63,058 nucleotides of DNA, taken from assembly GCF_001642955.1 (NCBI RefSeq), contig NZ_LWSK01000022.1, positions 1 through 63,058 on the forward strand, read 5' to 3'. The stretch comes from Rubripirellula obstinata. Its GTDB lineage: Bacteria > Planctomycetota > Planctomycetia > Pirellulales > Pirellulaceae. Position numbers and translations under genes: made by a program. Positions within the stretch are counted from its first letter, which is position 1; every line of letters begins with the position of its first letter. The notes beneath the pieces were generated by a model, which saw nothing but the letters and a program-made list of their open reading frames with translations, did not search any database and was not told where the DNA came from. Below are positions 1-63,058 of this stretch, piece by piece.

Positions 1-23
1 TCCCGGAAAACACGGGTTAGTTC

Positions 24-96
24 GTTTAACCGCGTGGGCATCGCCCCGCGCGTCGTGCTGGCCCGAACGCGCGGGGCGATGCCCACGCGGTTAAAC
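24..96. repeat. Long inverted repeat, family A copy 1 (GTTTAACCGCG type)
   Basis: Two perfect 30-base arms (24-53 and 67-96) beginning GTTTAACCGCGTGGGC surround a 13-base loop. A second nearly intact copy lies at 18181-18266, and partial copies at 32347-32389 and 62857-62878. Bases 1-23 also match, in reverse complement, the flank of the 32347 copy, so the repeat unit extends beyond the palindrome. It sits just downstream of the glycosyltransferase gene and may act as a transcription barrier. Confidence 0.9.
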
Positions 97-124
97 AATT
101 TAGAAACCCTTCACGGCGTTGGGT

Positions 125-1279
125 TCAGTCCATGGTCGGAGCAAGCTCGACTGAACCTGCCAAAATCGATTCAATTTTGCGGACGGCTTTCTCGACATTG
201 TGGTCTCGCTGGATCATTTCTGTTGCTGCTTGGACTTGGTTGATCCGCGATGGTTGCTCTGCGGCGAACCTTCTTAGCTGAAGTGCTAGTGAGCTTGGAT
301 CGGCGGACTCGGCCATGAACATTGTTGGTGGGTTGCCTTGAAGTTCGGGCGTGCCACCGGCGGCGGTTGCGACCACGGGAATGCCCAACGCCATCGCTTC
401 TAAAACAACGTTCGGCATGCCTTCAAACCGCGAAGGCAATACCAAGCCATCGGCGGAACCGATCCAAGGTGCAGCGTCGGGCTGATGACCAACGAATTCC
501 GCGTGATGCAGTTTCAGCGTTTGCTCGGATTTCGTGTTTAGACTTTCCAACAATGGCCCATCGCCGACCATCCAAACATGCAGCGGTGCATGCGACCAAT
601 CCGATTCCGTCAACCGAAGTGCCTCGATCAAATCCGAATGCCCCTTTTCCTGGGTCATTCGTCCTACGCAGGCCAACACGGTAACACCGTCAGGGCGATC
701 GATTTTCGTCTTCGCTCTTTCGATGATTGAGTTACGGTCAACCGGATTCGGAACGACGTCGATCTGATTAGCTTTCAGGCCATAGTATCGTGCTGCCGAT
801 TCAGCGGCATTTCGGCTGACCGCGATCACGCGGGCAGATTGACGATACGCTTTCGCCAATCGTCGCTTTTTGATTCCAACAAATCGACGCTCCACCAACG
901 GCAACGCTCGATCGGGCGGACTAACAATCGTCGATATTCTAGGCACGCCTGCGGCGCTTGCTGCTGGTCCCGCGATCATGGTCATGTGAAATGTTCGATC
1001 GTAGATCACGTCGATTTGTTCTGATTGAATCAGAGTTTGCAAATGGTCAACCTGATCACGAAGGGCTCGTCCAGGAAAATAGAACTTCGCGGGCGAAGGC
1101 TGAAATTCATGAATGACCACATCATCGGGAATGCGATCTAGCAAGTCGCCTTCGCGATGCGTGAGGTACAAGTGCGGACTAAATTTGGTTCGATCCAAGT
1201 GCTGCAGCAAGAGCAGCGTTTGTTGCTCGCTGCCACCGCCTCGCATCGAACTGATCATAAAAAGGACTCGGATCGTCAA
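125..1279 (-). CDS. GT4-family glycosyltransferase
   Basis: Predicted 384-residue GT-B glycosyltransferase that transfers a sugar from a nucleotide-sugar donor, probably to a surface polysaccharide or lipid acceptor; the substrate cannot be read from sequence. The N terminus has RVLFMISSMRGGGSEQQ, typical of the GT4 glycine-rich loop. The C-terminal half has VVPNPVD, GRMTQEKG and the EX7E donor-binding stretch FEGMPNVVLEAMALGIPVVA. I place the start at a TTG at 1279 because it overlaps the stop of the upstream gene as TTGA and has GAGGTG 8 bases upstream. A longer frame begins at 1360, but its extra residues do not resemble the family. It is translationally coupled to the nuclease-like gene before it. 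There is no wider polysaccharide cluster in view. Confidence 0.88.
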   Translation of the reverse strand: MTIRVLFMISSMRGGGSEQQTLLLLQHLDRTKFSPHLYLTHREGDLLDRIPDDVVIHEFQPSPAKFYFPGRALRDQVDHLQTLIQSEQIDVIYDRTFHMTMIAGPAASAAGVPRISTIVSPPDRALPLVERRFVGIKKRRLAKAYRQSARVIAVSRNAAESAARYYGLKANQIDVVPNPVDRNSIIERAKTKIDRPDGVTVLACVGRMTQEKGHSDLIEALRLTESDWSHAPLHVWMVGDGPLLESLNTKSEQTLKLHHAEFVGHQPDAAPWIGSADGLVLPSRFEGMPNVVLEAMALGIPVVATAAGGTPELQGNPPTMFMAESADPSSLALQLRRFAAEQPSRINQVQAATEMIQRDHNVEKAVRKIESILAGSVELAPTMD

Positions 1280-2415
1280 GGCAGTTGCACCTCGACCCAA
1301 ACCAGTCGGTGATCGGTTGCGGTGATCAGTTCGTAATTCGGATCCGCCTTGGCTGGCCAAAACACGGCACTGTCATTGACCAGGAAATTGCTGCTGGGCA
1401 ACACATAGTCGATTCGCATTTCGCGTTGTGGACCAAAGCTTGCCGTTGCTCGACTGCTGGAATCGCCCGTGCGGACTGGCTTGGGATCTTGGACTCGCTT
1501 GTGTTGGGTCAGTTCAATGATTGCACTTTGAATTGAATCGCCGCTTTCGGGGTCCGTGTTCAAGTCGCCCGCGATCACAAAGAACGGATCGTCACTGGCG
1601 TCGCCAATCAAGCCGCCGGAACGTCCTTGATCATCGGTCAACCATTTTGCATTGGGATCGCTGATGTAGTGATTCCAGAGCTGGACTTCATCGTGATTGC
1701 GGTTTCCGTTTCGGTCTTCGGGACCATCAAAAACTGGTGGTGTTGGATGGCTGGCTAATAGATGAATGATCTGATCGCCAACTTGAATCGGAACGTCAAC
1801 ATGATTCTTGCTGGACAGTCGCAGTGTTTCCCAGACGTCGCTGGGGTAGTACGGTTGACCTGTTTGTGGATCAGTCGGCTTGTTCGCATCAGGAAAATCA
1901 CGCCACCGGAAATTCTGGAAGGTTCGGATTTCTGATTCGTCGATTGGAAAACGGCTAAGCACAGCAAAGGAGTACTGGCCCGGGTAAACACCAAAACCCC
2001 ATGCGTCCGCTGGACCGCCCGTTTTTCCGTCGCCGTCCAAATCCATCTCGGAAGCAACGCCTGTGTTGCTAGGTGCCGCGTAGAGGTAGGGATAGTCGAT
2101 TGGGTCGAGGCCTCGTTGAGACTTTGCCAAGAATTTTTCTGCGAACAGTTTCACTGTTTCGCCTTCTCCGTCGTAATCAATCTCGTTGAGAAGCAAGATG
2201 TCGGGGCGAACCGTTTGGATCACTGCCGCAATTTTGGCCGCTTTTTTGTCGGTACCACTCGCTAAGCGTTTACGAACGATGCCCTCGGCTTTGTCAAAAA
2301 GCGAAACGTTGTAGGTGGCAATTCGAATCATGGGTTTCGCTGGTTCGGTGGCGATGGCTCGGCAGTGCGTCGCGCACACGATCAAAACCGCGGCAATAAC
2401 AATGGATAGTTTCAT
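1276..2415 (-). CDS. Secreted endonuclease/exonuclease/phosphatase-family protein
   Basis: 379 residues with a Sec signal peptide (MKLSIVIAAVLIVCATHCRA, cleavage after about residue 20). The mature part carries landmarks of the EEP fold: IATYNVSLFD near the start, LLLNEIDYDG (metal-binding Glu), the AGDLNTDP Asp/Asn motif and a terminal ATDHRLVWVEV with the catalytic His. Members hydrolyse phosphodiester or phosphomonoester bonds; a periplasmic role in phosphate scavenging or extracellular DNA breakdown is plausible but not shown. It starts at ATG 2415 and overlaps the glycosyltransferase start by four bases, so the two form a small operon. Upstream lies a large palindromic repeat (2485-2602) shared with the divergent treZ-like gene. 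Confidence 0.85.
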   Translation of the reverse strand: MKLSIVIAAVLIVCATHCRAIATEPAKPMIRIATYNVSLFDKAEGIVRKRLASGTDKKAAKIAAVIQTVRPDILLLNEIDYDGEGETVKLFAEKFLAKSQRGLDPIDYPYLYAAPSNTGVASEMDLDGDGKTGGPADAWGFGVYPGQYSFAVLSRFPIDESEIRTFQNFRWRDFPDANKPTDPQTGQPYYPSDVWETLRLSSKNHVDVPIQVGDQIIHLLASHPTPPVFDGPEDRNGNRNHDEVQLWNHYISDPNAKWLTDDQGRSGGLIGDASDDPFFVIAGDLNTDPESGDSIQSAIIELTQHKRVQDPKPVRTGDSSSRATASFGPQREMRIDYVLPSSNFLVNDSAVFWPAKADPNYELITATDHRLVWVEVQLP

Positions 2416-2484
2416 CGTGGGGATTGGCCTAAAAAACGTGTTCCGTCACATTGGTGTCGTCAGAGAACGCCTGGCAGACACAAA

Positions 2485-2602
2485 GAGACTGTTTGAAGAC
2501 GTAGCTGATCCCGCCAGGGTTCAGTTCTGCATCGGCTCAAGTTCGACTGAACCCTGGCGGGATCAGCTACGGGCGGGTCGCAAGTGATCTTAAAACAGTC
2601 TC
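2485..2602. repeat. REPIN-like element, family B copy 1
   Basis: Perfect 25-base arms (2501-2525, 2546-2570) start GTAGCTGATCCCGCC and end in CAGCTAC. Each arm can itself fold (CTGA-CCC / GGG-TCAG) with GTAG at its foot, as in REP sequences. An outer pair, GAGACTGTTT (2485-2494) and AAACAGTCTC (2593-2602), frames the unit. It lies between divergent genes, so it is not simply a shared terminator. Other copies: 19232-19301 and 33378-33468. Confidence 0.9.
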
Positions 2603-2667
2603 TAAATAATGGAAACTTGTAGTTTAGCCGAATCCGCTTTCCTTTGTTCACGCACCCTTCTATTGAT

Positions 2668-4470
2668 ATGCTGCCCGCTGAAGAAATTGAACAATCCCAA
2701 CTGCATCATGCGCTTGGTGCGACCCCAACCAGCACCAATAGCACCAGTTTTTGCGTGTGGTCTCCGAAATCTCGTCTAGTCAAGGTGCAGGTTGTTGGGC
2801 AAGACGTCCCGATCGCGATGGAGAAGTCGGCGGACGGATATCACCAAATTGAAATCGATGGAGTAGGTCCGGGCGACCGTTATTTTTATCGGTTTGACGA
2901 GCTGCCACCCAGACCCGATCCGGCTTCGCGTTATCAGCCCGAAGGTGTTCATGGTCCCAGCGAAGTCGTGTCACGAGATTTCGGTTGGACCGACCAGGAT
3001 TGGTCGGGAATTGAGCGTGATGACTGGGTGATTTACGAGCTTCATATCGGCACGTTCACTGACCAGGGAACGTTTGTCGCTGCCATCGATCGGCTGGATG
3101 AGCTGATCGATCTTGGTATCACGGCAATCGAACTGATGCCAGTTGCCGATGCACCGGGCAAATGGAACTGGGGATACGATGGTGTCAACTTGTTCGCACC
3201 CAATCGCAATTACGGAACGCCCGATGATCTGCGTCGCCTGGTTGATGCTGCTCACGCAAAGGGCTTGGCGGTTTTCTTAGACGTGGTCTACAACCACCTG
3301 GGGCCGGAGGGCAATTACCTTGGTGAGATTGGTCCGTATCTTTCTCGCAGCCATCGTACTCCGTGGGGAGCGGGGCCCAATTTCGACGGCGCAAGAAACA
3401 GCAAAGAACTGCGCCGGTTCTTTGTCTCCAACGTCATCGCTTGGTTTGATGAATACCATTTCGATGCACTTCGCGTCGACGCAGTCCATTGCATGATTGA
3501 TCAAAGCGAAAAGCATGTCGTCGTCGAAATGGCCGAGGCGGTGCAGCGCTATCGCAATGAATCGGGGCGTCCAGCGAGGTTGATTGCCGAATCGAACATC
3601 TACAATGCTGCGATGACGACCGCGACGGATGCCGGCGGGTGTGGGTTTGATGCCCAGTGGAGTGATTGTTTTTTGCACTCGGTGTTTTCGACACTTCGTC
3701 CAGGCGAACAATTGACCGACCGCGAATACAGGTCTGCTAACGATTTGGACCAAGTCCTGCGAAGCGGATACATCTTTAGCGGCGACTTTGGTGCCAAACC
3801 GATTCGTCAATCGCCCACCGATCGCGTCGACACGTCAACGTTGATCTATTCGATTCAAAACCATGACTTCATTGGCAATCACCCGCTGGGCGTGCGGCTT
3901 CATCAATTGGCATCACCGGCGGTTCAGCGTGCTGCGGCGGCGATGTTGATCCTGTCCCCGGCAATTCCAATGTTGTTTATGGGGGAAGAGTTTGCCTGCG
4001 ATCAACCGTTTCAATTCTTCGTCGATTTTAGTGACTCATCGCTTCGCCGATCTGTTGTCAAAGGCCGCCGCCGCGAATACCCGCAACATGATTGGTCCGA
4101 AGGTTCATCGCCAGTCAAACCCGCCGCGTTCCATGATTCCAAAATCGGAAACCGCGCCGATGGTGACGCGTCAATGGTCGATTGGTATCGCAGCCTAATT
4201 AGTTTACGCAAACAATGGATCAGCAGCGGCTTGTTGTGCGACGCTAATTTACAACTGGAATCAGATCCAAACCAAGGCGTTTTTGTGATGCGATATCGCG
4301 ACACGAATCAGAGTGTCGCGGTCGTCGTGCGGCTGAACCCAATCGCCTGGGATGCCGCTCCCATCCCATTGCCGATCGACGGAAAAGTTGTCTTGGACTC
4401 CAACAAAGGTGATCAAAGCCAACAGCTTCAGGCGAATCACGCAATCGTTGTCCGAGTCGCATCTGACTAG
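2668..4470 (+). CDS. treZ: Malto-oligosyltrehalose trehalohydrolase
   Basis: 600-residue GH13 enzyme that releases trehalose from maltooligosyl-trehalose in the cytoplasm. An N-terminal early-set domain (FCVWSPKSRLVKVQV) precedes the barrel. The segment VIYELHIGTFTDQGTF, the region WNWGYDGVNLFAPNRNYGTP and VVYNHLGPEGNYL are hallmarks of TreZ. Catalytic residues are visible: nucleophile Asp271 (ALRVDAVH), acid Glu308 (IAESN) and Asp400 (QNHDFIGN). ATG 2668 is preferred; an in-frame TTG at 2644 would add eight residues. It is a single-gene unit ending at a REP hairpin. The usual partner, maltooligosyl trehalose synthase (TreY), is not in this window, so the pathway must be completed elsewhere. 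Trehalose is an osmolyte, which fits a marine habitat. Confidence 0.92.
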   Translation: MLPAEEIEQSQLHHALGATPTSTNSTSFCVWSPKSRLVKVQVVGQDVPIAMEKSADGYHQIEIDGVGPGDRYFYRFDELPPRPDPASRYQPEGVHGPSEVVSRDFGWTDQDWSGIERDDWVIYELHIGTFTDQGTFVAAIDRLDELIDLGITAIELMPVADAPGKWNWGYDGVNLFAPNRNYGTPDDLRRLVDAAHAKGLAVFLDVVYNHLGPEGNYLGEIGPYLSRSHRTPWGAGPNFDGARNSKELRRFFVSNVIAWFDEYHFDALRVDAVHCMIDQSEKHVVVEMAEAVQRYRNESGRPARLIAESNIYNAAMTTATDAGGCGFDAQWSDCFLHSVFSTLRPGEQLTDREYRSANDLDQVLRSGYIFSGDFGAKPIRQSPTDRVDTSTLIYSIQNHDFIGNHPLGVRLHQLASPAVQRAAAAMLILSPAIPMLFMGEEFACDQPFQFFVDFSDSSLRRSVVKGRRREYPQHDWSEGSSPVKPAAFHDSKIGNRADGDASMVDWYRSLISLRKQWISSGLLCDANLQLESDPNQGVFVMRYRDTNQSVAVVVRLNPIAWDAAPIPLPIDGKVVLDSNKGDQSQQLQANHAIVVRVASD

Positions 4471-4502
4471 GTGAGGAAAGGTCTGTTCGAGGCAATCAAG
4501 CA

Positions 4503-4534
4503 GGCCGTTTTGGGTGGAGCGAAATACGGCCTAC
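4503..4534 (-). repeat. Solo REP hairpin between convergent genes
   Basis: Read on the minus strand, GTAG (4534-4531) is followed by GCCGTATTTC...AAAACGGC, an imperfect hairpin ending near 4503. This is the single-unit (REP) form of the GTAG-footed elements found in pairs elsewhere in the window. It lies 33 bases after the treZ stop and before the convergent csrA end, where it could help terminate transcription. Confidence 0.65.
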
Positions 4535-4540
4535 GACAAG

Positions 4541-4593
4541 CACCCCCTCTTGGCCGTTGAAACGTCCGACCTCCTCCCCGGTGGAGGTTTGAA
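4541..4593. repeat. Half-unit of the 125-bp double-hairpin repeat family
   Basis: CCCCCTCTTGGCCGTTGAAACGTCC followed by a CCTCC...GGTGGAGG hairpin matches, with small changes, the second half of the units tandemly repeated at 44645-45207 and at 44049-44100. It shows that the family is dispersed in the genome and not confined to the array. Confidence 0.75.
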
Positions 4594-4606
4594 TTTTTGC
4601 GACCGC

Positions 4607-4819
4607 TCATCTGGGGCGGATCACTGGAAGTGGTGCGCACTCAGACGCGGCCAACCTGGAATCCGTCTCCTCACCGATTTCACCACGCAGAATTGACAAC
4701 TCCGTTGGGGCGTCGATGCCAATTTGAATTCGACCGCCTTTGATCTTCAAAACTGTGATCGTAATTCCCGCTTCGGGAAGTAGCACGGATTCATTTTGCT
4801 TTCGTGACAACACCAACAT
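4607..4819 (-). CDS. csrA: Carbon storage regulator CsrA
   Basis: 70-residue RNA-binding translational regulator that binds GGA motifs in mRNA leaders. MLVLSRKQNESVLL begins the first beta strand, VLKIKGGRIQIGIDAP gives the central strands, and SILRGEI ends the core with the Arg that contacts RNA in known CsrA proteins. The tail after residue 50 (EETDSRLAASECAPLPVIRPR) is divergent. It is a lone gene, convergent with treZ and divergent from the small secreted protein; no flagellar genes are nearby. ATG 4819 is the only sensible start. Confidence 0.95.
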   Translation of the reverse strand: MLVLSRKQNESVLLPEAGITITVLKIKGGRIQIGIDAPTELSILRGEIGEETDSRLAASECAPLPVIRPR

Positions 4820-5098
4820 GATTGATTCCCTTCATGGATGATTCAGTGACTTTGGTTGAGCGTGAATCTGCAAGTAGCAAGCACCGTGCCGAAAGGATTT
4901 GTCTGGTCTGAATAGGTATGTCGCTTTTGATTGACGGTGTCGTTCAGGACCGTCAACAAAGCAAGACGCTGCACCCGAGGTCTGGGTTTCCAGTTCACCC
5001 CGGTTCCGCTTGGCGGCAGGAAAATCTTTCGCGTTTGCACGGTGAAAGACGAGGTTTTAGCTGTCTTGCATCTTTCTTCTGGGGGTCGTGATTGCATT
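4820..5098. other. Intergenic leader region between csrA and the small secreted gene
   Basis: No gene recognised. It contains an 8-bp inverted repeat, TTGACGGT (4931-4938) and ACCGTCAA (4949-4956), separated by ten bases. This lies about 140-170 bases upstream of the sigma-54-type promoter at 5099, a typical distance for an enhancer-binding site of an NtrC-type activator; that role is inference. Confidence 0.4.
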
Positions 5099-5113
5099 TG
5101 GCACTCGGCATGC
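5099..5113 (+). promoter_or_regulatory. Sigma-54-type (-24/-12) promoter
   Basis: TGGCAC-TCGGC-ATGC matches the RpoN consensus TGGCAC-N5-TTGC at all but one base, with the GG and GC dinucleotides correctly spaced. Transcription would start near 5125, about 50 bases before ATG 5177. A sigma-54 activator gene lies 2 kb downstream (7010-8482). Confidence 0.7.
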
Positions 5114-5176
5114 GAAGGCGGTAAGTGTCCCGATCAAAGGGGATTCAACCTTCACTTTACACCTGAGAGTTTAACC

Positions 5177-5491
5177 ATGAATTGCAAACTTCGTTCGTTA
5201 GTAGTCGTTGGCGTTTTGGCCGCGACATTCGGAATTACATCAATCGCTGAGGCCAAGAAAATTCGCAGTACAGCGGAACGACGCCAGCATCCCGGTCGCG
5301 GATTCTGGGAAGATGATCACAGGTCGATTCATCGCCGAACCACTCAGCGACAAAAGCATTCGTTTTGGAACTGGAATTGGAATTCGCATTCGTTGTCGAA
5401 TCATAAAGCGACCCCAAAAAAGAAGTCTTGGGGATGGCAGCGAAGTAGTCGGGCCGAATTTCATCATCCTGGGACACGCAGGGCCCGATAG
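5177..5491 (+). CDS. Small secreted basic protein of unknown function
   Basis: 104 residues. A clear Sec signal peptide (MNCKLRSLVVVGVLAATFGI...AEA) ends near residue 25. The mature part of about 80 residues is very rich in Arg, Lys, His, Trp and Ser, with the aromatic/Asn stretch FWNWNWNSHS; I recognise no domain. ATG 5177 is chosen because the signal peptide starts there, although the frame is open back to 4931. A strong sigma-54-type promoter lies upstream and a terminator hairpin downstream, so it is likely a single transcript. Its composition suggests it binds a polyanion or the cell wall, but that is only a guess. Confidence 0.65.
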   Translation: MNCKLRSLVVVGVLAATFGITSIAEAKKIRSTAERRQHPGRGFWEDDHRSIHRRTTQRQKHSFWNWNWNSHSLSNHKATPKKKSWGWQRSSRAEFHHPGTRRAR

Positions 5492-5576
5492 TAAAAAAGG
5501 GACAGCATCGTCAACGCCGTCTTGAACGTTTTGGGTGGCATGTGGACAACTTACCCCGGTGGTCTGCACTGCTAAG

Positions 5577-5633
5577 CAAGCCTAGTCAGCCGAGAAAGAA
5601 CTTCGATTTCTTGGTAGGCTAGGCTTGTTTTTT
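5577..5633 (+). terminator. Rho-independent terminator after the small secreted gene
   Basis: CAAGCCTAG (from 5577) pairs with CTAGGCTTG (5619-5627), followed by TTTTTT. It is about 85 bases after the stop at 5491 and separates this gene from the histidine kinase. Confidence 0.75.
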
Positions 5634-5669
5634 GGCCCGATCCAAACAATGTGTCGCCGGGCAGCGACA

Positions 5670-5757
5670 GTGTCACCCTGGGTTGCCGCAACGATGGGTG
5701 ACACATGTTGTAAATACAACGAAAATACAACTGTCAACGTTTGGGCACAGCGTGTGC
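5670..5757 (+). promoter_or_regulatory. Palindromes and candidate sigma-54 site before the kinase gene
   Basis: Three elements stand in a row. GTGTCACCC (5670-5678) and GGGTGACAC (5696-5704) form a 9-bp inverted repeat with an inner GTTGC/GCAAC. A perfect 14-base palindrome GTTGTAAATACAAC follows at 5707-5720, with another TACAAC half-site at 5726. GGGCAC-AGCGT-GTGC at 5743-5757 is a fair sigma-54 match, 84 bases upstream of ATG 5841. Together they suggest autoregulation by the downstream activator; this is inferred from motifs only. Confidence 0.45.
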
Positions 5758-5840
5758 TTTGCAGCAGTGTGTTCTTTGCAAGCGAAGGTTGTTGAAAAAC
5801 CTATGCTTCAAACCCTGCTTGATTCGCCAGACAGTTGCCG

Positions 5841-7013
5841 ATGCCTTACTCATACCTTCGCGATCGTTCAAACAACGACGTGTTTTTTCGCTTCGTTGCC
5901 AATTACACCTATGACTGGGAAAGCTGGCACGATCCGCATGGAAAATTAGTTTGGGTCAATGACGCCGTCGAACGCATGACGGGATACTCCGTGGATCGGT
6001 GCATGCAGATGGATGACTATCCGCTGCCGATCATTGCCGAGAAGGATCACGCTCGGATGTCCAAGATGCTTTCCGATGCGATTTCGGGTAAGTCGCATAA
6101 CGATTTAGAATTTGAGATCCTGACCCGCGACGGCCAAGAGCGGTGGATGGCTGTTTCATGGCAACCGATGTACGACGACGATGGGAAGCATTTAGGGTTT
6201 CGCACCAGCGTTCGTGACATCACCGATCGACAGGGATTGAAAGAACAATTGCGTCTGTATACGGAACATTTGGAGCAACTGGTTCAAGAGCGAACCGCTC
6301 GCATTGCTCAATTGGAAAAGCACCGTCAGCAGATGGAAAAGCTTGCCGCTCTCGGCGAACTTGCCGCCGGTGTGGCTCATGAAGTCAACAACCCGTTGGC
6401 TGGGATCCGAAATGCATTCGCTTTGTTTCGTGATAGCCTGACGTCCGAGCATGAGCATTACGAACTGCTAGAACTGGTTGACAAAGAAATTGAACGCATC
6501 AGTTCAATCATTCACCAGATGTATCAACTCTATCGTCGCAATCCACAAAAGTCCGCTGAGTTTTCAATTGCAAAAACAATTCGCGATGTCTCGACGTTGC
6601 TTGATCCAGTTCTACGCCGCTATCAAGCAAAGCTGGTCGTCGATTCAAATGCTGACGACGATGTTGTTCGCTTGCCCGAGGGTGAACTAAAGCAAGTGCT
6701 ATTCAATTTGATTCGCAATGCTGTCCAGGCGTCGGAACCGCATTCGATCGTCGAGATCGGGGTGGAGTGTAACGACAGCGAAGTAAAGCTTGCCGTCAGC
6801 GATGAAGGCTGCGGAATCGAAGACTCGGTTTTGCAACACATTTTTGAACCGTTCTTCACAACCAAAAGCGAATTAAAAGAGGGGATGGGGTTGGGGCTAT
6901 CGGTTTCAAGGAATTTGGTCGAAGGCATGAACGGAAGTCTGTCTGTGAAGTCTCGCGTTGGCCAAGGCAGCACGTTCACTGTTACGCTGCCACGAAGGAT
7001 AGAAGAATCATGA
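5841..7013 (+). CDS. PAS-domain sensor histidine kinase
   Basis: 390 residues, no membrane segment, so probably cytosolic. A PAS domain (roughly residues 20-130, with [13 protein letters not shown] and the PAC ending RTSVRDIT) is followed by a coiled coil ([17 protein letters not shown]). The HisKA box is [10 protein letters not shown] with phospho-acceptor His180. The ATPase domain shows the N box ([10 protein letters not shown]), G1 (DEGCGIE), F (FEPFFTTK) and G2 (GMGLGLS). ATG 5841 is preferred; TTG 5835 is possible. The stop overlaps the response regulator start as ATGA, so the two are co-translated partners. A degraded paralogue of the N-terminal half lies at 32395-33110. Confidence 0.92.
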
Positions 7014-8482
7014 AGGATGGAAGAATCATGGGCGAAAAGCCTCAACGAATCCTCGTCGCCGATGACGAACCTTTGTACCTGCGCACAACGGGAGCCTTGC
7101 TTGGCAAAGCGGGTTACGAATGTGTTTGTGTTCCCGACGCGGGGGCGGCGATCGAGCGTCTGCACGCCGAATCGTTTGATTTGGTTCTGTCAGATCTAAA
7201 CATGCCGGGCAATTTGAAACTGGAATTGTTGCGGGACCAAAGCACTCATCGGCCTCATGTTCCGATTGTCGTGGTGACCGGCGTGCCGACGTTACCATCG
7301 GCGATCGAAAGTATCCGATTGGGGATTACGGACTACCTGCTTAAGCCGGTCAAGTTTGACGATCTGTTGGCGTGCGTCCGGCGTGTGATCGCGGCCAGCA
7401 AGGCACAATCGCTGCTGCCGGTCACACCGCCGCGAAAACGTGAAGAATTGGAAACGTTGTTTCCGCACATCATCGGCAGCAGTAAGCCGATGCTAGAACT
7501 TTTCGAGATCATCGATCGAGTTGCCGGAACCGACACCAGTGTTTTGATCACTGGTGAGAGTGGCACGGGCAAAGAAGTGGTCGCCAGCACGATTCATTCG
7601 CATAGTCATCGCAAGAAAGGGAAGTTTCAAGTCATCGATTGCACGGCAGTTCCCGAAGCGTTGTTCGAGTCGATGTTGTTTGGGCACAAAAAGGGTTCTT
7701 TTACAGGTGCCGTTGGCGATGCCGAAGGCTTGCTGAAACAATGCGACGGCGGAACCGCATTCTTTGACGAACTGGGCGAATTGCCAGCGCCATTGCAGGC
7801 GAAATTACTTCGTGCGGTTCAGGAACAGACCTTTACTCCCGTCGGCAGTCACACGCCTGTTTCGGTCAACACACGATTCGTTTGCGCGACGAACCGCGAC
7901 TTAGAGTTGGAAGTCAACGCTGGACGTTTTCGCCAAGACTTGTTTTATCGGTTAGGTGTGATTCAAGTTGAACTGCCACCGCTCCGCGAACGTGGTAACG
8001 ATGTCTTGCAGTTGGCGGACGCGTTTCTGAAAATGTTGCGGCCAGAGAAATCTAAGATCGATGGGTTTACTGCCGAAGCGACCGATTCACTGATGCGGTA
8101 TTCGTGGCCAGGCAATATTCGCGAGCTGCGAAATGTGATTGAGCGTGCGGTTGCGTTGGCTCGCGGGACGACGATCACGGTAACGGACTTGCCTGAAAAG
8201 ATTCGGCAACCGCAACCCGTGGAAAGCATCCCGGCCAGTACGAAGAACACACGTGCTTCTGCAGGTCCAACGACTGGGCCACCTGGTTCGCTACCGGTTT
8301 CGCTACCCGGCGCGTCGCGTGAAGAAGCGATGGAGGCAGCCGAGTATCAGTATCTTGTCAATTTGATGCAGTCCCATTGCGGAAATGTATCCGAGGCGGC
8401 GCGGCACGCCGATTTGTCGCGTCAAGGAATGCACAAACTGCTTAAGAAACACGATATCCAAGCGGCCGACTTTCGGGTTTGA
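7010..8482 (+). CDS. NtrC-family sigma-54-dependent response regulator
   Basis: 490 residues. Receiver domain at residues 1-130 with the acidic pair DDE and phospho-acceptor Asp62 (VLSDLNMP). The central AAA+ domain has Walker [10 protein letters not shown] (about 182-190), the sigma-54 contact loop GSFTGA (a Ser variant of GAFTGA, about 229-234) and Walker B FFDELGE. A Fis-type helix-turn-helix ends the protein ([20 protein letters not shown]). It activates RpoN-dependent promoters after phosphorylation by the adjacent kinase. ATG 7010 overlaps the kinase stop; ATG 7028 is an alternative, lying in a short direct repeat (GAAGAATCATG twice). Candidate targets are the sigma-54-type promoters at 5099, 5743 and 18474. 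Confidence 0.93.
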
Positions 8483-8507
8483 TCGATTGCTGGTGCAACG
8501 TATCAAC

Positions 8508-8620
8508 GTAGGCCGGAACAAGACGCGTTAGCGGCGCAGTTCCGGCAATTGCACTGGATAGCCTGAACGTCGCTATGCTTATTCCAGCACATGTTCCAGG
8601 CTGACTCGGCTAAAGCCTAC
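8508..8620. repeat. REP-type hairpins, family E, between convergent genes
   Basis: GTAG (8508-8511) precedes a hairpin GCCGGAAC...GTTCCGGC ending at 8546. On the opposite strand CTAC (8617-8620) closes a second, weaker GTAG-footed hairpin (GGCT...AGCC). The pair fills the gap between the response regulator and the V-ATPase A gene ends. The same family recurs at 19103-19196. Confidence 0.65.
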
Positions 8621-8637
8621 ACTCCAGCAAATCGTGT

Positions 8638-10422
8638 TTAAACCATTGCTTCGATCTCGCCGAGGAATCGGTCGTAGTTTGCCGAACCCGATGGCGAAGT
8701 GTTTAAGTTCTTGAACAAACCGGTCAGTTTCAAGAAGAACGTGCGTGCTTGTTCCTTGTCGTCAAAGTTATGTTCGCGACGAATCATTTTTTGACAAAGC
8801 GAGAACATCTCGACTTGACGCTGCATCGGTACGGAAACGTCCACTGCGTCGTAAGCGTCTTGCTGCAGATAAACCATGTCCAAGAACAACGATTTCTGAT
8901 GCGTGACGTAGTCTTCGATTGACACACCTTCTTCCCCGGTGACTTGCATCATCTGTTCAATACTTTCACCATCACGCAGCAATTGGTGCATCTCGGAAAC
9001 GCCGGATGTCCAATGGGGGCCAATCTCGTGCTTGAAATAACCTTCGAGTTGTTCCCGATATCGCGACCAGGAAATCAACGGGTCGATCGCAGGATAAAAA
9101 CGCTTGTAAGCTCGTTCGTACGACAAGCCGAGGAAACACTTCACGGTTCCAAGTGTTGACTGCGTGACGGGTTCTTCAAAGTTGCCACCGGCCGGTGAAA
9201 CTGATCCGATCAGCGTCAAGCTGCCAGTCGTGCCGTCGTTTAGTCGCAGCACTCCTGCCCGTTCGTAAAGCTGTTTGATGGAACTGTCCAGGTACGCCGG
9301 AAAGGCTTCTTCGCCGGGGATCTCTTCCAACCGGCCGCTAGTTTCTCGCATCGCTTGCGCCCAACGCGATGTTGAATCCGCCAGCAGCAACACGTCCAAA
9401 CCCATCTGTCGGTAGTACTCGCCCAGCGTGATTCCGGTGTAGATCGACGCTTCACGTGCCGCAACGGGCATCGACGAGGTGTTGCAAATGATGATGGTCC
9501 GATCCATCAACTTGCCGCCCGTCCGCGGGTCATCCATTTCAGCAAATTCGTGAATCGTCTCGACGACCTCGCCTGCTCGTTCGCCACACGCGACGACGAT
9601 CACGACATCCACGGTGCAGTACCGGGCGATCAAACCCTGCAACACCGTCTTGCCCGCGCCGAACGGTCCTGGGATGCAGCCGGTGCCGCCGCGAGCAATC
9701 GGAAAGAAAGTGTCGACGATCCGAGTCGTCGTGATCAACGGTTGCGACGGGAATTCGCGATCGACCAAACGTTGTTCTTGCATCCGCTGCGAAATGGGTT
9801 GCCGCACTGGCCAGGTTTGCATCATCGGAACAACCACCGTGTTGCCTTTCGCATCCACCAAGGTTGCGACGTCGGCATCGGTCCGCAAGCGTCCTTCGGC
9901 GATCGATTGGACGGTCAGCACGGTGGCTGCATCAAAGGGAACCATGACTTTGTGCGTGATGTTTTTCTCCGGGACCGTACCGAGCGTTTGTCCGGCGACG
10001 ACTTGGTCGCCAACTTTGACCACTGGAGTAAAGTCCCATGAATCCGCCGGATCAAGTGCTTCGATTTCGCGGCCTCGTTTGAGAAAGAATCCATCGAGTT
10101 CGGCGAGTTTACGAAGCGGGTTTTGCAATCCGTCATAGATCGTTCCCAGCAAGCCCGGGCCCAAAGAGACGGACAGCAATTGCCCCTGCAAGTCGACTTC
10201 GTCACCAAAGCGAAGGCCGTGGGTTTCTTCAAAGACTTGCAAGTCGGCTTCATTGCCGTTGATGCGAAGCACTTCGGCTTTCAAACGTTCGTCGCCAACG
10301 CAAACGTAAGCAACTTCGTTCTTCATGATCTGTTGTCCAGCCAATTCGATGCGAACGATGTTGCCGTTGACGCCAAGGACTTTGGCGGGCGCGGTGTTGG
10401 TTTGATTATTTGTAATGGTCAT
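8638..10422 (-). CDS. atpA: V-type ATP synthase/ATPase catalytic subunit A
   Basis: 594 residues, the full family length. The catalytic nucleotide-binding subunit of the V1 head has the A-type P-loop GPFGAGKT near residue 250. It also has ADSTSRWAQAMRETSGRLEEIPGEE, characteristic of V-type A subunits, and the bulge region between the N-terminal barrel and the P-loop that distinguishes it from F-type beta. It is the last gene of the operon; its ATG overlaps the DUF2764 stop (ATGA) and has no clear Shine-Dalgarno, so translation probably depends on coupling. A REPIN-like hairpin lies only six bases upstream of the start, inside the preceding coding sequence. In operons of this bacterial V-ATPase type, A normally stands directly before B, which is not so here. 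Confidence 0.96.
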   Translation of the reverse strand: MTITNNQTNTAPAKVLGVNGNIVRIELAGQQIMKNEVAYVCVGDERLKAEVLRINGNEADLQVFEETHGLRFGDEVDLQGQLLSVSLGPGLLGTIYDGLQNPLRKLAELDGFFLKRGREIEALDPADSWDFTPVVKVGDQVVAGQTLGTVPEKNITHKVMVPFDAATVLTVQSIAEGRLRTDADVATLVDAKGNTVVVPMMQTWPVRQPISQRMQEQRLVDREFPSQPLITTTRIVDTFFPIARGGTGCIPGPFGAGKTVLQGLIARYCTVDVVIVVACGERAGEVVETIHEFAEMDDPRTGGKLMDRTIIICNTSSMPVAAREASIYTGITLGEYYRQMGLDVLLLADSTSRWAQAMRETSGRLEEIPGEEAFPAYLDSSIKQLYERAGVLRLNDGTTGSLTLIGSVSPAGGNFEEPVTQSTLGTVKCFLGLSYERAYKRFYPAIDPLISWSRYREQLEGYFKHEIGPHWTSGVSEMHQLLRDGESIEQMMQVTGEEGVSIEDYVTHQKSLFLDMVYLQQDAYDAVDVSVPMQRQVEMFSLCQKMIRREHNFDDKEQARTFFLKLTGLFKNLNTSPSGSANYDRFLGEIEAMV

Positions 10423-11129
10423 GGCGAAGCAACTCGGTCGTCCCCCACCGAGAATTCGAGTGCAGATTCTCGGTGGGGGACCACCGAGCTACCTAAAATG
10501 TCTTCGACTAAATCGTCGAAACGTTGCTGGCCAAGTTCCGTGTTTTGGCTGCTCCAGCGGAACAGGATTTCCCAACGAGCCAGGTACAAAACGACCGACT
10601 CGAACGTGAAGTGATATTGCTGGTCAAGTCGGCTCCAGACCTGCCACAATTCGGAAAACAATTCGTATTGAGCATGCTTTGGTTGTTTTTCGTCGAGTGC
10701 TTGGCAAAAAACAGCAACCCATGGGTAACGCGAACTGGACCCAAAACCGGCCTTGTCCCAGTGCCGTCGAATCCATGTCGAAACCGGTAAAGCGGGCAAT
10801 TCGGGGCGTGGTGCGCCATCGCGCTGACACCTCAATGCCGCAACCAAGGTTCGCACTTCAAAGCGGTGTTCGACCAGACGAAGAACCAATGGATTTCGGA
10901 TCTGGCGTTTCAATTGTTGATGCCTTGCGATCACGTCGCCATCACTCCGCTCGATCGGTTGTCGGTCCCAGCGAAAGAAATCCGCAAGTTGGTCAGTGAC
11001 GAAACGATCGGCATCGGTCAACATCGATAACCGATGCCGCAGTGTCGATGCGGTAATCGGAATGGGCCCGGCATCAAACGATCGCGGCAGCGGTGGTAAG
11101 GAAGCAACCAAAGTATAATAAGTTGTCAT
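10419..11129 (-). CDS. DUF2764 family protein of the V-ATPase operon
   Basis: 236 residues, soluble, beginning MTTYYTLVASLPPLP, the signature start of DUF2764. These proteins are encoded between subunits E and A in bacterial V-ATPase operons (Bacteroidetes, Chlamydiae, spirochaetes) and are thought to be a C/d-like stalk subunit; this is family knowledge, not shown here. The gene begins eight bases after the subunit E stop. The last 20 or so codons (SSVVPHRESALEF...) are encoded by a palindromic REPIN-like element, so the C-terminal tail appears to be a repeat captured as coding sequence. Confidence 0.8.
   Translation of the reverse strand: MTTYYTLVASLPPLPRSFDAGPIPITASTLRHRLSMLTDADRFVTDQLADFFRWDRQPIERSDGDVIARHQQLKRQIRNPLVLRLVEHRFEVRTLVAALRCQRDGAPRPELPALPVSTWIRRHWDKAGFGSSSRYPWVAVFCQALDEKQPKHAQYELFSELWQVWSRLDQQYHFTFESVVLYLARWEILFRWSSQNTELGQQRFDDLVEDILGSSVVPHRESALEFSVGDDRVASP
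10429..10492. repeat. REPIN-like element inside the 3' end of the DUF2764 gene
   Basis: On the minus strand GTAG (10492-10489) precedes CTCGGTGGTCCCCCACCGAG, a hairpin. The inverted partner (10430-10450) has the same hairpin with GCAA in place of GTAG. The element ends six bases before the atpA start codon and overlaps coding sequence in frame. Besides shaping the protein tail, the mRNA hairpin could affect subunit A translation. Confidence 0.8.
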
Positions 11130-11136
11130 GCCGAGA

Positions 11137-11811
11137 TTACTCGCTGGCCACTTCTGGCTGGGATGATCCGATCAGTTTGCGAAACTTGGGTGCCAAGAAC
11201 CGCATCAGCGCCGACGTCACCGCTTGGTCTGTCATGTCAATTTCGACATTCTTACCGGTAAGCTGCATTCGAAAGCCGTGCTGGACCGATGGATCAAGTT
11301 GCACAGTGACGCCGTGCTGGAACATCGCAGCGGCTTGGCTTTTGACGAACCTTTCAATTTCCTGTGACGAATGGTTTTCGTTGGACAGCAGTTTGATTTC
11401 TCCTTTGCTTTCGACGACGGTGTCACTGCACTGGCCCGCCATTTCCAGGATGATCTTGGGCAAGAAATCCGGCTGGTCGAGTTGTTGCTCGGTCAATGCT
11501 CCGATCCAGCCGCGGAATTCACGTTCCAGTTGTTCCTTCAACTGCAGGCCTGTGTCGCGGGCCGCCAGCGATAAGGCTCGCTTGCCGTTGACTTCGGTCT
11601 TTTCGGCTTCTCGTCCAGCGTCCCGTAAAAGAGTATCCGCTTCGTCGCGTGCCGCTTCGATGATCGCCGCGGCTTCTTGTTTCGCAGCCGCCAACAATGC
11701 ACTGGCTTGCTCTTTGCCTTCCTGCACACCTTCGGATTTCAAACGGTCGATCAGTTGTTGAACGCCAACGGTGTCGCTGGTCTTGGTGGTTTCATTAGAT
11801 GACGTTGCCAT
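11137..11811 (-). CDS. atpE: V-type ATPase peripheral stalk subunit E
   Basis: 224 residues. The N-terminal half is an alanine/glutamate-rich amphipathic helix (QASALLAAAKQEAAAIIEAARDEADTLL), the stalk helix of E subunits. The C-terminal half is globular with VTVQLDPSVQHGFRMQLTGKNVEIDMTDQAV, which fits the head-binding domain. It connects the V1 head to the membrane subunit I. ATG 11811 lies four bases after the subunit K stop. No separate gene for subunit G/H (the heterodimer partner) is seen, as is usual for this operon type. Confidence 0.88.
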   Translation of the reverse strand: MATSSNETTKTSDTVGVQQLIDRLKSEGVQEGKEQASALLAAAKQEAAAIIEAARDEADTLLRDAGREAEKTEVNGKRALSLAARDTGLQLKEQLEREFRGWIGALTEQQLDQPDFLPKIILEMAGQCSDTVVESKGEIKLLSNENHSSQEIERFVKSQAAAMFQHGVTVQLDPSVQHGFRMQLTGKNVEIDMTDQAVTSALMRFLAPKFRKLIGSSQPEVASE

Positions 11812-11815
11812 GGAA

Positions 11816-12280
11816 TCAAACGCCTCCCGTCGCCGCAGGCAAACTGCCGGCCAAGATCAGTGCAAAGATGAACGCGAACACGGCGAAGCCTTCGACAATC
11901 GCCGCCGGTGCAGCCGATAAACCGAAAATCTCTGGCTTACTCTTGGTCGCATGGATCGCCGATGCACAGCATTTACCCTGAAACCAACCACTGAACAATA
12001 ACGCCACGCCGCACAACGATCCAATCGCGAACAAGCCTGGTGCCGACTCAATTTCGATCGTGCGATTGAGCGACAACATCACCACGATGCCATAGATCGT
12101 TTGCGATGACGGCAACGCCGACAGGCCGACCAAACGACCGTAGCCGCTTTCGACATCCAGCATCGCGCCGCACGCAGCTTGACCGCCGGCGCTGCATCCC
12201 AGGATGCTGCCGATCGCACCGAGCGCTAGCGGAGCGTAAATGCCCAGCATTCCCATCATGTCCCAAAATGGTGACTCCAT
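11816..12280 (-). CDS. atpK: V-type ATPase membrane rotor subunit K (c-ring proteolipid)
   Basis: 154 residues with four transmembrane helices (two fused hairpins), as in K-type proteolipids. The second hairpin carries the ion-binding Glu in AAIVEGFAVFAFIF. The first hairpin has LPSSQTIYG and the loop region has FQGKCCAS; these Gln residues align by eye with Na+ ligands Gln65 and Gln110 of Enterococcus NtpK, where Glu139 is the key acid. That makes sodium coupling possible but unproven. ATG overlaps the subunit I stop as TAATG. The 154-residue length is normal for the bacterial family. Confidence 0.9.
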   Translation of the reverse strand: MESPFWDMMGMLGIYAPLALGAIGSILGCSAGGQAACGAMLDVESGYGRLVGLSALPSSQTIYGIVVMLSLNRTIEIESAPGLFAIGSLCGVALLFSGWFQGKCCASAIHATKSKPEIFGLSAAPAAIVEGFAVFAFIFALILAGSLPAATGGV

Positions 12281-14187
12281 TATTCTTCTGCTTTCATCTC
12301 AAAGGTCTCGAACGGTTGGCCCTCATCGGTGAGCGACCAACTAAAAAACTCAATGCAATTCAAACGCAACCCGTGGACGACGCCACCAACAACAGCCAAG
12401 ACTAAATTCAACGTGTGCCCGAGCAAGAAGATCAATAGCCCCAACAACAGGCCGACGCCCTTGGTTTGAGCGGCATCGGAAGCGAGTTGATTGAAAATGA
12501 TCGCGAGCTGAGCACTGGCTAGACCCAACGCAAAAAGTCGCAGGTAGCTGAGTGCATCGCCGAATGCTTTCGTCACGCCAGTCAATCCCATCACGCCATC
12601 GACCAGACGCATCAACCAGTCACGTGGGCGCAGCGAAAAGACAGGACGCGTGCTGGAGAACAACAATACCAAGCCTAACCCACCGCCCAGTATCCACGAT
12701 CCACCGGTTGTGACCGCGGCTTTCCAATCGGCTGCGCTGTTACCGAGTTCATTTCCGCCGAGCCAATCGGACAGGAGCAACATGACATCGGGTTTGGGGA
12801 TCATAGCCAAGGCTAACATCCAGCCGCCAATCAATGCGAGCATCCAACCGACCGATGACAACGCATGTCCGCTGCCAAGCCATCGCCAAGCAACGATCGC
12901 GTTGGCGAGAACCAAATGGAAAACGCCAATCGTCGCGGCAACCAACATCATCGCTTCGCGGTCTTGCATGATCGAGCGACCGTCGCTCTTGATGACCAAA
13001 CCGTCTAACCAACTGCCGTCCGGCGGGGCGATCCCAAAGAAGCTGCCAATCAACAATCCATACCCGATCGTGACCGCGACCATAAACACGGCCAACTGAC
13101 GAAACCGACGTCCCGATTCGGTGCGACCGAGCGACTTGGCGGCCAGCGCCAAGATCACTGCCAACACGATTCCATAACCAGCGTCAGCCAGGATCATCGC
13201 AAAGAAAGCCGCGAAGGAAAAATACATCACCCATGTTGGATCCCAGGATCGATAGCCTGGCGTCATGAAAAACGTGACCGCGCCTTCGGCACCTGCGATC
13301 GGTCGCGGATTGCTAAGCAGCGTTGGTGGTTGGTCGTCCAGTTCCGGTTTCCGAATCCGCAGAGCCAACGTATTGCGGATCGCAAATTGTTCCAACGCCT
13401 TGATCTGTCGCTGCGGAACCCATCCATCCAGGACAAACACCGGCCCATCGACCAGCGAACGATGCGAGGCGATCATCCGCGAGGTTTCGTCCTGAACAGC
13501 AGCCAAGTGGAATCGCAGTCGATCCAGCCAGCGGGTCAACGCGATTCGGCGCACCTGCAACTGTTCTTGCAACCCATCAAGTTCAACCAATCGGCTTTGC
13601 AATTGATCGAGCGAACGTGGGTCCAGTGCTTCCGGTTCGCAAGGCATGCCCGAAGGCGTTTCGCTAGCGATAACAAGCCAGTATTCGTGTTGCAGATCGA
13701 CATTGATTCGCTCGGCAACCAGATCCTGCATCACTTTCTGCGACGCCCGAGATTGACGATGGGTTAGCCGGTGAAAATACAATTGCTGACCACCCAATTC
13801 GTCGGCGGTCGGCTTCGCAAAACTTCCCCAAGGCTGCGTTTGTTTGATCGCCTCGCGAACAGATTCTTGCTCTTCGGCAAACCCTCGCGATTCGGATTCA
13901 ATCTGCAAGACTTCCGCAGCGATGCGTTTGGCTTCGTCGCGTTGATCCGCATTTGCAAGCAGTGTGGGAGCATTGGCGGGTGCCGGGCGATTTTCGGGAG
14001 TGCGTTCCAAGTAGTGGATTGCGGATTTTAGGTTGGCCGCCAAATCGTTCAGGCCATCCGGTTGGCGATCCGCTTCGCTCTGGTCCAACACATGCATACA
14101 TCCCAGACGTTGCAATTCCATGATGACACGATCGCGGTGTTGCAATTCACCGATCAATGCCATGCGACGAAGGGGAACAATGGCCAA
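12280..14187 (-). CDS. atpI: V-type ATPase membrane subunit I (a-type stator)
   Basis: 635 residues. The N-terminal 300 or so are cytoplasmic with coiled coils; the C-terminal half has about seven membrane helices. YLRLFALGLASAQLAIIFNQ holds the conserved Arg that faces the rotor Glu during ion transfer. The TTG at 14187 is preferred: it gives MAIVPLRRMALIGE, the usual family start, and AGGA stands about 10 bases upstream. ATG 14163 would trim eight residues. The gene follows D by 41 bases and overlaps K by one base. Confidence 0.93.
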   Translation of the reverse strand: MAIVPLRRMALIGELQHRDRVIMELQRLGCMHVLDQSEADRQPDGLNDLAANLKSAIHYLERTPENRPAPANAPTLLANADQRDEAKRIAAEVLQIESESRGFAEEQESVREAIKQTQPWGSFAKPTADELGGQQLYFHRLTHRQSRASQKVMQDLVAERINVDLQHEYWLVIASETPSGMPCEPEALDPRSLDQLQSRLVELDGLQEQLQVRRIALTRWLDRLRFHLAAVQDETSRMIASHRSLVDGPVFVLDGWVPQRQIKALEQFAIRNTLALRIRKPELDDQPPTLLSNPRPIAGAEGAVTFFMTPGYRSWDPTWVMYFSFAAFFAMILADAGYGIVLAVILALAAKSLGRTESGRRFRQLAVFMVAVTIGYGLLIGSFFGIAPPDGSWLDGLVIKSDGRSIMQDREAMMLVAATIGVFHLVLANAIVAWRWLGSGHALSSVGWMLALIGGWMLALAMIPKPDVMLLLSDWLGGNELGNSAADWKAAVTTGGSWILGGGLGLVLLFSSTRPVFSLRPRDWLMRLVDGVMGLTGVTKAFGDALSYLRLFALGLASAQLAIIFNQLASDAAQTKGVGLLLGLLIFLLGHTLNLVLAVVGGVVHGLRLNCIEFFSWSLTDEGQPFETFEMKAEE

Positions 14188-14228
14188 CTTGAATGAGTCC
14201 TATCTTAAGGAAGTGGGGCTAACATGCG

Positions 14229-14819
14229 TTAACGAGACTTGGCAATTTTGGAACGCACGACGGCCGCGCGTTCCTGATCAGATAAAAAGATGACGATGCG
14301 TCGAATGTTGTCTTCGGCTTGCGGGATCAAGACTTTGTCGAACAAGTTGACACGCTGCGTGACTCGGCGTAGCGCCGCCGCCAATACTTCGGTTCGCTGC
14401 CTAGCCACCTGGACCTGCACCCGCAGGCGAACCATTTGCTGCAAAGCCGCAACGAGTGAATCAACCCAGAATGGCATGATCAATCGCGAATACGGTTGGA
14501 CTTCTAGGCGAAGTTCCCCCAGCACTGGCACCGAAGTGCCAACGACGTTTTCTGTTTCGTGTGTTAGCTCGACAATGCGAACCCAATGTTTCATTTCGGC
14601 GACGTCAATCGTTGAACCGCCAATCAATGGGTACAGCGTTTCTAAGTCAGCTTTGACTCGTTCCACCTCGGCTTCCAATGCCGCGAGTTCCGTTTGCGAC
14701 TTCCGCCAAGCCGCCTGCAACTGCTGTCGCTTTAGTTCCAGCGACGGCAGGAATTTCCGGTACAGTTTGGCCTGATCCCGTTGTCGCTTGAGCGTTGTTT
14801 TGTTGAGCGCGAGTGTCAT
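14229..14819 (-). CDS. atpD: V-type ATPase central stalk subunit D
   Basis: 196 residues, mostly two long helices that form the antiparallel coiled-coil rotor shaft. The N terminus LALNKTTLKRQRDQAKLYRKFLPSLELKRQQL is typical of D subunits. ATG 14819 overlaps the subunit B stop as ATGA. D turns with the K ring inside the A3B3 head. Confidence 0.92.
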   Translation of the reverse strand: MTLALNKTTLKRQRDQAKLYRKFLPSLELKRQQLQAAWRKSQTELAALEAEVERVKADLETLYPLIGGSTIDVAEMKHWVRIVELTHETENVVGTSVPVLGELRLEVQPYSRLIMPFWVDSLVAALQQMVRLRVQVQVARQRTEVLAAALRRVTQRVNLFDKVLIPQAEDNIRRIVIFLSDQERAAVVRSKIAKSR

Positions 14820-16159
14820 GGCGAGTGTGGCGACGAGTCTGATTGCGTGGGATAATACTTTTCTAAGATGTCTTCTTTGACCAGCAACTCTTCTGGCTCA
14901 AAACACTCCGCCATCGTTTTCCAACCCAGATCCAACGCATCATTGAGCGGCAATGCCACGTCGATTCGCATAAAACGTTTTGCGAACAGTTCGCCAAACT
15001 TCAGCAGTTTGTGATCAGTCGCGGACAACTCGAACGCCATTTGCTGTTTCTGTTCTGCTTGGCGGGCACCGGAGTACAACCGGATCATCGTGTTCATCAC
15101 CGCCGCGTGATCTTCTCGAGTGACCTTGCCGATGACTTGTTGTTTCAATCGTGATAGCGAACCAAATGGGTCAATCATGCCATCGTGCAAATAGAATTGG
15201 CCTTCGGTGATGTAACCGGTGTTGTCGGGAACCGGATGAGTGACGTCGTTACCGGGCATCGTCGTCACGGCCAGCAACGTCACCGATCCGGCACCACGGT
15301 AATCGCATGCTCGTTCGTAACGAGATGCCAATTGGCTGTACAAGTCACCGGTGTAACCGCGGTTCGACGGGATACGTTCCATCGCCACGCCGATCTCTTT
15401 CAACGCATCCGCAAACGCGGTCATGTCCGTCATCAACACCAGCACTCGTTTGTCTTGTTCGACAGCAAAACGTTCGGCGACTTTCAATGCCAGGTCAGGC
15501 GCGAGCAGTCTTTCAACGATCGGGTCAGACGCTTGGTTGGCGAACATGACCGTGCGAGGAAACACACCTTCATTTTCAAATTTCTCGCGAAAGAAGTGGA
15601 ACTCGTCAAAGATTAAACCCAGTCCACAAAACACAACAACGTCGGCATCGGCCTGGATCGCGATCCGTCCCAGCAATTCGTTGTAAGGTTCGCCCGCGAT
15701 GGAGAAGATTGGAATCTTTTGGCTTTCAACCAAGCAGTTGAAGACGTCGATCATCGGCACTTGCGTTTGGATCATCTTCGACGGCACGACTCGCGTGACC
15801 GGATTAACCGAAGGGCCGCCCACATCAACGCGTCGATGGCCTGGCAATTCAGGCCCGCCGTCAACCGGTTGCCCGACCCCGTTGAACACGCGTCCCAGAA
15901 TGTCGTCCGAGAAGGGCACCTGCGACGCATGACCTAGAAAGCGCACCGTTGCATCGGATCGCAATCCTTTGCCGCCGGCAAACACTTGCAATGAAACAAC
16001 GTCGCGGCGAATCTCAGTGACCTGAGCCAGCGACGGGATTTGGTCGCGGTTTTCAACCCACGCCAATTCGCCCAAAGCCACGCCATCGGCCTGGACCTTC
16101 AAAATGTCACCGACGATCGAAATGACACGGGTGCGAGAAATCAGTTCAGGTAGGATCAC
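14816..16159 (-). CDS. atpB: V-type ATPase non-catalytic subunit B
   Basis: 447 residues, full length. Shows DILGRVFNGVGQPVDGGP, the degenerate P-loop position FSIAGEPYNELLGRIA (no Walker A Lys-Thr, as expected for B) and SNRGYTGDLYSQLASRYERA. It uses a GTG start at 16159, giving ILPELISRTRVISIVGDILKV. It is the first V-ATPase structural gene of this operon, downstream of a TerB-like gene by 56 bases. In related bacterial operons B follows A directly. Confidence 0.95.
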   Translation of the reverse strand: MILPELISRTRVISIVGDILKVQADGVALGELAWVENRDQIPSLAQVTEIRRDVVSLQVFAGGKGLRSDATVRFLGHASQVPFSDDILGRVFNGVGQPVDGGPELPGHRRVDVGGPSVNPVTRVVPSKMIQTQVPMIDVFNCLVESQKIPIFSIAGEPYNELLGRIAIQADADVVVFCGLGLIFDEFHFFREKFENEGVFPRTVMFANQASDPIVERLLAPDLALKVAERFAVEQDKRVLVLMTDMTAFADALKEIGVAMERIPSNRGYTGDLYSQLASRYERACDYRGAGSVTLLAVTTMPGNDVTHPVPDNTGYITEGQFYLHDGMIDPFGSLSRLKQQVIGKVTREDHAAVMNTMIRLYSGARQAEQKQQMAFELSATDHKLLKFGELFAKRFMRIDVALPLNDALDLGWKTMAECFEPEELLVKEDILEKYYPTQSDSSPHSP

Positions 16160-16215
16160 GGTGCGGGTCGTCTTTTCTAGTGAAAAAGCGGGAGGCAGCG
16201 GAAGGCTTTAATCTA

Positions 16216-16782
16216 TCATGCCTTCAATGTATCGCGAAGACGATTCAGCGCGTGTTGCTTGTCGGGACCAATTCGGTGTAGCGACAAAAAACTGGTCGAA
16301 GCCTTGGCGATGCGGTTGGCATGCTCCATTATTTTTTCGCCTAGCATGGTGGCGACCGTGTCGGACGACTTATCACGCAAGGCCTGGATGTAAGCTCCCC
16401 AGGCTCCCCAAAGCGTTTCACTGGGTTGCTTCTGCAGCCACGGCTCCACTATCTGTACAAATGCATCGGTATGTTCTTGCGAGTATTGCGAAACGCATTC
16501 AATCACGGCGCTTCGCTCGGCTTCGGTGACACGCCCGTCAGCCCAGGCAACAAAGACCAGCGGGACCAACAGTAATACTGCTACCGTTTCTTCGTCGATC
16601 CCTTGATCGATCAACTCATCAAGCGATGCCTCATCAGTAACTTGGATGATTTCGCTGAGGCGTTTACGTTTCCCTTCACGTAGCGTTTTCTCTCGCAACT
16701 GCTCGCCAAGCTTCAAATCGACTTGGTAGAAAAACTCATCTTCTAAAGCGCGAAGGCGACTATCGAGTGCGTCGGTGGCCAT
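16216..16782 (-). CDS. TerB-like domain protein preceding the V-ATPase operon
   Basis: 188 residues, soluble. The middle segment VLLLVPLVFVAWADGRVTEAERSAVIECV matches the TerB/DjlA-like helical domain, including the Asp-Gly acidic loop thought to bind metal. The N terminus is charged and helical (LREKTLREGKRKR). ATG 16782 is chosen because AGGGAG stands seven bases before it; an upstream in-frame start at 16806 lacks such support. The same strand and 56-base spacing suggest it leads the V-ATPase transcript. Its role there is unknown; TerB-domain proteins are otherwise linked to tellurite or stress functions. Confidence 0.75.
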   Translation of the reverse strand: MATDALDSRLRALEDEFFYQVDLKLGEQLREKTLREGKRKRLSEIIQVTDEASLDELIDQGIDEETVAVLLLVPLVFVAWADGRVTEAERSAVIECVSQYSQEHTDAFVQIVEPWLQKQPSETLWGAWGAYIQALRDKSSDTVATMLGEKIMEHANRIAKASTSFLSLHRIGPDKQHALNRLRDTLKA

Positions 16783-17081
16783 TGGTTTGCTCCCTGTTGG
16801 CAACAATCAAACATCGTGTCGAGGTGCTGTCCTCGATCAATTCGTGGGAGATGCAACTGATGTACCAAAGTTAAGATTACGGCGTTTTAAGAGGTTCGCG
16901 TCTGTTTCTGTCAATCAGCGGTGACACTGCGGTGTCAGGGCGGAATCGCTGGTTGACGGTTCTGCATTGCATTGCATTGTGCTGTTTTGTTTTTGCTTTC
17001 GGTACGCCGCATGCATTAAATTAAACTGATACACGGGTGGCCAACGAAACGACGACCGCAACATTCTTAAAGGCGAAGACA
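16783..17081. other. Divergent intergenic region
   Basis: Divergent promoters for the V-ATPase operon and the MDR gene must lie here. A short tandem GCATT run stands at about 16962-16978. I find no good sigma-54 match and cannot assign a sigma-70 site with confidence. Confidence 0.4.
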
Positions 17082-18131
17082 ATGAACAATGAAACTGTAA
17101 ACCCGACTGAACCTGTGATCTCAGATTCAGGTTTACCCGTTTCTGTGCGAGTGTGCGACTCTGTGCGAGAGCGCGACGGCGGCATGATGATGCGCGCGGT
17201 TGCTTATGAAGTCGCCCGTCCAAAGTCCGCCTTGCAGGTTGTCGACGCTGTCGTTCCCAATCGCAAAGCAGGGCAAATGCTTGTGCGCGTAGAAACCGCC
17301 AGCTTAACCTCGCTCAAGCGTCGCCGTCGGATTGACATGGCGAAGGGCCAGCGATTGTTTACCAGTCTTTCTGTTCCGGCCTACGGAATCGCGGGTCGTG
17401 TTGTTGAAAGCGATTCGAATTCAAAGTTTCGTCCTGGTGATCGTGTGATGTCGCACGTCAATCATGTCGCTGGCGAAGTCTGCGCCGAATTCGCTGTTTG
17501 CGGTGATCAACATTCTGCATTGATTCCCGAGACAATGCCGATGGACGAAGCGTCGGTCATTCCTATGGCCGGTGCGATGGCGCTGCAGGCAATCCGCGAA
17601 GATGCAAAAGTGGTCTCTGGTGATCGTGTGCTCATCAACGGTGCCAGCGGCGGAATTGGGGCGCTCGCAATCCAGATTGCCAAGCAAACCGGAGCACATG
17701 TCACGGCGGTTGCCAGTGCTGCGAACGAACCGTTTTGCCGTGAACTGGGGGCCGATGAATTCATCAGCTACCAAGACATGAACTTCACCTGGAATGGAAC
17801 TCGATGGGATGTGATTTTTGATGTCGTCGGGAAAGCGAGTTTCCGTGAAGTCCTGGATGTGCTGAAGCATGGCGGGCGATACGTTTCCACTCGCCCAGGG
17901 GAAGACCCAACGCTGGTGTCATGGTTCGCATGGCTGTTCTCAAAAACTGGAACTGCGATGGATCTCCGGCCCAACGCCGAAAAACTTGACGAGCTTATCC
18001 AGCTCTACGAAAACCATCGGCTCTCGATTCCTATCGACAGTCGATTCGCAATGCACGAAGCCGCCGATGCGGATCGGCGATTCGAAGAAGGGTTGATCCG
18101 AGGGAAAGTTGTGCTGCTAAACAATTTCTAA
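17082..18131 (+). CDS. Zinc-free MDR family oxidoreductase (quinone-reductase-like)
   Basis: 349 residues, medium-chain dehydrogenase/reductase fold. N-terminal GroES-like domain (AVAYEVARPKSALQVV...FRPGDRVMSHV) and a Rossmann domain with INGASGGIGALAIQIAKQTGAHVTAV for NAD(P) binding. The zinc-ligand Cys/His pattern of alcohol dehydrogenases is absent, so a quinone oxidoreductase-like activity is more likely. ATG 17082 has AAGGCG upstream; a GTG at 17037 would add 15 residues. It is a single gene followed by a family A palindrome. Homologues often sit with universal stress proteins, which fits the neighbourhood. Confidence 0.82.
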   Translation: MNNETVNPTEPVISDSGLPVSVRVCDSVRERDGGMMMRAVAYEVARPKSALQVVDAVVPNRKAGQMLVRVETASLTSLKRRRRIDMAKGQRLFTSLSVPAYGIAGRVVESDSNSKFRPGDRVMSHVNHVAGEVCAEFAVCGDQHSALIPETMPMDEASVIPMAGAMALQAIREDAKVVSGDRVLINGASGGIGALAIQIAKQTGAHVTAVASAANEPFCRELGADEFISYQDMNFTWNGTRWDVIFDVVGKASFREVLDVLKHGGRYVSTRPGEDPTLVSWFAWLFSKTGTAMDLRPNAEKLDELIQLYENHRLSIPIDSRFAMHEAADADRRFEEGLIRGKVVLLNNF

Positions 18132-18180
18132 TTCCTGGCCGACGACTTCGTTGCTTGGCGGTGCCTATCAACGCCGTGAA

Positions 18181-18266
18181 GTTTAACCGCGTGGGCATCG
18201 CCCCGCGCGTCCATGCTGGGCGAAACGCGGGGCAAAACGCGCGGGGCGATGCCCACGTGGTTAAAC
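18181..18266. repeat. Long inverted repeat, family A copy 2
   Basis: Left arm 18181-18210 is identical to the 24-53 arm; right arm 18237-18266 differs by one base (CACGTGG for CACGCGG). The loop is 26 bases and contains a partial extra copy of the arm core. Flanking bases (CGCCGTGAA before; AGTTTAGAAACTC after) also match the flank of copy 1, so the unit is about 110 bases. Confidence 0.88.
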
Positions 18267-18473
18267 AGTTTAGAAACTCTTAACGGTGTTGATTGCCTAT
18301 CGCCGCCTGGACTCCGGCGAATAACGCTACCTTCTGCAAGCCGCGAAATCCACCCGTTCCTTGGTCGCGTAGAAGATGGGCCGGATAAAGCCTGCTGTCG
18401 TTATAGACGCACTGTGGTCACGAGAGTTGTCACCCACCCGTCGCTAAAGTTTGACACTCGGTGTTTGGGGCAA

Positions 18474-18488
18474 TGGCACTGCGATTGC
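18474..18488 (+). promoter_or_regulatory. Sigma-54 promoter, perfect consensus
   Basis: TGGCAC-TGCGA-TTGC matches the RpoN consensus at every defined base. The -12 GC lies about 70 bases before ATG 18559 of the Rnk-like gene, putting the transcript start near 18500. Confidence 0.75.
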
Positions 18489-18558
18489 TTGGTCTTTCCA
18501 CTGCTTGACCGCAATTTCATCCCATTCACCATCGCCTAGCGAGGCCGAGGATACTGAT

Positions 18559-19032
18559 ATGCCAACTCGAAAACCACTGATTACTCAGTCCGATTACCAA
18601 CAAATCCGCGAGTTACTCGAGAGTGATTACCTGGATTGCATCGCCGATTCGCAAACGCTTTCGATGCTGCAGCATCGCATTGAATCCGCGTTGATCGTGG
18701 ATGACGATCGCGTTCCCGCATCCGTAGTAACGATGGAAAGCGTCGTGCAGTTACGTGATCCGATCAATGGTGACGAAGATGTGTACACGCTTGTATTTCC
18801 AGAGCATGCTGACATCGCCGTCGGCAAACTGTCGGTGATCTCGCCGATTGGAATTGCAATTTTGGGCCGGCATGTCGGTCAGATGGTTCGTGGGCGAGTT
18901 CCCAGTGGACAACGAACTGTGCAAATTCAAAGCATCCTGTTCCAACCCGAGCACGACGACGTTGCCCCGCAGCCAAGTTGTCGCGTTCCGTCTACACAAC
19001 CGCCCGCTCGGCGACAGTCACTGTTCAGTTAA
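18559..19032 (+). CDS. Rnk/GreA-C-terminal family regulator (paralogue 1)
   Basis: 157 residues. A short helical N-terminal part (LITQSDYQQIRELLES) is followed by the GreA/GreB C-terminal beta domain: VVTMESVVQLRDP, DEDVYTLVFPEHADIAVGKLSVISPIGIAILGRHVGQMV. This is the layout of Rnk, a GreA-like RNA polymerase secondary-channel protein originally described as a nucleoside diphosphate kinase regulator. The tail after residue 130 is unusual. A perfect sigma-54 promoter precedes it. Two further paralogues occur at 21694-21957 (truncated) and 30904-31329. Confidence 0.82.
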   Translation: MPTRKPLITQSDYQQIRELLESDYLDCIADSQTLSMLQHRIESALIVDDDRVPASVVTMESVVQLRDPINGDEDVYTLVFPEHADIAVGKLSVISPIGIAILGRHVGQMVRGRVPSGQRTVQIQSILFQPEHDDVAPQPSCRVPSTQPPARRQSLFS

Positions 19033-19102
19033 GGCGACACGGCCACAATGGGTTCACGTGGCCGCTATCGAAACCGTATCGAGTCCTCGCTAGCCCAAGG
19101 GC

Positions 19103-19196
19103 GTAGGCCGGCAACGAGCCGCTTCGGCGCTGTTCCGGCAAGCAGTTCCGGCGCGGACTGCCGGAACTGCGTCGAAGACTCCTTGTTCCGGCCTAC
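19103..19196. repeat. REPIN-like element, family E copy 2
   Basis: GTAG (19103-19106) leads a hairpin GCCGG-AAC...GTTCCGGC; the inverted partner ends CTAC at 19193-19196 with hairpin GCCGGAAC...GTTCCGGC. Two GTAG-footed hairpins facing each other is the REPIN form. It follows the Rnk gene and is 36 bases from a family B copy. Confidence 0.8.
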
Positions 19197-19231
19197 CGGG
19201 CTACCTGGCTTTGGTAGAGGCGGTTTGAAAC

Positions 19232-19301
19232 GTAGCTGATCCCGCCAGGGTTCAGTCCGCGATCGGATTAGGCTCGACTGAACCCTGGCGGGATCAGCTA
19301 C
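19232..19301. repeat. REPIN-like element, family B copy 2
   Basis: Arms 19232-19256 and 19277-19301 are identical to those at 2501-2570; only the 20-base loop differs. It lies about 90 bases before a CBS-domain gene that lacks its N-terminal half, so it marks a probable rearrangement junction. Confidence 0.9.
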
Positions 19302-19394
19302 GGGCAGGCCGCCGGCAACCTCCGAGGTGGTTTTGCAACAGTTCCTTGGCTCTGGTGCATTTCATAGCTCTGTCAATGTATCCTGACACTCGCG

Positions 19395-20120
19395 ATGGCG
19401 ACACTGTCCACAGCCGTTGACTTGGCGGTGCGAGTTGTCGGACGTGGCCTCGATCCGAAACTGACGTTGATCGAAGACGTGATGACCAAGCTCGTTGCCA
19501 CGCTCTCGCCCGCCGACACTCATCAAGACGCGATTCGGATGATGCAGCAGCGGAACATTCGCCGCATCCCGTTGGTCGAGGACGATCGCATCGTCGGCAT
19601 CGTGACGCTGGATGATCTGCTGTTGGACGAAGCCGGGCCGCTGGAGCAACTAGCCGAAGTGATCGAAACGCAAATCGGTGACGGTGGTCCAGCGGAGGGA
19701 CGGCGTTCGCCGCTAACCCGGCGGAGCGAGGCTCGTGCAAAGTCGACCTACGGACGTTTCCGCAATCAGTTGCGAGAAGCGGCCGAGCTGGAAACGTCGC
19801 AGCAGGCGGACCAAGCTCTGCAAATCGTGCTCGGCTCGATCGTCCGTCGTCTGCCACCGGGCGAGTCCGAGAACTTCATCTCACAGCTTCCTTGGTTGCT
19901 CCATCGGCCCCTCGGTGAGCTATCGACCGGCCCCGACAAAACGATCACGGATCACGCGATCGAGTTGGAATTGATGGACGAGCTTGGTGTGAACGAGTCG
20001 CACGCATGGAGAATCATGGAGTCCGTCGCCGCGATCATTGAACAGACCGTCAGCCCCGGTCAAATGGACGACTTGCAAGGACAACTGCCCAAAGGACTAA
20101 GAGAGCTATTCACGGCGTGA
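19395..20120 (+). CDS. CBS-DUF2267 protein, N-terminally truncated
   Basis: 241 residues. The frame opens in the middle of a first CBS motif (VDLAVRVVGRGLDP is normally the end of one), continues with a complete second motif (VMTKLVATLSPADTH...RIPLVEDDRIVGIVTLDDLL), then a DUF2267 domain (YGRFRNQLREAAEL...LPPGESENFISQLPWLL). CBS pairs bind adenine nucleotides, so a single motif probably cannot work normally. ATG 19395 is the first start; an in-frame stop lies at 19365. Loss of the 5' part coincides with the REPIN pair just upstream. I call it coding but probably a remnant; it could still be expressed as a DUF2267 protein. Confidence 0.7.
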   Translation: MATLSTAVDLAVRVVGRGLDPKLTLIEDVMTKLVATLSPADTHQDAIRMMQQRNIRRIPLVEDDRIVGIVTLDDLLLDEAGPLEQLAEVIETQIGDGGPAEGRRSPLTRRSEARAKSTYGRFRNQLREAAELETSQQADQALQIVLGSIVRRLPPGESENFISQLPWLLHRPLGELSTGPDKTITDHAIELELMDELGVNESHAWRIMESVAAIIEQTVSPGQMDDLQGQLPKGLRELFTA

Positions 20121-20202
20121 AACAGGTACGGCATGCTTCTAGCCTGTCCGGGTCACGGTCGACAGGCTAAAATACTGTTCTACTTTTCACACCAACACCA
20201 TC

Positions 20203-21603
20203 ATGAGTGCAAACATCTCACCGACCTCGACAGCTCACAACAACATCCGTAGCTGGCTCTTTCGCGACATGAAACCGTTTCCGCGTTGGCCGGTAACGCT
20301 CTTGCTAGCCGTTTGCACCAGTGTGGCGATTGGCACAAGCAGCTATCTAATGTGGGCACATGTGACCGCTTCGCCGATCGCGGGATGCGGCGGCGGTGGC
20401 GGATGGGTGGATTGCGAAGGTGTCGCCAATAGCCGCTGGTCGCTTTGGTTCGGCGTTCCCGTCAGCCTGCTCGCATTGGGAATCTATCTCGTCCTGGCGG
20501 CAGCGCTTGCGATCGCTGCGTCCGAGCGTTTCAGCCGACGGGTGCGAAAGACGGGATGGACGATTGTGACCGCGGCAGTGTTTGCCGCCGGCATGAGTGC
20601 AGTGTGGTTCATCGCGATTCAGTTTCTGTTGCTGCAGCACATTTGTCTGTACTGCATGTTGGCTCACGCTTGTGGCTTGATTGCAGCGGCGACCATGGTT
20701 GTCGCTGGTCCTCTGCGCCCGAAATCAGCCCGCGTGATTGCGGCGGTCAGCGTCGCCGGGTTGATGATTTTGGTAGGCGGTCAAATGCTGACCCGTCCGC
20801 CGGCAACATTTCAAATTGAAACATTCGACGTTCCGGCTGGCGAAGCGGGCATGGAAGAGTTGGATACTTTTGAAATGACGCCACCGGGCCAGGCTGATCA
20901 GAGCGACGAAGGTGTCGAAGACGGTTTCTTTGAAGCTCCCACCGCCGGCTTCATCACGATGCCAAGCATGCTTTTCTTTGGCGTCGTTGATGCCGGTTCC
21001 GTTCAAGCCCAACCACCGCCGCAGCGGATCGCGGTCATTCAAGGTGGCGCGGCTAAACTGAAAGTCGCCGACTGGCCACACATCGGCCCAAGCGATGCAA
21101 AGTTTGTTGTCGTGGAACTGTTCGATTATAACTGTCCGCCTTGCCGCGAAACTTTCGAGACCATCCGTGGCGCACGAAGCGAACTCGGTGGCCAAGTGGC
21201 GATTGTTCTTCTGCCCGTGCCGCTCAACGCAGACTGCAATCCGTCGATCAAGGAAACCGGCCCGCGTTATGTCGATTCATGCAATCTGTCGAAGCTTGCC
21301 GTCGCGATGTGGCGGCTGGATCAAGACAAGTTCTCATCCCTGCACAACTGGATGCTCGGTGGAGATCAACCACCGAGTTACGCCGAAGCCTTAGCGAAGG
21401 CGAACACGATGGTCGATCCTGACGCCTTGAAGGCCGAGTTGGCTTCTGGAGTTCCCGATCAATTCATCGCCCGGCACGTGGCGTTGTACCGGCGAGTGGG
21501 CGAAGGTTCGATCCCCAAGCTGATGTTTCCTCGAACCAGCGTCGTCGGCAAATATACATCCGTCAAAGGATTGATCGACCTGATCCGACGTGAAGGCGGC
21601 TAG
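20203..21603 (+). CDS. VKOR-DsbA fusion, disulfide-forming membrane protein
   Basis: 466 residues joining both halves of a disulfide-generating system. The N-terminal VKOR domain has about five membrane helices, the loop Cys pair around GCGGGGGWVDCEGVANSRWSLW and the redox motif CLYC near residue 150. The C-terminal DsbA-like thioredoxin domain outside the membrane has DYNCPPCRET (CPPC, about residue 310) and the cis-Pro region GSIPKLMF. The DsbA part would oxidise cell-envelope proteins and the VKOR part would pass electrons to quinone. This fits the Cys-rich exported proteins elsewhere in the window (YTV protein, BBP7). The acidic linker (about 215-270) is low in conservation. The frame continues past its stop straight into a truncated Rnk paralogue. 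Confidence 0.88.
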   Translation: MSANISPTSTAHNNIRSWLFRDMKPFPRWPVTLLLAVCTSVAIGTSSYLMWAHVTASPIAGCGGGGGWVDCEGVANSRWSLWFGVPVSLLALGIYLVLAAALAIAASERFSRRVRKTGWTIVTAAVFAAGMSAVWFIAIQFLLLQHICLYCMLAHACGLIAAATMVVAGPLRPKSARVIAAVSVAGLMILVGGQMLTRPPATFQIETFDVPAGEAGMEELDTFEMTPPGQADQSDEGVEDGFFEAPTAGFITMPSMLFFGVVDAGSVQAQPPPQRIAVIQGGAAKLKVADWPHIGPSDAKFVVVELFDYNCPPCRETFETIRGARSELGGQVAIVLLPVPLNADCNPSIKETGPRYVDSCNLSKLAVAMWRLDQDKFSSLHNWMLGGDQPPSYAEALAKANTMVDPDALKAELASGVPDQFIARHVALYRRVGEGSIPKLMFPRTSVVGKYTSVKGLIDLIRREGG

Positions 21604-21693
21604 CGAAACATTCCAGGCATCACTGTCGATCGACCACATCTCAACGCACTGCTTGATCGGCTGTCGCATGCAACCGTCGTCGAGTCCCTGGAG

Positions 21694-21957
21694 ATGTTGC
21701 CCGACATCATCACGATGAACTCGACCATCGAGCTAATCGACCTGGACCGAGACGAATCAGAAACCTTGACGCTCGTTTACCCGGATGAAGCGTCCAGTGC
21801 CGAAGGGAAGCTGTCGATTCTGTCACCATTGGGCTCGGAACTGCTCGGTCGTCGCGTCGGTGAAAGCGTGACCCTGCATTTGTTACAGCGAGAGACTCGC
21901 AAGCGAGTTCAGAAAGTGGCCTTCCAACCCGAGCGTGTCGGAGCGTTCAATTTGTGA
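21694..21957 (+). pseudogene. Truncated Rnk-like gene (paralogue 2)
   Basis: 87 residues from ATG 21694: PDIITMNSTIELIDLD...YPDEASSAEGKLSILSPLGSELLGRRVGESV, the GreA/Rnk C-terminal domain, very close to paralogue 3 at 30904-31329. The same frame upstream still encodes Rnk-like residues (HLNALLDRLSHATVVESLE) back to the TAG at 21601, which is the stop of the VKOR-DsbA gene. No ATG, GTG or TTG stands in that stretch, so the N-terminal helices are lost or untranslated. A short product could still be made from ATG 21694. Confidence 0.7.
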
Positions 21958-22050
21958 TGCTGAGCATCGAATGTTGCTGCTGCGTGACTGCATCGCTACA
22001 ATGGTGTAGAGACGCAAACAAAACTTCTGTCGAGATATCTGGCTTCGACC

Positions 22051-22416
22051 ATGCCAAGCGAATTGCAGCTTCCTTACTACACGATCAGCGCGGCTGACTT
22101 GGCCCAGTGGTTAGCGCAGCAGCCGAATTGCTGGTGGAATGTCGATGGCGATCCTGTACTCACATCTCTTGTTGACTTTCCATGCCCGTCGGGCGAGATC
22201 GCGGAAGTGGTCGGTAAGCTGGAAAAAAACTCGTGTGTGTTTGATCCACGCGAAGATGAGCATCCGAATGGTGCCCCGATCGACCCAAAGCGGCTGGACG
22301 AATTGGCAAACACCGAGAACAACTCTCAATCGCGGACCTTTCTGTTGCGATGGGAAGGCGGAGAGGTGCAATGGCTACTGGCCGAAGACGTCGATGCGGC
22401 TGGTGACGCCGCGTGA
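22051..22416 (+). CDS. Hypothetical protein, 121 residues
   Basis: Acidic soluble protein with no domain I recognise. Notable segments are LAQWLAQQPNCWWNVDGDPVL and FDPREDEHPNGAPID; no signal peptide. Its stop overlaps the GTG start of the next small gene (GTGA), arguing that both are real and co-translated. ATG 22051 is the first start in frame. Confidence 0.55.
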   Translation: MPSELQLPYYTISAADLAQWLAQQPNCWWNVDGDPVLTSLVDFPCPSGEIAEVVGKLEKNSCVFDPREDEHPNGAPIDPKRLDELANTENNSQSRTFLLRWEGGEVQWLLAEDVDAAGDAA

Positions 22417-22667
22417 GCACCGGAACGACGAAGCCGGGGCGTCCTCCGATTGACCTTGACCAGAAGGTCCGCGATTTACCCCAACATACAAACGTAAATG
22501 ATGCCGGTGAGGACGCGCCGATTCGCAATTTTGATCGGCGGGCAAACGACAATCTTGCTCTGATCAAGTACGTTGACGATCACGTCGCGAATCAGTCGGT
22601 GTATCAGGCTGTTTACAATCGACACATGGCGTTGCTGCACCGCATGGTACTGGTGCGAAGCGATTAA
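22413..22667 (+). CDS. Hypothetical protein, 84 residues
   Basis: Small charged protein starting GTG at 22413, coupled to the preceding gene by a four-base overlap. A proline-rich, polar N terminus (TKPGRPPIDLDQKVRDLP) is followed by a helical part (LALIKYVDDHVANQSVYQAVYNRHMALLHRMV). I recognise no family. It ends three bases from the convergent universal stress protein fragment. Confidence 0.45.
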   Translation: MSTGTTKPGRPPIDLDQKVRDLPQHTNVNDAGEDAPIRNFDRRANDNLALIKYVDDHVANQSVYQAVYNRHMALLHRMVLVRSD

Positions 22668-22669
22668 CC

Positions 22670-23005
22670 TTAATGGTCAACCAAGTCGTGCCGGTTCCGC
22701 AAAACCTCGCGTATAATCTCAGTGGACGTTTTACCCAATAGGACTTTGGTTTCAACATCCAGCCCCTCGTCGCGGAGCGAACCCGCCAAAGCCTCAAGCT
22801 GTTGCTGTTTTTCCTCGGTCATCAATTGCTGGATGTATTCATGATCAGGCACCAGCAAGCGGGTCATCCAAGCCATCGGCGGAACGACATCGACCAGAGT
22901 GAGCTTGGCTTGATCGCTTCGAGCGACCTCGGCAGCCGATTCAAGGATCGACTGATCTTCATGACGTGTGTCGAGCGACACCAAAATGTTCCGAAAGCGT
23001 TTCAT
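22670..23005 (-). pseudogene. Universal stress protein, 3'-truncated
   Basis: 111 residues from ATG 23005 (MKRFRNILVSLDTRHEDQSILESAA...LTLVDVVPP), the first two thirds of a UspA domain. It stops right after RNRHDLV, where UspA proteins continue to the nucleotide-binding glycines and usually to a second UspA domain. The ATP-binding GX2GX9G motif is missing. A partial sigma-54-like element (CGGTCC-CAGAC-TTGC, 23059 to 23045, minus strand) lies at the right distance. A complementary 5'-truncated UspA gene is at 31411-32199, but the two overlap in homologous sequence, so they are remnants of different copies. Confidence 0.72.
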
Positions 23006-23008
23006 CAA

Positions 23009-23267
23009 CAGTTTCCTTTGTGATTGGAGATGCCTGAGTGAAATGCAAGTCTGGGACCGTTCGATCAGCGGCAGTGATGAAACTCAGCTTTGTGTGGATT
23101 CCTGCATGCTGGGAGCTCGGATATCACGGCATCGCGTGAACCACGGTTGACGCTTGGAAAGCACGGGTGACGACACGGGTGACGACACGGGTGACGACAC
23201 CGGCGCGGCGGCGAGGTCGCTGTCTTCCATTTTTAGTTCGTCGCCAATCGCGTGAACAACAACTGAT
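23009..23267. repeat. Intergenic region with 12-bp tandem repeats
   Basis: Bases about 23164-23202 consist of tandem GGGTGACGACAC units, more than three in a row. No gene is recognised in 23009-23425 apart from this tract and the GTAG-footed element that follows at 23268. Confidence 0.7.
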
Positions 23268-23331
23268 GTAGCGAATCTCGCAGAGAGATTCGTCCGTGCA
23301 GGAAATCAAAAATCTCTGCGACTTTCGCTAC
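23268..23331. repeat. REPIN-like element, family D copy 1
   Basis: GTAG followed by the perfect hairpin CGAATCTC-GCAGA-GAGATTCG; the inverted partner ends TTTCGCTAC at 23331. Same family as 33561-33624. It lies 95 bases after the end of the antiporter operon. Confidence 0.8.
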
Positions 23332-23425
23332 TTCAAAGCTCGTCACTGATTGATCAAGCGATGCTTAATCCTGCGCGGCAGTCTTTCATCATGGCGTCTG
23401 GGGTCTTGAACTCTCGGTGATGCAT

Positions 23426-25231
23426 TCAAGTCGAAAACGTCAAAACGCTTAAGATAAGAACGACCAGTAATCCGACCATCATTCCCGCAATCACGTCCTC
23501 GTTGAATCTTTTTTCGAGCTTGCGGAGCAAGCCTTGGAACTTTGGCACTTGATGGCCAGAAAAAAAGTTCAGTGGGCTGCGACGAACTTCTTCAATTCTG
23601 CCAATCACTGCGTCGTCCCAAACACGTCGGCACAACGCAAACACGCCAACCAGCGGAACAACGATGTCGCCTTCGGGAAGCGGGCTTCGATTGAGCCAAG
23701 TCGCCAATGGTCGCGCCCATCGAAACGCCCATCGAAACACTGCGCAGATGATCAACGCAATCAGAACTGGCCAGGCTATCAGCCCTAATTTTTCTAGTTT
23801 CAGCGTCGTCCACTTTGTCGTGATCCATTCGCACCAAGGCATCGCGATGGCGATCGTGACAATGGCACCAATCAACATGGCCCAGGTCACCACCATGACC
23901 GGCGAAATCGCAACACCATGCTGCTTTGGGTTATCACCGCGACTCGGCCAAGCGACCCAGACGAATCGTGCGACCAATAGCGTCGTGGTTATCCCGCTGA
24001 TCGGCAAAACCCACGCCAAACCGGCGGCCCATGTGTCCGGCATCACGGACGTTGCCGCTTTGATTCCATTTTTCGCTGCATACCCCGTCGTTAGTGGCAA
24101 ACCGGCAAGCGATGCGGCCCCAATTGCCAAGCCCGCGACCACCCAAGCGCGCCGCCATGTCGAAGCAAGCTGCGATTGCGCCCCGCCAAAGCCCAAACCC
24201 AAAAACAAACCCGCCTTGGAAATCGCATGGTGGACTGCAAACAGTAACAACGCCACGCTGATCATTGGCCAGGCTGAAGGCACCGTCATCGCCGCCCCAA
24301 AAGCGATCGCCAACAAACCCATTTGGCTAACACTGGAATAACCCAGCATTGTTTTCGGATTCCGCTGCGTCGCTCCGATTAAAGCCGCGGCAAGTGTTGA
24401 TGTTGCTCCCACGACAATCCAAACCGCACCCCACGACGGCATCGCCAATTCGCCAACCGGAACAAACCGCATCCACCCCAACAATCCCGCTTTGACAATT
24501 GCGCCGCTCAACACGGCGGCGGCCGGAATCGGAGCGGCCCGGTACGCCAGCGGCAACGCAAAGTGCAGCGGCATCAAGCCCAGCTTGATACCAAAGCCGA
24601 CCAAAAGCGAACCAAGGTACAGACTGAACAACGGCCCATCTGCGATTTGGCCTTCCGCAAACCGACGCGTGACGTCGGTAAAGTTCATCTGCCCGGTCAG
24701 ATGAACTGCGATGATGACTGCCCAAAACAGCACCACCTCACCAAAAATTGCCAGCGTGATGTAGATGCGACCCGCCCGGCGACTTTCGGGTTGGCCGTCA
24801 TGCACGATCAAACTGTAGGCCGCCACACTCATCAGCGTAAACAACAACAGAAAGCTGGCCATGTCCTGCGACACTATCAGCCCCAGGTTGCCAGCCATCG
24901 ATAGCAACCAAAACAAATCTAAACGCTCTCGCTGGGGATCGTTCGCCGAGTAAGACCGACCGTAGAATCCAGCGATCATCCACAGTGCAGCGGAAACACC
25001 CAAGAAAACTCGCCCGGTCGAATCCAATCCCCAACGGGCACCAAACAGCAACCAGGACAAGTCAACGGCGCATTGATCACCCAGCGCGACCAGCAACAAA
25101 GCCGGTAATGGCAACAGCGGAACCAGCCGGCCGATCCAAGATCGCAAACCCGTGATCGGCCACAACATCGCAAACAGCAATGGTGCGATGACGCTCAACA
25201 CAACAAGCGATTCACTCAGCCATTGACTCAT
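23426..25231 (-). CDS. NuoL/MrpA-MrpD-like antiporter subunit (third copy)
   Basis: 601 residues, about 15 membrane helices, Proton_antipo_M family. It keeps the TM7 Lys (GFGIKLGLMPLHFALPLAY) and the later Lys (SGAIVKAGLLGWMRF). At the TM5 position where functional subunits have Glu (FxE), the sequence is FLLLFTLMSVAAYSLIV, with Thr. That Glu is essential in studied Mrp/NuoL subunits, so this one may be structural or use another proton path. A C-terminal extension of about 100 residues includes RSPLNFFSGHQVPKFQ and a last helix, recalling the NuoL arm. Start ATG overlaps the upstream stop (ATGA). Last gene of the operon. Confidence 0.85.
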   Translation of the reverse strand: MSQWLSESLVVLSVIAPLLFAMLWPITGLRSWIGRLVPLLPLPALLLVALGDQCAVDLSWLLFGARWGLDSTGRVFLGVSAALWMIAGFYGRSYSANDPQRERLDLFWLLSMAGNLGLIVSQDMASFLLLFTLMSVAAYSLIVHDGQPESRRAGRIYITLAIFGEVVLFWAVIIAVHLTGQMNFTDVTRRFAEGQIADGPLFSLYLGSLLVGFGIKLGLMPLHFALPLAYRAAPIPAAAVLSGAIVKAGLLGWMRFVPVGELAMPSWGAVWIVVGATSTLAAALIGATQRNPKTMLGYSSVSQMGLLAIAFGAAMTVPSAWPMISVALLLFAVHHAISKAGLFLGLGFGGAQSQLASTWRRAWVVAGLAIGAASLAGLPLTTGYAAKNGIKAATSVMPDTWAAGLAWVLPISGITTTLLVARFVWVAWPSRGDNPKQHGVAISPVMVVTWAMLIGAIVTIAIAMPWCEWITTKWTTLKLEKLGLIAWPVLIALIICAVFRWAFRWARPLATWLNRSPLPEGDIVVPLVGVFALCRRVWDDAVIGRIEEVRRSPLNFFSGHQVPKFQGLLRKLEKRFNEDVIAGMMVGLLVVLILSVLTFST

Positions 25232-26727
25232 TGCCCGTACTCCAAGTCAACGATGAACTTGGCCCAATCAAGCGGGCTCAGCGGCATGTTTGCGAACAGC
25301 CCGACCAACACAGTCAACAATCCCGTCACGACCGGCGGCATCAGCAAGCTCCAGCGAGTTTCCAACTGTCCAGCGGATCGTTCTTTCGCCCAGGCACCCT
25401 TGGGCGGTTTGAACCAAGCGACATAGATGATCGGCAGAAAGTACATCGCATTCAAGACGGTGCTGATTACCAGCACGCCGACCACCCAATCTTGCCCGGT
25501 CTCCAATGCCCCGTGTCCCAGGTACCACTTTGTGACAAAGCCCGCCGTGGGTGGCATCCCGATCATGCCCAATGCCGCAACGCTGAACGCCGTCATCGTC
25601 CATGGCATTCGTCGGCCCACGCCATCCATCTCGCTCACCTTCGACACGCCTAACGTCGTGGCCAAATTCCCGGCCGCAAAGAACAACGTGATTTTCATGA
25701 TGCCTTGATGCACCAAGTGAACGATACCGCCGGTCGTCGCCATCGGGCCCACGACCGCCGTGCCCAACACGATGTAAGAAACCTGACTGATCGTGGAAAA
25801 AGCCAACCGGCGTTTCAAATCGTCCTGATAGATCGCTCGCATCGAACCGTAAACAATGGTGATGGACGCGGCGATCGCCAGCGGCGTCGTGACTGAGATC
25901 TGCCGACAAAACTCCAGGCCGTAAACGTCATAGACCACTCGCACGATTCCGAACGCACCCGCCTTCACCACCGCCACCGCGTGCAACAACGCGCTAACGG
26001 GTGCTGGTGCGACCATCGCGTTGGGCAACCATCCGTGCAGCGGCACCATTGCCGCTTTGACGCCAAATCCCGCAATCAACAACGCAAAGATCCATCGCAA
26101 TTGGCCATATTGTTCAGGGGAAACGTCCGCCATCACCCCGCGCTCGGTGAATTCAAACGATCCCACGATCGTTTGCAACCACACCGCGGCCAACATCACC
26201 ACGGCCCCACCAACAATCGTGTAGATCAGGTAAATCCGCCCGCCACGCAGCGCCGATTCTTTGCCGCTATGAACCACCAACGGATAAGTCGTCAGCGTCA
26301 AAATTTCATAGAAGACCACAAACGTAAACAAGTTGGCGGCCAAAGCGATGCCCGTCGTCGCACAGACGCAAAAGCTAAAGAAACCAAAAAAACGATCCAG
26401 GTGCGGCGAGTCCTCGAAATAGCCAATCGCATAAATCGTCGTCAACAACCACAACCCCGCCGACAACGTCACAAAGAACAATGAGAACGGCGATGCGTGC
26501 AACGCGAATTCCAACCCATCGGTCAACGGGAAATGGACTTCGTACAATTCGCCACGCGACACGCCCCACAACATCAAACCGACCAGGATCACTTTCAATA
26601 CCGCGCCGCCAAGGTTCAGCACCGTCCGGGCCAGCTTTCGTTTTTCATCAAGCACGAAGATCACGCCGCCCGAAATCAGCGAACTGGCGATGACCAACAA
26701 CGGCAACCATTGATTCCAACTGATCAT
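25228..26727 (-). CDS. MrpD-like proton antiporter subunit (second copy)
   Basis: 499 residues, about 14 membrane helices. Key residues present: TM5 Glu (FVVFYEILTLTTYPLV), TM7 Lys (GFGVKAAMVPLHGWLPNAM) and Lys in AVAVVKAGAFGIVRVVYD. Belongs to the NuoM/NuoN/MrpD family that conducts protons. It overlaps both neighbours by four bases (ATGA), so all three large subunits are tightly coupled. Confidence 0.88.
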   Translation of the reverse strand: MISWNQWLPLLVIASSLISGGVIFVLDEKRKLARTVLNLGGAVLKVILVGLMLWGVSRGELYEVHFPLTDGLEFALHASPFSLFFVTLSAGLWLLTTIYAIGYFEDSPHLDRFFGFFSFCVCATTGIALAANLFTFVVFYEILTLTTYPLVVHSGKESALRGGRIYLIYTIVGGAVVMLAAVWLQTIVGSFEFTERGVMADVSPEQYGQLRWIFALLIAGFGVKAAMVPLHGWLPNAMVAPAPVSALLHAVAVVKAGAFGIVRVVYDVYGLEFCRQISVTTPLAIAASITIVYGSMRAIYQDDLKRRLAFSTISQVSYIVLGTAVVGPMATTGGIVHLVHQGIMKITLFFAAGNLATTLGVSKVSEMDGVGRRMPWTMTAFSVAALGMIGMPPTAGFVTKWYLGHGALETGQDWVVGVLVISTVLNAMYFLPIIYVAWFKPPKGAWAKERSAGQLETRWSLLMPPVVTGLLTVLVGLFANMPLSPLDWAKFIVDLEYGQ

Positions 26728-28265
26728 GGCGCGACCTCCCGGAAAGTTGAAACCGAAACCGGATCAGCCGAAAACGGGTTAGCCGAAAACGGAGCGTCTA
26801 CTTTCAACAATTCCATCATCGGTGATGCCATCATGCCCAACGTGATCGCCACAATCGCCAACCCCAACGTCGCGTACTGCATCAACCGTGGAACCGGTCG
26901 AGTTTCCCTGGGCTCGCAGCTTTCCCTGGGTTCGCAGCGAAGCAGCGACAGCGAAAGCACTCGAAACACATAGATCGCCGCCAACACGCCACCGGTCAAG
27001 ATCACCGCCGCCAACGGCCACTGGCCTGACGCGATCGCCGATTGCAGCAACAACCACTTCGCAACAAACGCACCACTGGGTGGCAAACCGATCAACACCA
27101 CCCCGGCGGTCGCAAACGCCAATACCGTTACCGGCTGTTCGCGAGCGATCCCGGCCAACGAATCAATCTGCTTGCTGCCGGTGGCGTATTGCAGCGATCC
27201 GGCGGCCAAGAAAACCGCTGCTTTGCCGACTGCATGCGAAACCGCAAACAACACCGTCGCGCTCCATGCGTCCCAAGCCACCGCAGCGTCACTGGCCAAG
27301 GAGAACACCAAGAACAAATATCCGACCTGCGCGACGGTCGAATACGCCACCATCGCTTTTAACTGCGTTTGATTGATCGCCTGCAACGATCCCCACAAAA
27401 TGGCCGCTACGCCCAGCGTCGTCAACAAAGTCCCCGCGTTCTGGAATTCGGCATAAGGAAATACGCTGAACCATAACCGCAGAATGATATAGAACGAAGC
27501 CTTCAAGACCAGCGCTGACAACAGCGCACTGGCCGCAGTTGGGGCGCTCGAATGTGCCGGCGGTAACCAGAAATGCAACGGGAAGACAGCCGTCTTCAAC
27601 AATAATCCCGAAACAATCAATGCGATCGCTAACAAGCTCGCCTGATCGCCCTTAACCTGATCGACTTGAATTTGGTCCCCCAGCAAATGCCAATCGACCG
27701 TGCCATAGATACTGTACAGCAACGCCACGCCCAACAAGTAAAGCAGCGATGCGGAAATCGCGACCAGCAAATAACGCAGCGCCGCGGTCAAGGCATCGAC
27801 GGTGCCGACCAAGCCAATCAACGCCACAGCCGACAAAGTCAATAGTTCCAACGTGACATACAGATTGAAAATGTCACCCGATAAAAACAACGCGTTCAAG
27901 GATGCAAGTAACAACAAGTTGATTGGCCAAAACAACTGTTGATCGTAGGTGTCATCCTTGATCGAACGCATTGCACCAGCGGTGTACAACACAATCGTGC
28001 CGCCGACCACAGCTACCATCACCAACATCATCGCCGTCAATCCATCGGCGTATAGATTGACACCCAGCGGTGCGTCCCAACCGCCGACTTTGTAGCTCAA
28101 GGGCCCTTGGGCCATTACCGTGCGGGCCAATTCAAATGCGCAAATCAATTGGCCCACCGCCACGACCAAGTTAGCCGGCAACGCCAGCGGACGTGACAAG
28201 AATGCCAAGCATCCGCCCAACAACGGCAGAACGATCAGACCAAGAAAAACCGCTTCAAGACTCAT
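26724..28265 (-). CDS. mrpD: Cation/proton antiporter subunit D
   Basis: 513 residues, about 14 membrane helices. TM5 Glu (NLYVTLELLTLSAVAL), TM7 Lys (LLLKTAVFPLHFWLPPAHSSAP) and a second Lys (SALVLKASFYIILRLWF) are all present. It overlaps the MrpC end by 11 bases. Two odd local duplications lie near the C terminus: CEPRES-CEPRET (from a DNA repeat at about 26909-26942) and FSANP-FSADP (26764-26790). They are outside the membrane core and likely neutral. Confidence 0.92.
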   Translation of the reverse strand: MSLEAVFLGLIVLPLLGGCLAFLSRPLALPANLVVAVGQLICAFELARTVMAQGPLSYKVGGWDAPLGVNLYADGLTAMMLVMVAVVGGTIVLYTAGAMRSIKDDTYDQQLFWPINLLLLASLNALFLSGDIFNLYVTLELLTLSAVALIGLVGTVDALTAALRYLLVAISASLLYLLGVALLYSIYGTVDWHLLGDQIQVDQVKGDQASLLAIALIVSGLLLKTAVFPLHFWLPPAHSSAPTAASALLSALVLKASFYIILRLWFSVFPYAEFQNAGTLLTTLGVAAILWGSLQAINQTQLKAMVAYSTVAQVGYLFLVFSLASDAAVAWDAWSATVLFAVSHAVGKAAVFLAAGSLQYATGSKQIDSLAGIAREQPVTVLAFATAGVVLIGLPPSGAFVAKWLLLQSAIASGQWPLAAVILTGGVLAAIYVFRVLSLSLLRCEPRESCEPRETRPVPRLMQYATLGLAIVAITLGMMASPMMELLKVDAPFSANPFSADPVSVSTFREVAP

Positions 28266-28596
28266 GGGAATCCTTTCGCGCGATCCTTGGTTTCTGGAGT
28301 GTCGGTTTCAGATCGGTCCTGCCTGTTTCGCGGTAATACCGTCGCAGCAGCGCCAATGCCAACGCCGATGCACTGACCGCGACGACGATTCCCGTCAACA
28401 CCATCGCATGCGGTACCGGGTCGGGCAGCGGGTCGGTCGTCCGTCGGGCCAAAGCGATCAGCACCAAAAACGTTCCCGCGCCCATGACGTTTAGCCCGAT
28501 GATCTTGCGTAACAAATGCGAACAAGTCGTCGTACCGAACAAGCCAACACCGATCAGCACGGTTCCGGTCAAGGCATACATGGTCACATACGTCAT
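28255..28596 (-). CDS. mrpC: Cation/proton antiporter subunit C (NuoK-like)
   Basis: 113 residues with three membrane helices: YALTGTVLIGVGLFGTT, LLRKIIGLNVMGAGTFLVLIAL, and AMVLTGIVVAVSASALALALL. This is the MrpC/NuoK fold, with LTGIVV typical of the third helix. ATG 28596 overlaps the MrpB stop (ATGA) and is preferred over longer readings upstream. The tail is basic and cytoplasmic. Confidence 0.92.
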   Translation of the reverse strand: MTYVTMYALTGTVLIGVGLFGTTTCSHLLRKIIGLNVMGAGTFLVLIALARRTTDPLPDPVPHAMVLTGIVVAVSASALALALLRRYYRETGRTDLKPTLQKPRIARKDSHES

Positions 28597-29342
28597 GACT
28601 GATCGCCTACATCGACCTGACGGGATCCCGCACCATCGCTCCGTTGCCGCTTCACTTCCAAGAACCGCAGCACGCCCGAGTTGTAGAGCGTCAGCAAGAT
28701 CGTGGCGATCGAAACAGTGGCGACTGTTTCGATCAATAAGATCAGCGGTTTGGCCGCATCGACCGGGTATTCCAAGAAAGCTCGTTCGGCCGACATCGTG
28801 CCCACGCCAACCAACAAGAAAATGGCGGCACCCGAAACCAGCAACAACCGTTCGGCGAAACCCGACAAATGGCGGAACCAAGGAAAACCCGACAACTGCA
28901 ACAACACGCCCACCCCTGCCAACACCGCCGCGGCTTGAAACGCGCCGCCGGGTTCGTGACCGCCGACCCATAGCAAGTAACCAGCGACCACAATCATCAA
29001 CGGCGTGATCAAGCGGACAAATCCATGCAGCAGCGGATCCATTTCTTCCACATCCGGTTTCGTTTGACACCATGTTTCGCCATTGGTGAGCGCTCGAGCG
29101 CCGATCACCGCCAACAACATCACAATCAATTCCAACATCGTGTCGTAGCCGCGAAAGTTCAACAACACGGCGGTGACCGGGTTCTTGGCCCCCGATTCAT
29201 CCAGCGATTGATCGACAAGAGGTTGCAAACCCGACGCCTCCGGTGGCAACGACAAAATGGCGGTGCCAAGCACACCAACAATCACCAACACGACGACCGC
29301 CAAACCAACGATGCTGCAAAACCGGTAAGTCACTTCGCTCAT
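28593..29342 (-). CDS. mrpB: Antiporter subunit B, fused MbhE/MbhF type
   Basis: 249 residues. The N-terminal third resembles MbhE (VVVLVIVGVLGTAIL...NPVTAVLLNFRGYDTMLELIVMLLAVIGA). The rest is MnhB (PLLHGFVRLITPLMIVVAGYLLWVGGHEPGGAFQAAAVLAG). The GGHxPGGGF-like signature is nearly intact (GGHEPGGAF). It is coupled by ATGA overlap to the DUF4040 gene before it. The extended, linker-rich first periplasmic loop is longer than in Bacillus MrpB. Confidence 0.9.
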   Translation of the reverse strand: MSEVTYRFCSIVGLAVVVLVIVGVLGTAILSLPPEASGLQPLVDQSLDESGAKNPVTAVLLNFRGYDTMLELIVMLLAVIGARALTNGETWCQTKPDVEEMDPLLHGFVRLITPLMIVVAGYLLWVGGHEPGGAFQAAAVLAGVGVLLQLSGFPWFRHLSGFAERLLLVSGAAIFLLVGVGTMSAERAFLEYPVDAAKPLILLIETVATVSIATILLTLYNSGVLRFLEVKRQRSDGAGSRQVDVGDQS

Positions 29343-29641
29343 TGCTGACCGCCCGGGAAATCAGAGGCGGATGGTTGCTTTTGTGGCAGTTGCGGAACCG
29401 GTTTGTTCAGCGCCGCCAAGGTGGACAGGAATAATGCACCAGTCATTCCCGCACCAATCGCCGCTTCGGCCAACGCAATATCGGGAGCGTCCAAACGGGC
29501 CCAGCATAGCGCCATCACTAAACCAAAAACGATGAACAGCACCACCGCCTGGAACAACGTGGCCGCGATCAACGCGCGGCAAGCCAGCCAAATCAGGGTC
29601 ACGCACAGAGCCGCATCCAATGTCCATAGCGCCAAATTCAC
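29339..29641 (-). CDS. DUF4040 (MbhD-type) antiporter subunit
   Basis: 100 residues, about three helices; FQAVVLFIVFGLVMALCWARLDAPDIALAEAAIGAGMTGALFLSTL is the DUF4040 core, equivalent to the C-terminal part of MrpA and to MbhD. GTG 29641 overlaps the MrpG stop as GTGA; a longer frame reaching 29779 would duplicate MrpG sequence and is rejected. Having this piece as a separate gene, with no full-length MrpA, is the archaeal Mbh-like arrangement. Confidence 0.85.
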   Translation of the reverse strand: MNLALWTLDAALCVTLIWLACRALIAATLFQAVVLFIVFGLVMALCWARLDAPDIALAEAAIGAGMTGALFLSTLAALNKPVPQLPQKQPSASDFPGGQQ

Positions 29642-29988
29642 TCGTCGTTCCTCACTTGCGTTTCTGACATCTTCTGGCTTTCTGGCACCGTTCTCTTCCA
29701 AGGCTCGATTCCCTGCCGCAGCGCCGTCTTGGCGATCAAGTGACACGTTGTCGAACTGGACATCAACACCAACAACCAAACCAAGATCAACTTTGTTCCG
29801 GCCAACATCGAATCGAACTGCAACAACACGCCAAAGATGACAAACCCCAAACCCAGGTTGTCCGCCTTGGTCGAAGCGTGCAGGCGAGAAAACACATCAG
29901 GAAACCGCAACATGCCGATTCCGCCACCGAGGAAGAAAAAGCAGCCGATTGAAATCAAGATCACCGAAACGATGTCCCACGCATTCAC
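29638..29988 (-). CDS. mrpG: Cation/proton antiporter subunit G
   Basis: 116 residues, three membrane helices (VSVILISIGCFFFLGGGIGMLRF, LGFVIFGVLLQF, LILVWLLVLMSSSTTCHLIAKTAL). RFPDVFSRLHASTKADNLG is the MrpG signature. GTG 29988 overlaps the MrpF stop as GTGA. Confidence 0.92.
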   Translation of the reverse strand: MNAWDIVSVILISIGCFFFLGGGIGMLRFPDVFSRLHASTKADNLGLGFVIFGVLLQFDSMLAGTKLILVWLLVLMSSSTTCHLIAKTALRQGIEPWKRTVPESQKMSETQVRNDE

Positions 29989-30269
29989 GCCTTGGGTTCC
30001 TTCGGCGGATCCGAATCGTATTCAATCTGTTGAACGAACGTGACCGACGCTACCGCAGCTAACAGTGCAAACACCAACGCAACATCGATGAACGCTGGCC
30101 GTGACAACGCTTGAGACATCAAGATCAAAATTCCGACCGTGGTCGTGCCGATCAATTGGGACGCCAGCATACGATCAAACTGCGTCGGTCCTGCGACGAC
30201 TCTCATCAGCCCCATCACTAAGCTGGCAAGCAACAACACGGTTTGAAAGACCAGGATGGCGTCTAGCAT
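29985..30269 (-). CDS. mrpF: Cation/proton antiporter subunit F
   Basis: 94 residues with three helices; MRVVAGPTQFDRMLASQLIGTTTVGILIL is the MrpF core with the conserved GPT-DR pattern. ATG overlaps the MrpE stop by one base (TAATG). Confidence 0.92.
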   Translation of the reverse strand: MLDAILVFQTVLLLASLVMGLMRVVAGPTQFDRMLASQLIGTTTVGILILMSQALSRPAFIDVALVFALLAAVASVTFVQQIEYDSDPPKEPKA

Positions 30270-30751
30270 TACACACTCGCGTTTCGCAGTGGTATCGCAA
30301 ACATGCTTGCTACCACCCGCTCAAGCTTTTCAAGTTGTTGAATCACCGGTTCGCGGTCATCAATCACATGCGTGACCAGCAAGTCGCCATTGATGTCGGT
30401 GCTGACAGTGCCCGGCAACAAACTGACGACAGCCATAAACAGTGTCCGCGCCGCACCCTTGGGTAATTGTAGCGGATAATTGACTAAGCCAGGCTGGATT
30501 GGCAAACCGGGATGCAGTGAACGCCAAATCACATCAATTCCGCCCAAGAAAGACCCGTGCAGAAAGTATCCCAAGAAAAACAGTATTCGCAAAAACCGAA
30601 AGCGTGGAGCCGCCCCATAGGCCAAACGCATCGACGCGAACGTGCCGACCAAAACGACCGGCCCACCCACCAGCCATGAATCGGCATTCGCTTGCGTCAG
30701 CAAGACCCACACGCCAGACAAGAACAATAGATTGAATAGAAACCGGACCAA
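30269..30751 (-). CDS. mrpE: Cation/proton antiporter subunit E
   Basis: 160 residues: two or three N-terminal helices and a cytoplasmic tail. SLLPGTVSTDINGDLLVTHVIDD is the MrpE signature. The start is a TTG at 30751 with GAGGG about ten bases upstream. First gene of the operon E-F-G-DUF4040-B-C-D-D-D. The promoter should lie in 30752-30903; I see no clear sigma-54 site there. Confidence 0.9.
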   Translation of the reverse strand: MVRFLFNLLFLSGVWVLLTQANADSWLVGGPVVLVGTFASMRLAYGAAPRFRFLRILFFLGYFLHGSFLGGIDVIWRSLHPGLPIQPGLVNYPLQLPKGAARTLFMAVVSLLPGTVSTDINGDLLVTHVIDDREPVIQQLEKLERVVASMFAIPLRNASV

Positions 30752-30903
30752 ATTTCAAATCCCTCGTTGGAAACGTTTCGATGGTAGCGATGTTCGAACC
30801 GGTTGTCACTCAGTACAGCCCCAACTGACACGGTAAAGCAGTTTTTAGCGTTAGGAATTCTGCTTGCGAGTCGCTTGCCGTAACGACGTCCTTCAAGTGA
30901 AAA

Positions 30904-31329
30904 TTACAGATTGAATGCTCCGCAACGTTCAGGCTGGAAAAAAATCTGCTCGACTCGCTTGCGAGTTTCGCCGCTTAAGACTTGAAGACTGAGACTCTCG
31001 CCCACGCGTCGCCCAAAAACCTCTGTACCAAGCGGCGACAGAATCGACAATTTGCCTTCCGCAATGCAGGCTTCGTCCGGATAAACCAACGTGAACGTGT
31101 CTGATTCTTTGCGGATCAAATCAAATAGTTTGAACGTTGAATTCATGGTGACGACATCAGGTAGCATTTCACGCGACTCGACCACGTTCGCACACGCCAA
31201 CCGTCTAGCCAGTTCCCGCAAGTGCGTACGTTCGTCCCCAAAACTGGCAACAAAGTCGTGATGCAGTAACGATTTAATCCGCTGCAGATCGGTACGAGTC
31301 ACCGCGATGATATTCGATGCCATATTCAT
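30904..31329 (-). CDS. Rnk/GreA-C-terminal family regulator (paralogue 3)
   Basis: 141 residues, complete: N-terminal helices (VTRTDLQRIKSLLHHDFVASFGDERTHLRELARRLACANVVE) then the GreA-like C-terminal domain (LPDVVTMNSTFKLFDLIRKE...TLVYPDEACIAEGKLSILSPLGTEVFGRRVGESL). Sequence identity with paralogue 2 (21694-21957) is very high, down to the ending QPER-GAFNL, so the two are recent duplicates. Start at ATG 31329 or 31323. Probably modulates RNA polymerase via the secondary channel, by analogy with Rnk. Confidence 0.85.
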   Translation of the reverse strand: MNMASNIIAVTRTDLQRIKSLLHHDFVASFGDERTHLRELARRLACANVVESREMLPDVVTMNSTFKLFDLIRKESDTFTLVYPDEACIAEGKLSILSPLGTEVFGRRVGESLSLQVLSGETRKRVEQIFFQPERCGAFNL

Positions 31330-31374
31330 ATAAAACTCGGGGAGTTAGTTTTCGAGAGCGATGTTTGTAAGGAG

Positions 31375-31406
31375 CGGTCTGTTCGTAGCGGGCGGTCTGT
31401 TCGTAG
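31375..31406. repeat. Short tandem duplication at a truncated gene edge
   Basis: CGGTCTGTTCGTAGCGGG is followed by a second CGGTCTGTTCGTAGC (period 18). It sits exactly where homology to universal stress proteins begins, as if the truncated 5' end was joined through a small duplication. Confidence 0.7.
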
Positions 31407-31410
31407 CAAT

Positions 31411-32199
31411 TTGTGCGGCAACTTTGCCAGCGATCAACGTCGCCAACTGCTGGACATTGCAAGTGAATACAGCGATACCGGCGTGGCTTTCGATGTCGTT
31501 GTTGCGATCGGCGATCCCGCCTACGAAATCGCCCGCCAAGTCGCCCTGGGCGAACATGATTTACTGATCAAGACCGCCGAAGGGTTTGGCTTGGTCGATC
31601 GACTCTTCGGTAGCGTATCGCAATCGTTACTTCGTTTGTGCCCGTGTCCGGTATGGTTGCTGAAGCCGAAACTGGATGGCCAGTTTGATTGCATTGTCGC
31701 CGCGGTTGACGTTTCTACTGATGAAAGCGTCAACCGCGAACTCAATCAGCAAATCCTTCAGCACGCCGGCATGATTGCCGCCCGCGAATCAGCGGCCCTG
31801 CATGTCGTCAGTGCATGGAACCTGTGGATGGAAAACCCGCTTCGCATCAAGATGGGGGACGAACTTATCGACCGAATGGCAAAGGAGTACGAAGCGCAGA
31901 TTGGCGAGCGATTAGATGATCTTTTGGACGATGCCAGGTCGCAAAATCCTGGCCTTCGCCGCCACGTTTACCAAGGCAACGCAGTCGAGAAAATTCGAGA
32001 AGTCGTTGACCATGTGAAGGCGGATTTGTTGGTCATGGGAACACAGTGCCGCACGGGCGTATCAGGATTCCTGATTGGTAACACCGCCGAATCGGTGTTG
32101 GGCGACATTAAGTGTTCTGTGTTAGCGATCAAACCCGCCCATTTTGTCTCGCCTGTCGAAAGCGAGATTCAAGAAGCAGACGCTGTTACCCCGGCGTAA
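31411..32199 (+). pseudogene. Universal stress protein, 5'-truncated tandem UspA
   Basis: 262 residues from a TTG at 31411. Homology starts mid-domain (DQRRQLLDIASEYSDTGVAFDVVVAIGDPAYEIAR), finishing the first UspA domain with VDRLFGSVSQSLLRLCPCPVWLLK. A complete second UspA domain follows (IVAAVDVST...DLLVMGTQCRTGVSGFLIGNTAESVLGDIKCSVLAIKP), including the ATP-binding glycines. The first third of domain one is missing and no good start or Shine-Dalgarno is present. The second domain could still function if expressed. It is followed by a dihydroorotate-dehydrogenase-like stub on the same strand. Confidence 0.72.
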
Positions 32200-32246
32200 G
32201 CTTTCAGCTCACGCCGCTTTCAAACCTCATCAACGGAGTGTGACTG

Positions 32247-32346
32247 ATGTCCCTCGACTTATCTGCAAACTTTGGTGGCTTAAAGCTAAGTTCACCAATC
32301 ATCGTTGGCTCTTGCCCGCTGACTGCCAATACGCAAAACCGCATTT
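32247..32346 (+). pseudogene. Dihydroorotate-dehydrogenase-like gene, N-terminal stub
   Basis: ATG 32247, with GGAG about ten bases upstream, begins [26 protein letters not shown]. This is the characteristic first strand of the PyrD/DHODH-like TIM barrel found with stress proteins. Homology ends after about 32 residues, exactly where the family A repeat begins (32347). The reading frame runs on to 32483 through the repeat and antisense to the next remnant, which is not meaningful protein. Confidence 0.62.
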
Positions 32347-32389
32347 CGATGCCCACGCGGTTAAACGAACTAGCACGTGTTTTCCGGGA
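32347..32389. repeat. Family A repeat fragment at a double gene break
   Basis: CGATGCCCACGCGGTTAAAC plus the flank GAACTAG...TTTTCCGGGA is the reverse complement of bases 1-43 with two mismatches. It separates two convergent genes that both lost their 3' ends: the DHODH-like stub and the kinase-regulator remnant. Confidence 0.85.
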
Positions 32390-32394
32390 CCAAA

Positions 32395-33110
32395 ACTCTT
32401 CACGGCAGCGGGTAATTCCCCCAATTCGTCCAAGAACGCGGTTCCGCCATCGCAATGACGCAGTAATCCTTTTTGGTCCTTAATCGCGCCGGTGAATGAT
32501 CCCTTCACATGCCCAAACAGCACCGACTCGAACAACGCTTCGGGGATCGCGGTACAGTCAATGATTTGAAACTGCCGATCGCGACGATCGCTGTGACGAT
32601 GGATCTTCAAGCGATGCTGTTCCAATTCAGCAACCCTAGCGGTGCGTTCCTGAACAAGTTGTTCCAGATGTTCGTTATGTAAGCGAAGTTGTTCACGCAT
32701 TTTCCGTTCATCGGAAATGTCGCGTACGCTAACGCGAAACCCCAACGAACGACCAGCAACGTCTGTCATCGGTTGCCACGATACCGCGACCCAGGACGTT
32801 GTCCCATCTCGCTTAAGGCACTCAAATTCAATGTTGTTCTCGGTGCTTCCCTGGCCAGCTTCTACAAAGTAGCGAGCCATTTTCTCGCGATGGTCAGGCG
32901 TAATTAAAGGCAATGGGTAGTTCGCCATCGCTAGGCAATCGGCAGGTGAGTATCCGGTAAAACGCTCGACAGCCTCATTGACCCACAAAACCTCGCCCTC
33001 ACAGGACAACCAACTTTCCCAGTCCACCGTGCAGTCGGCGATCGAACGAAAGAATTCAGGTGGGATTGGTTTGCCCCGCTGCGGAAAACAGGCAGTGGCG
33101 TAGGGGTGAT
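32395..33110 (-). pseudogene. Remnant of a paralogous kinase/sigma-54 regulator pair fused by deletion
   Basis: Reading leftward, PAS-kinase sequence ([18 protein letters not shown]...GYSPADC...[28 protein letters not shown]), about 60% identical by eye to the kinase at 5841, jumps in frame to [40 protein letters not shown]. That is the AAA+ segment of the regulator at 7010. The HisKA, ATPase and receiver domains and Walker A are gone. Sequence stops at [11 protein letters not shown], where the family A repeat begins. No start codon precedes the PAS part. The locus once held a second, parallel two-component system. Confidence 0.85.
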
Positions 33111-33150
33111 TGCTTTTGGCCCGCTGGGCCTAGTCGGTTTTGTTTTCGAG

Positions 33151-33274
33151 TAACCGGTGGCTTCGCCACCGGCACTGGGCTGCCGCCACTCCGTGGCTAA
33201 GAGTCATTCCAGGCCCGGAGTCATTCCAGGCCCGGAGGGCCGAAAGCCCAATGCCGGTGGCGAAGCCACCGGTT
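33151..33274. repeat. Large inverted repeat, family C (CCGGTGGCTTCGCCACCGG)
   Basis: TAACCGGTGGCTTCGCCACC (33151 on) and its inverse ending GGTTA (about 33274) flank a segment with a tandem GAGTCATTCCAGGCCCG duplication. Each arm is itself a hairpin with a TTCG-type loop. No gene is seen between 33111 and 33646; the stretch is filled by this element and the two below. Confidence 0.85.
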
Positions 33275-33377
33275 AATACAACCAAAACCGAAAAGGCCCG
33301 GAGGGCCGGCAGCTCCTTGCCGGGTGCGCGAGCCCCCGGATGGCTGCCCCACACCAATTCTCTGGCTCGGTTTTCCC

Positions 33378-33468
33378 GTAGCTGGGCCCGCCAGGGTTCA
33401 GTATCTGTCCAGTACCTGTTCAGTCCATCATTAGCTGTACCCGACTGAACCCTGGCGGGCCCAGCTAC
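33378..33468. repeat. REPIN-like element, family B copy 3 with paired substitutions
   Basis: Arms 33378-33402 and 33444-33468 read GTAGCTGGGCCCGCC... where copies 1 and 2 read GTAGCTGATCCCGCC...; both arms carry the matching change. The loop is 41 bases. Confidence 0.9.
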
Positions 33469-33560
33469 GAGAGATTTCGCCAAGTACGAAATTTGTTTCA
33501 GGACAACGACCGTAGGCAAGGTTCTAAGGTCTGTTGGAACAATTAGTGACGAGAAAATTG

Positions 33561-33624
33561 GTAGCGAAAGTCGCCAAGACTTTCGGTTTGTCGGGTTGCC
33601 GAAACTCTTGGCGCGTTTCGCTAC
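33561..33624. repeat. REPIN-like element, family D copy 2
   Basis: GTAG followed by the perfect hairpin CGAAAGTC-GCCAA-GACTTTCG; the inverted partner reads GTAG-CGAAAC...GTTTCG on the other strand. It lies just after the stop of the PEPCK gene and could end its transcript. Confidence 0.82.
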
Positions 33625-33646
33625 GCCACCTATTGTTCCGACGGTC

Positions 33647-36600
33647 CTAGACGCCAGCCAGTTTGCTTAGCATTGACTTGCTGTCCAGCGCCGGGGTCAT
33701 TGGGTCGGCTCCGATCGTTCCGACTAGCGATTCTTCGTAGGCGGGGGATTCGACGTTTGCGATTTGATCGCGAACCCACGTTAGACGTTCGGCAAGATCC
33801 AATTCGCCAGCGATCTCACCCGACGCTTGGACTGCAACTAGCCTTTGCTCAAACGCATGAAGTCGTGAAAGATCGCGTTCTTTTTTGGTTGCCAAACGTC
33901 GTTGGTACCAATCACTTTTGAGCATGGATTCGCGATTGAATAAATCACGAACTTCTGGATCGTCGATCGTTTTGCCTTCGTAATCACCGTGAGCCATGAT
34001 GCTTAGAACGGCTTGCAATGGCGGACAGGCGAGTTCGTATCCACCGTCGGTGAAGTAACTTGATGCGACTCGTTTTTGAGCTTCAGTGATATGCAAAATT
34101 CCGTCCGCAAAGGACTCTTCGTCTTGCAGTTCAGGCTTCAGGATTTCTTCGGTAAACACCTTGTCGGGGTTATCGAAAATCCTACCAAGGTAGGTGCGAA
34201 CAAACTTTTGAGTCATTCGGTAACCGAGACGGCTGGCCGGAATCGCCACGCCGCCCGCTTGGTAGTCATCGATTTTTTCGAGCATTCCGTTGGCGATCAG
34301 TGCTTCGGGCTCTCGCTCTTCGGGCCCCATGCGACACCAGACTTCGGGGATCAGCATCGAAATGTCGTGGCCGACTTCAAACTTGGGTCCGATGTGACCT
34401 GCCGGAGTGCTGAAACCACCCAGTTCGGTCAAGATCATCGAAACGACCATCGAGTTCAGATCGATCGATTGCAACAGAGCATTGAACGGCCCCTTGGTCA
34501 GAGCACCTTCGCTGCCGGCACCGGTCGTGCTGGGACTTTTGCCCGTCAGCGAGCACACGTAGTCCATCACCAATTCAGGCAATTCCTGATAATGCAGCGG
34601 TGAGTAAACCGCGAGCGAACGAATGCCTTCTTTTTTATTTGGTGGATTGTTTCGGCGACCACCCAGCACCGCACCGACGGGTGCGTAACGTGGAACACCG
34701 TCGGGCAACCGCCGGCTCAGTTGCAAGCCGCGGTTTGCGACATAAGTGTTTCGTCGATACACCATGTCGGGACGGTCTTGCAAGTATCGCGGATTGGTCG
34801 TGCGAGATCCATCGGCTAGGACGCGTGGGTGTGCTGAACTGCTTACATAGCCGCTTTCTTGCTTCGTCGCCCGCAGCAACATTTCTTTCATTGGATCGGT
34901 GAACTTATCGAAGTCGATTGCGTCTTCGACCACTTCAATGGCCTCGTCAATCGTCAGCGGTTGGAAATTGCTGATAAAATTACCTGGGCGTGATAAGTCC
35001 CATTCGGTTTGCTTATCCAAACCACGATGCTTGGCGTCGTCGGGACGTTGGAACAGACGGTACTCGCAGTTTTCAACAAACTTGTAGCTACCCGATTGGT
35101 GAAGCGCTGGCCCCAGCTTTTCAATGGCACTGGCCGGTGCAACCACGCTGCAACTGATGTCATCTTCACGTTGCACTTTGGCAGCAGCGATAAAATCTTG
35201 TCGCAGCTTAAACGTACGCCAACGCTTGCCGTCCAAGCCGACTCGCAAATAGGTACCGACCAACGTGCGGTCGCCGATTTTCAATTCATGTCCTGGCGAA
35301 CCGTTGACGATATCGACGCTGAAGTACTCACGCCAATTCTGAGCCATCTCCGGCTTCATGAATCGCTTGATGATCAACGCTAACGCGTAAACGTGGTCCG
35401 GGATCGTTTGCAACCAATCGATGTACTCTTTGCTGAAGTTTGGCTGTGGCGTCAATAATTGAATCATGCTGCCGATGCTGCGAGCCGGATCCAGCACGCT
35501 GCGGCTAGGTCGGTCGTCGTAGGACGGTTTGTCGTCGGTCTCGCTGCTCCAACGATCTTGATAGTTACGGCTAAAGATCTCGTCCAACTTGTCGAAGTCT
35601 TTGTCGTGATCGCCGACAAAGATCGGGCCGTACAACATGTAGTCGCGCAAACTCTTGCTGATTTCACTTTTACCGCCACCCGAAACCGTGCAAGGTTTGT
35701 GACAGAAAATGCCTTCGCCCACCGTTCCGATCAGACGCCATGAAGGAGCGCTGGGGTGTTTTTCAAGCTGGATCTTAAAACCGCTCGGCGCGATGTAGAC
35801 GTTTTTGGGCGAAAGTGGGATCTGCTGTTCCTTGCCATCCTTGGTCCATTTGATGCAACGTTCAGAAAGCTTTGCGCTCGCGGATTCAGGAATGTAAATC
35901 ACCGTTGGATCAAGCTTGTCGATGCCGTAACCTTCCGGGCGAATGTCAATCGTTCCGGCGCAACCCTTGGCGACATCGTCAAAGGATTGTCCGTAGTAGC
36001 GACGACTTTTGACTTTGAACTCTTCGCCGAGTGAATACGACGCAAATGCCATCGCACCACCGGCATGCTCTTCTTCCACGTTGCCCATCAAGTTGGCAGC
36101 GTAGCTGATTTGCGTTTTAACTTCTTTTTTGCAGTAGCCGTAATAGTTGTCGGCAATCAAGGTGACCATCACGCCGTCCGCATCGCGGCAAGTCAGCTTG
36201 AATGCTCCGCCATCGTTGTACTTTTCGTTTTCGTCTTTCCAGCACATCGAATCACGACGCTGTCGCTCGCTAGCGTCGTCGTAGTGCGGAAGGCCGAGTT
36301 CTTTCTTGGTCAGTTCAGACAAATGCGGAGCCAGGATGACGCATCCGGTATGCCCGCTCCAATGTCGCACATCCAACGAGGCGTCGTTGGCGGCGATCAG
36401 CGGGTCGCCAGCGTTGCCGAAGATCGATTCGACAAAGTCCAAATTACTGACCATCGTTCCCGGCGCAAAGAAACGAACTTCCAGCGATTTCTTTTCGCAG
36501 TATCCACGGACTTCGGGGCAAACCAACGGTCGCAGCAACAACGAAACCCAAGTGCTGGCCTTTGTTCCCGATTCGGAAAGATACGGCAGCACTGCCAATT

Positions 36601-37174
36601 CATCGGGCGGATTCATTGCCGCGCGAAACAGTCCGACAAATGCTTCCTTGGGAACGGCTCGCTTGTCACCGGGGATCGGCAGGCCGCCTTGGACGACGTG
36701 AAACGTTCCGGCGGTGGTGCGGCGATCATGCCGAGGGTTGTTGAGCACGCCGTTGGTGCAGCGATTCGATTTTACCAGTTCGTTTTCAAAGGAGTCGCCG
36801 TTCGCGGGCAGGCTAAGTTCACGAGCCATGCCGTGACGGTCGAGCGTCAGCGATTGGTTGGGCAAACGCAGTGGCTTGTTCCCGACTTCACCCGCGAAGT
36901 ACTCGTTCAGGAATGATTCGATGCGACAATCGATCGGTGCGCGGTGCTCGCTAAGAAGTCGGTTTTTCTGTTTCAGACTTTCAAAGATCTCGCCGGAAAA
37001 CGAAGTCATTAAATCTTCGTCGGCGGTTTCCTGCGGGGGCGACAGACCGGCGGCGGCCAACTGAAACGCAATGTAACTTCGCAGACGTCGTCGTTCTTCT
37101 GGATCAGCGGTGATCTCGCGATTCCAACCGACATAGCGTTGTAGTTCGTTTGGATCTTCAACTAGCGATGACAT
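33647..37174 (-). CDS. PPi-dependent phosphoenolpyruvate carboxykinase
   Basis: 1175 residues from ATG 37174 (GGAG about ten bases upstream; an extension to 37273 adds non-homologous residues). Length and motifs match the PPi-type PEPCK of Propionibacterium and Entamoeba: NGVLNNPRHDRRTTAGTFH, TGHTGCVILAPHL, ADNYYGYCKKEVKTQISY, CHKPCTVSGGGKSEISKSL, TGKSPSTTGAGSEGALTKGPFNAL, LGYRMTQKFV and LQDEESFADGI. The enzyme interconverts oxaloacetate plus PPi with PEP, CO2 and phosphate, without ATP or GTP. The assignment comes from recalled family motifs, not a search. It stands alone, with repeats downstream and a terminator-bearing gap upstream. It would connect central carbon flow to the PPi pool. Confidence 0.85.
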   Translation of the reverse strand: MSSLVEDPNELQRYVGWNREITADPEERRRLRSYIAFQLAAAGLSPPQETADEDLMTSFSGEIFESLKQKNRLLSEHRAPIDCRIESFLNEYFAGEVGNKPLRLPNQSLTLDRHGMARELSLPANGDSFENELVKSNRCTNGVLNNPRHDRRTTAGTFHVVQGGLPIPGDKRAVPKEAFVGLFRAAMNPPDELAVLPYLSESGTKASTWVSLLLRPLVCPEVRGYCEKKSLEVRFFAPGTMVSNLDFVESIFGNAGDPLIAANDASLDVRHWSGHTGCVILAPHLSELTKKELGLPHYDDASERQRRDSMCWKDENEKYNDGGAFKLTCRDADGVMVTLIADNYYGYCKKEVKTQISYAANLMGNVEEEHAGGAMAFASYSLGEEFKVKSRRYYGQSFDDVAKGCAGTIDIRPEGYGIDKLDPTVIYIPESASAKLSERCIKWTKDGKEQQIPLSPKNVYIAPSGFKIQLEKHPSAPSWRLIGTVGEGIFCHKPCTVSGGGKSEISKSLRDYMLYGPIFVGDHDKDFDKLDEIFSRNYQDRWSSETDDKPSYDDRPSRSVLDPARSIGSMIQLLTPQPNFSKEYIDWLQTIPDHVYALALIIKRFMKPEMAQNWREYFSVDIVNGSPGHELKIGDRTLVGTYLRVGLDGKRWRTFKLRQDFIAAAKVQREDDISCSVVAPASAIEKLGPALHQSGSYKFVENCEYRLFQRPDDAKHRGLDKQTEWDLSRPGNFISNFQPLTIDEAIEVVEDAIDFDKFTDPMKEMLLRATKQESGYVSSSAHPRVLADGSRTTNPRYLQDRPDMVYRRNTYVANRGLQLSRRLPDGVPRYAPVGAVLGGRRNNPPNKKEGIRSLAVYSPLHYQELPELVMDYVCSLTGKSPSTTGAGSEGALTKGPFNALLQSIDLNSMVVSMILTELGGFSTPAGHIGPKFEVGHDISMLIPEVWCRMGPEEREPEALIANGMLEKIDDYQAGGVAIPASRLGYRMTQKFVRTYLGRIFDNPDKVFTEEILKPELQDEESFADGILHITEAQKRVASSYFTDGGYELACPPLQAVLSIMAHGDYEGKTIDDPEVRDLFNRESMLKSDWYQRRLATKKERDLSRLHAFEQRLVAVQASGEIAGELDLAERLTWVRDQIANVESPAYEESLVGTIGADPMTPALDSKSMLSKLAGV

Positions 37175-37540
37175 ATTCAGGTAGCTCCGTGATAACAGAA
37201 ACAGCGACGACCAACCGATAAATTTCGAGTCGTGTCGGTAAGATAACAAACCGCTGAATTTCTTTGCACCCATGTGGTGCGGGTCACGACGAAAGCACTC
37301 TGGAAATTAACGTAGGGCAGGTTTCCGTCCGCCAATGACTCGCTGGATGGTTAGAATCGGCCCTACGGCATTTGTGGCAAAGACGCACACAGATGTGCAC
37401 GTCAGCGCAATAAAAAACGCTCGGCTTTCCCCCCGAAAAGCCGAGCGTTCACACTTCTAGCAACGCTCTGATCAGATTTGTTTGCTGGGCTGTCCTCCAC
37501 ACCGGCTCCCAATGCCCTGGCAAACACCTTCCGACGATCT
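37175..37540. other. Intergenic region with GTAGGGC inverted repeat
   Basis: Upstream region of the PEPCK gene and downstream region of the DUF11 gene. It holds a GTAGGGC...GCCCTAC inverted repeat (about 37312-37372) of the GTAG type and the terminator described next. No gene is seen. Confidence 0.55.
37412..37450 (-). terminator. Rho-independent terminator of the DUF11 exoprotein gene
   Basis: AACGCTCGGCTTT-CCCCCC-GAAAAGCCGAGCGTT forms a stem of about 13 bp, followed on the minus strand by TTTTTT. It lies about 90 bases past the stop at 37541. Confidence 0.85.
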
Positions 37541-40500
37541 TTAGGTCGTCTCAGTCACTGATCTTGCGGATGCTAGGAAGCGTCGTTTCGACAGCGGTGC
37601 GTCAAGCTCGCCGAAGTCAAACTCCGTGGCCGTTGCTGCTGGATCCAAAACGAGATTTGAAAAGACGTCGTTTCCGACGTTGGCGGTTGCCCCGGTTCCG
37701 GCGTCTTCTTGCCCGTCACGGAAACCTGCTGGTTGCGTCTGAGTCAGACTGTACGTTCCAGCGGCCAACTGAGCGAACAAGTAATCGCCCGCCGCGTTGG
37801 TGGTCGCCGTTCGATCAATCGTGTTGCCGATCGAATCGGTGCCGGTTAGCGTCAGGGTGACTCCTTCGATGCCAGCTTCGCCTGCGTCTTGCACGCCGTT
37901 GTTGTTGGCGTCCACGTAGACCGTGCCTGCCAAGGATCCAGTAACAGGATCGATGGTGGTTGCCGCCGTCGCAGAGTTGTTGCCCGCGTTGGTTTCTTGG
38001 GTCGTTGTGGACACGGTCGCGGTGTTGGTTTGATTACCGGTCGCACCAGCGTTGACGGTCGCCTGGATCGTAAAGCTGAAACTGCCTTGGTCGGCAAGGT
38101 CGCCGCCGTTGACGGTCACGACTTGTCCCGTCGCGGTCAGTGCTCCATTCGGCCCGGTGCCGCTGACGAATGTCACGCCGGCTGGCAGGGTGTCGGTCAC
38201 GGTGACGGCACTGGCGGGCGATGGCCCGTTGTTGGTGACGTTGATCGTGTAGGTCAACGTTTGGCCGGCCTGAGCCGCGGATGCCGAAACCGATTTTGCA
38301 ATCGTCACGTCTGCTTGTGGCGTGACCGTGATATCGACATCGTCTGAGTTGTTGGTCACATCGTCTTCACCGGCTGCTGACAAGTCAGGGACGCTGGCAG
38401 TGTTGGTGATGGTTCCAGATGCAGTAGCGTCAACCGTGAAGGTCAGCGTCGCGTTGACCGCTTCACCATCATCCAGCGTGATGCCGGGGAAGGCGACGGT
38501 GTTGCCAGTTAGCACACCTGCGTTTCCTTCCAATGTTCCACTGACAAAGGTCAATCCAGTTGGCACAACATCAGACAAGACGACGCCGGTAGCGGTGCTT
38601 GGGCCTTCGTTGGACAAGCCGACGGTGTAAACCACTGTCCCGCCGATGACCGGCGAAGCGTTATCGACAGCCTTCGTCACAACCACGTCAAACACAGGTG
38701 TCAGCGTCGTGGTTGCGGTGTCGTCGTTGTTGGTCGTGTCCAGTTCAACGCCAGTTGATGTGACCGATGCGGGATTCACAATTGTACCGGTCGCAGCTTC
38801 GGGAATGTCAACCGTGATGGTAAACGTTCGGGTCTCGCCAATCGGCAGAGAATCGAAATTGACCGTTGCTGTGTTGGTTGCGGTATCAAAGTTTTGGCCA
38901 TCCGCCGTCGCCGCACTGATGACCGCTCCGATTGCGTTAGCTGGCAGCACGTCCGTAACGACGACGTCAACCGCGTCGCTGACGCTGTCGGTATCGTGCG
39001 AGACGGTGATGGTGTAAACCAGTTGGTCTTGTCCAGGAACAGCCGTCACAAGATCGACTGTCTTTTCCAAGATCAAGTCAATCGATCGTCCAACCGTGAC
39101 GTCTTCGTTGTCAGTGTCGTTGGCGGCGTTGGTGTCAGTATCGGTTGTCGATACGGTCGCAACATTGGGAATGGTTCCCGTGGCTGAGCTGGCGAGCGTG
39201 ACGTCGAAAGTGAAAGTTTTGGTTTCTTGGAAATCCAAAGTCCCAGCATCGAACGTCAACTGCTGACCCGATTGGCTGAGCGTGACACCCGTTGTTCCGG
39301 CGTCCAAGCTGCCGGTAACAAGCGTCAAGTTAGCGTCCAGGGTATCAACGATTGACACGTCGCGTGCTTCACCAGGACCATTGTTGGTGACAATGATTTC
39401 GTAGGTGAGAGTCCCGCCGGCGATCGGTGTGCCTTGCACATTCTTGGTGATGCCGACATCAACTTGACGCAGAATCGAAGTGTCTTCGTCGGTCGTGTTA
39501 TTGGTCAGATCCGGGTCGGTGTTCGGATCGGCTGAAACCGATGCGTTGTTGGTCAACGGGCTGGTCGCGTTGGTCGCAACATCCACCACCACGGTAACGA
39601 TTGCGGTCGCGCCGTTGGCTAGCGGTCCAATCGTTCCAAGAATGTCGCCGGTTCCGCCATCGACGGTGACCAAGTTCGCTGCTCCGCCAACATCGCCACT
39701 GACAAACGTGACGCCCGCTGGAAGCATGTCGCGAACAACAACGCCGCTGGCGTCATCTGGCCCATCATTGACGACCGTGATTTGGTAGGTGATTTGTTCA
39801 CCAGCATTGACCGGGTCAGTGACGTCAGTTTTGCTGATTCGCAAATCAGTCGTGATGATGTCCAACAAAGCGTCGTCAGTGTTGTTGGTCAAATCTGTTT
39901 CGACTTGATCGTCGGTGGCGACGGTTGCCGTGTTGGTCAGGTCAGCGGTCTGATTTGCACCGATGGCGGTCGTCAACGTAAACGTCTCAGCGACGCCCAC
40001 AACAACGGTACCCACATCAATCGTGGTGGTGTTTCCGAGCGTGCTTTGCGTGAACGTTCCCGAAGAGTTACTGATCCCAGTGAAGGTCAAGCCGGCTGGG
40101 AATGCGTCAACGACTTCCACGTTGGTCGCGTTAAGCGGTCCAAGGTTTTCGACCACGATATCGAAGACAGCGGTTCCGCCACCAAACGAATCGGATGCGG
40201 CTTCGTTAAGAGTCTTGGTGATTCGCAGGTCAATCTGCGGGAAGAACCCAAAGTCCAACGTTGTATTCGTGTTGGGATCGGTGTCACCGTCGTCGGTCGG
40301 TTCCAGGTTGGATTCCAACGTGATCGTTCCGCTGATCACATCACCACCCGCGGTCACGCTGCCGCTGTCATCACCGTCGGCATTGTTGTCGGGGTCGGGT
40401 GCAGGATCGTTACCGGTGCTGTTTGCGAAACCGAACAGAGTTGCACCGGTGGCAAAGTTACTTGCTGGGATGACGGTCGCGTAGTGACCGGGAATCAAGT

Positions 40501-41770
40501 TATCGAACGAATAAGCACCGTTTGGCCCGGTGGTGGTCGATGCGATCGGTGTGTCGTTGGCGGGATCAACCACGTCATTTGGACCGGCCAATTGGTACAA
40601 GTTGACCGTGACCGCGGTCTGCCCTGATTCGCTGCCCTGACGCAAGCCGTCGTTTTGGAAACCAGCAGCGTTGTCAATGAAGACTTCGCCCCCGAGTGAC
40701 AGGGTTTGAATGTTGGCTAGGTTCGTTGTCACGATCTCTGGTGTAATCGCTTCGACGATGTTCACAAAGACGTCATTGTTGGCAGACAAGCCGATTGAAG
40801 CCTCGATCGACCCAACGTTGTTGAAGTCCGCACCATTTGAGAACGTGCTGAATCGAACAAAGGTCTCGATAAAGTTAGCTGCGTCTTGTGGGACGGCGAC
40901 GTTTGCAGTCGAGGTTCCGCCGTTCATATCGCGAACGGTGATGACCAACGTATCACCAGCGGTTTCGGCGCGGGTTCGCACGATTAGACCAGCATCGAGG
41001 TCGAGTGCATCGCCTGCGGCACCGCCACCGAGCGAAACGCCGCCCAACCCGTCGGCATCCAATGCGATCGAATTGTCTTCACCGTCGTACTGAATCAGGG
41101 CTGTGCCGACACCGTCACCGAGCGAACCAATCGACACGCTGCCCGCCGCACTATCGACGAACAGGGTGACCTGGCCGGTGGCTGCTGTGTTGGTGGATTG
41201 AACGTCTCGTCCGCCACCAACCACATCGGCCAAACCAGTGGCCGAATCATCGACAGTGATGCCAGCCGTCGCGGTAACGTTTTGAGTTCCATCGGTGTAA
41301 TCGTCGATCAACTCCGTTCGCAAACCGGCGTCATTGGTTACCGTAACCAGCGTTTCGGTCGGTGTTTGCAGTTGCGGTACGGTGGCTTGCTGGACGAAAT
41401 AGTCGCCTGGTGAAAGTCGATCGAAGCGATAACTTCCATCGGTCCCGCTGACCAGCGTTCCGACCAATGCGTCATTGCCATCGAACTGGCCGTCGTTGTT
41501 GGTGTCCTCGAACAACTGGATCTGAACACCGGTTGCACCCGCGGTACCCGGTGCCACCAAGTCGCCGTTGTTGTCAACCAAGACTGGCGGATCCGAAACG
41601 TCGAAACCATCGTTGCCTTGATCGACGAAGGTGGTACCGGCGATCACACCGAGGTCCGACGCCATCAATTCGCGTTTTTCCATCGACTCCAATCGCAGAG
41701 CACGCTTTTTGGCGGTGCGAGTGGATCGCTTGGTGGATCGGTTGAAGCGGCTGAATAGTTGGTGCAACAT
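37541..41770 (-). CDS. Large exported DUF11/SdrD-type repeat protein
   Basis: 1409 residues. The basic N terminus ends in LRLESMEKRELMASD, the planctomycete LEPR-XLL-like export signature seen on giant surface proteins, not a classical signal peptide. Next comes an SdrD B-like/Cna-B domain (GVQIQLFEDTNNDGQFDGNDALVGT), a jelly-roll-like region (about 140-330), a second SdrD-type domain, then six DUF11 beta domains. These begin DLRITKT, DLRISKT, DVGITKN, DLILEKT, DVVVTKA, DVTIAKS. A last SdrD B-like domain (SLAGTVYVDANNNGVQDAGEAGIEGV) with calcium-type Asp/Asn loops and the tail FDFGELD...SKRRFLASA follow. It is strongly acidic. Probably a cell-surface or stalk adhesin stabilised by Ca2+. Divided from BBP7 by 170 bases; own terminator. 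Confidence 0.88.
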   Translation of the reverse strand: MLHQLFSRFNRSTKRSTRTAKKRALRLESMEKRELMASDLGVIAGTTFVDQGNDGFDVSDPPVLVDNNGDLVAPGTAGATGVQIQLFEDTNNDGQFDGNDALVGTLVSGTDGSYRFDRLSPGDYFVQQATVPQLQTPTETLVTVTNDAGLRTELIDDYTDGTQNVTATAGITVDDSATGLADVVGGGRDVQSTNTAATGQVTLFVDSAAGSVSIGSLGDGVGTALIQYDGEDNSIALDADGLGGVSLGGGAAGDALDLDAGLIVRTRAETAGDTLVITVRDMNGGTSTANVAVPQDAANFIETFVRFSTFSNGADFNNVGSIEASIGLSANNDVFVNIVEAITPEIVTTNLANIQTLSLGGEVFIDNAAGFQNDGLRQGSESGQTAVTVNLYQLAGPNDVVDPANDTPIASTTTGPNGAYSFDNLIPGHYATVIPASNFATGATLFGFANSTGNDPAPDPDNNADGDDSGSVTAGGDVISGTITLESNLEPTDDGDTDPNTNTTLDFGFFPQIDLRITKTLNEAASDSFGGGTAVFDIVVENLGPLNATNVEVVDAFPAGLTFTGISNSSGTFTQSTLGNTTTIDVGTVVVGVAETFTLTTAIGANQTADLTNTATVATDDQVETDLTNNTDDALLDIITTDLRISKTDVTDPVNAGEQITYQITVVNDGPDDASGVVVRDMLPAGVTFVSGDVGGAANLVTVDGGTGDILGTIGPLANGATAIVTVVVDVATNATSPLTNNASVSADPNTDPDLTNNTTDEDTSILRQVDVGITKNVQGTPIAGGTLTYEIIVTNNGPGEARDVSIVDTLDANLTLVTGSLDAGTTGVTLSQSGQQLTFDAGTLDFQETKTFTFDVTLASSATGTIPNVATVSTTDTDTNAANDTDNEDVTVGRSIDLILEKTVDLVTAVPGQDQLVYTITVSHDTDSVSDAVDVVVTDVLPANAIGAVISAATADGQNFDTATNTATVNFDSLPIGETRTFTITVDIPEAATGTIVNPASVTSTGVELDTTNNDDTATTTLTPVFDVVVTKAVDNASPVIGGTVVYTVGLSNEGPSTATGVVLSDVVPTGLTFVSGTLEGNAGVLTGNTVAFPGITLDDGEAVNATLTFTVDATASGTITNTASVPDLSAAGEDDVTNNSDDVDITVTPQADVTIAKSVSASAAQAGQTLTYTINVTNNGPSPASAVTVTDTLPAGVTFVSGTGPNGALTATGQVVTVNGGDLADQGSFSFTIQATVNAGATGNQTNTATVSTTTQETNAGNNSATAATTIDPVTGSLAGTVYVDANNNGVQDAGEAGIEGVTLTLTGTDSIGNTIDRTATTNAAGDYLFAQLAAGTYSLTQTQPAGFRDGQEDAGTGATANVGNDVFSNLVLDPAATATEFDFGELDAPLSKRRFLASARSVTETT

Positions 41771-41940
41771 CGTAGCTGTCCCGTGACGGGGTGTTCTCTT
41801 TTAGTGGGGGTGCCAATTAGCCGAACATGTGTGCTCGTGAAACTGACGTGATGCGGTTCGATAAATTCCGATTCAACGCACTCTTTTTACTCATCGGCCA
41901 TTCGGACCAGTCGTCTTGATAGTTACCAGCGAGATAGCCG

Positions 41941-43683
41941 TTACCAGCGATACTCGCCACCAAAACTCAATCCTTGGACCCAGTAGTCGGTCGTGTCGAA
42001 TTCAAATCCAGGTCGGGCTGCACCGGCGATCGGTGGAACTTGCGGTGGAATCAGGTTTGGATTGACGTCGCGGTCAATGTGGTCGCCCGGGCGAACCATG
42101 TTGGACCAGTAGATGAACGTGTAGCCAAGCGTTGCTCGCAGATGATCCGTGAGCTGGTAACCCAACGTGGCACCGATTTCTGGCACGACTGCGAATTCGT
42201 TTCTTTCAAAGACACCAATGTTGCCAGGATTCTGAGTCAGCAATCCGCCCTCGAACGTTTGCACGCTAGGTGTGGCTGATGGATCAGTGATTTCAGTGCT
42301 GCCGTTGACGCGAACAGTTTGCTTGTTGTTACCGATCGCCAAGCGAAGGCTGGTGTCAAGCGACCAGAATCCGCGAGTCCGTCGATTCAACCATCCAATG
42401 TCAAAACCGTTGAACTGGTTGCGTGTCTCGAATCGGTCCATGATGTCAAACGAACCAGGGTTGCTAGGGTCGTTGCTGACCAAGTCTTCATGGATCGTGA
42501 CGCTTTCTTTCAGTTGCAAACCGCGATAACCAAAGATGGCTTCGGTGCGGCTGCAAAAGTGACCTGCACATCCGCAGAACAACCCGCTGCTGCATCCTTC
42601 GCAGCAATTGCGGAGGTGTCGCAGATGAACCCCGGCACCGGTCAACTCGCTAGTCGCCGTCGCTCGGACGGTTCCGGTCAAAATGCCAGGGAAGGCAACG
42701 ATTTGTGCGTCTTCTTGGTTGGTTTCAGTGTTAAAGAAGGGACGCGATAAGGTCGGGTTTCCCGTGCTGGTTCGTGAAATGCCTTCGCTTTCGCTGCCGA
42801 TGTTGAAGTACTCTGCACCCAATCCCCAAGTGTGGCATTTGTCTAACCAGACACCGAATCGTAATCGTCCGCCGTCAAAGTTGTCGGTTAGCACATCGTC
42901 GCCGCCGAACAGAATTCGCGTGGTGGCTTGGCCTAAGACACCAGCTTGGGTTGCCGGTACGTTGGGGCCCACACTGCTGGTGACCAAGGGTGGCAAATCC
43001 ATTCCGTCTTGCCACCAAGTTAAGTATTCAAAGCTGACCCAACCGTCTTGTGGAACGCACAAGGTTAGGCATGGACGCCAGGCGTTGGGGCTTGCCAGTT
43101 CGCCACACATGCTGCAGCCAGATGTTCCGCAACCGCCGCACGACATCGAGTCGCAACCGCTGTCGCAGCCACCACCGCAGCCCATTGAATCGCAAGAACC
43201 GTCGCCGTAGACAACGTCGCTGTCATAGCTGGGCAGGCCGTGGATTGGTGTACCGCTTCCGTATCCCATCGGAATCTGTCCGTCCAAATGTCCGTGTTGG
43301 ACTGGCGGGTCGATGATCGAACTGGCCGGTGGCAACGGTGCGTTGTTGGCAGCGACTTGCCGAACGCGTTGTTGATTGGCCCGGCGAGTTTTGGCCTGGC
43401 GAGCACGATCGCGTGTTTCGTCTTCATAGCCGACCAGTTTCACAGTCGTTTCTTCAAGCTGTGATTCGTCGGCGTTATTATCGCCAGCGTCGTCGCGGCG
43501 ACTAGGTTGCCAACTGGCCCTAGCGACCCGTTCGGTTGACCGAACATTGCGATCAGCGTTGCTGTTGTCGCGTCGGGATGTGTTCCCGTAACGCGGATCA
43601 GCCGCAGACGTCGAAGCGGCGAATAACACCGCAACGGTAAGGAAAATGTTAGTTTGACAGCGGAAGGTAAGCACTGGCTTCAC
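41941..43683 (-). CDS. BBP7-family outer-membrane beta-barrel protein
   Basis: About 580 residues from a GTG at 43683 (GTG 43674 also possible; an open extension reaches 43776). The signal peptide is VLTFRCQTNIFLTVAVLFAASTSA. A polar linker and a Cys/Gly-rich segment (SCDSMGCGGGCDSGCDSMSCGG) lead to the barrel, which starts at WVSFEYLTWWQDGMDLPPLVT, the BBP7 signature. It ends YWVQGLSFGGEYRW with a terminal aromatic, as outer-membrane barrels do. BBP7 proteins are abundant in planctomycetes; cargo is unknown. The Cys-rich part may need the VKOR-DsbA system. Start assignment is uncertain because no good Shine-Dalgarno is visible. Confidence 0.85.
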   Translation of the reverse strand: MKPVLTFRCQTNIFLTVAVLFAASTSAADPRYGNTSRRDNSNADRNVRSTERVARASWQPSRRDDAGDNNADESQLEETTVKLVGYEDETRDRARQAKTRRANQQRVRQVAANNAPLPPASSIIDPPVQHGHLDGQIPMGYGSGTPIHGLPSYDSDVVYGDGSCDSMGCGGGCDSGCDSMSCGGCGTSGCSMCGELASPNAWRPCLTLCVPQDGWVSFEYLTWWQDGMDLPPLVTSSVGPNVPATQAGVLGQATTRILFGGDDVLTDNFDGGRLRFGVWLDKCHTWGLGAEYFNIGSESEGISRTSTGNPTLSRPFFNTETNQEDAQIVAFPGILTGTVRATATSELTGAGVHLRHLRNCCEGCSSGLFCGCAGHFCSRTEAIFGYRGLQLKESVTIHEDLVSNDPSNPGSFDIMDRFETRNQFNGFDIGWLNRRTRGFWSLDTSLRLAIGNNKQTVRVNGSTEITDPSATPSVQTFEGGLLTQNPGNIGVFERNEFAVVPEIGATLGYQLTDHLRATLGYTFIYWSNMVRPGDHIDRDVNPNLIPPQVPPIAGAARPGFEFDTTDYWVQGLSFGGEYRW

Positions 43684-43978
43684 CCATGATAAAGCTGGGA
43701 AGTGAACGAAGAAATTTCGTCGCACACGTGGGGGGTAACGCGAACCAGCGATCAAAAATCGAATCTGCTTCGGCAAAGATCGACCGGCTCATCAGTGGTA
43801 TCGGCCAAGAATGTCGCCAACATCGAATCAAATCCGGAAAAATCGGAAAATTCGTCAGGGTCGGCGTAATCGTCAGGGTTTACCAAGGCTGCGCCGACTC
43901 TGGTCTTCCGGATCGAACTCTCCCACAAGCAGTCCGTTCAGTATTTCAGGTATCGTTTTGCACAGTTTCACGCCTAAT

Positions 43979-44103
43979 CACTTCTCCCGCTTGCGCGAGA
44001 GAGCTCAAGCCAAAGCGTGGGAGAGGGGTTACGATCAGGCACGCTGGCCCCCTCCCGGCCGCTGAAACGTCCGACCTCCCCCGCTGCGCGGTGGAGGTTC
44101 TAA
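43979..44103. repeat. 125-bp double-hairpin repeat unit upstream of the DUF559 gene
   Basis: One diverged unit: CTCCCGCTTGCGCGAGAGAG...GTGGGAGAGGGGTTACGATCAGG, then CCCCCTCCCGGCCGCTGAAACGTCC and the hairpin CCTCCCCCGCTGCGCGGTGGAGG. The same unit is tandemly repeated after the nuclease gene. Confidence 0.85.
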
Positions 44104-44174
44104 ACTGAACGAGGATCACTTTCGCGGTGGAGGTGATCTTTCTGTTTTCATCATTCGCGTGACAGGAGAAAGTC

Positions 44175-44597
44175 GTGGATAAGCGACACCCTATTTCGGA
44201 TGCACGCGATTTGCGCCGAAGACAAACTGAAGCTGAATCACTGTTGTGGAGCGTGTTGCGGGCGAAGCAAGTTTGTCGCCTCAAGTTCCGACGCCAACAT
44301 CCTGAACCGCCCTACATTATCGACTTCGCTTGTCTCGCGGAGAAGCTTGCCGTTGAAATCGATGGTGGCTATCACGACAACGTGTACGACAAGGACCAAG
44401 CTCGTGAAAGATTCTTAATTGATCGGGGTTGGCGGATCAAGCGTTTCACTAACGAAGATGTTCGTAGCGACGTAGAATCTGTTGCGACCGCAATCGCTAG
44501 GTATCTCGGTCGAGTCTACAGTTTCCAAAAACGTCAAGCTGGAACTTCAAGTGTTCTGGATCGCCAGATCGCCAAAAAAGACAGAGACAAACGTTAA
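44175..44597 (+). CDS. DUF559 domain endonuclease-like protein
   Basis: 140 residues. LRRRQTEAESLLWSVLRAKQ...KFRRQHPEPPYIIDFACLAEKLAVEIDGGYHD...RERFLIDRGWRIKRFTNEDV is the DUF559 signature. It is related to very-short-patch-repair/restriction-endonuclease-like folds, with the D-ExD metal residues visible as IDF...VEIDG. GTG 44175 has AGGAG a few bases upstream. The tail (QKRQAGTSSVLDRQIAKKDRDKR) is basic. The gene sits between one copy of a 125-bp repeat and four and a half tandem copies of the same repeat. Substrate is unknown. Confidence 0.85.
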   Translation: MDKRHPISDARDLRRRQTEAESLLWSVLRAKQVCRLKFRRQHPEPPYIIDFACLAEKLAVEIDGGYHDNVYDKDQARERFLIDRGWRIKRFTNEDVRSDVESVATAIARYLGRVYSFQKRQAGTSSVLDRQIAKKDRDKR

Positions 44598-44644
44598 CTT
44601 CCTCAACCAAGCCAAGCTCATGTAGTTTGGTCACGACAGCGTTT

Positions 44645-45207
44645 CACCTCTCCCGGCCCGCGGGAGAGGTCGAGCCTAAGCGAGGGAGAGGGTTTACGAT
44701 CAGGTGCGCCGGCCCCCTCCCGGCCGCTGAAACGTCCGACCTCCCCCGCTGCGCGGTGGAGGTTTTAAGCCTGCACTTCTCCCTTTGGGAGAGGTCGAGC
44801 CTAAGCGAGGGAGAGGGTTTACGATTAGGTGCGCCGGCCCCCTCCCGGCCGCTGAAACGTCCGACCTCCCCCGCTGCGCGGTGGAGGTTTTAAGCCTGCA
44901 CTTCTCCCTTTGGGAGAGGTCGAGCCTAAGCGAGGGAGAGGGCTTACGATCAGGCGCGCCGGCCCCCTCCCGGCCGCCCAAACGTCCGACCTCCCCCGCT
45001 GCGCGGTGGAGGTTTTAAGCCTGCACTTCTCCCTTTGGGAGAGGTCGAGCCTAAGCGAGGGAGAGGGCTTACGATCAAGTGCGCTGGCCCCCTCCCGGCC
45101 GCCCAAACGTCCGACCTCCCCCGCTGCGCGGTGGAGGTTTTAAGCCTGCACTTCTCCCTTTGGGAGAGGTCGAGCCAAAGCGAGGGAGAGGGCTTACGAT
45201 CAATTAC
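44645..45207. repeat. Tandem array of 125-bp double-hairpin units
   Basis: Four full units and one partial unit, with CCTGCA boundaries at 44770, 44895, 45020 and 45145 (period exactly 125). Each unit contains hairpin 1 (CTCCCTTTGGGAG with an imperfect GAGGGAGAGG partner), TTACGATCA, CCCCCTCCCGGCCG, AACGTCCGAC and hairpin 2 (CCTCCCCCGCTGCGCGGTGGAGG). Unit 1 starts with a different hairpin tip (CTCCCGGCCCGCGGGAG), like the unit before the nuclease gene. Copies differ by a few substitutions only, so expansion is recent. Apparent open frames across it are by-products. Confidence 0.95.
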
Positions 45208-45222
45208 GCGGCCGCGTTTGAT

Positions 45223-45678
45223 CTAATATCTCACACCCAGAAACGCTAACGCTTCCAGCATCATTTGTTCTGCGGCAAATTCCGCCTCGTCGCGAGTCGC
45301 GATCTCTGATCCCAGGATTCTTGTCCATTGCTTCATCACGTCGCTGCCGTGAATTGCGACGTGGATTTGGTGGACTTGGTTTCGTGGTGGAACGGTTGGC
45401 AACGCGCATGTCATCGCGACGCCCACGGGGTCGGAATCCGGCCAGTCAGAAAGTTTGGCAGCTCGCTTGAAGGCTCGCTGCGCCATTTGTTGCGCCGTTT
45501 CGATGGACGCACTTGGGCCCAGCGGTTCTTGACCCAAGTAATCCGTCATCGAGCGACGCGAATACGGGACGACGGCTTCCACGAATTTTTGCGACGCGCC
45601 GGGGCGGCGCAAACACGTCCCGATGACGCCGGTCCCGCCGCCGCTGATGACCAATGCGATTTGCAGCGTCTTACTCAC
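45223..45678 (-). CDS. CinA C-terminal-like (nicotinamide-nucleotide amidase-like) protein
   Basis: 151 residues from GTG 45678: VSKTLQIALVISGGGTGVIGTCLRRPGASQKFVEAVVPYSRRSMTDYLG. This aligns with the PncC/CinA C-terminal domain, with SGGGTG in place of AESCTGG, and PGAS and VVPYS in the expected order. The presumed catalytic Ser position is kept. The start lies inside the last codons of the alpha-2-macroglobulin gene (8-base overlap), so it is translated from the same mRNA. Exact substrate uncertain because the motif is altered. A full-length CinA lies at 58037-59281. Confidence 0.7.
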   Translation of the reverse strand: MSKTLQIALVISGGGTGVIGTCLRRPGASQKFVEAVVPYSRRSMTDYLGQEPLGPSASIETAQQMAQRAFKRAAKLSDWPDSDPVGVAMTCALPTVPPRNQVHQIHVAIHGSDVMKQWTRILGSEIATRDEAEFAAEQMMLEALAFLGVRY

Positions 45679-48600
45679 AAACGATCGGCAAGCTTTCGCT
45701 GTGTGCGTCGAATTCCGGCGCGTACATGCATTGGACATTGGCAAAACCGGTTTGGTATTCGCCTTTCAATTGAACGCGAGTGGAATACTCGAACACGTAG
45801 TTACCTTTGGGCAAGTAATCGATGAAGAAATGGCTGGCGGTGTCGCGAGTCGATTCGTAATAGCGCAGCCCATCTTGTCGCTTGTACCGAGACAATACAT
45901 TGACCGGTTCGGTTCCACTGCCGCGATGATCTTTTAGGTGAACAAATTCCATGTCGCGATCGGTTCGCAGCACGATTCGCACGACCAATTCATCACCGAC
46001 CTGCACTGGCCCGTCCACTCGCATCAATTTAGGACCAGCTTGCGTGTTTTTCTTGACGTACAACTGCTTGGTCAATTTTAGCGGTGTGCCATCGTGTGGC
46101 GTGACCTTGGACAAGTCTTCCAAGTACTGCCAATGAAGGCTGCCCCAGGCAACACCGTCGTCGACTTTTGTAACGGTCACATCGCCCATCGCTGGTTTGA
46201 CGGATTCGCCAACGAAACGTTGCTGATAAAAACCGGTTCCAGCTTCGACGTTTTCAGGTTCGATCTCCTTACCATCCAGCGAAACCGCAACCAGTGCATC
46301 GGACGCCAGCAGATCCGAACCGCGGAGCAATAACGAATAGACTGCGTCGGCGGTTGACTTGGTCGTCGGCCATGCTTGCGTCTGTTTTTGTTTCAGCAGC
46401 CAAACCTTGCAGTCTTCGACAGCCTGTTGATCACCGACCACTTCATCAAACGCCTCGATCATCATCGCCTGCGTTTCAATGGGAGCACGGTACCACCACC
46501 AAGACGCTTCCAGTTCTCGCCAGAACATTCCCAGTTCTTCGTCCGTAACGCTGCGTTCTTTGATCGAAGCCATGATCGCCGCGGCCTTGCTCTGTTTTCC
46601 AAACCGTTTCAATGCGACCGCAAGCTGAGCCTGTGATTGACGAACATTTAAGTCCAACCAGTGTGTTTCTGCTTGATCCAACCAGTACTGGAACGCTTCA
46701 CGATTCTCGTCAGCGACTGGAATGTCCTTGGCAAAGAAGCTGCGTCCATACAGATACAATGCGATCGTGCTGCTAAGATGATTCTTGTCTCGATTAGCGG
46801 GCTCGATCTTGCGATACATCTTGTTGGCCCAAGCATCCAAGAACCCGAGTGCTTTCATCGCAGGTTCGATATCGGCATCTGCGCCCAAGTGCCGAAGCCG
46901 TCCAAATCCGGTGGTGATGTACAGCGTTAGATACGCATTGCTTGGTCCGCCGTCAAACCACGGCCACGAACCGTCATCGGACTGCATTTGCGACAGCTTG
47001 GTAAACGCTCGCTGCATTTCGCTATCGAGTCGATTCTGCTCGAACAGAATTCCGACGTCGCGACGAGCCTGGCTTTCCGCTTTGGCCTGAACCAACCACG
47101 GCGATTCTTGAATCATGACCGATTTGAGGTCTTCGTTCTTCTCCAGCGGACTATCTAGCGCCGGTGTCGCACGCCACTGCGCGAAGACCTGTTCGATCTT
47201 AGGATCGCTGCTAGCGATATGCCGCGCCAACGCGTTCGCGTAAAAACGATTGAACGTCTGCTCGCTGCACTGATGCGGGTATTCCATCAAATACGGCAGC
47301 GACATGACCGCGTACCACGACGGATTGGAAACCATTTGCACGGTCAACGATTGATGATCGATCGAATCCGAATCGATTGATGCCAACAATTTTTTGAACT
47401 GGAAATCTTTGGTTTGCTTGCCGCGAATCGGCAACGGCAATGACTCGGTCACCATCACGCGTTTGGACAGCACCGGCAAGAAACCTTCTTCCCCATCGGA
47501 CAGCTTGCCCGTTGATCCAACGGCCTTGTAAGTCAGGAAGCCCAACCCGTCGGCAACCGTGATCCGCCACGACAGCGATTTGGATTCGCCAGCCGGAATC
47601 GAAAACGGCAAATCGGTTTCAGTGTTGCCCAAGTCGCTATCGACCGAGTCACCGGTGCGGGCGTCCGCAAACGTCAAACGCACCGATCCCGTTTGCAGGG
47701 TCGGCGATTGGTTGCTGACTTTCACAGTGAATTCGATCTCGTCGCCTTCGCGAACAAACCGCGGCGGATTGGGTTGAACCATTAAATCTTTGGCCGTCAC
47801 CGTGGATCCGGTAATCATGCCGTTTCGCAATTGCTTGTCGTGAGCCAGGCCGATGAAGTTCCACTGCGTCAGTGCTTCGGGCATGGTGAATGAAATGCGA
47901 ACCGTTCCGTCTTTGTCAGATACCAATTGCGGGAAGAAGAACGCAGTCTCATTCAGATTTTTCCGAGCGGCCACGTTGTCCAAATCAGGACTAGGCTTCT
48001 GCTTGTCGCTGGCACCACCTCCGCGAAATTTTTCAACGAGTCCTCCGCTGGCATCCGCATCTGCCATCATCATTGATTCTGCTTCAACGGCAAAGTCATC
48101 TGCAAATGCTGCTTTGGACTGTACCGCATACCCCGTGTCCATCGACGCGGCCGCCATCGGCATCACGCCGCCGCGACGCATGCGTGATCTGCCGTACCAC
48201 CAAACGTTTCGAGTCAGCTCGCTTGGGAAATGCCAGTAGGTCAATGTTTCATTCTTCCGGTCATAGGGTTGATAGCTGCGAACGGTTTGTAGCGCCTGCG
48301 ACTGGTTCTCGAACGTGGAATAGACGTTGTTGGAATTCCGCCGAAACAGATTGCTGAGGTTTCCAAACGAGTGAGGGACGAATGCATCGAGCGACGCGTC
48401 GTAAAGCGTTGCGACCATTTCGGCGATCGCCGCATCGGGATCGTCGCCGCCGGAATTGATGATCGCCGTCCAGGTTTCCTTGGCACCGGGCTGCAGTTTG
48501 GACACAAACCGTTCCCACTTGATGTCAAGTTGTTTGTTGGTCCATGGGACATCTATCAAATGGTTCCGTTGATAGATTCGGTTCTCGCGAACCATGGTCG

Positions 48601-51600
48601 TGCGCAGCGTCACGCCACCTCGCATCGATTCGTCAATCGGCACCTCGATGACACCCTGGGTCTGTTTCCCGTCCGTCCAGAACGCTTGCAGCACTTCATC
48701 GCGATGGACGACTTCGATGTAAACTCGCACCTGGTCGTAGCCGCTGCCCCAGATCGCTCGGAAGGTTTCACCGGGCTGAGTGCTGCCAGACGCATGCGTC
48801 AAAACAAAGGGAACCTTGATGCCGAACTTCTTTGCGTCCGAATCAATCACTTGAATTTGAACATAGGCAGTTGCACGGTTGCCGTTGCCATCATCGGCAT
48901 CCAGCACACCGCGATACAAACCGGCATCTAACTCAGTTTCCAGTGTCGCTTTGCCCGAGGGTGTCGTTTCGTAAGGCAACTCCGCAACCATCTCGCCTAA
49001 TTCCCACGAACTAGGGTTTGCCGGATCAGGCTTTCCGGGCTGCGAATGGGACGATCGGCGATGAAAACGATGACCTGCGATCGGTGAACGTGCCACCGTG
49101 TCGGGTTGCTTTAATCGATAGACCTTGACTGTACCGGTTGCTTTGGATTCGTCGCCGAACAGCCCGCTGACGTTGACCGACATCTGCACAGGGGTTTCCG
49201 TGGTCAGGAAATTATCAACCGCAAAAGTCGCCGAAATTGCGGAATAACGCAGTGACAAGCTTGTGTCGTCGCTGCGAGTTTCCCCGGTCGCGTCAATCAC
49301 ATCGGCGTAGATGCGGTAGGTGAACGTTGGCTCGGATTCCTTGCTAACTGATTCGTCCGGTTTTGCCGTAAACTTGACATCGAACTGCCCCAGTGAATCC
49401 GTTGTGGTGGTTCCGATGGCGATCTCTTGATCCGGGCCCGGCGAGACTGGCATCCACCAACAACGCCAGTACCACCACGGTGCGTAACGCACTGAACGAA
49501 CGACTCGGTAAGACACCTTGGCACCATCAATGGGAACTCCGGTGTAGGCAGTCGCTTTTCCTGTCACGGTCACCTCGTCACTCAACTTGGCCGGATCCTT
49601 TGGCGATTCAATTTCGACGCGAAACTTGGGCCGCTTGTACTCTTCGACGCGAATCGAAGTGCCACCCTGTGGGCCTGAATCAATTCGCAGATTCATCTGG
49701 CCCATCAAGCGATCTTTTGGCGCTGTCACGCTGGCGGCGAAACTGCCGTAGTCATTGGTGCGAACGCTTCGCTTTTCAATCTCTTGGCCGTTGGCGTCGG
49801 TAAACACCACCGTCAAGTTTTTGCCGGGCAAGGTTCGGTAATCATTGGTTTCGGTGTCTGACCAATAACAAATTCCCTTGAACTGGATCGTTTGCCCAGG
49901 CCGATAGATCGCACGATCGGTGAAGAACAGCGTTCGAGCATGATTTTGTGCGGTGCGATTCGGCCTTTGTCCCTGGTAAACCGGATTGGCCGATCCGAGT
50001 GAGTCTTTGCCACGTTTGACCAGGAATCGAACTTGTTGCGATTGGTTTTCGGGAAGCTTGAAAAATCCCTGAACGTTTGTTGGCAGTGTTTCAGTCAGCT
50101 TGAAGAACCCTTGGTTTTGACGTCGCCATACCTCGACTTTTGCGCCGCGAATCGGCTGACCCGAATCAGCGTCCGTAACAAAACCATCAATTTGGCTGCC
50201 GTCGGAATGGCGACGCGTGACCAGGGCAAGGTCGCTTCGCCAAACTTCGGTGATCGAAATGTTATTGGATTTCTCGCGAAAGTCTTCTTGCTCGCTCGTT
50301 AGCAACAAATAGGAGCCGAAAGGAATGTTGTTGGTTACTTCAGCAGGGATCTTCGTTTGTTCGGTTCGTTGTTGAAAGTCATCCGTTGGCGGCAGATCGA
50401 CCGACCAAGCTTGAACTGGGGTTTGCTGCAATAGCTCGCCGACTTCGTTTTGGACCAACTGCGTTGGTTGGTACTTTCGTGATTTCAAAAAACGATCGTA
50501 GTCCAGCGAGATCAACCGAAAGTGAATCTTGTCAATGTTCTTGTAGGAAACGTCGATCGAAGGCATCGGCTTGGCCCAAACGCGTTCGGTGTGAACGCCG
50601 ATGGAAACTTGTTCGATTGTTTGGATCAAGTTGTGACAACGGCGTCCGCCAACACTGTCGGGAAATCGAACCAACCCTTCGCTGGCAATTTTGTGAGCCC
50701 CAGCAGGATCGCCATCGGCGGAAAGCTGTTCGGCTAGGCGATGGATCGCACGTGCGCTGATCGGGCGGTCCGCGTGCTGTTTTGAAAAGCGTTTCAATGA
50801 TTCTTTGTAGCGGTCGTCTTTTTCTTCGCCGACTGCTTTGTTGAATCCAAAACGAAGGCGTGCCAAATCCCAGTCCAAAAGAGCCGTTGTGTTGTCGCCG
50901 TCTTGGTGAAACCGCAGCAGGTCTTGGTACAACGCGATTGCTTTTAGCGTGACGGATGATTCGTCACTGGAATCTGGTGTCCATGCCAGGAACTGTTTGG
51001 TGGAATCAAAGATGGGGGAATCGGCGGACATAACGAATGCGTCTTGTGCGAGCGATCCCGCTTGCTCGCCCGCGGCGTAAAACTGGATCGCGGATTCGGC
51101 GATGACGTCATACAGCGTTGGTCGGTATGCGTCGCCAACGGTGCCTTTGTCCAAGAACTCGTCGTAGTCCGAAGCAGCGATCTGTTTTAGCTGCGGGGCA
51201 GCGGCCAAGGCGGCGGCAAACCGTTTGTCGATCTCGCCAAGGATGCGTTGCAAATCCCAGGTTGTAAAATCCTTGTCATCGGCATCGGGTGAATCGACTT
51301 GGGTGCGTCCGGCGAAACGCCACCGGTTCTGCTGGAAATAATGCCAATACCAATGGGCCAAAACCGCTTCCAGTACGGGCTTGATTTCGTCGGGTGACTT
51401 AGCGATCTCGGATTGCATCCGAGTCACCTTTTCCGACGGCTGATTGCCCTGGATATTGGCTTCCAAGACGACTCGAGTCGTGATCCCGCGGACGGCTTGG
51501 TCGTAGTTCTTTTCGGCCAGAGCTTTGTCGATCAGCGGCGTCAGTTCTTTAATCGCTGTTTTAGGTAAGCCTTTGTCCATCGCAGCACGAACCTTTTTCC

Positions 51601-51706
51601 AAGAAGGATCCATTGGAATCGGCGGACCGGCGGCCCACAGTGCAACCATGCTGAGCGTTGACAGCATCAGCAATCCCACCAAAAACAATTTCTTTTTGAC
51701 AACCAT
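45671..51706 (-). CDS. Bacterial alpha-2-macroglobulin-family protein
   Basis: 2011 residues with an N-terminal membrane anchor/signal (KKKLFLVGLLMLSTLSMVALWAAG). An alpha-helical region (about 30-370) precedes macroglobulin beta domains: MG2-like VDADSGQPIRGAKVEVWRR and TDRAIYRPGQTIQFKG, and the A2M domain LVSDKDGTVRISFTMPEALTQWNFIGLAHD. The thioester motif is present as PHQCSEQTFNRF (CSEQ, fitting CXEQ) near residue 1480, followed by an alpha/alpha-toroid and receptor-binding-like domain. Such proteins trap proteases in the envelope. Usual neighbour PbpC is absent; instead a CinA-like gene overlaps its end. The bait region between A2M_N and A2M includes the Met/Ala/Gly-rich stretch around MRRGGVMPMAAASM. 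Confidence 0.9.
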   Translation of the reverse strand: MVVKKKLFLVGLLMLSTLSMVALWAAGPPIPMDPSWKKVRAAMDKGLPKTAIKELTPLIDKALAEKNYDQAVRGITTRVVLEANIQGNQPSEKVTRMQSEIAKSPDEIKPVLEAVLAHWYWHYFQQNRWRFAGRTQVDSPDADDKDFTTWDLQRILGEIDKRFAAALAAAPQLKQIAASDYDEFLDKGTVGDAYRPTLYDVIAESAIQFYAAGEQAGSLAQDAFVMSADSPIFDSTKQFLAWTPDSSDESSVTLKAIALYQDLLRFHQDGDNTTALLDWDLARLRFGFNKAVGEEKDDRYKESLKRFSKQHADRPISARAIHRLAEQLSADGDPAGAHKIASEGLVRFPDSVGGRRCHNLIQTIEQVSIGVHTERVWAKPMPSIDVSYKNIDKIHFRLISLDYDRFLKSRKYQPTQLVQNEVGELLQQTPVQAWSVDLPPTDDFQQRTEQTKIPAEVTNNIPFGSYLLLTSEQEDFREKSNNISITEVWRSDLALVTRRHSDGSQIDGFVTDADSGQPIRGAKVEVWRRQNQGFFKLTETLPTNVQGFFKLPENQSQQVRFLVKRGKDSLGSANPVYQGQRPNRTAQNHARTLFFTDRAIYRPGQTIQFKGICYWSDTETNDYRTLPGKNLTVVFTDANGQEIEKRSVRTNDYGSFAASVTAPKDRLMGQMNLRIDSGPQGGTSIRVEEYKRPKFRVEIESPKDPAKLSDEVTVTGKATAYTGVPIDGAKVSYRVVRSVRYAPWWYWRCWWMPVSPGPDQEIAIGTTTTDSLGQFDVKFTAKPDESVSKESEPTFTYRIYADVIDATGETRSDDTSLSLRYSAISATFAVDNFLTTETPVQMSVNVSGLFGDESKATGTVKVYRLKQPDTVARSPIAGHRFHRRSSHSQPGKPDPANPSSWELGEMVAELPYETTPSGKATLETELDAGLYRGVLDADDGNGNRATAYVQIQVIDSDAKKFGIKVPFVLTHASGSTQPGETFRAIWGSGYDQVRVYIEVVHRDEVLQAFWTDGKQTQGVIEVPIDESMRGGVTLRTTMVRENRIYQRNHLIDVPWTNKQLDIKWERFVSKLQPGAKETWTAIINSGGDDPDAAIAEMVATLYDASLDAFVPHSFGNLSNLFRRNSNNVYSTFENQSQALQTVRSYQPYDRKNETLTYWHFPSELTRNVWWYGRSRMRRGGVMPMAAASMDTGYAVQSKAAFADDFAVEAESMMMADADASGGLVEKFRGGGASDKQKPSPDLDNVAARKNLNETAFFFPQLVSDKDGTVRISFTMPEALTQWNFIGLAHDKQLRNGMITGSTVTAKDLMVQPNPPRFVREGDEIEFTVKVSNQSPTLQTGSVRLTFADARTGDSVDSDLGNTETDLPFSIPAGESKSLSWRITVADGLGFLTYKAVGSTGKLSDGEEGFLPVLSKRVMVTESLPLPIRGKQTKDFQFKKLLASIDSDSIDHQSLTVQMVSNPSWYAVMSLPYLMEYPHQCSEQTFNRFYANALARHIASSDPKIEQVFAQWRATPALDSPLEKNEDLKSVMIQESPWLVQAKAESQARRDVGILFEQNRLDSEMQRAFTKLSQMQSDDGSWPWFDGGPSNAYLTLYITTGFGRLRHLGADADIEPAMKALGFLDAWANKMYRKIEPANRDKNHLSSTIALYLYGRSFFAKDIPVADENREAFQYWLDQAETHWLDLNVRQSQAQLAVALKRFGKQSKAAAIMASIKERSVTDEELGMFWRELEASWWWYRAPIETQAMMIEAFDEVVGDQQAVEDCKVWLLKQKQTQAWPTTKSTADAVYSLLLRGSDLLASDALVAVSLDGKEIEPENVEAGTGFYQQRFVGESVKPAMGDVTVTKVDDGVAWGSLHWQYLEDLSKVTPHDGTPLKLTKQLYVKKNTQAGPKLMRVDGPVQVGDELVVRIVLRTDRDMEFVHLKDHRGSGTEPVNVLSRYKRQDGLRYYESTRDTASHFFIDYLPKGNYVFEYSTRVQLKGEYQTGFANVQCMYAPEFDAHSESLPIVCE

Positions 51707-51800
51707 GGTTCACACTTATTCGACAAGAGAGCAGATGAGAGGGAAGGGAGAATAAGGTAAACGTTGCTGGGCAGAGTTTATTAGGAACCTTTTCAGGTGT

Positions 51801-52973
51801 TCACCGAGCTGTGTCACCCTTTCGTCTCAAAATTTCCATTTCAACATTCGACTTTACACCCAGCGGACGATCTGCGGTGACTTTGGCCGATGCCGCGGGT
51901 GCAATCTGAATCGAAATCGCGGGCGAAACAGGCGTCAAGGCAACGATCATTGCAGCGATACAACACGTCCCGATCGCTGCGGACTTCAACACGTTTTGAC
52001 CAGCCAAGCCAATTGGTCGCATGATCTTGTACAGCCGATGTTCGACGATCGGCAAACTACTCAAGCCGCTACCCAGCGGCCGCGCTTGCACTTCGCTGCG
52101 GTTGGGTTCAAACGGTTCACAGAGAAAATCCAATGTCTGCAGAATTGCCTCGGCATAGACACGACGTTGTTCGGGTTGCCCCGTTGTGGCGGCTGCGTCA
52201 CAGCATCGTTCCTCACAAGATTCGATTTGCCGACGTGCGATCCACACCAACGGATGCCACCACAAAAACACCATCGCGATCACCTCGATCCAGCGAACCC
52301 ACTGATCGCGACGTGACCAGTGCGCCAATTCGTGTTTCAGCAACACCACTCGCGATTGACGATCCATCTGATTCCACAGCGTGCGTGGGAAAACGATGAT
52401 CGGTTTGTCCGAAAGTCTGCAGCTTCGCGAAAAACCAAACGCGGTATCGCAGTACAGCATCGGCGATACAAACGCGTCCACCAGCCACACTTCCGGAAAG
52501 TTTTTCGGCAGCGAGGTCTCAAGCGGATCGGCAACGCTCTGATGCAGAACCTTGGTGGCGCTTAAGTCAAACCGTCCTCGGTATTCGATCAAGCGACGCA
52601 TTCGTGATGCACTTCGGCAGACCCAAACCAACATCATCAGGCTGCCCAAACACCAAACCGCAATCAAACATGCGCCCCAGTCAAGATTCAAATTTTGCAG
52701 TCCCGAATTCGACAGTGCCGCGTCCGGTAGCGAGCGCAAGGATGACGGAGCCCAGACGGTAAGCGGAAACGCGAACATGGGCGGCAGCATGATCCGAATC
52801 AAAGCCAACAACCACAGCCGATGAGCGATCGCAGGTCGATCGCAGTAGCGGCCAACGATGATTGCGATGACCGCAATCAGGGTGGCACCAAGCGTGCCGC
52901 CGAGCAGCCAATTAAAAAGATCGACTGAATCGAAGCCAAGCGAAAGCTCTTGCATCATTGCCGGCAGCATCAT
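51801..52973 (-). CDS. M56-family (BlaR1-like) membrane metallopeptidase
   Basis: 390 residues. Four or more membrane helices surround a zinc peptidase site: HELAHWSRRDQWVRW (HExxH) and the downstream SCEERCCDAAA (Glu-Asp). No penicillin-binding sensor domain is present; after the last helix (SAAIGTCCIAAMIVAL) only a short tail remains. ATG 52973 is one base after the BlaI-like stop (TAAcATG); ATG 53021 is possible but overlaps that gene. It probably cleaves or inactivates the BlaI-type repressor encoded before it, on a signal that is not known. Confidence 0.85.
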   Translation of the reverse strand: MMLPAMMQELSLGFDSVDLFNWLLGGTLGATLIAVIAIIVGRYCDRPAIAHRLWLLALIRIMLPPMFAFPLTVWAPSSLRSLPDAALSNSGLQNLNLDWGACLIAVWCLGSLMMLVWVCRSASRMRRLIEYRGRFDLSATKVLHQSVADPLETSLPKNFPEVWLVDAFVSPMLYCDTAFGFSRSCRLSDKPIIVFPRTLWNQMDRQSRVVLLKHELAHWSRRDQWVRWIEVIAMVFLWWHPLVWIARRQIESCEERCCDAAATTGQPEQRRVYAEAILQTLDFLCEPFEPNRSEVQARPLGSGLSSLPIVEHRLYKIMRPIGLAGQNVLKSAAIGTCCIAAMIVALTPVSPAISIQIAPAASAKVTADRPLGVKSNVEMEILRRKGDTAR

Positions 52974-52974
52974 G

Positions 52975-53382
52975 TTATTGCCCGCCTTTTGAATCGGGCT
53001 GATCGCCATCCAAATCTTCAAGCATTGATTTCAGCTTTGATCGATCGCCTCGCGAAAGTCCAGATCGACGAACCAAGTGAGTCAACAGCGGCGCGAGTGA
53101 GCCTTCGCACAATTCGTCAGCGGTATTTTGCAAACGCCGTTGGATTAACTCGGATCGATCGATTGCGGCACGAAAAAGTCTTGGCCAAACGCTTGGGTCA
53201 CGAGCGACACATTGTTTCCTTTCCAAACGGCCCAACAATTTTTGGACCGTCGCCGTCGTCGATGCACCGGCGTCGCCGTACAATTCGGTCGCAAGCACTT
53301 TGACGCTGGTGGGGCCCGACGACCAAAGTTGTTCCAAGATCGCGAGTTCGGCATCGGTGACGTCTTGGGCCTTGCGGGCCAT
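52975..53382 (-). CDS. BlaI/MecI-family transcriptional repressor
   Basis: 135 residues from ATG 53382, with AAGGA ten bases upstream. Winged helix: VTDAELAILEQLWSSGPTSVKVLATEL and STTATVQKLLGRLERKQCVARD. A C-terminal dimerisation helix region follows (SLAPLLTHLV...GLSRGDRSKLKSMLEDL). Together with the M56 gene it forms a two-gene sensor-repressor operon common in planctomycetes. Regulated genes may include the divergent zinc-ribbon gene; I could not find a convincing TACA/TGTA operator. Confidence 0.9.
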   Translation of the reverse strand: MARKAQDVTDAELAILEQLWSSGPTSVKVLATELYGDAGASTTATVQKLLGRLERKQCVARDPSVWPRLFRAAIDRSELIQRRLQNTADELCEGSLAPLLTHLVRRSGLSRGDRSKLKSMLEDLDGDQPDSKGGQ

Positions 53383-53603
53383 TGGCTGTGCATCCTTTGT
53401 GATGATTGACTCAAAAACGATCAAATTCAGCGTCTGGATTGCCAGAGAAACTGAAGTGCTAGAAAAACTGGGGCATCCGTCAAAACCTGGACCGCCTACA
53501 ATTGAAAAAACAGTAACTTGAAACATCATTGTGAGCTGGTAGAGGTCGTCATGCAATCGGCACGCGATTTCTTTCGTGACACGCTATTCCTGCTTCCTGC
53601 GAG

Positions 53604-55667
53604 TTGAACTTGTCTTTTGAACCCTTCGCCGCTCAGTGCCTGACGTGCGGAAGTCGCTTGCGGGTTTCCAGCGAAGCATTGCTGGGCACGATCGCGGCCT
53701 GCCCCAAATGCGGGTCGATGGTGAAAATTGAAAAGCCGCCTCAAGTCAAACTGGGCAACGTCCCGGTGGACAGCGAAGCGATCACAGAAGACGGAATTTC
53801 CACTGAGTTCCCCGGCGTTTCGGATGCGTCCACTGAGTCTGCCACTGGCGAATTCAAAACCGGCTTTGCAGACGCTCCGCCGATCCCCAACCTGGATGAT
53901 TCCGACGACACAACGATCGCCGGGCCACCGCCGACTTGGCAAGACAACGAAAACTGGCAAAGCGACAAGACCAAACGTACACGTCACATCGCCATGATTG
54001 CGACGATCGCGATTTCGACGCTTAGCGTCACCGTGTTGACGTTCGGATGGTTCATGCGGATGCAATCCAAGCCGGTTGCCGTCGCTGAAGCCACTGAAAT
54101 GGAAACAGATCCGTTAACGCAGATCGATCCATTAACTCAGGCACCCGGCGAAGCCACAACACTTGATTCTGAACAAGACGTCACTCCGACGGATTTAGAA
54201 CCGCCGGAGCAAACCGATCCGATCGAACCGGTACCTGATCCTTTCGCTGAATCCAGCGTGGAGACGACCGAGGTCGCAGATCCCATCGATGTGCCGCAAA
54301 CGGTCATCCCTTCGTCTTTGATCCCGAAGTCACCCATCGAAACTTCTAGTGGCGATCAAGAACCGGAAACTGATCAAGACGCGCCGACGATGAAGGAGTT
54401 ACCGGCGGGCTTGCAGCAATTCATGCCGATGACGTTGAACGAAGGGCCGGCTCAGGAAACGTCTTTGGCCGCGCCACCAACGATTAACGAAATTGAAATC
54501 GACGCCGCGGCCGAGGAAGATTCCAACACGCTGGGAATCGAACCGCCCAAGCCAATTGATCTAAAACGAGACCTTGGATTCAAGGTCTACTTCAACAGCA
54601 AAGGTTATCCCTTGCCATCGTTGCTGTTGCTGATCAGCGAAATGACGGGCGTTCCGATTCAAATCGATTGGACCTCGTTCGATATCGCTGGCATCGACGT
54701 TGCAAAACCGATCAAGGTCGTTGGCAATGCGCAGACTTGTCGTCAGTGGCTCGACACGATCGCCGAGCAAGTCGATGCAGAGATCCGCGAAAAAGAGTTC
54801 GTGATCGTGATGACGCTGACTGACAAAGCTTTCGCGAAAGCGGAAACCGGCATGTTAGATCTGGCTGACTTTGGCGACCGGGCAAAGTCTGCTGAACAGG
54901 TCGTCAACGAATTCATTGGTCCAGAGAATCCAGTGCCGGAAAATGTTGCGCCCGAAGCAGTGGGCGTCGAGGAAGCGTTGGGCAAACTAAACGAAGAACT
55001 TGAAGGTGCAGAGTCGATCGCCGGCGAGGGCGTGATGCAGGCACGTGAGCGTGCTCAGTTGAAAGTTTTGGCAACCGAGATGCTGCGTCGAATGCGATCG
55101 ATTCAACCGCGTCTACCTGATGATCGCGCCGGCCGATGGATGCAAATCAGTGATGATCGTTTGATTGACTGGCAACCGATTGGCGACGTCGATCCCGCTG
55201 AACTGAAACCGGGAACACAGCCTGATACGCCGATCACGACCGCGGCGATGCTGCGAAAAATTTCATCGATCAATGATGCGGTTTGTTTGGTCAATTGGTA
55301 CGACGCCAATCGACGCGGCATGCGGCCAACGCGGTTAGTGATGCCGCGTGCCGACAAGATCAGCGCGGCAAAAATGTTGTCCAGCGTGCTGGATCCGTTG
55401 TCGATGGAAGTCCGCCGCGTCGACGCAAAACACTGGTGGGTCGGCAGCAACGCGACCTACGATCGCTTGCCGGTGTTGGTGCATTCGGATCGGCTGGGCA
55501 AAGGCCGCGAAGCCTACGTCCGCCAGCTTGACGAAATCATGTCCGCCGACCCAGACGCCGTGTACCAATCGGCCTACGACCCGGTCAGCGACCGAATGCT
55601 GTTGTTGTTGCCTCGCTATGTCGCCCGCCAATTAGAAAAATTGTCACAGGAAATCGCCCGACGATAA
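53604..55667 (+). CDS. Zinc-ribbon, single-span membrane protein of unknown function
   Basis: 687 residues. The N terminus has a CxxC...CxxC ribbon (CLTCGSRLRV...CPKCGSMVKI, about residues 12-36). An acidic linker leads to one membrane helix (HIAMIATIAISTLSVTVLTFGWF, about 130-150), then a long Pro/Thr/Glu-rich stretch and a C-terminal globular part. Within it KVYFNSKGYPLPSLLLLISEMTGVPIQIDWTSFDIAGIDVAKPIKVV resembles a secretin/TonB short domain (STN). The start is TTG 53604 or TTG 53610. I recognise no enzyme. Divergent from the BlaI-M56 operon. Confidence 0.7.
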   Translation: MNLSFEPFAAQCLTCGSRLRVSSEALLGTIAACPKCGSMVKIEKPPQVKLGNVPVDSEAITEDGISTEFPGVSDASTESATGEFKTGFADAPPIPNLDDSDDTTIAGPPPTWQDNENWQSDKTKRTRHIAMIATIAISTLSVTVLTFGWFMRMQSKPVAVAEATEMETDPLTQIDPLTQAPGEATTLDSEQDVTPTDLEPPEQTDPIEPVPDPFAESSVETTEVADPIDVPQTVIPSSLIPKSPIETSSGDQEPETDQDAPTMKELPAGLQQFMPMTLNEGPAQETSLAAPPTINEIEIDAAAEEDSNTLGIEPPKPIDLKRDLGFKVYFNSKGYPLPSLLLLISEMTGVPIQIDWTSFDIAGIDVAKPIKVVGNAQTCRQWLDTIAEQVDAEIREKEFVIVMTLTDKAFAKAETGMLDLADFGDRAKSAEQVVNEFIGPENPVPENVAPEAVGVEEALGKLNEELEGAESIAGEGVMQARERAQLKVLATEMLRRMRSIQPRLPDDRAGRWMQISDDRLIDWQPIGDVDPAELKPGTQPDTPITTAAMLRKISSINDAVCLVNWYDANRRGMRPTRLVMPRADKISAAKMLSSVLDPLSMEVRRVDAKHWWVGSNATYDRLPVLVHSDRLGKGREAYVRQLDEIMSADPDAVYQSAYDPVSDRMLLLLPRYVARQLEKLSQEIARR

Positions 55668-55688
55668 ACACGACGATAAACCTTGCCA

Positions 55689-55726
55689 CCTGCTTTGCTG
55701 CTGCAAGTTTCTGGACGCAAAGCAGG
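55689..55726. terminator. Hairpin between convergent genes
   Basis: CCTGCTTTGC (55689-55698) pairs with GCAAAGCAGG (55717-55726). No T-run follows, so it is only a probable bidirectional terminator for the zinc-ribbon and STAS genes. Confidence 0.5.
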
Positions 55727-55800
55727 GTGATTCGGCTAAACCGAAGTCAGCAGGAAGTAGAGGTTTTCTATCTCAGGCATAGATGACCTTAGCTGTTGGT

Positions 55801-56181
55801 TCAATCAAAGGACGTGACTAGATGTGACCAGTCTTTCGTGATGGCCGCGGCAGCTTCATCAACGTTTGGGTAGAGTCCAAACAGACGATCGAAGTGGACG
55901 ATGTGCAAAATCTCGGCCACCGTTCCGGCCGCAGAAGCGATCGCCATGGTGCCGCCGATTTTCTTTAGTCGGCTGTTGGCTCGCACCAACACCGCCAATC
56001 CCATGCTGTTGATTTGGTCCACGTCACCACAATCTAGCACGATCTTTTCAGCTTCGTCTCCAATGAAGCCTTCAATGCAATCGAGCAAATACTGCGACGT
56101 GATTGAATCAAGCTTCCCGCTCACCTCAACAACCAAGACGTCGGGATGGTAAGCGTGCGTGTACGAGATGTAGTCGATCAT
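55801..56181 (-). CDS. STAS-domain anti-sigma-factor antagonist
   Basis: 126 residues. LVVEVSGKLDSITSQYLLDCI and IVLDCGDVDQINSMGLAVLVRANSRLKKIGGTMAIAS form the STAS fold; the Ser in NSMGL is the phosphorylatable site of SpoIIAA/RsbV-type proteins. It would bind an anti-sigma kinase when unphosphorylated. No kinase or sigma gene is adjacent, so its partner is elsewhere. Confidence 0.88.
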   Translation of the reverse strand: MIDYISYTHAYHPDVLVVEVSGKLDSITSQYLLDCIEGFIGDEAEKIVLDCGDVDQINSMGLAVLVRANSRLKKIGGTMAIASAAGTVAEILHIVHFDRLFGLYPNVDEAAAAITKDWSHLVTSFD

Positions 56182-56769
56182 GGCTGGCAGTTTGGGAAGA
56201 ACGAAAACTAAGCGGATAACTGTTTGACGTTATTTCCTGAATGGTTTCCGCTCGTGGTTATCCGCCATCTAGCAGCAAAACCAGTGCAACTCACCTTTTG
56301 AGGCTGGGGATTTTTCGCAACCCGCAGCGTAAGCAAGGAATATCACAAATCCCCTGTTAACGCTCCTAGGCTGTGAATTTACCTCATTCTTAAACTTAAA
56401 CCTAAACTTAAACCTAAACTTAAACTTCAACTTAAACCTGAACCTAAACTTTCCCCGTGATAGTTGAAGTTTAAGAAAAAGTTGAAGTACAAGTTTTGGG
56501 ATTGCTCATTTGTTCGCAGCCTATGCGAGTTAAAATTTCAGTGTCCAACCCAAATTAAAAAGTGCGTTGCCCTGGCAGCAAAACAAACCCCTTGGCCCTG
56601 TGCCCCATCTTCTGCGATACTCTCGGCTCTTCAAAACACGACCATCCAAGGCACAACCGCCAGAGAAAAGGTCGATTCGCGGGGGTCAAGCGGTGCCCAG
56701 TGCGTGAATCCGGCCGTCAACAACAGCAGAATTCTCTATCCAAACATTTCAAACCAGAAAATTTCTCGA
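56182..56769. repeat. Long intergenic region with CTTAAA/CCTAAA hexamer tract
   Basis: 588 bases without a recognised gene. At 56391-56452 about ten imperfect copies of a hexamer (TTAAAC/CTAAAC) stand in tandem. Within it CTTAAACTTCAACT (56419-56432) is perfectly complementary to AGTTGAAGTTTAAG (56462-56475), giving a 14-bp stem and 29-base loop. An open frame runs through from 56464 into the next gene, but its residues are not protein-like. Confidence 0.75.
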
Positions 56770-57699
56770 ATGATTAAAAACTTTTCACCCAAATCATTGG
56801 GCATCAACGGTCGCCAAAGTGAACTGATCGAATTGGCGTTGACCTATGGATTTAAAGGCATGGACGTCGATATGCCGGAAATGCTTCGCCGCAATTTGCG
56901 AAGCGAAACCGGCGACGCGTCGAAGTACTTGGACGCGGCCAAGAAAGCCTTTGACATCAAGATTGGTGGCTTTGCCTTAGACATCGACCTCGATTCCGAT
57001 GACGACACCTTCACCAGCCAAGTAGGCACGCTGCACCCGCTGGCCGACTTCGCCAAAGAACAAGGTGCCGAGCGAGCTTACATCAAGCTGCCCGCTGCAA
57101 CGAATCGTTTGCCCTTCCAAGAATTCTTTGAAGTGCAAACATCGCGATTGAATCAGATCGCGGAAGTATTGGCTTCGCGCGACATCAAGTTGGGCGTTGG
57201 CTTCTCCGCTGGCAAGGAATTGGAAGGCGACAAGGAATTCCCATTCATCCGAAACGTCGAAGGCTTCATCTCGTTGGTCAAGGGACTCGGTCACGGAGCC
57301 GGTTTTTACGTTGACACCTGGGATTGGATTGTCGGTGAAGGAGCGATGGATCAACTGAGCGAATTGACCGCCGACCAAATTGTCGCCGTTCGTTTGTGCT
57401 CAGTTCCCGAAGACGTCGATGTCGCCAAGGCCGAATCATGGCAGCGCATTGTCCCGACTGCCGAAGGGGCCTTGGATCACACCAAGTTGATCGCCCACTT
57501 GGCATCGATCGGATTTGACGGTCCCGTCAGCCCCGGTGCCACCGGAATCAGCTACAAGGGCCAAACTCGTGAGAGCATCGTTCAACTTGGCCAAGAAGCA
57601 ATCGACGGAATCTTCACTGCCGCCGGCCTAACCGTCGCGCCATTGCCGAAAGACACGATCGAAGAAGACGCCCCCTACGAACCGATCAGTGCTGAATAG
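56770..57699 (+). CDS. Sugar phosphate isomerase/epimerase-like TIM-barrel protein
   Basis: 309 residues from ATG 56770. MIKNFSPKSLGINGRQSELIELALTYGFKGMDVDM is the typical first strand and helix of the AP-endonuclease-2/xylose-isomerase-like barrel. Later strands include IKLGVGFSAGKE, GAGFYVDTWDWIVGEG and IVAVRLCSVPED, followed by ASIGFDGPVSPG. The metal-ligand Glu/His set is only partly recognisable, so catalytic activity is uncertain. Single gene with its own terminator. Confidence 0.78.
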   Translation: MIKNFSPKSLGINGRQSELIELALTYGFKGMDVDMPEMLRRNLRSETGDASKYLDAAKKAFDIKIGGFALDIDLDSDDDTFTSQVGTLHPLADFAKEQGAERAYIKLPAATNRLPFQEFFEVQTSRLNQIAEVLASRDIKLGVGFSAGKELEGDKEFPFIRNVEGFISLVKGLGHGAGFYVDTWDWIVGEGAMDQLSELTADQIVAVRLCSVPEDVDVAKAESWQRIVPTAEGALDHTKLIAHLASIGFDGPVSPGATGISYKGQTRESIVQLGQEAIDGIFTAAGLTVAPLPKDTIEEDAPYEPISAE

Positions 57700-57730
57700 T
57701 CAGCAGACCAGTTCACAATAAAACTTTCAA

Positions 57731-57767
57731 ACGCCGCGTCGGTTCATTCCGACGCGGCGTTTTTTTA
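57731..57767 (+). terminator. Rho-independent terminator
   Basis: ACGCCGCGTCGG and CCGACGCGGCGT form a perfect 12-bp stem with a six-base loop, followed by TTTTTT, 31 bases after the isomerase-like gene. Confidence 0.93.
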
Positions 57768-57785
57768 TAGTGGCATGGACTACTA

Positions 57786-58014
57786 GCCTGTGAATGAATC
57801 AACACAAACTGCAGCGCTGTAAATCATTGTGGCAACGGCACATTTCCCTGATCGCCAGTATGTAGGCCGTAGCGAGCCAAAGCGAGTTACGGCAATTTGC
57901 GCAACGCCGTAACTCGCTATGGCTCGCTACGGCCTACTTTCAAGGGTCGTGACAAGTTGACAGCGACACATTTTCATCAGGCCACTTCTAGCCTGCGTTG
58001 ATTCATTCACAGGC
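57786..58014. repeat. Nested inverted repeats enclosing a REPIN-like element (family F)
   Basis: Outer 18-base arms GCCTGTGAATGAATCAAC (57786-57803) and its exact complement (57997-58014) enclose a large palindrome at 57862-57937. The palindrome begins GTAGGCCGTAGCGAGCC and ends GGCTCGCTACGGCCTAC. Each inner arm also folds on itself over a GTAG foot. The whole unit is 229 bases and ends 23 bases from the cinA stop. Confidence 0.88.
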
Positions 58015-58036
58015 TGGAAGCCTATGCCACTTACAA

Positions 58037-59281
58037 CTACTGCAGTTGTTGTCGCAAGAACTGCATCGCTGTTTTTGCGATTCGGGGTTGGATGATGCTG
58101 GGGTGGCCGCCGATCTTGACCGTTTTTTGGTGCAGGTTCCCTGCGGGATCGTAGACGAAGATCGATACATCACTGGCGGGGATCGGTTGGTCGGCTGATG
58201 GATCCAGTGACGGGTATTCATCGACTAGGATGACCCAGTCGGAAGCAAACTTCTTTGCGATCGTTGCCATGGATGCCTCGATCGAATCAGTTTCTAGCAT
58301 CGCCATCAAATCGGTTGCTGCGGACATCGATAGTCCGCCTCGGTAGGACGTCGTCGGTTCAATCGCGGCGAACCAATCACCTAGCGGTGCCGCCCGGCCG
58401 AGTTCGATGATCGATAGCGATTGTCCGGCGATGCGTAATTGTTGGTCGATGGCGTGTTGTTGGTCATAGGTTTCACCATCGCCAAAGTAGAATTCAGAAA
58501 CACGCTCTAAAATCTCGGCGCGAGTTTCGGCGATCTGTGCGGCACAATCGGATTCAGAATTTCCCGTCGCAGTAATGCGAAGCGAAATGGTTGCTTTGCT
58601 AACCGTGATTCCGACGCGCGGACTGCGTTTGCGATCAATCATCTGGCCCAAACGTTCTTCCATATCACTTTCGCCAGTGCCAAAGAACTTCATCACGTCG
58701 TGGCGAATGTGCGATCCGCCGGCTGATCCAACTGCGGTGGCATCTTTTAGTATTCGTGGACTCACCGTTTCGTCGAACATCCGTTTCATTTCAGCCGGTA
58801 CACCTGGCAGGGCAAACACTCGACCACCGGAATCGAATTTCAAATCCACGCCGGGTGCGGTTCCCTGCGGATTAAAAATCTCTTGGCTTCCTTCCGGGAA
58901 CATTGCTTGCATGTGATTGCGCGCGGGCATTTGTCGGCCGCGTGATGCAAACATCGATTCGATGTGTTGCAGTGCCGAATCGAATTGCACCAGTGGGCGG
59001 TCGATGGCGGCGGCCAGAGCTTCTCGCGTTAAGTCGTCTCGCGTCGGCCCCAAACCACCTGTCGAAACCACAACGTTGGCACGGGATGCCGCGATGCGAA
59101 AGACATCGACGTTGTCGGCAAGCGTGTCGCCGACCGTGCTGTGGAACTTGACTTGCAAACCGAGTTCACCCAACCGCCTGCTAAGCCACTGGGCGTTCGT
59201 GTCCAACCTGGCTCCGCTGGTCATTTCATCGCCGATTGAAACCACTTCGGCGGTCAAACACGCGGGAACCTGGTCACTCAT
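58037..59281 (-). CDS. cinA: CinA-family protein with degenerate amidase domain
   Basis: 414 residues. The N-terminal molybdopterin-binding-like (COG1058) domain is well kept: AEVVSIGDEMTSGARLDTNAQWLSRRL, VVVSTGGLGPTRDDLTREALA and ALPGVPAEMKRMF. This part is linked to ADP-ribose pyrophosphatase activity in CinA. The C-terminal domain, normally a nicotinamide-nucleotide amidase with AESCTGG, reads SIIELGRAAPLGDWF, with the catalytic Ser motif gone. So NMN deamidation by this protein is unlikely. ATG overlaps the DUF6702 stop by ATGA-type coupling. Confidence 0.85.
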   Translation of the reverse strand: MSDQVPACLTAEVVSIGDEMTSGARLDTNAQWLSRRLGELGLQVKFHSTVGDTLADNVDVFRIAASRANVVVSTGGLGPTRDDLTREALAAAIDRPLVQFDSALQHIESMFASRGRQMPARNHMQAMFPEGSQEIFNPQGTAPGVDLKFDSGGRVFALPGVPAEMKRMFDETVSPRILKDATAVGSAGGSHIRHDVMKFFGTGESDMEERLGQMIDRKRSPRVGITVSKATISLRITATGNSESDCAAQIAETRAEILERVSEFYFGDGETYDQQHAIDQQLRIAGQSLSIIELGRAAPLGDWFAAIEPTTSYRGGLSMSAATDLMAMLETDSIEASMATIAKKFASDWVILVDEYPSLDPSADQPIPASDVSIFVYDPAGNLHQKTVKIGGHPSIIQPRIAKTAMQFLRQQLQ

Positions 59282-59789
59282 CTTGGGTTGCTTTCGATTT
59301 CTGCTTGGTGGCGGTTTCGGGCTGAAACATCGCCCTGGATTTCTGGCGATTCAAATCAACGGACCGTTTGGGAACTTCGTCGATAAAGACGATTCGATGT
59401 TGATAGTTTCCGTGGCGGTCAAATAGCAGTTTGAATTCCAGCCAATCCGGCCGTTTCTGATCGGGCGGCGTAATCTCGAAGAACCACCAAGCGTGCGACC
59501 CTTCGGCCTGGCGACCAACCCATCGGTAAACAGCCTGATCATCCTGGCCTGGCTTGGGAAGTGGCGAGACCCGGAATCGACGACTCAAGTATTTCAAACG
59601 GCCAGCATCGCTTTCAGAATTCTCTTTCGCCATCTGTCGGACAATCCATTGTTCGTCCAACACATCCAGGCGAATCGCGACTTCGACACGAGAAGACTTT
59701 TCGTTCCACTGCACTTCCGAGATCGTTTCATGAACCGGATGCATTAATAGACAATGCAGCATAAAGCTGGCTAGCGACAGAGAGAGCAT
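59274..59789 (-). CDS. DUF6702 family protein
   Basis: 171 residues from ATG 59789. A hydrophobic start (SLSLASFMLHCLLMHPVHETISEVQWNEKSSRVEVAIRLDVLDEQWIV) shows the HPVH motif and the beta-rich pattern of DUF6702, exported proteins of unknown function. The C terminus is basic and polar. A TTG at 59801 would add four residues. Overlap with cinA suggests an operon. Confidence 0.7.
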   Translation of the reverse strand: MLSLSLASFMLHCLLMHPVHETISEVQWNEKSSRVEVAIRLDVLDEQWIVRQMAKENSESDAGRLKYLSRRFRVSPLPKPGQDDQAVYRWVGRQAEGSHAWWFFEITPPDQKRPDWLEFKLLFDRHGNYQHRIVFIDEVPKRSVDLNRQKSRAMFQPETATKQKSKATQDE

Positions 59790-59927
59790 GGGGGGATCCA
59801 ACGACTGAGAAACAGAAACCTTCGTCGATGGTAATCATAGAGATTCTGCTGTCGCTTGCATCATTCGGTGGATATTATTCTGCTTTCTGTCAAGTTCTGC
59901 GTTCTGTCAATCCTTGACGTTCAGCAA

Positions 59928-60716
59928 TCACTCGTCACCGAACGCCATGACATCGATTTCTTCGTTGTCCCAGTTTTCCGTTTGTTCGATGGACGATTCA
60001 GAAGACGACTCAGAGGTTGACGCTTGGCTTGGCGAAGGTTCCGTGGCTTGCGTGTTGGCGAAGTCCTTCTGCTGGTCCTTTTTCTGATCATCGGACAGTG
60101 CGTCCAGTTGCGGTTCGACGGTTTTGTTTTCAGGCAGGCGGGGTCTAACCGGCGTAGGACTAGGCGACAAAGGCCCCTCGGCCATCGATCCACCGACAAG
60201 CGTCGGCTGAACAGTTTTACTGACCGAATTTCGCATGTAGGTGACCTTGATGGATTGGCCGGGCTGGCGAGATGAAGTTTCATTGATCAATTTTGCCGTG
60301 TCCGGTATCGCCTGACCATTGACTGAGATGATGCGATCGCCGACCTGGATTCCGGTCTGATCGGCGGGCGAGTTGGGTTCGACGTAAGTGATCCAAACAC
60401 CACTGTTGTTGGGCAGGTTGCGAATACGAACGCCCAACCGGCCACCTTGTTTGGCAGGATTCGGGACGGTGGCTGGCGTTGGGGTTGTTCCCGAAACGAT
60501 GACGGGTTTCGGTTGCGCTGGCAGCGCGGTTTGCGGAATCGCCGATGGGGTTGTGGGCCTTGGATTGACCTGTTGTGTGTTCACGGCACGTCGTGCTCGG
60601 ATTCGGCTGAAAATCCCTTGGGCGTCGGCGTCATCGGCAACCACTGATGTTCCAGCAAATACCGTAATGAGAATTAAAAATTGCTGTGTTGCCGCAAAGC
60701 TGTGTGATGAATTCAT
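59928..60716 (-). CDS. Secreted PDZ-domain protein
   Basis: 262 residues with a signal peptide (about residues 1-33, ending ADAQG). A Pro/Thr-rich linker precedes a PDZ domain (about 90-170: GGRLGVRIRNLPNNSGVWITYVEPNSPADQTGIQVGDRIISVNGQAIPD). The C-terminal 80 residues are acidic and low-complexity (Ser/Glu/Gln). No protease domain is attached, so it probably acts as a periplasmic adaptor. Separate transcription unit from the YTV gene, which has its own terminator between them. Confidence 0.82.
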   Translation of the reverse strand: MNSSHSFAATQQFLILITVFAGTSVVADDADAQGIFSRIRARRAVNTQQVNPRPTTPSAIPQTALPAQPKPVIVSGTTPTPATVPNPAKQGGRLGVRIRNLPNNSGVWITYVEPNSPADQTGIQVGDRIISVNGQAIPDTAKLINETSSRQPGQSIKVTYMRNSVSKTVQPTLVGGSMAEGPLSPSPTPVRPRLPENKTVEPQLDALSDDQKKDQQKDFANTQATEPSPSQASTSESSSESSIEQTENWDNEEIDVMAFGDE

Positions 60717-60746
60717 AGAAACCGTCTCGTGTTAGCTGATCAATCG

Positions 60747-60780
60747 AAAACGCCAGCCTCTCGAAAACGAAAGGCTGGCG
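60747..60780 (-). terminator. Rho-independent terminator of the YTV gene
   Basis: CGCCAGCCT and AGGCTGGCG (60751-60780) form a stem with inner TCG/CGA; on the minus strand TTTT follows. It is about 30 bases past the YTV stop. Confidence 0.8.
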
Positions 60781-60808
60781 TCATTGTTAAAACGTGAAGA
60801 GTGCTGCG

Positions 60809-62542
60809 TTAGCAGCCGCATCCGCTGTCACATCCGCCACCGCAGCTTGAGCAACCGCTGGCAGGAGCCGACGCAGCGCCGCAACCTGTCGATACGCTTG
60901 ATCCGCAACCGCTGGTGACAGGAACTTCAATCGTTTGTGGGACCATGATGGTCTTGCAAACTTGAACTTCCTTTTGAACCTGAACAGGAACGCAAACGGT
61001 GTAGGTTTCCGTCTTGGTTTCTGGAACTTGGTCGACCACGGTGACCGAGTAAGGAACTTCTTCTTGGACTTGATCCATGACCGTTACGGTGTAGGAGCGA
61101 GTCTTTTGTTGAGGCACCATGTCGGTGACCGTTCGTTGACGAGTTTCGGTCGTCATCGAAGTCTTAGGAACCATACGGGTGCGGGTTTCGCTAACCATGG
61201 TCGTCACTTGACGATCGCGGGTGCGAGTTTCAGTGCTGTAGCTTGTGCGTGACTCGGTTCGAGTACGTTGTTCGCTACGAGTCTTGGTCACTTGGTACTC
61301 TTGAGTACGAGTTTCCTGACGGCACTTCTGAATTGCAACCTGACGGGTGCGAGTTTCTTGACGCGTACGAGTCACAGGAACGCTACGAGTACGAGTTTCG
61401 TTGCGTGTCTTTGTGACGGGAACCATTCGAGTCTTGGTTTCGCTGCGGTACTTGGTCACGGTGACCGGACGAGTGCGAGTTTCGGTTCGGCACTTGTTCA
61501 CGGTGTACGTGTAAGGCTGCTGAACTTGCTCGGTCGTGTAAGTCGTGTAGGCAACTTGCTCACAAACGACGTTGGGAACCCAAACCTTCTTGGTGATGGT
61601 TTGCGTGCAGCCACCGCCGCAAGCGTCGCCACATCCGTCGCCGCATCCGCAAGCATCGCCGCATGATCCGCACGATCCACATCCGCCACAACTGTTGGCG
61701 GCGGGAACTTCTTCGGTCACGCACTGATAGCTACCCATGTCCTTGGACACGGTGCGATACTTGGTGACTGGGACGCGTTGGCAAACGGTCTTCATTGCGG
61801 TCTTGGTTTCCTGGTAAGGAACCTTGACGCTGTAAGACTGCTCAGTCGTTTCGGTGTAAGGAACCTGAACCGTGTAAGTCTGTGCGACTTGTTCGGTGTA
61901 AGGCACGCAAACCGAGTACGATTGCTCGATGTTCTCGGTGTAAGGAACGCTTACCGAGTATGACTGTTCTTGCATTTCCGTGTAAGGAACGTTGACCGAA
62001 TACTCGCGTGTTGCGGTTTCAGTGTAAGGAACCTGAACGGTGTAAGGAACTTCAACCTGTGTCGTTACAGGAACCTGAACGGTGTAGTTCTCTTGGACAG
62101 TGGATGTCTTAGGAACTTGGACCGTGTAGGATTCTGCGACTTGCGTCGTCACAGGAACTTGGACCGTGTAGTCTTCGGTTCGCTGTTGAGGAACCATGAC
62201 GGTGTACTGTTGCGTCTTGGTTTCTTGCCGAGGCACGCTCTTGGTGACCGTTCGTGTACGTGTCTCAGTACGAGGCACGCTCTTCATTACGGTAACTTCG
62301 CGAGTCTTGGTTTGTTGTTGCATCACGGTCTCGGAGACCATTTGCGTTTCGGTGACTTGTTGCGGAACCATGATGGTTTTTGTCGTCATGGTTGGTCCGC
62401 AGTCGCCGCTGCCCAAATCGCTGGCAACGGCAGAGCCGCAACCACAATCCGATGCAGGGGCTTCGCAGCATTGTGCGTTCGCTTGGCCAGCCGCACAGAC
62501 GGCGGTCAGCAACATGGCGAATGAAAATACAGTCTTCTTCAT
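60809..62542 (-). CDS. YTV-repeat, cysteine-rich cell-wall protein
   Basis: 577 residues with signal peptide MKKTVFSFAMLLTAVCAAG...NAQ. At least nine consecutive 14-residue repeats of the form Y-T/S-V-x-V-P-x-T-E/T follow (YTVQVPYTETATRE and relatives). After a Cys/Gly-rich hub (SCGGCGSCGSCGDACGCGDGCG) come Arg/Thr-rich 14-residue repeats (ETRTRSVPVTRTRQ) and a C-terminal Cys cluster ending GCDSGCGC. This is the YTV family described from Rhodopirellula cell-wall proteome work as a candidate structural wall protein, probably cross-linked by disulfides. The start is the ATG of the signal peptide; an open frame extends to 62668 without homology. Confidence 0.9.
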   Translation of the reverse strand: MKKTVFSFAMLLTAVCAAGQANAQCCEAPASDCGCGSAVASDLGSGDCGPTMTTKTIMVPQQVTETQMVSETVMQQQTKTREVTVMKSVPRTETRTRTVTKSVPRQETKTQQYTVMVPQQRTEDYTVQVPVTTQVAESYTVQVPKTSTVQENYTVQVPVTTQVEVPYTVQVPYTETATREYSVNVPYTEMQEQSYSVSVPYTENIEQSYSVCVPYTEQVAQTYTVQVPYTETTEQSYSVKVPYQETKTAMKTVCQRVPVTKYRTVSKDMGSYQCVTEEVPAANSCGGCGSCGSCGDACGCGDGCGDACGGGCTQTITKKVWVPNVVCEQVAYTTYTTEQVQQPYTYTVNKCRTETRTRPVTVTKYRSETKTRMVPVTKTRNETRTRSVPVTRTRQETRTRQVAIQKCRQETRTQEYQVTKTRSEQRTRTESRTSYSTETRTRDRQVTTMVSETRTRMVPKTSMTTETRQRTVTDMVPQQKTRSYTVTVMDQVQEEVPYSVTVVDQVPETKTETYTVCVPVQVQKEVQVCKTIMVPQTIEVPVTSGCGSSVSTGCGAASAPASGCSSCGGGCDSGCGC

Positions 62543-63058
62543 TGAGTCGATCCTAGAAGCTTCGGGGGGAATTGGCCGTCGCGGCCGGGGAGAAAAATCG
62601 TTCCAATCAAACTTACTTCGCGCGTTGTAAATAACTGTTTTGTTGGACAACTTGACGCAAAAGCGCAATTCCGAAAACTCATTATTTGAAAATTTGCGGA
62701 TTGTAGGGGCCGATTACGCACTTGCACCCGAGCCAGCAAAGCTCGAGCGTCTTCTGTTAACGGAGAGTTGAGAATTGTCCTGAAGCAACTTCCGTGTCCG
62801 AAAACATCTGTCGCAGCAGGACTCGCCAGGCTGACGCAGTGAAGCATTCCGAAACCGTTTAACCGCGTGGGCATCGCCTGGACCGCTAAATCTTTGGGAT
62901 TGCATCAGTTCTCGTTTGCGCAGGTTTCATTCTCACCGCGACGTTGAGTGCTTCCGCCGGGCTTGCCCCGGACGGAGCGGCAACTGGAAGCTACTACTAA
63001 CCGCAGATATTATTCGAAAGGGTACTCTCACGTAGGCCTCCGTTGCGGGCTTGTCCCG
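62543..63058. other. Upstream region of the YTV gene, no gene seen
   Basis: Contains the YTV promoter region and, at 62857-62878, a partial left arm of family A (GTTTAACCGCGTGGGCATCG). A CGCCGGGC...GCCCCGG inverted motif lies near 62955-62975. I see no reading frame with protein-like sequence; a gene may begin beyond the window edge. Confidence 0.5.

Follow-up and report, generated by a model that had tools for sequence, protein, structure and literature searches.

The DNA analysed here, a 63,058-nucleotide stretch from the planctomycete Rubripirellula obstinata (the window), probably carries one member of a widespread and still unnamed class of mobile elements, which have hairpin-plus-tail ends of the TM type found in Escherichia coli and a DUF559 nuclease as sole protein and likely mobiliser. 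The association of DUF559 genes with these repeats is firmly supported across the genomes compared; that the DUF559 protein itself catalyses the movement of the unit is, we infer, the most likely interpretation. As this gene-plus-repeat unit is also found inside genes without a break in their frames, it suggests an undescribed kind of mobile DNA.

The DUF559 locus of the window

A reading made from the letters of the window alone (the sequence-only reading) had placed a DUF559 gene between one diverged repeat unit and a tandem array, with a solo half-unit 40 kb away, and our searches recovered this arrangement (Table 1). The upstream copy is 91% identical over 110 nt to 44659-44768 and lies in the same orientation; by direct-repeat families, the array copies start at 44659, 44784, 44909 and 45034, with a 48-nt part at 45162. 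The same reading took the array as a sign of amplification beside the gene. The 125-bp period and the near-identity of the units stand, but plain unequal exchange can produce tandem copies, and our argument rests on dispersed copies and on the association across species. Dispersed copies are indeed plentiful: at least 46 matches to the unit at E<=1e-3 occur in the 6.58 Mb, 307-contig assembly, at least 40 of them on other contigs (lower bounds, as 40 of 57 candidates were scored). The dispersed palindromes proposed near the nuclease are thus present genome-wide, but they are hairpin-plus-tail modules and not simple palindromes. Each 125-bp unit holds two such modules in opposite orientations, the inverted one being a CCTCC...GGAGG hairpin with a GGGAGGGGGC tail. 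When folded as DNA, the whole 125-nt unit beats its dinucleotide shuffles (z -2.7; 3 of 200 shuffles equal it); the two modules folded singly do not stand out against shuffles, with the fold of 44777-44825, which shows the hairpin, at z -0.9 and the inverted module region (44833-44886) at z -1.4.

Table 1. Features of the DUF559 locus and its repeats in the window
Feature	Position	Strand	Basis
DUF559 (YcjD-like, PD-(D/E)XK/EDxHD-type) nuclease gene, 140 aa	44175..44597	+	PF04480, E 3.5e-32
Upstream repeat unit, diverged	43994..44103	+	E 1.1e-38 match to unit; direct orientation with downstream array
Downstream array, 125-bp units	44662..45202	+	TRF: period 125, 4.3 copies, 97% matches; direct repeats
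Solo part-unit, 40 kb from array	4543..4593	+	80% identity, E 2.8e-7
Hairpin module, representative copy: TTCTCCC-TTT-GGGAGAGG, 14-nt linker, tail GGGAGAGGG	44777..44817	+	sequence
Second module, inverted: CCTCCACCGC...GCGGGGGAGG, 18-nt linker, GGGAGGGGGC	44837..44887	-	sequence

The genome has one PF04480 match, and its BBP7 gene points to a planctomycete; an Rfam scan of the window returned no family match. Two further tandem arrays were also seen in the window, namely a 42-bp repeat at 61832-61990 (3.8 copies, 71% matches) and an array of the hexamer CTTAAA at 56389-56451 (10.5 copies).

Linkage of DUF559 genes to TM-type repeats

At the DUF559 loci surveyed, the recurrent sequence CCCTC[TG]CCC-loop-GGG[GA]GAGGG-nn-GGGTGAGGG, with GGGTGAGGG as the conserved tail, is the BoxC/PIT/'intrastrand triplex' motif TM_ECO of E. 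coli (PMC4666352). A strict TM comprises a hairpin, CCCTCNCCC...GGGNGAGGG, and, 2-4 nt downstream of it, GGGNGAGG. The 125-bp unit of the window departs from this definition, with a linker of 14 nt and TTCTCCC as first arm, and retains arm and tail; going by these elements, it is a related variant of the TM and not a strict one. The strict form is present beside ycjD, the DUF559 gene of E. coli, where the BoxC copy listed as no. 9 (PMC4666352) lies 168 bp from the 3' end of the gene; the chance of any of the 18 BoxC loci falling <=250 bp from ycjD is about 0.003. According to the same paper, the E. coli repeats at times form inverted pairs, PIT elements block DNA polymerase in vitro and TMs accompany instability (PMC4666352); 100 BoxC-type palindromes were counted in Enterobacter sp. 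638 (PMC2869309). PMC4666352 reports no mobility gene near TM_ECO and leaves the spread of the repeat unexplained, and neither 'DUF' nor 'nuclease' appears anywhere in its main text. The sequence-only reading had been aware of no described role for DUF559 proteins in repeat spread; this agrees with the open-licence PMC literature, where titles and abstract openings yielded no paper joining DUF559 or ycjD with BoxC, triplexes or repeats.

That reading had also proposed a survey of DUF559 genes elsewhere for flanking hairpins. Patterns from three YcjD-like proteins, run against a collection with one genome per species (84,980 species), gave at least 554 confirmed relatives, from which the 80 most YcjD-like were kept. 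These best 80 loci were chosen by protein alone, blind to the flanking repeats, and their record titles name gamma-, beta-, alpha- and deltaproteobacteria, Dadabacteria, Spirochaetota, Gastranaerophilales, Chloroflexi, Nitrospira and others. In the best 80, the density of CCCTCTCCC/GGGTGAGGG-type hairpins less than 250 bp from DUF559 is some 20-fold that at 1.5-5 kb: the 8-mers CCTCNCCC/GGGNGAGG reach 10.6/kb against 0.52/kb (251 in 482 kb), and the full TM motif 3.2/kb against 0.09/kb. At <=400 bp, 73 of the 80 loci have at least one 8-mer, 70 at least two and seven none, and 51 have a full TM by a looser pattern with a tail gap of 0-14 nt. Of 35 loci with an upstream TM at <=400 bp, 27 have the purine tail of the nearest one directed toward DUF559 (p 0.002, the loci being partly dependent on one another).

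One might suppose a coincidence, in which repeats gather wherever intergenic DNA tolerates them and some of these places contain DUF559 by chance, as TMs in E. coli are described as always intergenic (PMC4666352) and many genomes lack DUF559. However, 149 DUF559-adjacent intergenic segments hold 456 8-mers against 41 in 189 other segments (segments set by simple ORF calls), and intergenic position does not account for the enrichment. Together with the distance profile above and the genome-wide expectation given next, this contradicts the coincidence, which we hold to be highly improbable.

Among 30 gammaproteobacterial loci listed, only one of which (G060) overlaps with the best 80, 94 strict hits fall <=300 bp from DUF559 against 0.29 expected from the genomes' own totals; a strict hit stands beside the gene in 20 of the 30 and two or more 8-mers in 27. 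An extreme case is G209, whose entire genome has four strand hits, all flanking DUF559. Being measured within genomes, this linkage is independent of the phylogeny problem that affects the genome-level tests below. In 19 loci from planctomycete relatives, inspection of the flanks by eye found CCTC[TA]CCC / GGG[TA]GAGG hairpins beside nearly all, often as inverted pairs. Two of these relatives give hints that repeat and nuclease may vary together: in G012, four of six matches to the window unit surround its DUF559 gene, and in G030 a long unit is present on three contigs, around the DUF559 copies of C191 and C528 and on C192, with only shorter tail matches beyond that genome, in five others. 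The loci surveyed thus show the DUF559 gene to be physically tied to TM-type repeats across many phyla.

Repeat number also follows DUF559 at the level of genomes. The strict pattern TCKCCCN{2,10}GGGAGAGG was counted in 229 Gammaproteobacteria sampled evenly across the class, 55 of which are DUF559 carriers at E<=1e-10. At least ten strict hits occur in 34/55 carriers versus 16/174 others (odds ratio 16, p 1.5e-14, without phylogeny correction), with medians of 20 and 0. A reversed-pattern control gave 0-2 per strand in the gammaproteobacterial genomes listed, except G145 (5 and 6). Strict hits occur in 18 of 19 genomes of the best-80 loci, ranging from 3 (G068) to 521, with none in G078; the control in these 19 reached 9 and 9 in G062 and 5 and 3 in G065. 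Fewer than four strict hits are found in 13 of the 55 gammaproteobacterial carriers, and such low counts in DUF559 genomes are due in part to variation of the repeats. Among 60 planctomycete relatives, 24 have a PF04480 match, strong or full-length (E below 1e-20) in 15; with the nine weaker or partial matches placed with the non-carriers, at least 20 hits occur in 7/15 strong carriers versus 4/45 others (p 0.003, without phylogeny correction), and with them counted as carriers in 8/24 versus 3/36 (p 0.02). Within the window's genus, 18 of 19 genomes without a DUF559 match lack any match to the window unit, the remaining one (G015) having three short matches; the two other DUF559 genomes have six (G012) and none (G001).

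Repeat-rich genomes without DUF559 exist as well, comprising the 16 gammaproteobacteria and, among the relatives, G003, G040, G054 and G055. With G042 added, these form a set of 21 repeat-richer non-carriers: 12 lack even a PF04480 trace at E<=10, and five have a weak or partial match over the family cut-off, one of these matches (G092) being a broken DUF559 fragment that lies about 160 bp from a full motif. On the whole, in the genomes sampled, those with DUF559 are shown to be richer in TM-type repeats. The sequence-only reading had named two outcomes that would refute it, DUF559 genes elsewhere without repeats and repeats equally abundant in relatives lacking the gene. We found instead linkage in the best 80 and in the 30 gammaproteobacterial loci, a genome-level association in Gammaproteobacteria and in the planctomycete relatives, and, in the window's genus, near absence of the unit from genomes without a DUF559 match. 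Its candidate, DUF559 as mobiliser of its own repeats, gains support from both lines, which are not proof of function.

A comparable contrast is seen within E. coli, in a sample of 60 rows taken evenly across the ranking (one partial record dropped, n=59). The median number of BoxC-like places is 22 with ycjD (14-34, n=37) versus 6 without (2-20, n=22), with p 4e-9 after ycjD's own place is subtracted. Since ycjD is tied to phylogroups A, B1 and C (PMC12817139), this contrast amounts to few events and is confounded with phylogroup; an O157:H7 genome without ycjD has 14 BoxC-like places. At the fabI-sapF locus, ycjD plus BoxC is covered in 3,364 of 5,426 E. coli genomes (3,362 in another count). 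In two genomes without ycjD (L269, L270), the place is taken by genes for a TetR regulator and an RND pump, described as eefRABCD (PMC12817139), and the 3.1 kb there have no TM 8-mer; one locus can thus be filled either by ycjD plus BoxC or by the eefRABCD efflux operon. The excerpted PMC12817139 notes ycjD there without mention of BoxC.

Alleles at two further E. coli loci confirm the instability of BoxC loci: at lldD-trmL, the matched stretch ranges from 401 down to 249 bp, with differences in the short allele beyond the repeat itself, and at ygfF-gcvP a 64-bp deletion lies between two TMs. Neither polymorphism offers a clean target duplication. Three observations on these regions may be recorded separately. 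First, in E. coli EC11 (L216), the lldD-trmL BoxC pair holds an inverted-repeat insert, CTGTCTCTTGATCAGATCT..., which we take to resemble the IS50 inside end. Second, a palindrome with 16-bp arms (CACCTCATTCTGACAA...TTGTCAGAATGAGGTG; L068 4259-4301) starts at the ycjD start codon, making autoregulation possible. Third, in E. coli ETEC6 (NZ_CP041627.1), an annotated IS1 transposase and two DUF559 pieces underlie the ycjD match, and IS1 therefore seems to interrupt the gene.

Same-site units, in-frame insertion and the enzyme

The hrpA gene, common to L095, L120 and L141, three of the best-80 loci from the Gallionella group whose record titles name Gallionella, Nitrosomonadales and Sideroxydans, shows the unit in different states. 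At site 1, L120 has a TM pair without a gene, and L141 and L095 have repeat-DUF559-repeat; at site 2, L095 has no insert, L141 a TM pair and L120 pair-DUF559-pair. The three frames are stop-free (1437, 1488 and 1561 aa), and alignment with E. coli HrpA puts the inserts between HF/APIIxVSGRTYP and between EMGM/QPATYEQIH. These comparisons show that an orthologous site can be occupied by a repeat pair in one genome and by a repeat-DUF559-repeat unit in another, and that at one such site a relative has no insert. Near the C-terminus, the L120 protein has a third repeat pair in frame (SPTPPPGGEGLKS...).

Insertion in frame extends to unrelated host proteins. In 14 of the best 80 loci, DUF559 lies within an ORF of at least 300 aa, and for 12 of them the host protein could be named, from Pfam in 11 cases and from alignment in L141; in L092 and L138 no host domain was recognised around DUF559. 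Across the best-80 loci and regions from gammaproteobacterial DUF559 genomes, Pfam places DUF559 in frame between or within the host domains of PriA (L082), Mfd (L093), MetG (L109), EarP (L088), BioF (L239) and an MmeI-like enzyme (L130), with alignments made for BioF, MetG, Mfd and PriA. Beside a recognised domain, it is found with HsdS (L144, L237, L240, L242), HsdM (L132, L238), N6/N4 methyltransferases (L079, L234) and a GHMP kinase (L098). Repeat-derived peptides, among them SPSPSGRGVGVR and LTPTPLPEGEG, flank the DUF559 domain in the hrpA cases and in other frames; L144 has no 8-mer <=300 bp and L130 none upstream. Eight of 15 further regions have a core-motif frame, the others being L235, L236, L241, L244, L245, L246 and L248. 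Gene-less motifs, too, lie deep in long ORFs (L079, L102, L120, L122), accounting for 10 of 79 motif matches with overlaps counted separately. As L079 and L132 bear strain names without a MAG label, in-frame insertion is not only a MAG artefact. Taken together, the frames compared show repeat-DUF559 units inside unrelated host proteins as well.

From these comparisons, the mobility of the repeat-DUF559 unit is firmly supported. The loci compared yielded neither a target-site duplication nor a nucleotide-clean empty site; for the window unit, other genomes of the genus reach no more than 51% identity in the CinA-like gene next to it, too distant for a nucleotide empty-site comparison. A tblastn search with YcjD at E<=1e-5 matched 43 of 72,556 plasmid and 3 of 50,697 phage records within the YcjD-like range, and horizontal carriage is thus probably not the main story.

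Turning to the enzyme, Pfam finds DUF559 and a weak MTES_1575 match, with no transposase, in three window genes. Residues E21, D50, E61, D63, H67 and D74 of the window protein are invariant in an alignment of 52 sequences. The AlphaFold2 model (pLDDT 84.8) retrieves in Foldseek first 3HRL, itself a DUF559 protein, and second 3R3P, the catalytic domain of I-Bth0305I (E 4.2e-4, TM 0.53/0.73), followed by mitoribosome proteins of T. gondii (E 1e-3 and weaker), PvuRts1I (E 0.01) and, far weaker, Vsr (E 0.16-0.19). On this model, the enzyme looks nearer to the homing endonuclease/Vsr fold than to a transposase. Earlier work on the PD-(D/E)XK superfamily had picked up Vsr with a YcjD profile (PMC1189080). 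We also considered a defence system and set it aside, as in PADLOC the window protein has only a weak DpdF match (E 1e-4) and YcjD no match.

The likeness to Vsr raises the alternative that DUF559 is a repair or resolving nuclease for hairpins, triplexes or mismatches, with the flanking hairpins regulating or terminating its gene. The Caulobacter VsrA, which has a DUF559 domain, is required for the DNA damage response when a cytosine methyltransferase is missing (PMC12907096), and the polymerase block by PIT elements and the instability accompanying TMs (PMC4666352) would suit such a role, as would the weak Vsr matches in the fold search. It leaves unexplained, however, the in-frame presence of DUF559 and repeats in HrpA, PriA, Mfd, MetG, BioF and EarP, the three states at one hrpA site and the adjacency of the repeats to the gene, and we judge it decidedly unlikely.

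A somewhat stronger contender, if still rather unlikely, is that DUF559 is a homing-type parasite which inserts, as an IS does, into existing repeats spread by another agent and in this way comes to have repeats on either side. The gene-less TM pair present at both hrpA sites and the nearness of the fold to a homing endonuclease are consistent with this, and G003, a genome of the window's genus with at least 40 matches to the tail of a sister repeat and no DUF559 match, offers a possible precedent. Its IS4-family transposase gene has five copies in the regions examined, and a TM tail lies 21-23 bp past the 3' end of four of them, meaning that TMs can be insertion targets; by its position, the element looks like an IS that targets BoxC-type hairpins. 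Many repeats adjoined by such a gene imply that the repeats are used, and perhaps also spread, by agents other than DUF559. Against the parasite stand the strict hairpins of G209, which occur solely around its DUF559 gene, the tracking of repeat number with DUF559 presence in the 229 genomes and in E. coli, and the upstream tails directed toward the gene in 27/35 loci, which blind insertion need not yield. For the record, the IS4-family gene (NF033592, PF01609) was seen in L223, L224 and L227, at about 2.53-2.55, 4.56 and 8.00 Mb of contig C1 in G003, and L222 (3579-5082) of the same genome has four TM-pair copies with a period of about 453 bp in one intergenic region.

We therefore return to DUF559 as mobiliser of its own unit. 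A homing-class nuclease, dispersed hairpins and gene-less and gene-bearing states of the same sites fit a spread by cutting and copying. The DUF559 nuclease would cut or nick at or near the hairpins, or at the empty target, after which host repair would place a copy of the repeat pair, either alone or enclosing the nuclease gene, in a new site. The gene-bearing unit would be the self-mobilising form, and gene-less pairs, such as BoxC in E. coli and the dispersed units of the window's genome, its non-autonomous offspring. Coding sequences would tolerate the insertions because translation can pass through the repeats without meeting a stop.

In its widest form, to which we give about an even chance, DUF559 elements are a pan-bacterial self-mobilising class with BoxC/triplex-type hairpin ends and a homing-endonuclease-like nuclease, represented in E. 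coli by YcjD, and the BoxC/PIT/TM repeats known there and in over 260 genomes descend from them as non-autonomous forms. If so, one class would enter intergenic regions and, in frame, the genes of housekeeping proteins (HrpA, PriA, Mfd, MetG, BioF, EarP and Hsd subunits), which would then be synthesised with the nuclease as one of their domains. This would give a named, testable enzyme to a repeat family whose spread was left unexplained in PMC4666352, and one of a class that titles and abstract openings in the open-licence PMC literature had not linked to hairpin-repeat spread. A whole nuclease domain planted in frame in proteins such as MetG, Mfd and PriA also represents a route of domain birth outside intron, intein and transposon.

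Comparison with known systems

One close analogy is that drawn by the sequence-only reading, with REP/BIME-RAYT, in which a single chromosomal enzyme gene sits among dispersed hairpins with an asymmetric tail and in inverted pairs. The analogy is apt: the DUF559 gene is flanked by dispersed hairpins of its own type, with tails and in inverted pairs, and YcjD-like genes are rare on plasmids and phages. The enzyme class differs, as that reading had remarked. RAYT is a Y1 HUH transposase, whereas DUF559 is a PD-(D/E)XK/EDxHD-type nuclease, on which Pfam and fold agree, and its units also lie in frame inside genes. REP hairpins carry GTAG or CGTC as a foot tag; the conserved tail seen in the DUF559-linked repeats is GGGTGAGGG. 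In terms of fold, only 3HRL, itself a DUF559 structure, matches better in the PDB than the EDxHD homing endonuclease I-Bth0305I (3R3P); known homing nucleases reside in introns, inteins or free-standing phage genes, whereas DUF559 lies between dispersed hairpin repeats. As to a MITE, which would share its ends with a DDE-transposase IS, the three window genes scanned include no transposase, and an IS4-family gene adjoins TMs in G003.

In-frame insertion into unrelated protein-coding genes is shared with the Rickettsia palindromic elements, which are about 150 bp long and add a short peptide (PMC10969869); as these are described there, the DUF559 inserts are set apart by their TM-type sequence and by the whole nuclease domain that they can carry. 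Caulobacter VsrA has the same Pfam domain, and its catalytic residues agree in spacing with the window protein at E21, D50, D63 and H67 but not at the final D; it is proposed as a very-short-patch repair enzyme, with no repeat link in the excerpted PMC12907096. Finally, BoxC/PIT/TM_ECO is the known counterpart of the repeats themselves: the same hairpin and GGGTGAGGG tail flank ycjD and 51/80 of the best DUF559 loci, and the units of the window differ from it in their longer tail linker.
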